From NCBI GenBank assembly GCA_028708605.1, contig JAQVYS010000005.1, positions 25,553-61,312 of the forward strand: a DNA stretch of 35,760 nt, given 5' to 3'. The notes under the pieces are model-generated. The model ran no database searches. It had not been told where the DNA came from and saw only the letters and a program-made list of their open reading frames with translations. The position numbers and the translations under genes were made by a program. The stretch's first letter is position 1. Each line of letters opens with the position of its first letter. Below, in pieces: positions 1-35,760 of the stretch. This DNA is from Bacillota bacterium (GTDB lineage: Bacteria > Bacillota > DTU065).

Positions 1-84
1 TTACATGAACTCTACTTGTTTGCCGACAAAAAAGGAGACCTACTAGATTCAGCAGATCCCCAGCTATATGAGATAGAAAGCTAG
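1..84 (+). CDS. C-terminal tail of an upstream gene (...LHELYLFADKKGDLLDSADPQLYEIES*)
   Basis: Open frame from the window edge to TAG at 82-84. Too short to assign a family. Confidence 0.45.
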   Translation, partial: LHELYLFADKKGDLLDSADPQLYEIES

Positions 85-1142
85 TCAAAGATAAAAAGTC
101 CTAAAAGATCATAGGTCTTTCCAAATACTACACCAGTTGCAGGGAGATTGTTTGCTTCCTGCAGTTTTTTTACGGCATTTAATGTGCCATAGCCAAAAAT
201 ACCGTCTGGATTAAAGGTGATATAACCCATATCCTTCAATGCCTGCTGCACTTCATACACAGCTGATCCTACAGAGCCATTTTGAAGTGTCGCTCTTTGA
301 AATGAGGCTTTAGGATATGGACCATTGTATATTGTGACCGGAGTGCCTACACTTACCCAGCTAAAAATCTCTAAGATATCTGGGTTATGCATACGGATGC
401 AGCCTGCACTTACAGCACTGCTAATGGAGCTTGGTTTATTTGTACCATGAATGCCGTAGTTGCCCCAAGGTACACTTAGGCGCAAAAAGCGCGGGCCGAA
501 GGCCCCACCCATGTAGAGTTTACTAGTTATTTTCCATTGACCTACAGGAGAAGGAGTAGAGTTCTTGCCAATTGCAATAGGATAGATCTTGTAAGGAACA
601 CCATCTGCAAAGAGAGTAAGCTGCCTTTGCCAGAGGTCGATAAAGATGGAGAGGTTTTCTGTTTGTGGCTTCTTTTTTGCCGCAGGCAAAGTAGTAAATG
701 AATTGCCGATAGCTTGCCAAGTCTGAGCGCCGATGATGCCATCAACGGTTAATTTATTATCTAACTGAAAGGTTCTTACTGCTTCAACAGCCGCAGTTGT
801 ATAGGTTGTAGTAAGTTCGCCTTTATAATAGCCCCTATCGGTCAGATATGAAAGTAAATCTGGAAGATCAGGCGAGGATGTACCAGGTCTAATGATCGGT
901 TCCGATTCACAATAGGGACAAAAGGTCGCTAGTCGGTCTGTAGAAACAATAGGGCTACTAGTAGTATTTGATTGTTCTAAGTCAGCTTGACTCTTATCGC
1001 CTTCACTTCGGTTATCTTCATTTTCGCTTTCAATTAAACCTTTAAGGTGTGGCTCATAGATTTGAGTAGGTACAAAAGGTATATCCCAGATAATTAAAAA
1101 TAGAATCGCCAAAAAGAGCAGAAAAGGTACGTGGCGACGCAT
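81..1142 (-). CDS. L,D-transpeptidase (YkuD) flanked by two peptidoglycan-binding (PGB_1-like) domains, N-terminal membrane anchor
   Basis: YkuD signature HGTNKPSSISSAVSAGCIRMHNPDI. PGB repeats around DRGYYKGELTTTYTTAAVEAVRTFQ and ALKDMGYITFNPDGIFGYGTLNAVKKLQ. N-terminal hydrophobic segment. Confidence 0.93.
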   Translation of the reverse strand: MRRHVPFLLFLAILFLIIWDIPFVPTQIYEPHLKGLIESENEDNRSEGDKSQADLEQSNTTSSPIVSTDRLATFCPYCESEPIIRPGTSSPDLPDLLSYLTDRGYYKGELTTTYTTAAVEAVRTFQLDNKLTVDGIIGAQTWQAIGNSFTTLPAAKKKPQTENLSIFIDLWQRQLTLFADGVPYKIYPIAIGKNSTPSPVGQWKITSKLYMGGAFGPRFLRLSVPWGNYGIHGTNKPSSISSAVSAGCIRMHNPDILEIFSWVSVGTPVTIYNGPYPKASFQRATLQNGSVGSAVYEVQQALKDMGYITFNPDGIFGYGTLNAVKKLQEANNLPATGVVFGKTYDLLGLFIFD

Positions 1143-1239
1143 TATATCACCTCTTTAGATTTATTTTGGTGAGAAAAGCAAATACTATTCACATTAGCCT
1201 GTCTTTAATAAATTAATAGGAGGACATTCTAATCTTAAA

Positions 1240-1267
1240 TTGAATAATAATCTTTAAGTTTTATATA
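1240..1267 (+). promoter_or_regulatory. Putative sigma-A type promoter for trpB (TTGAAT-16-TATATA)
   Basis: TTGAAT at 1240-1245 and TATATA at 1262-1267, about 100 nt upstream of the trpB start. Confidence 0.4.
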
Positions 1268-1365
1268 CAAACGAGTCAAGATGAGCCGAGATGAGCTTAG
1301 CTGAGAATAGTTATAGGTAGACATTTTTTGTGGCTCTTTGACTCTTGTCAAGGAGGTTTTTTTAT

Positions 1366-2559
1366 ATGACAAACATGGTTATGCCTGATAAGGACGGTTA
1401 TTACGGAGAATTCGGGGGAAGTTTTGTACCTGAGGACCTGCAAGTTGTATTAAAAGAGATGGCAGATTGTTATTTAGAGTGTAAAGAAGATCCTGCATTT
1501 CAAAAAGAGTATAAGGAGCTTCTTAAAAACTATGTTGGTAGACCCAGTATTCTTTATTATGCCAAGAAGTTAACAGAAAAATTAGGCGGGGCTAAGATTT
1601 ATTTAAAAAGAGAGGACCTAAACCATACTGGTGCTCACAAAATAAACAACACCATCGGCCAGGTCTTGCTTGCAAAAAGACTAAATAAAAAAAGAGTTAT
1701 CGCTGAAACCGGCGCGGGCTCACACGGCGTTGCAACAGCTACGGCTTGTGCTTTATTTGATATGGAATGCATTATCTATATGGGTGAGGAAGATATTAAA
1801 CGCCAAGCGTTAAATGTCTTTCGCATGGAGCTTTTAGGGGCCAAAGTGATTCCAGTAACAACTGGTACCAAGACCTTAAAAGACGCGGTAGATGAAGCAC
1901 TTAAGGATTTAATTACTAACTACAAAACCACCTACTATATGATTGGATCTGCAGTCGGTCCTTATCCATACCCTTTGATAGTTAGAGACTTCCAATCCGT
2001 GATTGGCAAAGAAACTAGAGAACAGATGCTGGCTTTAGAAGGCAGACTTCCAGACTATCTGGTCGCCTGTATTGGCGGTGGGAGTAATTCTATCGGACTG
2101 TTTGCACCGTTTTATTATGATAAAGAGGTAAATCTAATCGGCGTAGAGCCAGCGGGTAAAGGCTTAGATACTCCTTTCCATGCGGCTACAATGACAAAGG
2201 GTAAAAAAGGCCAGATCCACGGGTTTAAGTGTTATTCTTTAGAAGATGAAGAAGGTGAACCACTGCCAGCCTATTCTATTGCTGCAGGCCTAGACTACCC
2301 AGGTGTTGGACCAGAGCACTCACTCTACAAAGAGGTAGGCAGGGCTGAATATGTATCAGTTACAGATAAGGAAGCGCTTGAAGCGTTTAAGTATCTGAGC
2401 AAAACAGAAGGCATTATACCTGCTCTTGAAAGCTCACATGCTGTAGCCTATGCGATGAAACTTGCCCCTCAGCTTGCAAAGGATAAGATTGTTGTAATTA
2501 ACCTCTCTGGAAGAGGCGATAAAGACGTAATGCAGGTTGCAGATCTCGAAAATAAATAA
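1366..2559 (+). CDS. trpB: Tryptophan synthase beta chain
   Basis: Characteristic [47 protein letters not shown] and SGRGDKD motifs. The ATG at 1366 has an AAGGAGG upstream (1350-1356), so the ORF-track start at 1345 is too far upstream. Confidence 0.95.
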
Positions 2560-2634
2560 AAAAAAGCACCCTTAGGTCAACTGAGTTAGATTAAAGAACT
2601 AACAGGTAAAAGCCTTAGAGGGTGCTTTTTGATT
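2556..2634. terminator. Bidirectional terminator-like hairpin between convergent trpB and the hydrolase gene
   Basis: Long inverted repeat aaaaaagcaccctTagg ... ccttagagggtgctttttt, with A/T tracts on both sides. Confidence 0.7.
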
Positions 2635-2638
2635 TGTA

Positions 2639-3751
2639 TTATACCCTTGGAACTCCAGATACAACTGCGTTTGCAAATGAAACTCTCAAGTTACCTACTC
2701 CACCTTTATTTCGATCAGGATGGACTTGGTTTGTCAAAAGAATGATGGCTAAATCGAAGGCCGGATCTAACCACATCGAAGTACCGGTAAAGCCTGTATG
2801 ACCATAGCTCTCTAAAGTCAGTAAAGCTCCTCCGCTCGAGTTCGGATTCTTTTTCATCCAACCAAGACCTCTTCCGGGAGTTAGAGGCGCAGTATGGTTT
2901 TTTGTCATCAGATCAACTGTATCTTTACTAAGAATTCTCTTGCTGTTATAAGTTCCACCAGCAAGAAGCATTAGAGCATAAGATGCAAGATCATCTGCTG
3001 TAGAAAAAAGCCCTGCATTCCCGCTTACCCCACCGATAGCATAAGCGTTTTCGTCATGAACTTCGCCCTTTAGCAGACCCCTTTGCTTGGTAGACTCTGT
3101 AGGCGCTATCCTTACTTGTTTTTCAACGCTTAAGTTTTGTTTAGGGTTGAAAGAGGTATCTTTCATGTCTAAAGGTACAAAGAGTTCTTTTTCAAGAAAG
3201 ACATCTAGAGCCTCACCAGCGACCTTTTCAATGATCAAACCAAGTACAATGTACCCTAGGCAGGTGTAGACGACCTTTGAGCCAGGGCAATATTCTAAAT
3301 CGGACTTAGCTAATGCCTTTTTGTAATCTTCTCTGCCTTCTGCCTCGTTGTAAAGAGGTAGCCAAGCTGAAAAGCCTGAGGTATGAGTAAGCAACTGTAA
3401 AATCTTGACTCGTCTTTTATCCTTAAATTCAGGGAGAAACTTATAAATTGAATCGTCTAGCTTGATCAGCCCCCGCTCTAGCAGCATCATGCATGCAGTT
3501 GTTGTACCAATGCATTTTGTAAGCGATGCAAGATCATAGATTGTGTCAAACGTTAAATCCTCTGGTTCTGGAAGCAAAGCTCTTTTGCCATATGCAAAGC
3601 GGGCGATTATTCTCTTTTGATAGAGGACAAGTGCGACAGCTCCAGGGGCTGCTTGGTTGTCAATTGCATCTATTAAAACCGAGTGAGCTTTTTCAAAAGC
3701 TTTGGGATCTATTCCACAGGATTTTTCCACATAATATTCTAGTTTAGCCAT
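2639..3751 (-). CDS. Serine hydrolase of the beta-lactamase/class C family (AmiE/YbbE-like)
   Basis: SxxK motif in YDLASLTKCIGTT, YxN-like region, GHTGFTGTSMWLDP near the C-terminus. Located next to a NamZ-like gene. Confidence 0.85.
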   Translation of the reverse strand: MAKLEYYVEKSCGIDPKAFEKAHSVLIDAIDNQAAPGAVALVLYQKRIIARFAYGKRALLPEPEDLTFDTIYDLASLTKCIGTTTACMMLLERGLIKLDDSIYKFLPEFKDKRRVKILQLLTHTSGFSAWLPLYNEAEGREDYKKALAKSDLEYCPGSKVVYTCLGYIVLGLIIEKVAGEALDVFLEKELFVPLDMKDTSFNPKQNLSVEKQVRIAPTESTKQRGLLKGEVHDENAYAIGGVSGNAGLFSTADDLASYALMLLAGGTYNSKRILSKDTVDLMTKNHTAPLTPGRGLGWMKKNPNSSGGALLTLESYGHTGFTGTSMWLDPAFDLAIILLTNQVHPDRNKGGVGNLRVSFANAVVSGVPRV

Positions 3752-3776
3752 AACTTACAACGCTCCCAAAAAAATT

Positions 3777-4916
3777 CTAGTACAGCAAAATCGACTTTGC
3801 TTGTTTTACAAAAGCTTGGTTTTCGCTTTCCATCTCTGCCCAGATCTCGTCTGCGGGGACTCCTTTTTTGATCTTTTCTCTAACCGTTGGGTCGCCTGAT
3901 AGAAGGTCAAAAAAGTGGCCATTGTTATTTTCAAGGAACTCAGTTTCGGGATACTTAAAAACTTCGACAAGTAGATAGAGAGCAGTTTTTACTGGCGAAA
4001 AAACCTTATGATCTGTAACATGAATCTGCAAGCCATGGCACGTGACTCCTTTGTGCTTAGAAAAACTAGGTGTAAAAAACGTTGGCCTAAAGAGAACTCC
4101 AGGTAAGCCTAGGCTACTAAGTTTTTCTGTAAGTTCAAAGCTATCTAACCATGGAGCCCCAATTGTTTCAAAGGGTTTTGTTGTACCTCGGCCTTCGGAA
4201 AGGTTTGTGCCTTCAAAAAGACAGGTGCCAGGATAGACAATAGCCGAATCGATGGTAGGTATGTTAGGCGATGGTAAAACCCAGACAAGCCCAGTGTCAG
4301 TATAGTACATCGACCTCTGCCAGAGACTAAGTTTAATAACTTTTGGTTCTTTTCCTACGCCGTGATATTTAGAAAGATAAAGGCCAAACTCTCCCAATGT
4401 AAGTCCGTAGCGGATTGGAATAGAGTAGCCTCCTACAAAAGAGGTGAAGCCTGACTTAATTAGATTGCCTTCAATTGTTAGGCCGCCAAGAGGGTTTGGC
4501 CGGTCTAGGATGACAAATTCCTTGTCAAATTCTCCAGCTGCTTCTTGGGCATAGGCCATGGTGTAGAGAAAAGTATAGTAGCGGCAACCTACATCTTGCA
4601 GATCAAAGATTAAGACATCTACGTCCTTTAGACTCTTTTTGGTTGGTTTTTTGTTAGGACCATATAGCGAATAAATAGGTAAGTTAGTTTTTTTGTCAGT
4701 AGTTGAGCTAACATACTCTCCAGCTTGGGCGTCGCCTCTCACCCCATGTTCGGGGCCAAAAAGTGCAGTTAGCTTTATCCCTGCTTCTAAAAACAGATCG
4801 ATATTTGCTCTTAACTGACTATTTACGCCCGTAGGGGATGTGATTAATCCCACTTTCTTACCAGATAAACTACCTAATTCGTTTTCCAAAAGGTTTTCCA
4901 ACCCTAGCTTAATCAT
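3777..4916 (-). CDS. namZ: DUF1343 family protein, exo-beta-N-acetylmuramidase NamZ-like
   Basis: GLITSPTGVN, LFGPEHGVRGDAQAGE, DVLIFDLQDVGCRYYTFLYTM, ILDRPNPLGG and EGTNLSEGRGTTKPFE motifs typical of YbbC/NamZ. Confidence 0.9.
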   Translation of the reverse strand: MIKLGLENLLENELGSLSGKKVGLITSPTGVNSQLRANIDLFLEAGIKLTALFGPEHGVRGDAQAGEYVSSTTDKKTNLPIYSLYGPNKKPTKKSLKDVDVLIFDLQDVGCRYYTFLYTMAYAQEAAGEFDKEFVILDRPNPLGGLTIEGNLIKSGFTSFVGGYSIPIRYGLTLGEFGLYLSKYHGVGKEPKVIKLSLWQRSMYYTDTGLVWVLPSPNIPTIDSAIVYPGTCLFEGTNLSEGRGTTKPFETIGAPWLDSFELTEKLSSLGLPGVLFRPTFFTPSFSKHKGVTCHGLQIHVTDHKVFSPVKTALYLLVEVFKYPETEFLENNNGHFFDLLSGDPTVREKIKKGVPADEIWAEMESENQAFVKQAKSILLY

Positions 4917-5122
4917 AGCCCTTAAAACCTCCCTCTGTAAAAGTTGTTCTCTGATTAAAAGATATTTCCTATCTATTTCAGTGTAGATTTTAAGCAGTTT
5001 TCAGCATCTATTTCGCCTAAATGGAAGTAAACAGAAAAAAACGCTATTATTTGAAAATGAAGGAAGTAGGTCTTAATTGGAGAATAACAAGGATTGGAAA
5101 CTTGAAAAAGGAGAGAGTTAAA

Positions 5123-5854
5123 TTGAAATATGTAGTGAGTAATACTTATGATCAAATGAGTCTCAAAGCGGCAAAATATGTAGCCGATGCTATAAAGGCT
5201 AAGCCAGGTATTGTTTTAGGTCTTCCAACTGGAGGAACTCCAATTGGTATGTACAAAGAACTTGTACGTATGCACAAGGAAGAAGGGTTAGACTTTAGCC
5301 AGGTTAAAACTTTTAATCTCGATGAATACCTTGGTCTAGCTGGTGACCATAACCAAAGCTATCGCTATTTTATGAAAAGCAACCTTTTTTCTCAAGTCAA
5401 TATTCAAGAAAGAAACATTAACTTCTTAAGTGGCATTGCAAGCGATCCAATTGCAGAATGCAAGCGCTATGAGGAGGCAATTGTAGCAGCTGGTGGTATT
5501 GATCTAATGATTCTTGGAATCGGAGTAAATGGTCATATTGGTTTTAATGAACCAGCAAAAGAGCTTAAGGCAAACAGTCATCTTATAGATTTAGCCCAGT
5601 CAACAATCGATGCTAATGCTAGATTTTTTGACAATAAAGAGGAAGTTCCAACCCGGGCAATTACTATGGGTGTTGGTTCAATCTTAAGATGCAAAGAGAT
5701 CATTCTTCTGGCAAGCGGCAAAAGCAAAGAAGATGCAATCGATGGCACTACAAATGGAGTAGTTACAACCGATCTTCCAGCAAGTCTTTTGCAGCTGCAT
5801 AGTGATGTAACCCTATTTTTAGATGATGAAGCGGCAGCTAAAGTAGACAGATAA
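5123..5854 (+). CDS. nagB: Glucosamine-6-phosphate deaminase
   Basis: GLPTGGTPIGMY, FNLDEYLGL, GIGVNGHIGFNEP and TMGVGSIL motifs. TTG start at 5123 with AAAGGAG upstream; the first 34 aa of the ORF-track version are probably not translated. Confidence 0.93.
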   Translation: MKYVVSNTYDQMSLKAAKYVADAIKAKPGIVLGLPTGGTPIGMYKELVRMHKEEGLDFSQVKTFNLDEYLGLAGDHNQSYRYFMKSNLFSQVNIQERNINFLSGIASDPIAECKRYEEAIVAAGGIDLMILGIGVNGHIGFNEPAKELKANSHLIDLAQSTIDANARFFDNKEEVPTRAITMGVGSILRCKEIILLASGKSKEDAIDGTTNGVVTTDLPASLLQLHSDVTLFLDDEAAAKVDR

Positions 5855-5875
5855 AAAAGAAGCTTGAAAGAAAAA

Positions 5876-5898
5876 GGGAGCGATGCTCCCTTTTTTTT
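5876..5898 (+). terminator. Rho-independent terminator of nagB
   Basis: GGGAGC-GAT-GCTCCC followed by T8. Confidence 0.92.
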
Positions 5899-6623
5899 GC
5901 GTCAAGTCGTTAGTTTTCGTAATAAGTGAAATTAGAATTGGGCTTGTTAGAGAGAAGATACTAGCAGCACACGTAGCTTTTGCAGGTAGCTTTTATAGTA
6001 AACATAGCATCAAAATTTTCGGTTAAAACACAGTCGATGGATCTATCTTGTTGAAGAAAGTCTAAATTACCTAATATTTTAGTTTGGCTGGATATTTCGT
6101 CTTTTGTGCAACTAGCAATTAGATGATTGAGACGTGACAAATCTTGTCGACACATTGATGATTTGCCTATTTTTTAGGATACGATAAGCTTTGTTCATAT
6201 TTGACGATATAAGCTCAGATTTCCCGTACTTGTAGATACTAAAAAGTCGCTTAGATGGACTTTTAGAGCCAACATTAGTCCGTCTTTCTATTTAATAAGC
6301 CACAAAGGAGTTACTGCCTGTTGGCAAATAGGCTTATCTAAGCATAGGAATAAGTTATTGAAAAAATTTGAGTGGTGTAGTTTTGTATGCCCTACTTTAG
6401 AAGCACTATGGTTCTTTTGTTCTTAACTCTTGTTTCAAGAGCTAGATTATTTCGAAGAGCTATGGTGCCTTATTGTTTTAAATAAGTTAGAACCTTAGTT
6501 ACACTTAGCTAGTTGGTTGTAGTGCAAACCCTATTTTATTTCTAGATTCTTTAAAAAACAAGCAGAAAAGAAAGAAGCTTTGAATAGGTTTTAGTACAGG
6601 TAAGTAAATTAAAAGTTTTCAAG

Positions 6624-6642
6624 TATACCCCTCTGGGGTATA
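6624..6642. promoter_or_regulatory. Perfect 19-bp palindrome TATACCCC-TCT-GGGGTATA; candidate CsoR/CstR-type operator
   Basis: 8-bp perfect inverted repeat with a 3-nt centre, 3 bp upstream of the GGAGGT of the 109-aa ORF. C/G-tract core flanked by AT resembles CsoR-family operators. Confidence 0.6.
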
Positions 6643-6656
6643 ATGGAGGTAGAAAA

Positions 6657-6986
6657 ATGGTATTCATAACAATGAATAAAAAGGAATTAGGCTTACTAAT
6701 AGTATTTGTAGCTTTATTTGTGACTTCTTTATATGGCATTTCAAGATTTGGTATAGAAGGCGAATCTATTCCAGTTGTCGCTTTAGACGAGTACTTGATG
6801 CATGAAGGAGTATATTACCAAAGGACTTTGTCTGTAGTAACTTTAATTGATAGAAAACTAATTCCTGTTTCTACACACTACCAAGGTCGCCCACTATACA
6901 AAGAAACGAACGCCAAGATTCCTGCTCGACTGCTATGGCCTTTAGATCAGGAAGTCTATACGATTTTTGTTAGAACCACAGATTAA
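6657..6986 (+). CDS. Small membrane-anchored protein of unknown function, first gene of the ccdA-tlpA operon
   Basis: ATG at 6657 preceded by GGAGGT (6645-6650). N-terminal TM segment followed by a ~75-aa extracytoplasmic domain. Short gap to ccdA on the same strand. Confidence 0.75.
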   Translation: MVFITMNKKELGLLIVFVALFVTSLYGISRFGIEGESIPVVALDEYLMHEGVYYQRTLSVVTLIDRKLIPVSTHYQGRPLYKETNAKIPARLLWPLDQEVYTIFVRTTD

Positions 6987-7010
6987 ACTATCAACTAGGG
7001 AGGGTAAACT

Positions 7011-7712
7011 ATGGTAGGCACGCAGGTTACAGTTTGGTTAGCTTTTTTAGCAGGCCTTGTTTCCTTTTTTTCACCTTGTGTCTTGCCACTAATACCGATC
7101 TATGTTGCTTATTTAGCCGGTTCAGCTGGCGATGCTAAAGGAAAAATCCTCGCTAACTCCTTAGGATTTGTGGCTGGGTTTACTGTGATTTTTGTGCTAC
7201 TAGGCGCATCTGCAACTCTTTTGGGACAATTTCTGCTTACGCATCAGATTTTGTTGCAACAAATAGCTGGGGTTATTATTTTAGTCTTTGGTCTGCATCT
7301 TGCAGGGCTTCTTAATATTACTTTTCTTAATTTTGATACAAGAAAACAATTCAGAAACAACGATAAAAAAAGAACTGGTTTCATGCAAAGCTTTGTGTTT
7401 GGTTTAGCTTTTAGTAGTGGTTGGACTCCATGTATTGGGCCGATATTAGGATCGATTTTAGTGGTTGCATCAACCACTCACTCTTTAACTCAGGGAATCT
7501 TTTTACTGCTTGTCTATGCGATAGGACTTGGTTTACCATTTGTTTTGGCAGCTCTTCTTATGGACCGCATTAAAAACAGATGGTCTAATCTTATTAAAAA
7601 GACTCTTTGGCTATCTAAAGCTTCTGGATATCTATTGATTATCTTTGGAATTATGATGTTTTTTGGCGTTTTGCAGACACTATCTCGTTATCTACCAGCC
7701 TTCGGATTATAA
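7011..7712 (+). CDS. ccdA: Cytochrome c biogenesis / thiol-disulfide transporter CcdA (DsbD transmembrane family)
   Basis: FLAGLVSFFSPCVLPLIPIYVAYLAG and FSSGWTPCIGPILGSIL motifs. Six hydrophobic segments. Confidence 0.93.
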   Translation: MVGTQVTVWLAFLAGLVSFFSPCVLPLIPIYVAYLAGSAGDAKGKILANSLGFVAGFTVIFVLLGASATLLGQFLLTHQILLQQIAGVIILVFGLHLAGLLNITFLNFDTRKQFRNNDKKRTGFMQSFVFGLAFSSGWTPCIGPILGSILVVASTTHSLTQGIFLLLVYAIGLGLPFVLAALLMDRIKNRWSNLIKKTLWLSKASGYLLIIFGIMMFFGVLQTLSRYLPAFGL

Positions 7713-7723
7713 AAGATGGGGGG

Positions 7724-8305
7724 ATGATTTTGGGCATCATTGACATATTAAGGTCTAAAAAATGGCTTCTTTACTCGGTTTTGGTGCTAGTCTTTTTAGG
7801 TATAGTCTATCTTGTTATTCCAAATAGACAAGGTCAAGCAGCTAGAGATAGCGACGTAGTACCAAACCTTGGTGTTTTTAGTGGTAATATAGCTCTAGAT
7901 TTTACTGTGAAAGATGGAGAAGGTAACGACGTTTCGCTCAGTGATTTTAAAGGAAAACCAATTTTCCTCAATTTTTTTGCTACATGGTGTGGGCCTTGTA
8001 AAGTTGAGATGCCTTATATGGAAAAGATCTGGCGAGAATATCAAAAAAATGGTTCAGATTTAGTTTATCTAGTGGTTGATGTAGGTGAAAGTAAGGCTAC
8101 AGTAGAAAAATTCTTTGCTAATAACTTCTTTACAATGCCAGTCTTCTATGATGCAAACAGCAGAGCTTTTGCTAGATACTTGTTTAGGGGTATCCCTGGA
8201 AGTGTCTTTATCGATAGAGATGGTATCATCAGGGCTCGTTACAACGAGTCTTTACCAGAGGCTACAATAAGAAAAAATATCGAGCTGATAACCAGTGAAA
8301 TCTGA
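7724..8305 (+). CDS. TlpA/ResA-like membrane-anchored thioredoxin
   Basis: FLNFFATWCGPCKVEMPYMEKI (WCGPC active site), GIPGSVFIDRDG cis-Pro region, N-terminal TM anchor. Confidence 0.93.
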   Translation: MILGIIDILRSKKWLLYSVLVLVFLGIVYLVIPNRQGQAARDSDVVPNLGVFSGNIALDFTVKDGEGNDVSLSDFKGKPIFLNFFATWCGPCKVEMPYMEKIWREYQKNGSDLVYLVVDVGESKATVEKFFANNFFTMPVFYDANSRAFARYLFRGIPGSVFIDRDGIIRARYNESLPEATIRKNIELITSEI

Positions 8306-8315
8306 TTTTGCATTA

Positions 8316-8347
8316 AAACAGACTTTAGCTTTTGCTAAGGTCTGTTT
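8316..8347 (+). terminator. Rho-independent terminator after the tlpA-like gene
   Basis: aaacagactttagc-tttt-gctaaggtctgtttttt. Confidence 0.88.
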
Positions 8348-8585
8348 TTTAAGAAGCTTTGAAACTTGCAACCTGTTTGCTGTATGAAGAAAGGAGCGCC
8401 TCTTAAGGTAAAAAAACACGATTTGACAATTAATGACTAGTTAGTTTTACAGTAGCTTTAAATAAAAATATTGGGAGCGAAAAAGAATTGACCATCGTCT
8501 AATAGGTAAAGGAGCTTATATATTTGTCTCTTTAGTAGGTAATTTGTTGGAAATGGTTAACTAATTTCTTAAGAGGTGATCTTTT

Positions 8586-9851
8586 GTGAGAAGGAAATTC
8601 TTTTTAGCTTTATTTGTCCTTAGTTTGATCTTTTTGATACCTGCGTTTGCTGTCAATGTAGATATCTATCCTAGTTATGTAATTGTAAAGGATAAGTGGC
8701 CTGTAAATATAGGAGCAGGTCAAACAGAAAGCATGGAGTGGAATTTACCAGATAATGTTGATGTTGGCTCGTTTAGTATCTTAGATCCTACGATTGACAT
8801 CTTATCTAGAACTGAAGCTATTGAAAAAGGCTCTCTTGTTGGGAAAAATGTCACAGTTTTTACTGTTAACAACGCCTATCGGGGCGTGGTAAAAGAAGAT
8901 GGTTATAAGCTCGTATTAATCAATCCTAGAAATGACCAGTTAGTTGCAATAATCAATTCCGATAAGATCGTATCTGTAGTGCCTGATGACACGACTTTCA
9001 CCAAAAACAACTTAAAACTCGAGGTCAAAAATGCTGGCGTGGAAAATGTAAGAGAGCTACCTGTGCGTTATTTTGCTTCAGGTATCACTTGGCAAGTCAA
9101 ATATATTTTACAGGTAGATCGCAATAAGGCTATATTAAACGGTGAGTATCAAATTGAAAACAACACCAATACAGAGATAAAAGATGCCATAGTAAGACTT
9201 ATCGCAAGGAATGATTCGCAAAATCTGTTTAAGACTCGGGAAGTACTAATGTATGCGGGGAATAGTACAGAAGATGCGTTAGGGGCTCCAAGTGTAGAAC
9301 ATCAAGCAGAAACAGCTGTCTATTCTATACCAGGGAAAGTAACCGTTCCTGCAAACTCTATCTTGAGGTTAATGCTTCTAAAGGAAGATGATCTAGAACT
9401 TGAGAGGATCTATAGAATGAATAATAACAATGTCACTGTAGAGTACTCGTTAAAAGGCATAGAACAGGCACTTCCTGCAGGGCAAATACAAATATTTGAT
9501 GGTGACATTTTAATGGGAACCCAAAGCCTCTCTAGTAAGCCTGAATCTGGTGAACTAATTCTCAATTTAGGCCAGACAATGGATATAGCAGGTAAGAGAG
9601 AACAGGTTAATTACACAAATACTGACAATATATATAGCAATGAATATGTTGTGACACTTAAGAACAATAAAGACGAAAAAGTAACAGTTGAAGTTATGGT
9701 AAGTCTTCCTCGAGATAATGCCATTGTAATTTGCGAACCTGGACTAGAGGTAAAAAGAGTCTCCAGTTATAACGCAGTAATTAGTGTGGAAGTTGAAGCT
9801 AATTCAGAAAGAGTCTTTAGCTATACTACTCAGTATTCAAGAGATAACTAA
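8586..9851 (+). CDS. Secreted DUF4139-domain-like protein
   Basis: GTG start after AAGAGGTG. Signal peptide MRRKFFLALFVLSLIFLIPAFA. Two-domain layout including SGITWQVKYILQVDRNKAILNGEYQIENNT, typical of DUF4139 (xxGxxWxxxYxL...ANxSG-like). Confidence 0.7.
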   Translation: MRRKFFLALFVLSLIFLIPAFAVNVDIYPSYVIVKDKWPVNIGAGQTESMEWNLPDNVDVGSFSILDPTIDILSRTEAIEKGSLVGKNVTVFTVNNAYRGVVKEDGYKLVLINPRNDQLVAIINSDKIVSVVPDDTTFTKNNLKLEVKNAGVENVRELPVRYFASGITWQVKYILQVDRNKAILNGEYQIENNTNTEIKDAIVRLIARNDSQNLFKTREVLMYAGNSTEDALGAPSVEHQAETAVYSIPGKVTVPANSILRLMLLKEDDLELERIYRMNNNNVTVEYSLKGIEQALPAGQIQIFDGDILMGTQSLSSKPESGELILNLGQTMDIAGKREQVNYTNTDNIYSNEYVVTLKNNKDEKVTVEVMVSLPRDNAIVICEPGLEVKRVSSYNAVISVEVEANSERVFSYTTQYSRDN

Positions 9852-9923
9852 GTTTAATACCGGACTAGCTTTTAGTTTTGTGTTTTGTTCTAAAAAGAGC
9901 TTGACTAACTATTTAGAACAAGA

Positions 9924-9963
9924 AAGGGCTGCTACACAACGTTATTGTGGAGCAGTCCTTTTT
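9924..9963 (+). terminator. Rho-independent terminator of the DUF4139-like gene
   Basis: aggGCTGCTaCACAA-cgtta-TTGTGgAGCAGTccttttt. Confidence 0.88.
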
Positions 9964-9966
9964 GAT

Positions 9967-10155
9967 GTGCGCCACCCATGGCGATTAATTAGACGGTGAA
10001 AGTCTGTTATAAGGGTATGTAACGACAAACCATTAGTTTTAGTGAATGTTATTCTGTGAAGTAATGTGTAAACTTTGGAAGCGCCGTATACCGAGCAGTA
10101 TCTGCTGTGCTGTGGGAGGCAGGCCACTCAAATAGTGGGTGGCCTCCTACCCGAT
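9967..10155 (+). mobile_element. Internally deleted group II intron remnant (5' end of domain I plus domain V/VI, no reverse transcriptase)
   Basis: Starts GTGCGCCACCCATGGC...GACGGTGAAAGTCTGT (5' GUGCG plus GGUGAAAGUC-type domain I motif). Ends AGCGCCGTATACCGAGCAGTATCTGCTGTGCT (domain V-like, AGC triad), then a GGGAGGC...GGCCTCCTACCCGAT domain VI-like hairpin with an A 7 nt from the 3' end. Sits directly after a terminator hairpin and T-tract. Confidence 0.72.
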
Positions 10156-10167
10156 TGTAGTTTTTAT

Positions 10168-10983
10168 TTACTTAAGATAATTTAATCTCATTTTAGCTTT
10201 TACAGGCAGATGATCCGAGTAAAGGGAGTTAATTGTATGCACAGTTAAAAGGTCAAAACGGTTGCCGTAGAGGATGTAGTCGATCTGCACGCTAGGTCTA
10301 GCTGAGGGGAAGGTTGGCTGATTGTTGGCAACTTTTAGATTAAAATGCTCAACCAGCGAGGTCACATTTTTAGGTGTGGTGTTAAAATCACCAAGGAAAA
10401 AATCTAGGTCTAGCTGGAGACTTTGTAGCTTTTCTAATTGTCTAGTGCGATCTCCTTCTAAAGTTGCAAGGTGGGTTCCCAAGACCTTAATTGTCTGACC
10501 ATTCCAGTTGATGTCTACAATTAGTGCGACTCTTGGCTCAATAAATGGACTTGTTGGCAGATAAATTACTTGGGTATCTACGATAGGATACCTACTAAGT
10601 ATTGCGATGCCATAGGAGCCTCCTAGGGTAAAAAGCCCTGCTTTTTCTAAAGTAGGAGCGTAAGCGTGGTAGTTTAGGCCAGTATTCCTTTTTAGAAACA
10701 CAAGCTGGTCTAGATACCTAGACCTACTAGAGTAGTTACGATCCACTTCAGAAAGAAAGACAATATCAGCGTCTTTTATCAGCATTTTCATGTTTTCTAA
10801 ATTGAGGTTGTTTTGGCTGTCAACTCCATGATGGATATTGTAAGTTGCTACAGTGAGAGTTTCTTCTTTTGTAGGAGTTTCAATTACTGGCACCAGCACT
10901 TTAGCTGATTTGCTGTAAAAGGCGAGTCTGCTAAAGAGGGTGGTTAAGGTTATGAGAAAGAAGGCAGTAAGAAGTTTTTTCAT
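10168..10983 (-). CDS. Endonuclease/exonuclease/phosphatase (EEP) family protein, secreted or membrane-anchored
   Basis: VATYNIHHGVD, FLSEVDRNY, VLGTHLATL, LDFFLGDFNTTP and YSDHLPVKA motifs. Confidence 0.93.
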   Translation of the reverse strand: MKKLLTAFFLITLTTLFSRLAFYSKSAKVLVPVIETPTKEETLTVATYNIHHGVDSQNNLNLENMKMLIKDADIVFLSEVDRNYSSRSRYLDQLVFLKRNTGLNYHAYAPTLEKAGLFTLGGSYGIAILSRYPIVDTQVIYLPTSPFIEPRVALIVDINWNGQTIKVLGTHLATLEGDRTRQLEKLQSLQLDLDFFLGDFNTTPKNVTSLVEHFNLKVANNQPTFPSARPSVQIDYILYGNRFDLLTVHTINSLYSDHLPVKAKMRLNYLK

Positions 10984-11035
10984 TTAACAGACACTTCCTC
11001 TTTTGTTTCCTGTTAAATAAGTTCGCAAAAACTTC

Positions 11036-11758
11036 TTATGCTTCCTGCCTTTTCTGACCTTCCAAATCTAGGAATTGTAACAGTTTGGGGAGCTCATCTT
11101 CAGCTTTCTTATGGGAGACAGATACTGCTCTGTCATCGTATGGAGTAGGCTCAAGATTAATAATCGCCATTTTTTTGGCATGAAGCGGTAAAAAGCATGC
11201 AGGGCTTACAGCTAAACTAGAACCAATAACTAAGACTAAATCAGCTTTGTGAGTTTCTTCTTCTGCCTCAAGATAAGTCTCAGGCATCCCATCTCCAAAT
11301 AGGACGACCTTTGGCCGGATGAGACCTCCACAAATGCATTTAGGTAGTGTGGTTGAAAATAGAAGAGGAGATTCCTTTTGGCACTCTAAGCAATACCCAG
11401 CAAAAGTTGTTCCGTGGATCTCCAAAACTCGTTTACTACCAGCCCTTTGATGAAGTTCATCGATGTTTTGTGTTATAACAGCTTTTACATAACCTGCTTC
11501 TTCTAATTTGGCAATGGCGAGATGGGCTTTGTTGGGTTCTGCTTTTTCGAACTCTGAAAGCATATGAAAATAAAAATCATAAAATCCCTTAGGATCTCGG
11601 TAAAATGCCATTGTAGAAAGGGCATCCATAGGATCTACCTGCTGCCAGAGACCTTTTGGTCCTCTAAAATCAGGGATACCGCTGCCGGTTGAAACGCCTG
11701 CACCAGTAAGAACAACGGTGTAATTACTTTCTTTAATAAGTTTTGCTAATGTCTCCAT
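11036..11758 (-). CDS. cobB: Sir2 family NAD-dependent protein deacylase
   Basis: VVLTGAGVSTGSGIPDFRG, TQNIDELHQRAG, EIHGTTF, zinc cysteines CLEC...CICGG, and GSSLAVSPA. ATG at 11758 has AGGAG upstream. Confidence 0.93.
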   Translation of the reverse strand: METLAKLIKESNYTVVLTGAGVSTGSGIPDFRGPKGLWQQVDPMDALSTMAFYRDPKGFYDFYFHMLSEFEKAEPNKAHLAIAKLEEAGYVKAVITQNIDELHQRAGSKRVLEIHGTTFAGYCLECQKESPLLFSTTLPKCICGGLIRPKVVLFGDGMPETYLEAEEETHKADLVLVIGSSLAVSPACFLPLHAKKMAIINLEPTPYDDRAVSVSHKKAEDELPKLLQFLDLEGQKRQEA

Positions 11759-12018
11759 GTAAATCACTCCTATGTATCTTAATGGTATACTTACAAGCTG
11801 TAAAAAATTGGAAATCAGTTATAGGAAAATAGAGTGAAACAGTTACACTTGGTAAATTAAGCTCTTTTAGATTATATCAGAAGAATACAATGCCTGTTTT
11901 AAAAGCCTAAAGATGAGAAAATAGCCTACACAGGAGCGTTTTCCTAGGTTTTCTTTTTTTGGAAGTCGCTAAAAGAGAGGCGTTTTAGTAGCTAAAAATC
12001 TAGAGCTGTGTAGTTAAA

Positions 12019-12049
12019 AATATCGCCTCCCAGTAAGGGAGGCGATATT
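12019..12049 (-). terminator. Rho-independent terminator downstream of the ParB-ferredoxin gene
   Basis: Perfect 13-bp stem aatatcgcctccc-agtaa-gggaggcgatatt. T-tract on the minus strand. Confidence 0.88.
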
Positions 12050-12063
12050 ACTTAAAAAAATCT

Positions 12064-13062
12064 CTATTTTTTTTCGCTTTGTTTACGATCTTGTTGTTCT
12101 TGCATGATAGAAGGGTTTGCAGTTCCAGATGCAGGTTTGATGGCATCAGTAGGGCACTCAGGTACGCAACGGTTACACCTAATACAATGCTCTAAGATGT
12201 GATAGACACCATCTTCTTTGATAATTGCATCTACTGGGCAGACCTTGATGCAGCGATCGCAGCTAATACACTGTTGTTTGGATACCGTAAGTTTAGTAAA
12301 AAGATCCATGATAGTTTGCGTTAAAGATTTAGAAGAAGGCACGCAGAACTCTCTTAGCGCTTCTATCAAGGGGATTTCACGTCCTTCACTTGCAGTTAGT
12401 CTTTTTTTGTGCTCTACAATATAAAGGAATAGGTCGGATGTAGTACGACCAGGGAATTCATCAATCAGGCCTTCTTTTTCAATGATATCTGCAAGAGGCA
12501 GGTAAACATCATCGTGCCATTTTTTTGCTGCTTCTTTGAGTGTGGGTTCTTCTTTATACCTTTCATGCATATATTCCCGATAATTTTCAATTTCCTTGAG
12601 CAGAGCCTGATAATGGCCAATTTCGGTTAGTTTGATGTCTGCAAGGCTAGTTTTGAAACTAAAATAAGACTGTTCTCTAGTTAAGATGCCTTCGGGGGTA
12701 TCTGCGGAAGGAAGATATTCTGTAACCCTTGCTTTAATCTTTTTCCATCCTAGACGCCTTGCCGCTGCAACGCGGTGGTTGCCGTCTACGATGTAGTAAT
12801 CGTCTTTGATCTTATATAGTTCAATAGGTGGAAGTTCTTTGCCAGTAATCATTGCGGCTTCAATCGAACGCAGCCGCATAGGGCTATGGTTGGTTTGCAG
12901 TTGGAATTTTCGATCGAAATCTCTCCAGCGTCCAACACTACCCACGATTTTTATTAAATCTACTTCCAAAACGCCAAGATTTCTACGAGCTACGACCTTC
13001 TCTTTTGCATACTCCTCAGCGAAGTTCTTCATTATGTTTTTCTTACCAAAACCAAGTACCAT
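12064..13062 (-). CDS. ParB/Srx-like N-terminal domain protein fused to a C-terminal 2x[4Fe-4S] ferredoxin domain
   Basis: ParB-like box IVDGNHRVAAARRLGWKKIKARV. Middle helical region with KKWHDDVYLPLADIIEKEGL. C-terminal CISCDRCIKVCPVDAI and CIRCNRCVPECPTDAI (two CxxCxxCxxxCP). Confidence 0.88.
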   Translation of the reverse strand: MVLGFGKKNIMKNFAEEYAKEKVVARRNLGVLEVDLIKIVGSVGRWRDFDRKFQLQTNHSPMRLRSIEAAMITGKELPPIELYKIKDDYYIVDGNHRVAAARRLGWKKIKARVTEYLPSADTPEGILTREQSYFSFKTSLADIKLTEIGHYQALLKEIENYREYMHERYKEEPTLKEAAKKWHDDVYLPLADIIEKEGLIDEFPGRTTSDLFLYIVEHKKRLTASEGREIPLIEALREFCVPSSKSLTQTIMDLFTKLTVSKQQCISCDRCIKVCPVDAIIKEDGVYHILEHCIRCNRCVPECPTDAIKPASGTANPSIMQEQQDRKQSEKK

Positions 13063-13127
13063 AGTTTAAGGTAGGCTCGAGGGTTGAGCTGGACCTGTTC
13101 ACCACCTTTTGGTGTGTTTTAAAGATC

Positions 13128-13715
13128 TTAGAGTTCTAGTAGATAATAGCCAACGCAGTTTATTACTTTGGTCTTGCCTATCGTATGTTCTCGTTCAATG
13201 TTTAAACCATATTCAAGATGATAGTGCCCATGCAAAAAAAACTTCGGTTGGTATTTTTCGATAAACTTACGATAGGTTTGAAAGCCCCTGTGACAATCAT
13301 CAACATTTTCATAAAGACCTTCAGGAGGGGCATGAGTGACTACTATATCTAAGTGGGGGTTAAAAAAGAGTTTCCGTCTAATTCCTTTGACTCTTTTATA
13401 CATCTCTTTTTCAGTATATTGATAGAGTTTATGATTATAACGAATGCTACCTTCAAATCCTACAAGGCGAAGGTTATTGAAGGTTACAATTCGCGTATCT
13501 AAATTAGTGCCCTTAGGGCGTTCATACTTATAATGGAAATCATGATTGCCAGCCACGTAAAAAAGCGGTGCATTGGCTCTTTGGGATAGTGAATTGAGAT
13601 AAGATGATCTTAGGTCTCCGCAAGAGATTATACAGTCAATTCCTTGTAGAATGTTGTTTCCTGCATCTTCTTGTAGATTTGGTACCTCTTTATCACTAAC
13701 GATTAGAATTTTCAT
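13128..13715 (-). CDS. Calcineurin-like metallophosphoesterase
   Basis: ISCGDLRSSYL, VAGNHDFHY, VVTHAPPEG and FLHGHYHLEYG metal-binding motifs. Confidence 0.93.
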   Translation of the reverse strand: MKILIVSDKEVPNLQEDAGNNILQGIDCIISCGDLRSSYLNSLSQRANAPLFYVAGNHDFHYKYERPKGTNLDTRIVTFNNLRLVGFEGSIRYNHKLYQYTEKEMYKRVKGIRRKLFFNPHLDIVVTHAPPEGLYENVDDCHRGFQTYRKFIEKYQPKFFLHGHYHLEYGLNIEREHTIGKTKVINCVGYYLLEL

Positions 13716-13842
13716 ACTAGTTTCGCTCCGCTCTGTCTAAGGATTAGTATTAAACTGAGATAAACAAACAGTTGTCTAAAAGTAAAGCTTCTTAGATAGT
13801 TCACTCTAGATACTCGATTTACCTTTTTCATAGCTTAAATTA

Positions 13843-13877
13843 AAGACCACTCTTTAATCTCTTAAAAGTGGTCTCTT
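13843..13877 (-). terminator. Terminator-like hairpin downstream of the solute-binding protein gene
   Basis: Inverted repeat aaagaccactcttt ... aaaagtggtcttt. Confidence 0.75.
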
Positions 13878-13900
13878 TACCTATTTAAAAGGTTTTTATT

Positions 13901-15196
13901 CTAGAGTTTTTCAATAAACCGCACATAATCCTTTTGCTTTTGCTGCAAATCTAGCGTCATTTTCTTTGCGGCTTTTCTGATTGACTCTTCTGCGTTTTTG
14001 CCTTCTATTACTGTTTCATAGGCAGCAAAGTTTATCAGACGCTGAGCTGCAGACTCTGGAAGTAGAGCATAAGCTGGTGCTTTAGCTGTTCTAGCTTGAC
14101 TTAAGACTACAGAGACATGTTCTTTTGGGATTGGTATCTCATTAAGAGCCTTAAGGTTTGCAGGAAGGAAAATCGTACCGGGGACCTCGTTTGCTACTCT
14201 TTGGGCCATCTTGCCTTGGATCTCTGGCGACAAAAACCATTTAAGCCAGACAAAAGCATCATCGACCCTATCTGCGTCTTTAAATAAGGTAAAAGACATA
14301 CCACCAACATAGGAGGCGTGATTAATAGTTCCGTCACTTGTTTTTGTTCCTGGAACTAAAGCGAGATTCCATTTACCCTCAAGTTCTGGCATGGCCGTTT
14401 TGATAGTCGCATATTGCCACATTGAAGAGAGCATTAAAGGTAGATCACCTTCTCTAAAACCGACGAAAGATTCAGCAGTTTTAGGAATTTGGCGCCTGGT
14501 AAACAGCTCTGTAAAGGCTTTAAATCCAGCTATCGACTCTTTAGAGTCAAGCCCCGAGGCAGTTAACTCCTCATTATACCAATCTCCTCCGTTTTGCCAA
14601 ATAAACATTGAAGCATCAACGTAGAGGAAATCTCCTTGACCTTCATCAAAGCCAAAAGCAGTATAGAAGTTTCGATTGCTTGCTTGTAGTTTTGGCAGAA
14701 TAATGTAAAGCTCGTCCCAAGTTTTTGGGACATCAATACCTAGTTTTTGTATGACATCGCTGCGGTAGAGTAAAGGGTAGAGCAGCATTTGCATTGGGAG
14801 ACCGAAGTTATTATCCTTATACTCAAAAGCTCGGACGCAGCCTGGGTACATTTGGTCTTTAATCTCTTGATAGTCGTTACCGTAAAGAGAAAGATCCACG
14901 GCAACACCCCTAACCCCTAAGTCAGCAGAACTTAAAAGGCTAGTAATGCCGATTTCCGGGACATTTCCACTTGCTGCAGAGAGAAGATAGGTTTGTTCAA
15001 AGCCACTCCAGGGAATGGTGTATATCTGCACGTCAATTCCCGTTTTTGGAGTAAATTCTGTATCTGTTAACTCTTGAATAATTCTGTTCCACTCAATAAG
15101 CTGTGGAGACCATACAGCAACGGGAGAAGCCACAGTACTTATTGTTAGAATAACCAATAAGCAAAGAATTAAAAGAAATCCAGGGCGTTTTGGCAT
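13901..15196 (-). CDS. Extracellular solute (sugar-type) ABC transporter substrate-binding protein
   Basis: SBP_bac_1-like architecture: N-terminal signal sequence, TEFTPKTGIDVQIYTIPWSGFEQTYLLSAASGNVPEIG, LPMQMLLYPLLYRSDVIQKLGIDVPKTWDEL. Confidence 0.9.
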   Translation of the reverse strand: MPKRPGFLLILCLLVILTISTVASPVAVWSPQLIEWNRIIQELTDTEFTPKTGIDVQIYTIPWSGFEQTYLLSAASGNVPEIGITSLLSSADLGVRGVAVDLSLYGNDYQEIKDQMYPGCVRAFEYKDNNFGLPMQMLLYPLLYRSDVIQKLGIDVPKTWDELYIILPKLQASNRNFYTAFGFDEGQGDFLYVDASMFIWQNGGDWYNEELTASGLDSKESIAGFKAFTELFTRRQIPKTAESFVGFREGDLPLMLSSMWQYATIKTAMPELEGKWNLALVPGTKTSDGTINHASYVGGMSFTLFKDADRVDDAFVWLKWFLSPEIQGKMAQRVANEVPGTIFLPANLKALNEIPIPKEHVSVVLSQARTAKAPAYALLPESAAQRLINFAAYETVIEGKNAEESIRKAAKKMTLDLQQKQKDYVRFIEKL

Positions 15197-15451
15197 TTAC
15201 GCTCCTCCTTAAAAAAAGTAAAAAAATGATGACGAATTAATATCTATAAGTGCAAATATTTACTTCTGCCTTTATTTTAACTTACAAAGATGATGTGTCA
15301 AGGAACTTGTCCCTAGTCTAGACTAAGCCAACACCTGTAACTTGAAAAATTCAAGTATATTTTTCGAAAAAGCAGGGTTAGCATGGCATGAAAAGAAGAC
15401 TTAAACAAAGTATCTCAAAAAGTTGTTGCTTTATTTTAGGAGGTTTTTTAG

Positions 15452-16573
15452 ATGAAGGAGTTTTCTGGTGCGACGATTCTTACTGCAACAGATAAAGATT
15501 TTGAAGTTGGCACGTTGATTGTAGAAGACGGAAAGATTAAGGGAGTTTCAGCGATTAATGAGGGCGCAAACTCTTTGCCATATAGGGGTAAGGTGATTAC
15601 TCCAGGCTTTATCGATGCTCACTGCCATATTGGTGTTTACGAAGAAAGTATTCAAGATGAAGGCGATGACGTCAATGAAATGACAGAGCCAGTAACCCCT
15701 GATGTCAGAGCAATAGATGGAATTTACCATGAAGATCCTGCCTTTTCAGAAAGCTACTTAGGTGGCCTCACTACCTTCTGCGTTGCTCCAGGTAGTGGTA
15801 ATGTTGTCGGCGGACAGATCTGTTTAATTAAGAATAGGAATGATCTTCCCGATAAGATGCTCTACAAAGAGTATATCGGTATGAAAGTAGCCCTTGGTGA
15901 AAACCCCAAGAGAATCTACGGTAGCCAAAAGAAAAAACCTATGACTAGAATGGGTATTGCAGCGCTTTTGAGGGAGACCTTAGTTAAAGCAGAAAATTAC
16001 AGAGATAAAAAAGACAAGGAAAAGAATTTAGCTATGGAAGCTATGGTAAAGGTCTTAGAAGGAGAGGTTCCTTTAAGAGCTCATGCCCACCGCGCTGACG
16101 ATATTCTTACTGCTGTTCGTATCGCTAAAGAGTTTGGCGTAAAGCTGGTTATAGAGCATTGCACCGAAGGTGATCGGATCCTTCCTGCCCTAAAAGAAGC
16201 AAATGTTCCTTGTATTGTTGGACCATCTTTTACTAGTAGAAGCAAATATGAACTTCGCTACAGAAATTATGGTACAACAAAGGCTTTAAATGATGCTGGG
16301 ATTTTAACTGCAATAATGACAGATCATCCTGTTATTCCCACAAGAGAACTAAGAGTTTGCGCAATTGCTGCGATTCGAGAAGGCTTAGAGCCAAAGGATG
16401 CCCTCAAGATGATCACCATTAACCCAGCTAAGATTCTTAATGTAGATAGTGAGATTGGATCTTTAGAGGCTGGAAAATCAGCAGACTTTGCGGTGTGGTC
16501 AGGAGATCCATTTGATGCTAGAACCTATGTTGAAGAGCTTTATGTAGATGGAGTTTTAGTCTATAAAAAATAG
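15452..16573 (+). CDS. Amidohydrolase family protein (imidazolonepropionase-like)
   Basis: VITPGFIDAHCHIGVYE, RAHAHRADDI, LVIEHCTEG, MTDHPVIP and KSADFAVWSGDPFD. AGGAGG before the ATG. Confidence 0.92.
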   Translation: MKEFSGATILTATDKDFEVGTLIVEDGKIKGVSAINEGANSLPYRGKVITPGFIDAHCHIGVYEESIQDEGDDVNEMTEPVTPDVRAIDGIYHEDPAFSESYLGGLTTFCVAPGSGNVVGGQICLIKNRNDLPDKMLYKEYIGMKVALGENPKRIYGSQKKKPMTRMGIAALLRETLVKAENYRDKKDKEKNLAMEAMVKVLEGEVPLRAHAHRADDILTAVRIAKEFGVKLVIEHCTEGDRILPALKEANVPCIVGPSFTSRSKYELRYRNYGTTKALNDAGILTAIMTDHPVIPTRELRVCAIAAIREGLEPKDALKMITINPAKILNVDSEIGSLEAGKSADFAVWSGDPFDARTYVEELYVDGVLVYKK

Positions 16574-16635
16574 TTTGATTTAAAGGTTAAGACGAAAATG
16601 TTCTTAGGAAAAAACATTGTGCGGGAGGATTAAGT

Positions 16636-18000
16636 ATGGAGACGATAGTGGAAGCTAGAGGAAAAATACCTGTAAAAGGTAGTTATGATGTTATTGTTGT
16701 AGGGGGAGGAACAGCTGGTGCGATTGCTGGTATTGCAGCAGCAAGAGAAGGCGCAAAAACGTTAATTGTAGAAGCACATGGCTTTTTAGGTGGTTCAGCT
16801 ACAGCTTCTTTAGTTACTCCTCTTATGTCAAACCACGTTGATGGAAAACCTTTAAATGCAGGTATTGGCCTTGAAGTAATGCAGCGTTTAGAGGAAACCG
16901 GTGACTGTGCTGCGCTAAACAATAACCTTGGTTACTTTAACTGGGAGATGTTAAAGTTTGTGTTGGAAGATATGTACCTTGAAGCAGGGGGAAATCTCCT
17001 TTATCACGCCCAATACAGCGCCCCCATCATGGAAGAAAACACCATTAAGGGCATCATTGTTGAGACTAAATCTGGACGTCTTGCGATAATGGGTAAAGTT
17101 ATTATTGACGCTTCAGGCGATGCCGATGTTGCTGCAACTAGCGGAGCACCAATCGAATCTGGAGATGAAAGCGGCAAAAATCAAGCTATGAGTCTGCGTT
17201 TTAGCGTTGCCAATATTGATCTCGATAAGTTTGGCGCTTTCTTGTATAGTCTCGATGGTTATAAGGCAAACCCTCCTTTTTACCATGGAGCACATGTAAA
17301 CGGTAAGCAATTTGCCCTAACACCTACCTTTGAAAAGGCTTTTGAAGATGGCGTATTAGAGGTGTCAGATGGTGACTACTTCCAATTCTTTGGCGTGCCA
17401 GGCAGACCTAATGAGCTGGCTTTCAACTGTCCAAGAATCAGTGAAAATACTGATGCAACCAATGTCGATCATCTAACAAATGCGCAAATCGAAGGTAGAA
17501 GCCGTATTAGAAGATTCATGAACTTCTTCAAAAAATACTTTCCAGGTTTTGAAAACGCTTATATCTCTTCTATCGCAAACATGGTTGGTATTAGAGAATC
17601 TAGACGGGTAAGGGGCGAATACTACCTTACAGAAGACGATTATGGAAATACGGTGAAATTCCCTGATGGAATTGCTAAAAACCGTTATCCAATCGATGTG
17701 CACAGTCCCAAAAAAGGTGGAGGAGTTAACTTCTATTCAGGTTTAAAGCCAGGAGAATATCATGAGATTCCTTACAGATGCTTAGTTCCTCTAAATGTCG
17801 AAAATCTTTTGGTCGTGGGCCGATGCATCTCATGCTCGTTTGTAGCACAAGCTGCAATAAGAATCGAGCAAAATTGTCACGCGTTTGGAGAAGCTGCAGG
17901 AGTTGCAGCCGCTCTAGCTCTTAAGGAAAATGTTAGTGTAAGAGAGTTAGATGGAGTTAAGTTGAGAGATAAACTCAGAGAAAATGGTGCAAATCTCTAG
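16636..18000 (+). CDS. FAD-dependent oxidoreductase (FAD_oxidored type)
   Basis: YDVIVVGGGTAGAIAGIAAAREGAKTLIVEAHGFLGGSAT dinucleotide-binding motif; VIIDASGDADVAATSGAP; NLLVVGRCISCSFVAQAAIRIEQNCHAFGEAAGVAAALA. Confidence 0.92.
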   Translation: METIVEARGKIPVKGSYDVIVVGGGTAGAIAGIAAAREGAKTLIVEAHGFLGGSATASLVTPLMSNHVDGKPLNAGIGLEVMQRLEETGDCAALNNNLGYFNWEMLKFVLEDMYLEAGGNLLYHAQYSAPIMEENTIKGIIVETKSGRLAIMGKVIIDASGDADVAATSGAPIESGDESGKNQAMSLRFSVANIDLDKFGAFLYSLDGYKANPPFYHGAHVNGKQFALTPTFEKAFEDGVLEVSDGDYFQFFGVPGRPNELAFNCPRISENTDATNVDHLTNAQIEGRSRIRRFMNFFKKYFPGFENAYISSIANMVGIRESRRVRGEYYLTEDDYGNTVKFPDGIAKNRYPIDVHSPKKGGGVNFYSGLKPGEYHEIPYRCLVPLNVENLLVVGRCISCSFVAQAAIRIEQNCHAFGEAAGVAAALALKENVSVRELDGVKLRDKLRENGANL

Positions 18001-18031
18001 AATTTAGCTCCTAGAAGGAGTAGTAGATAAA

Positions 18032-19393
18032 ATGCAATACGATGTAATAATTGTCGGAGGAGGCCCTGCAGGAATCTTTGCAGCATTAGAACTTGCTGAA
18101 AAAGCTAAGGTACTCTTGATTGAAAAAGGCCGTATTATCGAAAAAAGAAACTGCCCTATGAAAGAAAGAAATGTTCAGTGTGTCCAATGCAAGCCTTGTT
18201 CCATTACTTGTGGATGGGGTGGCGCTGGTGCTTTTTCCGATGGTAAGTTAACTATCTCTACTGAAGTCGGTGGACATCTTGACGAATATATAGGAGAGAC
18301 CAAGCTGAAAAACCTAGTAGATGAAGTGGATAGAGTTTACCTAAACTATGGAGCGCCTGAAAAACTCTATACCGTAGATCGGAAGCGTTTAGAGCAATTT
18401 AAAAGGGATGCAACTAAGGCTGATTTGCATCTAGAGTATAGCCCAATTAGGCATCTTGGTACAGGAAGAAGCCAGGCGGTTTTGTTAGCTATGAAAGATG
18501 AGCTGATAAAGCGAGGTGTAGAGATTAAAACTTCCCTTACTGTAAAGCGAATCTTAATAAAAGACGAAAAAGTAACTGGTGTAGAAACTGATAACGGCGA
18601 TTTTTTTGCGCCAAAGGTAATTGTTGCGCCTGGACGTGAAGGTCATAATTGGTTTACGAAAGAAGCATCTAGACTAGGGCTTGAAAGTGATATCAATCCA
18701 GTAGACATTGGGGTTAGGGTAGAGCTTCCTAAAGTCATTATGGAGCACCTTACAGATCATTTATTTGAATCAAAGTACATCTATTACTCCAAAACCTTTG
18801 AGGATAAGGTCAGGACATTTTGTATGTGTCCTGGAGGAGAGGTTGTTGCTGAAAACAACTCTGGTCTGATCACAGTAAACGGTCATACTCATGCTGAGAG
18901 AACTACAGAAAACACCAACTTTGCCATCTTAGTCAGCAAAAACTTTACAGAACCTTTTAAAGATCCCACCAAATATGGTCAGTATATCAGCACCCTTGCT
19001 AACCTTCTTGGTGGAGGTGTGCTTGTTCAAAGGCTCGGGGATCTTTTGGATGGACGACGTTCTACCCATGATAGGATCGCCAAGAGTATAACGCGCCAGA
19101 CTCTAACAAATGCAACCCCAGGTGATCTTTCACTAGTTTTCCCATACAGACACCTTGTAGATATTTTAGAGATGCTCCAAGCCTTAGATAAAGTAGCTCC
19201 AGGAGTCTATTCTAGAAGCACCTTGCTCTACGGTGCAGAGGTTAAGTTCTATTCTTCAAGGGTCAAGGTGTCAAAAAACCTTGAAACTGCAATTAAGGGC
19301 TTATATGCAATAGGCGATGGTGCAGGTATTACTAGAGGATTGATGCAAGCATCATGCTCTGGTATTATTGCTGCAAGAAACATCATCGAATAA
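18032..19393 (+). CDS. NAD(P)/FAD-dependent oxidoreductase (COG2509-like FAD-dependent dehydrogenase)
   Basis: YDVIIVGGGPAGIFAALELAEKAKVLLIEKG; cysteine-rich CPMKERNVQCVQCKPCSITCGWGGAGAFSDGKL; GLYAIGDGAGITRGLMQASCSGIIAARNI. Confidence 0.92.
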   Translation: MQYDVIIVGGGPAGIFAALELAEKAKVLLIEKGRIIEKRNCPMKERNVQCVQCKPCSITCGWGGAGAFSDGKLTISTEVGGHLDEYIGETKLKNLVDEVDRVYLNYGAPEKLYTVDRKRLEQFKRDATKADLHLEYSPIRHLGTGRSQAVLLAMKDELIKRGVEIKTSLTVKRILIKDEKVTGVETDNGDFFAPKVIVAPGREGHNWFTKEASRLGLESDINPVDIGVRVELPKVIMEHLTDHLFESKYIYYSKTFEDKVRTFCMCPGGEVVAENNSGLITVNGHTHAERTTENTNFAILVSKNFTEPFKDPTKYGQYISTLANLLGGGVLVQRLGDLLDGRRSTHDRIAKSITRQTLTNATPGDLSLVFPYRHLVDILEMLQALDKVAPGVYSRSTLLYGAEVKFYSSRVKVSKNLETAIKGLYAIGDGAGITRGLMQASCSGIIAARNIIE

Positions 19394-19406
19394 AAGACAC
19401 AAAAAG

Positions 19407-19441
19407 AAACTGCAGAGCCTTGTATTTTGCAGTTTCTTTTG
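19407..19441 (+). terminator. Rho-independent terminator of the FAD-oxidoreductase operon
   Basis: aaaGAAACTGCA...TTGCAGTTTCtttt. Confidence 0.85.
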
Positions 19442-19507
19442 GTTTTGTAGCGAGTCTAAGTTGACAGAAGATCGGTTTTTAAAATAGCCATGAGTGGTGG
19501 TAAGTAA

Positions 19508-20479
19508 ATGAAAATATTAGAGGTTCTACCCTATGGACAGCGTGGGGGAACAGAAAAAGCGGTTAGTATTCTCTCCCAAGGGTTAATAGAAAGAGATCAC
19601 AAAGTTACTGTGCTAATTCCAGACGGACCAGGGATAACGTTTTTTAAAGAAACTAAGTTAGAACTCTTGCCACCAGGCTGTCTTCAAAGACGAAAGATGA
19701 TAGTAAACCTTTTGAAAGAATATGATCTAGTCCATATTCACGCTGCAAGAGAACTTGTAAAAGACTACAACAAGCCAGTGGTTTTTACTCCACACAGCTA
19801 TTATAATCAACTAGATCGTTTAATGGTCAGAGTCTTTGCGAGAAAAGCTCAGATAATCTGTTTTACAGAATGGGAAAAAATGATGTTAACTCGCCTTGGT
19901 CTAAAAAAGATTACCGTCATACCAAACGGGATTTTACAACCACCAAGTCTTGAGAAAACAAATGACAGAGCTCTCTTAAGAATTGGGTATTTAGGAAGGT
20001 TGACCAAGGATAAAGGCTTAGATATGCTTTTTAAGGAACTTGTAAAACTAGAGGAGCCGTATGAGCTAGTTATCGCAGGTGAAGGAAAAGAGGAAGAAAA
20101 CTTAAAACACCAAGCTAGAATCCTTAAGCTACCAGTTACCTTTGTAGGCTTTCAAGAGGCTTATGCTTTTTTAAGTACACTTGATATCTTTGTCTTGCCA
20201 TCTAGAACAGAAACCTTTGGAATTGCCTTAGTAGAAGCGATGAGCCAAGGCCTTGCCTTAGTGGCAGCTGATGTATGTGGTCTTAAAGAAATTGTAGGCA
20301 GCGCAGGATTGGTGGTTTCTCATCATAGCCTTGCATCTGCCTTAAAAAAAGTGATTAGGGACAAAGATTTAAGAGAGTCGTTAGGTAATAGAGCTAAAGA
20401 GAGATTCGCAAAATGTTATACATCAGAAAAAATGGTCACAGAGACCGAAAAGCTCTATTTATCTTTATTGCAAGGCTAA
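19508..20479 (+). CDS. Glycosyltransferase family 4 (GT-B) protein
   Basis: GQRGGTEKAVSILSQGL, IGYLGRLTKDKGLDML, VIAGEGKEEENLK, VLPSRTETFGIALVEAMSQGLALVA. Confidence 0.93.
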   Translation: MKILEVLPYGQRGGTEKAVSILSQGLIERDHKVTVLIPDGPGITFFKETKLELLPPGCLQRRKMIVNLLKEYDLVHIHAARELVKDYNKPVVFTPHSYYNQLDRLMVRVFARKAQIICFTEWEKMMLTRLGLKKITVIPNGILQPPSLEKTNDRALLRIGYLGRLTKDKGLDMLFKELVKLEEPYELVIAGEGKEEENLKHQARILKLPVTFVGFQEAYAFLSTLDIFVLPSRTETFGIALVEAMSQGLALVAADVCGLKEIVGSAGLVVSHHSLASALKKVIRDKDLRESLGNRAKERFAKCYTSEKMVTETEKLYLSLLQG

Positions 20480-20581
20480 CGACTTTGTGGACGTCGTTAC
20501 AGAACTAGCGCCGTTAGATGATTAACGCTGCTGCCTGATCGGTTTTCACCAGAAAAGTTGATAAAGGGGTGCAGATATTAC

Positions 20582-21712
20582 TTGGAAAGAAAGTTAACAG
20601 TTTGGTTTAGTATGATCGCTTTATTGTTGGTTGTATTAGGAAGTTTGGGGGAGATTGTTCCAGGATTAATTCTCCTACTTGCGTCCTTTTTCTACCCACC
20701 TTTTTTGAAGGATTTTATTAATGAGGCAAAAGTCTATGCGCCACAAAAAAGGTTTTTTACCCAGGTGAGTTTCATATTTGCACTTTGGGCAGCGCTTGCA
20801 ACATTATTTGTAAATCCTAGCAGTAGTGTTTCGTGGGGGATTGTTGTAGGACTTTTGATTGTTATTTTCCCAGTCTTTTTCGCAGGGATATATGCAAGAA
20901 AGCTTGACTCAAAGTTTTTGTGGCACATTTTTATTTTTGGCGCTGGCCTAGCAACAGTATTGATCTTTTATGACTATTTTATAGTTGGAAACAGACGCGC
21001 TGAGCTTTTAGTAGGTTGTAACGCAGCAGGAACGCTGCTTTTAATTGCTTTAGCTACCTTTTTAGCAGCTTTTTATAAGGAAAAAGACAAGCGTCGCTGG
21101 TTCTATCTTGGAGCTAGCTTCTTTACAGTTGTAGGTATTATTTTGACTGCATCTAGGGCTGCGTGGATAGGTATGGCAGTTATGTTTGTCTCGTTGCCTC
21201 TATTTGGAGCAAAAACCAAACAGTTTTTGGCAATCATTCTTGTAGTAACCTTAGTTTTAGGACTGATAATATTTACTAATAGTTATTGGAAGCAACGCTT
21301 TTTAACGATCTTCGATCTAGACCAAAATTCAGCGAGACTTAACGCTTATGAGGCATCAATCTCCATGATGACAAAACATCCTTTTGGAATTGGTCTTGGT
21401 AACTTTGAGAGTGAACATCGAAACTACCTTCCCGAAGATAAAAACCCGCTTTCTCATGCCCATAACATCTATTTACAATTCGGAGCTGAGTTAGGCTTTG
21501 TAGGCTTTGTCTTAAGTGTTTTAATCTACCTTACAGTGCCTTTGATGTGCTTTAAGATTGCCAAAGTTAAGCCGTATTTTGGACCGATTGGGGCTGGATC
21601 TTTAGCAATATTTGTGAGAGAACTTTTTGATGCAACTACTCTAGGACTTGCAGTAGCAGGCTTCGTCTGGTTTTTATTTGGTCTAGTCTTTGCAGAGTAT
21701 GTAGCTTTATAA
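20582..21712 (+). CDS. O-antigen ligase/polymerase (Wzy_C) family membrane protein
   Basis: Polytopic. TASRAAWIGM and HPFGIGLGNFESEHRNYLP...LSHAHNIYLQFGAELGFVGF motifs. TTG at 20582 with AAAGGGGTG upstream is a better start than 20558. Confidence 0.88.
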   Translation: MERKLTVWFSMIALLLVVLGSLGEIVPGLILLLASFFYPPFLKDFINEAKVYAPQKRFFTQVSFIFALWAALATLFVNPSSSVSWGIVVGLLIVIFPVFFAGIYARKLDSKFLWHIFIFGAGLATVLIFYDYFIVGNRRAELLVGCNAAGTLLLIALATFLAAFYKEKDKRRWFYLGASFFTVVGIILTASRAAWIGMAVMFVSLPLFGAKTKQFLAIILVVTLVLGLIIFTNSYWKQRFLTIFDLDQNSARLNAYEASISMMTKHPFGIGLGNFESEHRNYLPEDKNPLSHAHNIYLQFGAELGFVGFVLSVLIYLTVPLMCFKIAKVKPYFGPIGAGSLAIFVRELFDATTLGLAVAGFVWFLFGLVFAEYVAL

Positions 21713-21721
21713 AATGATCTT

Positions 21722-21759
21722 AAAGAAAACGCCAAAGTTTAGACTTTGGCGTTTTCTTT
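21722..21759 (+). terminator. Rho-independent terminator (perfect 17-bp stem)
   Basis: aaagaaaacgccaaagt-ttag-actttggcgttttcttt. Confidence 0.93.
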
Positions 21760-21909
21760 AACCTTACAAAAGCATATCTTTTAAGAGCCTCACAAAAAAG
21801 GCTCTACTTTTGACCAAGTACGTTTAGAAATGAGTTTAAAGGTCAAATTAAGCAGCAAGAGATTTATTTAAGAAACTTAGCTTATACATTGAAATTTGTG
21901 ATAAAAGAC

Positions 21910-21938
21910 TTGCAAAAAGAAAAAGCTATAGGTATAAT
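21910..21938 (+). promoter_or_regulatory. Sigma-A promoter of the ctsR operon (TTGCAA-17-TATAAT)
   Basis: TTGCAA 21910-21915, TATAAT 21933-21938, 17-bp spacer. Confidence 0.8.
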
Positions 21939-21939
21939 A

Positions 21940-21964
21940 AGGTCAGAAGGTCAGGAAAGGTCAG
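21940..21964 (+). promoter_or_regulatory. Putative CtsR operator: three direct (A)GGTCAG repeats
   Basis: GGTCAG at 21941, 21949 and 21959, just downstream of the -10 and immediately before the ctsR start. Resembles the GGTCAAA heptad repeats bound by CtsR. Confidence 0.75.
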
Positions 21965-22420
21965 GTGAAAGAAGTGCGCAGCTTAAGTGACTTCATTGAA
22001 AAGCATATTTTAGAGCTCCTAAGTGAAACACAAGACGACTATATTGAACTACAACGCAGAGAGTTAGCTGAGACATTTCGCTGTGTACCTTCACAGATCA
22101 ATTATGTCCTCCAAACCCGTTTTACCCCCGAAAAAGGTTTTGTTGTAGAAAGCCGTAGGGGCGGGGGAGGATATATTAGGATAGTCAGACTTTTTGAAGA
22201 GCCTGATTGGAAATTAGTCAAAGCCAAACTAAAATCAAACGTTAAACGAGACGAAGTAATACCTATTCTTGACATCTTGGTAGAAGAAGATGTCCTTAAA
22301 CCTAAAGAAGCGAGATTAATTGACTTGATTATTAAAAGTGAAGAAGAAAACCTTGATGATAGCCTCAGGGCTATGCTTTTTAGATCACTTATTGTTTTAA
22401 TTGGAAATTTAAGGAGGTAG
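21965..22420 (+). CDS. ctsR: Transcriptional repressor of class III stress genes
   Basis: SLSDFIEKHILELL, RRELAETFRCVPSQINYVLQTRFTPEKGFVVESRRGGGGYIRI (HTH and glycine-rich wing). Followed by mcsA-mcsB-clpC. Confidence 0.96.
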   Translation: MKEVRSLSDFIEKHILELLSETQDDYIELQRRELAETFRCVPSQINYVLQTRFTPEKGFVVESRRGGGGYIRIVRLFEEPDWKLVKAKLKSNVKRDEVIPILDILVEEDVLKPKEARLIDLIIKSEEENLDDSLRAMLFRSLIVLIGNLRR

Positions 22421-22426
22421 AAAGAT

Positions 22427-22936
22427 ATGTTGTGTGACAGGTGTAACTTAAACCCTGCTACAGTGCATTTAAAAACTATCTTAAATGGTATCGTAGAAGA
22501 AAAGCATCTGTGTCAAAAATGTGCAAAAGAAACTGGTCAGTTGCAGATGCTAAATGTCACAAACCCATTTAGCTCGTTCTTTGAAACCCTACTTGGCTCT
22601 ATGGAATATCAGCCTACACTGCTTAGAAGTAAATGTGGCGTGTGCAACTTAACTTTTGACCAATTTCGCAGAACTGGGCAACTTGGATGTCCGTCATGTT
22701 ATAGAGAATTTAATAATGAATTGCAACCTATCCTAAGAAGGATTCAGGGTGATGTCACTCACCGGGGTAAAATCCCAGTAAGACAAGGAGGCAATTTAAG
22801 CCTAAAGCGTCAGATTGAAAAATTAAGAGATGAACTGAAAGATCTTGTAAAGCGTGAGGAATACGAGAAAGCAGCTAAGGTTAGAGATGAGATTAAAGAA
22901 CTAGAAGAAAAGGCAGGGGGCAATCAAAATGGCTAA
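22427..22936 (+). CDS. mcsA: McsA, CXXC zinc protein/McsB activator with UVR motif
   Basis: CDRCNLNPATVHL, CQKCAKETG, CGVCNLTFDQFRRTGQLGCPSCY, C-terminal UVR motif REEYEKAAKVRDEIKELEEK. Confidence 0.95.
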   Translation: MLCDRCNLNPATVHLKTILNGIVEEKHLCQKCAKETGQLQMLNVTNPFSSFFETLLGSMEYQPTLLRSKCGVCNLTFDQFRRTGQLGCPSCYREFNNELQPILRRIQGDVTHRGKIPVRQGGNLSLKRQIEKLRDELKDLVKREEYEKAAKVRDEIKELEEKAGGNQNG

Positions 22937-23969
22937 AAAAGATATTTTAGATCTGGTTACTCCCTGGATGATCAAAGACGGCCCAGATGGTGATGTGGTT
23001 CTTTCAAGTAGAATTCGCCTAGCAAGAAACCTTAAGGATCAGCCATTTCCATGGCATGCAAGCCTAGAAACTAGAGAAAAAGTTAGAACTAAGATTAAAA
23101 AGGCAATCAATCCTGAAGAATTTGATTTTCTTAGCCTAGAGGATATTAGCTCTCTAGAGCGAGAAAATATGATGGAAAGCCATCTACTTAGTCCGCAGAT
23201 TATTGCAGATCCTGCAGGTAGAGGCGTAGCTATATCAAAAGATCGACTTTCCAGTATTATGGTTAACGAAGAAGATCACTTAAGAATCCAATCGATCGCC
23301 CCTGGCCTTGATTTAGATGTTGCAATGAAAAAAGCCAATGCTATCGATGACCAAATCGAGAAAGTCCTAGATCTAGCTTTCGATGAAAAGTATGGCTATC
23401 TGACAGCTTGGCCTACTAATGTAGGTACAGGTATTAGAGTATCAGCAATGGTACACCTTCCAGGTCTTGCCCTTACAAATAACATGCCAAGAACACTAAA
23501 CTCTGTCAATCAGCTTGGTATGGTAGTTCGCGGTATCTATGGCGAAGGTACAGAAGCTCTCGGTAACCTCTATCAGATCTCAAACCAGAGGAGCCTAGGC
23601 AGAAGCGAAGAAGAGTTTCTAAAAGACTTAGCTACAGTTGCTACTCACGTTATTGGTGAAGAGCGTAAAATTAGAAATATTGTCATTGAGAAAAACCGTG
23701 CTTTTCTTGAGGATAAAGTCCATCGCTCCTTAGGTACACTAAAAGAAGCGAGGCTAATAGGTACTAATGAAGCCTTAGCTCTACTTAGTGATGTGAGACT
23801 AGGGATAGACCTTGGCCTGATAAGCGACGCGATAAAACCAACGGTTCAAGCTTTGATGCAGATTATTAGACCTGCTCATTTACAAAAGTATTTGGGCAAT
23901 AACTTAGACCCTGAGATGCGGGATTACTATCGCGCAACTGTAATCAGGGAAGAATTAGCAAAGGAGTGA
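22929..23969 (+). CDS. mcsB: Protein-arginine kinase
   Basis: [44 protein letters not shown], phosphagen-kinase-like fold motifs. Operon context. Confidence 0.96.
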
Positions 23970-23976
23970 CAAAAAT

Positions 23977-26400
23977 ATGTTCTTTGATCGTTTTACAGAA
24001 AAAGCAAAAAGGGTACTAGCAGCTGCTCAAGAGGAAGCAAGAAATATGGGCCATGACGTTGTCGGAACTGAGCATGTTCTTCTTGGGCTAATGAGCGTCT
24101 CTGATGGAGGCGCAAGCAAAGCAATGACTTCAAGTGGACTATCTTTAGAAGCTATAAAAGAACGCATCGAAGAGATTATTCCTGTGGGAACTAGTGGAGA
24201 ATCAACCCAGATTCCAATGACAGCCAGAGTAAAAACCATACTTACTTTGGCCTTTGAAGAAGCTAGAATACTTGGTTACCCTTATGTAGATACAGAGCAT
24301 ATTCTCCTCGGCCTTTTAAGGGAAGGGGAAGGAGTGGCGGTTAACGTTCTTAGAAGTTTTGGAGCAGAACCTACAAAACTAAGAGAGCTAGTCATAAATC
24401 AATTGAGAAACCAGGGAGATACTGGCGACAAAGAGACTAGGAGACCGAGAAACAAAAACACCCCTACACTTGACTCATTTGGCCGCGATTTAACTGAAAT
24501 GAGCGAAGAGGGCAAGCTTGATCCTATTATAGGTAGAGATCAAGAGATCCAAAGAGTCATTCAAATTCTTAGTCGGCGTACTAAGAACAACCCAGTCTTA
24601 ATCGGTGAGCCTGGCGTTGGTAAAACAGCTGTTGTCGAAGGATTGGCTCAAAAAATCACTGCTGGGGATGTTCCAGAAAGCCTTAAGGATAAAAGAGTAG
24701 TTGCTTTAGACATGTCTGGTGTAGTAGCTGGCTCTAAGTTTAGAGGCCAGTTTGAAGAACGCCTTAAAAAAGTAATAGATGAAGTAAAGACAGCAGGGAA
24801 TGTAATTCTCTTTATCGACGAGCTCCACACTCTAGTTGGAGCCGGAGCTGCAGAGGGTGCTATCGATGCTGCTAATATCTTAAAACCGGTTCTAGCCAGA
24901 GGAGAGTTGCAAACAATCGGTGCAACAACCATAGATGAATACCGCAAGCATATTGAAAAAGATGCAGCTCTAGAGCGAAGATTCCAGCCGATTATGGTTG
25001 GAGAGCCTACAGTGGAAGATACAATTCAGATTCTTTATGGCTTAAGAGATAGATATGAAGCCCATCACAGGGTAAAGATCACTGATGAAGCGATAGAGGC
25101 TGCAGCCAGATTATCTGCTAGGTATATCTCAGATAGGTTCTTGCCTGATAAAGCCATAGACTTAATCGATGAGGCCTCATCAAAAACTAGACTTGCAACC
25201 TTAGTGACTCCTCCTTCTGTTAAGGAGATTGAGGAAAAGCTCGCAAACCTTAAACGTGAAAAAGAAGTAGCTATTCAAAATGAAGAGTTTGAAAAAGCAG
25301 CTGATCTACGTGATCAAGAGCAAGAGATAGAAAAACAACTAAAAGATCATCAGTCAGATATTGAAAAGGAGAGAAGCCTTACCTCTATTGAAGTTAGAGC
25401 AGATGATATTGCATCAATAGTTGCTAGCTGGACTGGTATTCCTGTAACAAAGCTCACTCAGGAAGAAAGTAAAAAGCTACTCGATTTGGAGGAAGAACTC
25501 CACAAAAGGGTTATTGGTCAAGATGAAGCTATCGATGCAGTTAGTAAAGCTGTGAGGCGCTCTCGCTCTGGACTAAAAGATCCCAAACGCCCTGTTGGTT
25601 CGTTTATCTTCCTTGGGCCAACAGGTGTAGGTAAAACTGAGCTTGCTAGAGCGTTAGCTGAGGCAGTCTTTGGCGATGAGGATGCTATGATCAGACTTGA
25701 TATGTCAGAATACCAAGAAAGGCATACGGTCTCAAGGCTGATTGGTTCGCCTCCTGGATATGTGGGTTATGATGATGGAGGCCAGCTTACAGAGCAGGTA
25801 AGACGGAAACCATACTCTGTTGTACTCTTTGATGAAATCGAAAAGGCCCATCCTGATGTTTTTAACGCACTTCTTCAGGTACTCGAAGATGGTCATCTTA
25901 CAGATAGTAAAGGTCGGAAGGTTGACTTTCGAAATACTATCATCATCATGACCTCTAACGTTGGAGCTACAGATATCAGAAACAAAGGTGGTTTAGGATT
26001 TAGGACCTCAGAGTCTGGAGCCTATGAGTCAATGAGAGATAAGGTTATGGATGAATTAAAGAAGACCTTTAGACCAGAGTTTCTTAACAGACTAGACGAA
26101 ATTATGGTTTTCCATGCTTTGAACAAAGATCAGATTTCACAGATCGTTGATCTGATGATTAATGAGCTTAAAAGCAGGGTCTTAGATCAAGGTTTGCATC
26201 TAGAAGCTACAGATAAAGCAAAGAGTGTTATTGTGGAACAAGGTTATGACCCTGACTTTGGTGCAAGACCACTTAGACGTGCGATTCAGCGTCTAGTGGA
26301 GAATCCTTTGAGCGATGAGATACTCTCAGGGAGGTTTAAGTCAGGAGACACTGTAGTTGTAGATAGTGAAGAAGGCAAAATCGTCTTTCAACAGGAATAG
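23977..26400 (+). CDS. clpC: ATP-dependent Clp protease ATPase subunit ClpC
   Basis: Clp_N repeats, two Walker A motifs ([30 protein letters not shown]), UVR motif [20 protein letters not shown]. Confidence 0.97.
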
Positions 26401-26406
26401 TATGAT

Positions 26407-26443
26407 AGCGGTATAACAAAAAGGTGTTATGCCGCTTCCTTTT
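26407..26443 (+). terminator. Putative terminator after clpC
   Basis: AGCGGTATAAC ... GTTATGCCGCT followed by a short T-rich tract. Confidence 0.65.
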
Positions 26444-26576
26444 ACTTAAAAGTTATAAGTAGATATACATGGATTATTTCAGTTCGTTGTAGTTTCTTGG
26501 AGGATTACAAACCCAAATCATGGAAAGTTATTCATATACATACTTTTTTGTTAATTAAAGTTAGTGAGGTGGCTTA

Positions 26577-27959
26577 ATGGCAAAAGCTAAATCAATATAT
26601 GTATGCCTAAATTGTGGCGCTCAAACTTATAAATGGCAGGGCAAATGTACTAACTGCAATGAATGGAATACTCTCGAATTACAGGAAGAAGCTGTAAATG
26701 ATCACAGCAAAGGTTTTAATTTGGCAAAAGCCTCACCTCCTGTTTTAATAACTGAAGTAAGCTCGCAGCAAGAAGAACGATATGAAACTGGTATCGTCGA
26801 GTTAGACCGAGTTCTTGGTGGAGGGGTTGTACCGGGCTCTCTTACTTTACTTGCAGGTGAGCCTGGAGTAGGAAAATCGACTCTGCTTCTTCAGCTGGCA
26901 AAGGAATTTTCAGAAAAATGGGGTAAAGTTCTATATATAAGTGGAGAAGAGTCCCTGCACCAGATAAAGATGCGTGCTAAACGTCTAGGTGCTTTAAATG
27001 GGAATATATATCTTTTAAGTGAAAACAACGTAGAGAGTATGATGGGTGCTATTCAAGAAATAGAACCTAGTATTGTAATTGTAGACTCCATCCAAACAGC
27101 AGTTGTTTCATCACAAGACTCTGCGCCAGGAACCATTACTCAGGTAAGGGAGTCTGCAGCAAATCTCATGAGGTTTGCAAAAAATGAAAATGTACCGATC
27201 TTTTTAGTTGGTCATGTAACTAAAACAGGTGCAGTTGCAGGACCACAGGTTTTAATGCACATGGTAGATACTGTGCTTAGCTTTACAGGAGACAAGCATA
27301 GCCTTTATAGGATACTTGCAGCAGAGAAGAATCGCTTTGGTGCAACTGACGAGATTGGTATCTTTGAGATGAAAAATACTGGCCTTACAGAGGTCCAAAA
27401 TCCCGCACGTCTATTTTTAAGTGGGCGGAAATCAGATGAGCCTGGAACAGCTATTGTACCAGCTCTAGAGGGGACAAGACCTATATTAGTAGAGATTCAA
27501 GCCTTAGTTGCTAAAGGCTATGGAGGGTTGCCAAGGAGGCAGTTTTCCGGTACAGATCGAAATCGTACTCCGATTCTACTGGCTGTTTTAGAAAAACGTT
27601 TAGGACTACCTATTGGCAATTATGATGTTTACATAAACGTTGTGGGTGGTTTAAATGTAACAGAGCCAGCTGCTGATTTAGCGATAGCGCTGGCAGTTGC
27701 TTCTAGCGCCTGCGAACAGCCTTTAAGATACAATTGGGCTTTTTTTGGAGAAGTAGGTCTTACAGGGGAGTTGCGCGCTGTAAGCCAGCCTGAAAAACGC
27801 TTAAATGAGCTTTGCCAAATGGGTTTTAATTACTGTCTGATGCCTACAGCAAGCCTTAAGTCATTAGACAACAGAGTCCTTTTAAAATTAAAAGAACGGA
27901 TGAATATAGTTACTGCAAGTAATATTTTTCAAGCATGGGATTACTGTAAGAAAGGGTGA
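26577..27959 (+). CDS. radA: DNA repair protein RadA
   Basis: N-terminal zinc finger CLNCGAQTYKWQGKCTNC; Walker A GEPGVGKSTLLLQ; KNRFGATDEIGIFEM; C-terminal Lon-like domain. Confidence 0.97.
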   Translation: MAKAKSIYVCLNCGAQTYKWQGKCTNCNEWNTLELQEEAVNDHSKGFNLAKASPPVLITEVSSQQEERYETGIVELDRVLGGGVVPGSLTLLAGEPGVGKSTLLLQLAKEFSEKWGKVLYISGEESLHQIKMRAKRLGALNGNIYLLSENNVESMMGAIQEIEPSIVIVDSIQTAVVSSQDSAPGTITQVRESAANLMRFAKNENVPIFLVGHVTKTGAVAGPQVLMHMVDTVLSFTGDKHSLYRILAAEKNRFGATDEIGIFEMKNTGLTEVQNPARLFLSGRKSDEPGTAIVPALEGTRPILVEIQALVAKGYGGLPRRQFSGTDRNRTPILLAVLEKRLGLPIGNYDVYINVVGGLNVTEPAADLAIALAVASSACEQPLRYNWAFFGEVGLTGELRAVSQPEKRLNELCQMGFNYCLMPTASLKSLDNRVLLKLKERMNIVTASNIFQAWDYCKKG

Positions 27960-29041
27960 GTCATTTGCCTGACAACCACCAAATGAGCTATGAAGACATT
28001 ATAGGCTTAGTGGCTCCGGGATCGGAGCTTCATGAAGGGTTGGAAAACATTTTAAGAGCTAAGACTGGAGGGCTAATTCTGGTTTCAGAGAGCGGGGAAG
28101 TAGCCTCGCTAATTGAAGGAGGCTTTCATATTGACACCGCTTTTAGTCCAGCCTCTTTATATGAGCTAGCTAAAATGGATGGTGCAATTATCTTAAGTTC
28201 TGACGGAAAAAGAATTTTATATGCTAATACTCAGCTTCATCCAGACCCTTCCATACCATCAAGTGAAACTGGCACAAGACATAGGACTGCTGAAAGAGTA
28301 GCCAAGCAAACAGGGGCGCTTGTTATCAGCATTTCGCAACGCCGAAATATTATCACTCTTTATAGAAACGATTGGAAATACGTTGTTAAAGATGTCGGTG
28401 TTACTCTGGCAAAAGCCAATCAAGCTTTGCAAACTTTAGAAAAATATCGGACTGTTTTACTTGATGCACTAGCTACCCTTACTATGATGGAATTTGATAA
28501 CACTGTTACAGTACTTGATGTCTGTTTAGTTATACAAAAAGATCAGCTTCTAAATAAGATTGCAGATGAAATCGAAAGCTATATTACAGAACTAGGGACA
28601 GAAGGAAGACTTGTCCAAATGCAGCTTGTCGAACTAATGGCAGATATACAAGATCAAGGTAAACTTGTTATTGAAGATTACTTAGATAATGATGAAAAGA
28701 CAAGCAATGAAGTATGGGAAGAATTAGGCGAGTTACACTCAGAGGAATTAGTAGAATTAGTAACGATAGCTAAAATTTTGGGACATAGTGGTACCATGAA
28801 TTCACTAGAACAGGCAGTTTCATCTAGAGGCATTCGCCTTTTAAATAAGATTCCACGTTTGCCACAAACTGTAATATGTAACATTGTTGATGCCTTTGGT
28901 GGATTAACTCAGCTTTTAGGAGCTACCACCGATGACCTTGATGATATTGAAGGTATTGGAGAAGTAAGAGCTAGAGCTATCCAAGAAGGCTTGAGAAGGC
29001 TAAAAAGTCATGCTCTCTTAGAAAAACAAAAGACCCCGTGA
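27956..29041 (+). CDS. disA: DNA integrity scanning diadenylate cyclase
   Basis: DAC domain motifs MDGAIILSSDGKRI and GTRHRTAERVAKQT; C-terminal helix-hairpin-helix DDLDDIEGIGEVRARAIQEGL. Confidence 0.97.
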   Translation: MSHLPDNHQMSYEDIIGLVAPGSELHEGLENILRAKTGGLILVSESGEVASLIEGGFHIDTAFSPASLYELAKMDGAIILSSDGKRILYANTQLHPDPSIPSSETGTRHRTAERVAKQTGALVISISQRRNIITLYRNDWKYVVKDVGVTLAKANQALQTLEKYRTVLLDALATLTMMEFDNTVTVLDVCLVIQKDQLLNKIADEIESYITELGTEGRLVQMQLVELMADIQDQGKLVIEDYLDNDEKTSNEVWEELGELHSEELVELVTIAKILGHSGTMNSLEQAVSSRGIRLLNKIPRLPQTVICNIVDAFGGLTQLLGATTDDLDDIEGIGEVRARAIQEGLRRLKSHALLEKQKTP

Positions 29042-29058
29042 CAAAATCACAGGGCTTT
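29028..29058. terminator. Bidirectional terminator-like hairpin between convergent disA and the downstream minus-strand gene
   Basis: aaagaccccgtga-caaaa-tcacagggcttt. Confidence 0.65.
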
Positions 29059-29065
29059 AGTACTT

Positions 29066-29461
29066 TTAAGTAAGATTAAAGACTCCCAAGGCTTCTAACT
29101 TTAATCTTTCTTTCTTAATAATTTCGTTTAGGTCCAAATCCAATGTATCACTTAATGCTGCTAGATAGAAGATTGTTCTACCTATTTCATTTTCTAATAC
29201 TTCCTGACACGACTCGCAGAGTCTGCCTTCAATGTGGTCTTCCATATAAGATCGCAAATCACTGTAATTAATGTCACTTGGGAAGGACTGCTTTTTGGCA
29301 GATACTCTGATACAACCACAAATAGTGACTGCTTTTGCAAGGGCTCTGTTAGTTCTAGCTGTCGATTCAGAGAGTTTTGTTACTATATCTAAAATAGAAC
29401 GATGCCTGATCAGGTATTTATCAACTAGTTCCTGAAAATCTTGTTCAGCAAAGTTGTCCAT
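29066..29461 (-). CDS. Conserved hypothetical protein; all-alpha, C-terminus weakly MazG/DUF1573-associated-like
   Basis: Complete ORF with an appropriate upstream region. CESCQEVLENEIGRTIFYLAALSDTLDLDLNEIIKKE resembles MazG-type helices, but the catalytic motif is not clear. Family assignment is tentative. Confidence 0.6.
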   Translation of the reverse strand: MDNFAEQDFQELVDKYLIRHRSILDIVTKLSESTARTNRALAKAVTICGCIRVSAKKQSFPSDINYSDLRSYMEDHIEGRLCESCQEVLENEIGRTIFYLAALSDTLDLDLNEIIKKERLKLEALGVFNLT

Positions 29462-29680
29462 ATGTTATCCCCCCCTTAGGGCTACGTCTCTATTAAATTA
29501 TAAGAAAATTCGCTTAGGAATGTCAAGGAATACTTGGACTGGCAGATCGTTTTCTCGCTAGAGCAAATGTGCATGACTTTTTTTGGTTAAGTTGACAGCC
29601 CTCAAGCGGTCATGTTGTAAGAATAGGCTTTAGTAAGATGACATTATCATAGAATAACTACACATTTAAAATTTTTATTG

Positions 29681-29710
29681 TTGACAACCTCCATAGCTTT
29701 GTGTTAAAAT
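29681..29710 (+). promoter_or_regulatory. Putative sigma-A promoter of the carD-like gene (TTGACA-18-TAAAAT)
   Basis: TTGACA 29681-29686, TAAAAT 29705-29710. Confidence 0.65.
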
Positions 29711-29786
29711 TATTAAATTTCTTGACTATGTGACCAAAAAGGCTTATAATAACAAGGAATACAGCGTTTTAGAAGGAGGTGTAACG

Positions 29787-30272
29787 GTGTTTTCTGTTGG
29801 AGATAAAGTTGTTTACCCGACTCACGGTGCAGGAGTAGTTAAGAACATCAAAAAAGAAGAAATCTTGGGCGAAACAAAATCGTATTATGTGCTTTCCATG
29901 TCTGTTGGCGAACTAAAATTGATGGTACCAGTAGATAACGGTTCTGAACTTGGTCTTCGTAAAGTTATTGATAAAGATGAAGTGTACCGCATACTTGATG
30001 TGTTAAAAGATCCCGAAAATGAGTTGTGTTCCAACTGGAATCGCCGTTATAGAGCTAACATGGAGAAGATAAAAACCGGCGATATCGACGAAGTAGCCAT
30101 TGTAGCTCGCGATTTATATTCTAGGGACAAAGAAAAGGGCCTCTCAACAGGCGAAAAGAAAATGTTAGAGCAGGCGATCCGCATAGTCGTTTCAGAATTA
30201 GCTTTAGCAACTGAAACTGAAGAAGAGGAGATGAGGGAGCAAATCTTTGAATGCCTTGATACTAGCAATTAA
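29787..30272 (+). CDS. CarD family transcriptional regulator
   Basis: FSVGDKVVYPTHGAGVVKNIKKEEILGETKSYYVL and SNWNRRYRANMEKIKTGDIDEVAIVARDL. GTG start at 29787 with AAGGAGGTG upstream is better than 29730. Confidence 0.94.
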   Translation: MFSVGDKVVYPTHGAGVVKNIKKEEILGETKSYYVLSMSVGELKLMVPVDNGSELGLRKVIDKDEVYRILDVLKDPENELCSNWNRRYRANMEKIKTGDIDEVAIVARDLYSRDKEKGLSTGEKKMLEQAIRIVVSELALATETEEEEMREQIFECLDTSN

Positions 30273-30315
30273 CTAAAGTGAAACAGATTTGGTAATGTAA
30301 AAAGGCGGTGAAAGG

Positions 30316-31284
30316 GTGTTAATAAGGGTAGTAGCACTTGTTACAGGCATATTAGCTGGTGGTGTCTATGGGTGGGGGTATGGCACTACAGCTGGGCTTG
30401 TAGTTTGTATGGGGGTAGGTGCGTGTTTAGCTCTTATAGTAAGCTTGATCACGAGTCGACTAAAAAGAATGCATGGGCGAAAAGTTTTGGCAATTTTTAT
30501 AGGCTTTTTAATCGGCTTAGTGATCGGAATTTTTATTGGTAGTTTTTTTCAAATTAGGCTATTAACAGGGTTTTTGGCATTTATTCTTGGTTTTCTAATA
30601 GCGGATCTGTTCGGGAGCAAATCAGATGAGATCTTCAATTTCACAGAACGGCGTCAAGGAATTGGGGGAAAAGAACCTGTTTGTAAAATTCTTGATACTA
30701 GCGTGATTATTGATGGACGAATCGCTGATATTTGTGCTACAGGGTTTTTAGAGGGCAGAATAATTGTGCCAAGGTTTGTTCTTGAAGAATTACAACATAT
30801 AGCTGATTCATCTGACATTCTTAAACGCAACAGAGGTCGCAGAGGCTTAGATATTCTTAATACCATGCAAAAAGAATTTGGTATGCAAATGGAGATTATT
30901 AGCGACGATCAGAATGGCGAAATTGAAGTCGATGCAAAACTTGTACATCTTGCCAAAAGAATTGGCGGAAAAGTTATTACAAATGATTATAATCTTAATA
31001 AAGTTGCCGAGTTGCAAGGAGTTTCTGTATTAAACATTAATGAATTAGCGAATGCTCTTAAGCCGGTAGTATTACCTGGAGAAGAGATGAGTGTCCAAGT
31101 CATTAAAGATGGTAAGGAATCTGGACAAGGCATAGGTTATCTCGACGATGGCACGATGATTGTTATTGATGGAGGGAAGAGATTTATTGGTGAAGAAGTT
31201 GGGGTTTTAGTTACTAGTGTCTTGCAGACAGCTGCAGGGCGAATGATCTTTGCCAAACCTAAAGCACTTGTGCATAATTTATGA
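30316..31284 (+). CDS. PIN/TRAM domain membrane protein (YacL-like)
   Basis: N-terminal TM helices; PIN domain [60 protein letters not shown]-terminal TRAM. Confidence 0.94.
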
Positions 31285-31289
31285 TGAGC

Positions 31290-31313
31290 TACCCGCCATT
31301 TTTGGCGGGTTTT
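31290..31313 (+). terminator. Terminator-like hairpin between yacL-like gene and ispDF
   Basis: acccgcca-tttt-tggcgggttttg. Confidence 0.75.
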
Positions 31314-31400
31314 GTTATATTTACCAAGAAACTCTGGACAAAGCTTATTGATATTAGGTATGCTGAGTTTAATTGCAGGTATAAAGTAGGGGGATTAACC

Positions 31401-32543
31401 GTGGAAACTGCAGCTATTATTTTAGCAGCCGGCAAGGGAAGCCGGTTAGGTCTTGGAACTAATAAGGTGTTACTTCCATTTCGAGGTAAGCCGCTTCTAT
31501 ATTATTCCGTTAAAGCATTTGCAGAGCTAAAGCAGTTTACAACGCTTGTTTTAGTTGTTAGAGAAGGCGAAGAGGAAAAAGTTGAAGAGCTTGTTCGAGA
31601 GTTTATGAATGAAAAAAAGATCATTTTATGCCATGGCGGGAAAACAAGAGGAGAATCAGTGTTTTCTGGTTTAAAAGCACTTTCTAAGTATAATCCCCAA
31701 AAGGTCTTAATCCACGATGGCGCTAGGCCTTTTGTCAGCGAAGAAGTAATCTTGCGGGTGTTAGATAACATCAAACCAAATCTAGCAGTTACGCCAGGGG
31801 TTATGGTGAGTGATTCGCTAAGAAAAATAGATAAAAATGGTAGCATTATAGAAGTAATAGATCGGAGCTTGGTTTGCGCGGTGCAGACGCCACAAGGATT
31901 TATGTACGATGAGCTCTACCGAAAGCACCAGAACATAAATGAAGGCCAGCAGTTCGCTGAGGTCACTGATGATGCGCAGCTGTTTGATAAGCAGGTTCTT
32001 GTAGAAGGAGATAGTAAAAATATTAAAATTACTACTAGAGGCGACTATGATATGTATAATGTAACTGAGACAGGTATTCGAGTAGGGCAAGGTTTTGATG
32101 TCCATAGCATGGTTTCAGGAAGAGAACTTATCATAGGCGGGGTAAAAATTCCCTCTACAAAGGGTCTACTTGGACACTCAGACGCGGATGTTCTTGTCCA
32201 CGCTATTATAGATGCTATACTTGGAGCATGTAGTTTAGGTGATATTGGTGAGCACTTTCCTGATACAGATAATATCTACAAAAACATTTCCAGTTTGGAT
32301 CTGCTTAAGATAGTTAAGGTATTGATCGATCAACAGGGTAAGAGAGTAGTAAATGTCGATGCTACAATTTTAGCTCAAGCGCCAAAGCTATCTCCTTTTA
32401 AAGCAGAGATGGAAGAGAATATCGCCTCTATCCTTAATGTATCGAAACAGCAGGTAAATATTAAAGCGACAACCACTGAAAAACTTGGTTTTGTAGGTAG
32501 ATCAGAGGGTATTGCAGCAATGGCTATAGTGGCTGTATCATAA
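31401..32543 (+). CDS. ispDF: Bifunctional 2-C-methyl-D-erythritol 4-phosphate cytidylyltransferase / 2-C-methyl-D-erythritol 2,4-cyclodiphosphate synthase
   Basis: Isp[43 protein letters not shown]. Isp[37 protein letters not shown] start at 31401; the first 40 aa of the ORF-track version span the terminator region. Confidence 0.95.
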
Positions 32544-32611
32544 TGTAACCATCAAAAATTTAGTCTACATTGTTTAGGAGGTGAAGATGCAGCAGAAGCT
32601 GCATCACCTGT

Positions 32612-33997
32612 ATGCAAATATATAACACCTTAACAAGGAAAAAAGAAAAGTACGTGCCTCATGACCAGATCAAGGTCTACGTGTGTGGGGTAACCCCTTA
32701 TGATGAAGCCCATTTAGGACACGCAAGACCAAGTATTGTTTGGGACGTTATTAGGCGTTATTTTAACTATCTTGGATATTCTGTGAAGATGGTGCAAAAC
32801 TTTACTGACGTTGATGATAAGATCATCGCTCGTTCCATTAAAGAAAATAGATCAGCCCTAGAGATCTCTAACTATTATTCTAAGCGTTATCTTGAAGCCA
32901 TGGATAATTTAGGGGTTCAAAGATGCGATAAGTATCCAAAAGTCAGTGACTATATTAACAAGATTATTAGCTTTATTGAAGGCCTTATCGAAAAAGGCCA
33001 TGCTTATGAGGCAAATGGTGATGTCTATTTTAGCGTGGCAAGCTTCGATGGCTATGGCAAGCTGTCTGGGCGTAATGTAGACGAGCTTCGAGCTGGAGCT
33101 AGAATTGACATAGATGAAATAAAAAAAGACCCAGCAGACTTTGCTCTTTGGAAAAGAGCAAAACCGGGTGAGATCAGTTGGTCTTCCCCTTGGGGCGAAG
33201 GTAGACCTGGATGGCATATTGAGTGCTCAACTATGTCACTTGATCTACTCGGAGAAAGCTTTGATTTTCACGGCGGAGGCTTAGATTTGATTTTTCCTCA
33301 TCATGAAAACGAAGTAGCCCAATCTGAAGCATATACAAACAAGCAATTTGTTAACTTCTGGATTCATAATGGTTTAATAACTGTAGATAATGAAAAGATG
33401 AGTAAATCCTTAGGTAATTTTATTACAGTTGAGGATTTACTTAGGGAAAACACAAAAGAAGAGATCAGATTCTACATTTTGTCATCTCACTATAGAACGC
33501 CACTAAACTTTACTTGGAATGGTCTTAAAGAGTGTGCCAAAGGTCTTAAGAGAATAAACAACTCTTACAATAGTTGGCGAAAGAAAGTAGATCCAATTTC
33601 TTGGCAAGGTATAGAGGAACTTGAGGATATTGAATCTCGTTTTAGGGATGCTATGGATGATGATTTTAATACAGCACAAGCTTTAGGTGTTATGTTTGAG
33701 CTTTGCCATGTCGGCAACGGCTATCTCAGATCAGAAGACCCGAAACTTAGGGGAGCTTTATCTCTTTTACAAGCCTTAGGAAACATCTTGGGTATTTTAA
33801 AAGAAGAAGAACCTAAAGAGACAGTTTTGGAAGAAAGCTTAGTAGATGATGTACTAGATATACTGCTAGAGATTAGACAAGATGCTAAAACAGAAAAGAA
33901 CTGGGCTCTTTCTGATAGGATTAGAGATAAGCTAGCAAGTGTTGGTATTGTATTAGAAGACACAGCTCAGGGTACTAGATGGAGGTTAGTTGATTAA
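32612..33997 (+). CDS. cysS: Cysteinyl-tRNA synthetase
   Basis: YVCGVTPYDEAHLGHARPSIVWDV (HIGH-like), GWHIECSTMS, HHENEVAQSEA, KMSKSLGNF (KMSKS). Confidence 0.97.
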   Translation: MQIYNTLTRKKEKYVPHDQIKVYVCGVTPYDEAHLGHARPSIVWDVIRRYFNYLGYSVKMVQNFTDVDDKIIARSIKENRSALEISNYYSKRYLEAMDNLGVQRCDKYPKVSDYINKIISFIEGLIEKGHAYEANGDVYFSVASFDGYGKLSGRNVDELRAGARIDIDEIKKDPADFALWKRAKPGEISWSSPWGEGRPGWHIECSTMSLDLLGESFDFHGGGLDLIFPHHENEVAQSEAYTNKQFVNFWIHNGLITVDNEKMSKSLGNFITVEDLLRENTKEEIRFYILSSHYRTPLNFTWNGLKECAKGLKRINNSYNSWRKKVDPISWQGIEELEDIESRFRDAMDDDFNTAQALGVMFELCHVGNGYLRSEDPKLRGALSLLQALGNILGILKEEEPKETVLEESLVDDVLDILLEIRQDAKTEKNWALSDRIRDKLASVGIVLEDTAQGTRWRLVD

Positions 33998-34396
33998 ATG
34001 GATGTTGAGAGTTATTCACCTCTTGCATGGGCTTATTTAGGTGATGGGTTATGGGAACTTTTTGTAAGGCAGAATCTCATGCAAGAGAGTTTAAGAAAAG
34101 CGGGAGATTATCATAACATAGCTGTACCTTTTGCCTCTGCTAAAACTCAGGCTCAGATTATTAAGTCTTTGTGGGATGATCTTCCAGAAAAAGAAAAGGA
34201 GATCTTCCGCAGAGGTAGAAACTCCTGCAGTTCCTATCGGAAAAATGCCACTCATCAAGAGTACTCTTATAGCACAGGTTTTGAAGCTATCTTAGGCTAC
34301 CTTTACTTGGCAGATGAAAAGACTAGACTTAAAGAATTAATGGAGATCTTTTTTGCCAAGGGAAAAGAGGTTTTAGAAAATGGCAGATCAAGTTGA
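33998..34396 (+). CDS. mrnC: Mini-ribonuclease 3
   Basis: SPLAWAYLGDGLWELFVRQ, RGRNSCSSYRKNATHQEYSYSTGFEAILGYLYL; between cysS and rlmB. Confidence 0.94.
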   Translation: MDVESYSPLAWAYLGDGLWELFVRQNLMQESLRKAGDYHNIAVPFASAKTQAQIIKSLWDDLPEKEKEIFRRGRNSCSSYRKNATHQEYSYSTGFEAILGYLYLADEKTRLKELMEIFFAKGKEVLENGRSS

Positions 34397-35093
34397 AGGA
34401 AGAAACGCTGTTTTAGAATCACTACGGTCTGGAAGAGCAAAGAAAATCTATCTCAGCCATTCATCTAAGGGCAAAACTATAGATGAGATTGAAAAACTAG
34501 CTAAGGAATTAAACGTGCCGCTTTTAACACAACCTAACGATGTAGTTGTAAAGATGGCGAAAACAGATCATCATCAAGGGATATTGGCTGAAGTAGCTGA
34601 GCTTCCCAAAAGAAACCTTGAAGAGATAATCAACCTTGAAAATCCATTTATTGTTATTTTGGACCACATTCAAGATCCTCATAATCTTGGTGCGATTTTG
34701 AGAACTTCTGAAGCAGCAGGTGTAGATGCTGTTATTGTGCCTGAAGATAGATCGGTTTCAATTGGGCCTGGGGCGATTAAAGCTTCTGCTGGAGCAATTG
34801 AATATGTACCACTTATTACAGTAACTAATATTGCTCAAACCATCGAAAAACTTAAAAAAGCCAACATCTGGGTAGTAGGGACAGCAGATAAAGCAGACCA
34901 GTATTACACTGAATTAGACCTAAGAGGTAGACTGGCAATTGTCATAGGTAGTGAGGGAGAGGGAATTAGCCGTTTAGTTAAAGAAAAATGCGACTTCTTG
35001 GTAAAGATTCCTATGAGAGGAAGGATTTCATCACTTAACGCATCTGTAGCGACTGGCGTTATACTATATGAGGCGTTACGCCAAAGAGGATAA
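34380..35093 (+). CDS. rlmB: 23S rRNA (guanosine-2'-O)-methyltransferase RlmB (TrmH/SpoU family)
   Basis: EGRNAVLESLRSGRAKKIYL, LDHIQDPHNLGAILRTSEAAGVDAVI, IVIGSEGEGISRLVKEKCDFLVKIPMRGRISSLNASVATGVILYEALRQR. Confidence 0.96.
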   Translation: MADQVEGRNAVLESLRSGRAKKIYLSHSSKGKTIDEIEKLAKELNVPLLTQPNDVVVKMAKTDHHQGILAEVAELPKRNLEEIINLENPFIVILDHIQDPHNLGAILRTSEAAGVDAVIVPEDRSVSIGPGAIKASAGAIEYVPLITVTNIAQTIEKLKKANIWVVGTADKADQYYTELDLRGRLAIVIGSEGEGISRLVKEKCDFLVKIPMRGRISSLNASVATGVILYEALRQRG

Positions 35094-35099
35094 TAAAGG

Positions 35100-35760
35100 C
35101 GAGATTCTACTTAGTGTAAAATTATTGTAGGAAAAAAAAGAAAGAGAATAGTTCCCCGTGTTATGATTAAGGTGCAAATAATAATCGACAGAAGGGAACT
35201 ACTCTCATGAACATTATATCGCAACTTCAAGAATTTATCAGCAATAACATCAGCAACATTTTCGAACAGTGCTTAGAAGGTACTAGCTTTACTGAACTAG
35301 TCGGTACAACAGAGAAATTTGTATATCAGTTAGGGCGCCTTGTGATAGAAAGTGGCATGAAAATAGTTGAAGATGAGATAGATAAGCATCCAGCTCGAAA
35401 GCAGAATTGGCATATAGAACGAAGAAATGATAAAAAAACTATTTCGACAGTGCTGGGAGATGTAACCTATTCTAGGACCTATTATTGCAACAAGAAGAAC
35501 CAAAGTTACGCTTATCTGTGTGACAATTGGTTTGGAATAGGGAAACACGAAAGAATGGACACATCATTAAAGACTGCGATTGTTGAAAAGGCAACGGATT
35601 TGTCATATCAAAAAACAATTGATAGTTTTCCTAAAGTAGGGATAAGCAGTAAAACAACAGTGATGAATATTATCCGCAGAATTGGTCTTGTTGAAAATGA
35701 TGCTGTTCCTATTCCATTTCAGAAGAAACAGATAAAGACGTTGTTTATTGAAGCTGATGA
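35100..35760 (+). mobile_element. Left part of an ISLre2-type insertion sequence (boundary approximate)
   Basis: Inferred from the transposase ORF; the left terminal repeat could not be defined because the right end is outside the window. Confidence 0.6.
35207..35760 (+). CDS. ISLre2-family (UPF0236) transposase, N-terminal part; runs off the window edge
   Basis: My translation from ATG 35207: MNIISQLQEFISNNISNIFEQCLEGTSFTELVGTTEKFVYQLGRLVIESGMKIVEDEIDKHPARKQNWHIERRNDKKTISTVLGDVTYSRTYYCNKKNQSYAYLCDNWFGIGKHERM... Open to 35760. Resembles UPF0236. Absent from the ORF track, presumably because there is no stop in the window. Confidence 0.85.
   Translation, partial: MNIISQLQEFISNNISNIFEQCLEGTSFTELVGTTEKFVYQLGRLVIESGMKIVEDEIDKHPARKQNWHIERRNDKKTISTVLGDVTYSRTYYCNKKNQSYAYLCDNWFGIGKHERMDTSLKTAIVEKATDLSYQKTIDSFPKVGISSKTTVMNIIRRIGLVENDAVPIPFQKKQIKTLFIEAD

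Follow-up and report, generated by a model that had tools for sequence, protein, structure and literature searches.

We analysed a stretch of 35,760 nucleotides, hereafter called the window, in which a 332-aa protein with homology to the ParB superfamily is encoded next to a predicted metallophosphoesterase. The features of this locus are as follows (coordinates, strand, identity, and in brackets the evidence used):

10168..10983, minus strand: endonuclease/exonuclease/phosphatase-fold protein, context in the window's own class only (Pfam; same gene order in loci L039-L042)
11036..11767, minus strand: Sir2-type deacylase, the next gene downstream, conserved in the window's own class only (Pfam SIR2; same order in L039-L042)
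12064..13062, minus strand: ParB/sulfiredoxin-fold + DUF4032 + 2x[4Fe-4S] protein, 332 aa (ORF, Pfam, relatives, AF2 model)
12154..12186, minus strand: ferredoxin motif II, CIRCNRCVPEC, with C293, C296, C299 and C303 (Pfam Fer4)
12238..12270, minus strand: ferredoxin motif I, CISCDRCIKVC, with C265, C268, C271 and C275 (Pfam Fer4)
12346..12609, minus strand: DUF4032 helical region, residues 152-239, located where ParB has its HTH (Pfam PF13224; conserved residues)
12703..12993, minus strand: ParB/Srx-fold core, residues 24-120 (hhalign against canonical ParB; Foldseek to Noc/ParB, Srx and SerK)
12772..12786, minus strand: DGNHR box, residues 93-97, counterpart of ParB GERR, Srx GGCHR and SerK DGHHR (99 homologues; SerK alignment)
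13128..13715, minus strand: metallophosphoesterase (MPPED2/Dbr1-like), 195 aa, 65 bp upstream of the ParB-like gene (Pfam Metallophos; AF2; Foldseek)
13901..15196, minus strand: sugar-type ABC solute-binding protein, context only and no constant partner (Pfam SBP_bac_1; absent beside the pair in L041)

A preliminary description, made from the letters of the DNA, had placed a ParB-like reading frame at 12064-13062 and gave no strand; the reading frame is real and lies on the minus strand, the plus strand being interrupted by stops throughout. In the genome collections that we used, which are samples and consist in part of MAGs, the protein is encoded in all five genomes examined of the window's class, which come from one family and four genera; the other four versions are 78-86% identical to it over the core, and three family members are 82-86% identical over residues 1-311. 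Where dS is unsaturated, dN/dS is 0.02-0.04 (Nei-Gojobori) in both the core and the Fe-S part. Given this low dN/dS and its presence in all five class genomes, 12064-13062 is a genuine gene, subject to strong purifying selection, rather than an ORF that arose by chance. An 87-aa ORF with a TTG start on the plus strand (12806-13069), antisense to the beginning of the gene, is most likely a chance mirror ORF.

The ParB/Srx-fold core and the DUF4032 region

The ParB/Srx-like box that had been noticed in the N-terminal half corresponds to IVDGNHRVAAARRLGWKKIKARV at residues 91-113. The Pfam model ParB_N matches residues 77-115 with 15.7 bits, which is under its cut-off of 26.3, so our fold assignment rests on profile comparison, the AF2 model and Foldseek; no NCBIfam model names the ParB-fold core. 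A PHROG ParB profile matches the window protein (2e-10), and an hhalign comparison of a profile of 14 relatives with canonical ParBs of the same phylum gave a probability of 97.5% over residues 24-174, the aligned part being the ParB N-domain plus the helix after Box III, with the HTH outside it. The AF2 model, built with 44 homologues as input and, like our other structure models, of a monomer, has a pLDDT of 84.8, with values >90 across most of the core. Using this model, Foldseek returned Noc, ParB, PadC, sulfiredoxin, SerK and SbnI: Noc/ParB came top by E-value (~1e-5), sulfiredoxin gave the highest TM-scores for the core alone (0.56-0.66 to target), and the SerK entries, over 90 columns, fitted to roughly 3.3-3.6 A. 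The best single-sequence match in the PDB was the SerK homologue 1vk1 (E 0.05), and the best match in a profile search of the PDB was Spo0J (0.0017). The comparison with the ParB, sulfiredoxin, SerK and Noc folds that the preliminary description had proposed thus has a consistent outcome, as hhalign, AF2 and Foldseek agree on a ParB/Srx fold.

The D, G, H and R of the DGNHR box are invariant in all 99 homologues, and the position between G and H (residue 95) is N in 84 and H in 15 of them, but in none is it the Cys of sulfiredoxin or the Glu of ParB. We take this box to be SerK-like. The free serine kinases SerK (TK0378; PDB 5x0b/5x0e, 1vk1) and SbnI share with the window protein the ParB/Srx fold, the DG[HN]HR box and the want of an HTH, whereas they have neither DUF4032 nor an Fe-S tail, both of which are found here; we know of no phosphoesterase gene partner for SerK or SbnI. 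Residues E115 and D48 are also conserved; the SerK alignment spans only the DGxHR half, and no equivalent of the catalytic Glu30 was identified in it. The Pfam search also gave a weak match to DUF1015, and our literature search found no paper on a connection between DUF1015 and serine kinases.

The middle helical region mentioned in the preliminary description proved to be DUF4032 (PF13224, 25.4 bits against a cut-off of 23.8), the match covering only model positions 78-158 of 163, or half of the model. This match is common to all class relatives and is found with E <0.001 in 19 of 44 homologues, and W182, P189 and D210 are near-invariant among the 99 aligned. Our literature search found no paper that names DUF4032, and thus no described function.

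These results bear on the possibility that the protein is a CTP-dependent DNA clamp of the ParB kind, or a transcription regulator, and that its Fe-S clusters modulate its binding to DNA. Residues 24-174 are homologous to the N-domain of the canonical CTPase clamps ParB, Noc and Spo0J, with the alignment running through the helix after Box III and Noc/ParB leading the Foldseek E-values, and several orphan ParBs are transcription regulators according to a survey from 2025 on the ParB-CTPase fold (PMC12704722). However, the alignment with ParB stops at residue 174 and does not reach the HTH, in whose place the DUF4032 helices stand; all 99 homologues have N or H where GERR has its catalytic Glu, the E-N of ParB Box III is not conserved among them, and the constant neighbour of the gene is a phosphoesterase and not parA. 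We therefore consider a DNA clamp or regulator of this kind unlikely. Likewise, sulfiredoxin has a similar core (TM up to 0.66), but the position of its catalytic Cys is occupied by N or H throughout our alignment. On the fold results and the box residues together, the protein belongs to the ParB superfamily, but it is not a ParB of the partition type, and not a sulfiredoxin either.

The iron-sulfur tail and its counterparts in other lineages

The two CxxCxxCxxxCP motifs reported for the C-terminus are real (C265/268/271/275 and C293/296/299/303). The Fer4 model scores 49.5 bits against a cut-off of 21.1 (E 3e-13), Pfam 4Fe-4S models fall within residues 256-327, and ferredoxin-type matches from Pfam and NCBIfam together fall within residues 249-327. 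The same two motifs occur in the 2x[4Fe-4S] ferredoxin domains of RnfB, EFR1 and LdpA; unlike in those proteins, the ferredoxin domain here forms the C-terminus of a ParB-fold protein, and a sister class has the ligands of one cluster.

All eight tail cysteines are also present in the three unmasked class relatives. Among 33 aligned proteins, the 24 one-cluster proteins of the sister class keep C275, C293, C296 and C299 without exception (24/24), whereas C265, C268, C271 and C303 are kept in none of them (0/24). In 2x[4Fe-4S] ferredoxins each cluster is held by three Cys of one motif and a fourth from the other, and by this rule the four Cys kept in the sister class are the exact ligand set of ferredoxin cluster II. 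We also considered the f55-type tail as a degraded ferredoxin and rejected this on the column count, as exactly one cluster's ligands are kept. The retention pattern supports an Fe-S site that would be selected for, with two clusters being dispensable, and gives strong, if indirect, evidence that the tail site would bind a cluster. All Fe-S proteins (34 rows) lie on one side of a single branch of our tree with an SH-aLRT of 80, which is compatible with, and only moderately supports, a single origin of the Fe-S tail; the one-cluster proteins group in one clade (support 100/99). In one locus (L169) all four tail Cys have been lost together and in another (L055) there is no tail, so the Fe-S module is inessential to the core.

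Outside these lineages the C-terminus differs. A GTDB scan yielded at least 555 confirmed relatives, and the 80 of them that we kept come from Bacillota, Desulfobacterota, Spirochaetes, Chloroflexota, Aerophobetes, Acetothermia and others; Desulfacinum and Bellilinea are examples of carriers in culture. The 2x[4Fe-4S] module occurs in proteins of the window's class and of two further Bacillota lineages (f40 and f97), relatives in Desulfobacterota and Spirochaetes carry an Lrp/AsnC ligand-binding domain (AsnC_trans_reg) at the C-terminus, those in Chloroflexota and one in Deinococcota carry universal-stress domains (Usp), some other relatives consist of the core without any C-terminal module, and a related ParB-like protein (L031) has a PnrA/Bmp substrate-binding domain. 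The survey of domain architecture suggested earlier thus shows a constant core, present in many phyla, with a C-terminal module that varies by lineage. Two kinds of divergent relative were seen besides. The ParB-core-only proteins of about 125 aa in family f16 and its relatives (L050:7433-7810, L051:4351-4728 and L171-L174) have no DUF4032, Fe-S tail or adjoining phosphoesterase; some matches in this set run past in-frame stops, and the phosphoesterase lies elsewhere in genomes G016 and G315. The 562-aa ParB-like protein of Cetobacterium (L036:3905-5593) has a long C-terminal extension without a Pfam match, and its gene has the phosphoesterase and a gene for glycogen phosphorylase as neighbours.

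Two views of the tail other than a regulatory one have to be weighed. According to the first, the protein is a sulfiredoxin-like redox enzyme in which the ferredoxin part feeds electrons to a reduction on the ParB/Srx fold, as the sulfiredoxin TM-scores, the best per domain, and the usual role of a two-cluster ferredoxin as an electron relay might suggest. This is improbable, as the catalytic Cys position argues against it, a whole sister class has only one cluster, other lineages keep the core and the phosphoesterase without any Fe-S module, and Pfam recognised no other redox cofactor domain in the core. According to the second, the clusters are only structural, serving folding or oligomerisation of a constitutive ParB-fold kinase or NTPase that acts with the phosphoesterase. 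That the cluster number can fall to one, and that ligands are occasionally lost (L169, L055) with the core intact, would fit this view; however, ligand or stress sensor domains (Lrp/AsnC, USP) occupy the same position elsewhere, which suggests a regulatory slot, and we regard purely structural clusters as rather unlikely. The exact retention of one cluster's ligands fits a sensor or structural tuning better than electron supply. Of the two roles that the preliminary description had offered for the clusters, redox sensing or electron supply, the former, in the sense of sensing or tuning by a selected Fe-S site, is thus retained and the latter has become the less likely.

The metallophosphoesterase partner and the gene neighbourhood

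The preliminary description had overlooked the partner metallophosphoesterase, as well as the lineage-swapped modules and the wide spread of the core. The phosphoesterase gene lies directly upstream on the same strand, at a distance of -4 to 65 bp, in every one of the 33 Fe-S loci whose upstream sequence is long enough, and across phyla 52 of the 74 loci have it directly upstream; roughly one in three of the homologues surveyed, most of them from Chloroflexota, have no adjoining phosphoesterase. Of 399 genomes from the phylum, 20 carry the core, 24 carry the phosphoesterase and 19 carry both (hypergeometric 6e-27, uncorrected for shared ancestry), and in four genomes (G016, G315, G384 and G404) both are present on different contigs. 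In four of the five phosphoesterase-only genomes the phosphoesterase adjoins a ParB-PnrA fusion, and such a fusion beside the phosphoesterase gives the pair yet another sensor-type domain. In loci L207, L210, L211 and L212 (genomes G469, G396, G415 and G222), the same phosphoesterase subfamily stands directly downstream of a ParB-like/PnrA-Bmp fusion. In Aerophobetes (L124:4703-6127), the phosphoesterase and then the ParB core are read in one 474-aa frame, apparently a natural fusion of the partners, provided that the assembly has not dropped a stop. The same pair is found on Tsukamurella and Cetobacterium plasmids, the Tsukamurella pair behind a sugar ABC transporter.

The AF2 model of the phosphoesterase has a pLDDT of 91, and MPPED2 and Dbr1 are its nearest relatives by structure and by sequence, being the top matches in both kinds of search. 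Its metal motifs D-x-H, GD, GNH[D], H and GHxH are kept except that E/V replaces the His of DxH; by analogy, the ligands of the beta site would be complete and the alpha site one ligand short. Dbr1 has an altered alpha site too, with Cys in place of Asp (PMC4176325), and differs from the partner in that the change is at the Asp and not at the His of DxH. The phosphoesterase also matches the PADLOC candidate PDC-S10 (E 3e-15), which would speak for the pair being part of an anti-phage defence unit. However, no PADLOC model matched the ParB-like part, the neighbours are of metabolic and housekeeping types, no phage record matched, and all class genomes keep the gene. A defence role was rejected for lack of a defence-like context despite the PDC-S10 match, and we hold it to be very improbable.

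As noted in the preliminary description, the canonical parA-parB context is absent: there is no parAB among the neighbouring ORFs searched with Pfam, and the only other ParB_N match in the genome is weak and lies on another contig. We tried the ABC solute-binding protein and the Sir2 protein as partners and rejected them, since neither travels with the pair outside the window's class in the loci examined. As the genes outside the pair differ by lineage, the context points to no substrate. Phage records gave no match to the ParB-like protein and only four plasmid records matched, so the gene is unlikely to be cargo of mobile elements.

A proposed reading of the pair as a two-gene unit

We read the window protein as belonging to a widespread ParB-fold family, as yet uncharacterised, that works in a two-gene unit with the metallophosphoesterase, and as being regulated by its Fe-S module; to this reading we give a probability of about 0.5. 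The best reading of its activity is that of a nucleotide-dependent ParB-fold enzyme or switch, tuned by redox, iron or oxygen and acting together with the phosphoesterase. The core would bind a nucleotide through the DGNHR loop; by the chemistry that we prefer, tentatively, it would then transfer a phosphoryl group as SerK does, and a second, less favoured possibility is that it would serve as a nucleotide-driven switch. In either case the phosphoesterase would remove or turn over the product or ligand of the core, and the Fe-S cluster would adjust the core to the redox state, to oxygen or to the supply of iron, a part that Lrp/AsnC, USP or PnrA-type domains would play for other signals elsewhere. 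Against this reading stands the 2025 survey's result that nucleotide binding was undetected in 17 of 28 ParB-fold proteins tested (PMC12704722).

The recurrence of the pair across phyla with different sensor-like tails suggests an unstudied signalling or control module. More generally, and at somewhat below even odds, the ParB/DUF4032 core and the MPPED2/Dbr1-like phosphoesterase may constitute an unrecognised, phylum-spanning module for signalling or metabolic control, in which the core would make or read a phosphorylated or nucleotide signal, the phosphoesterase would erase this signal, and the balance would be set by a C-terminal sensor that differs by lineage (4Fe-4S, Lrp/AsnC, USP or PnrA-type), with the window protein as the redox/iron-sensing version.

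The preliminary description knew of no characterised ParB with a 2x[4Fe-4S] module, and our literature search likewise found no described family with this fusion. DndC of the Dnd system is a 4Fe-4S protein. In contrast to the pair described here, the Dnd system has its ParB-like and 4Fe-4S parts as separate proteins, acts in DNA phosphorothioation and is not known to have a phosphoesterase pair. Its DndB is a ParB-fold protein that binds ATP/GTP, according to the 2025 survey (PMC12704722). The survey reports many fusions and the binding of ATP, CTP and GTP for the ParB-CTPase fold; the search behind it used PF02195, whose cut-off the window protein fails, and ferredoxin, 4Fe, universal stress, metallophosphoesterase and DUF4032 do not appear in its main text as far as available (PMC12704722). 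What we have here is an orphan ParB-fold fusion with an Fe-S tail, with possibly a new two-gene module behind it. ParB-fold proteins are now seen as a broad nucleotide-binding class in which most described fusions concern DNA or RNA, and the present fusion ties the fold to an Fe-S module and a dedicated phosphoesterase. The natural series of two clusters, one cluster, none, or another sensor domain makes the function testable, and should the pair prove to be a unit for signalling, it would represent a widespread, uncharacterised bacterial system.

Two other gene groups of the window may be mentioned. On the plus strand, an ATP:guanido phosphotransferase of the McsB type (22929-23969) is followed by a Clp-type AAA protein (23977-26400), and with two small upstream ORFs the region 21965-26400 looks like a ctsR-mcsA-mcsB-clpC protein-arginine-kinase operon. 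On the minus strand (2639-4916), a NamZ exo-beta-N-acetylmuramidase adjoins a beta-lactamase-family protein, which suggests muropeptide recycling.
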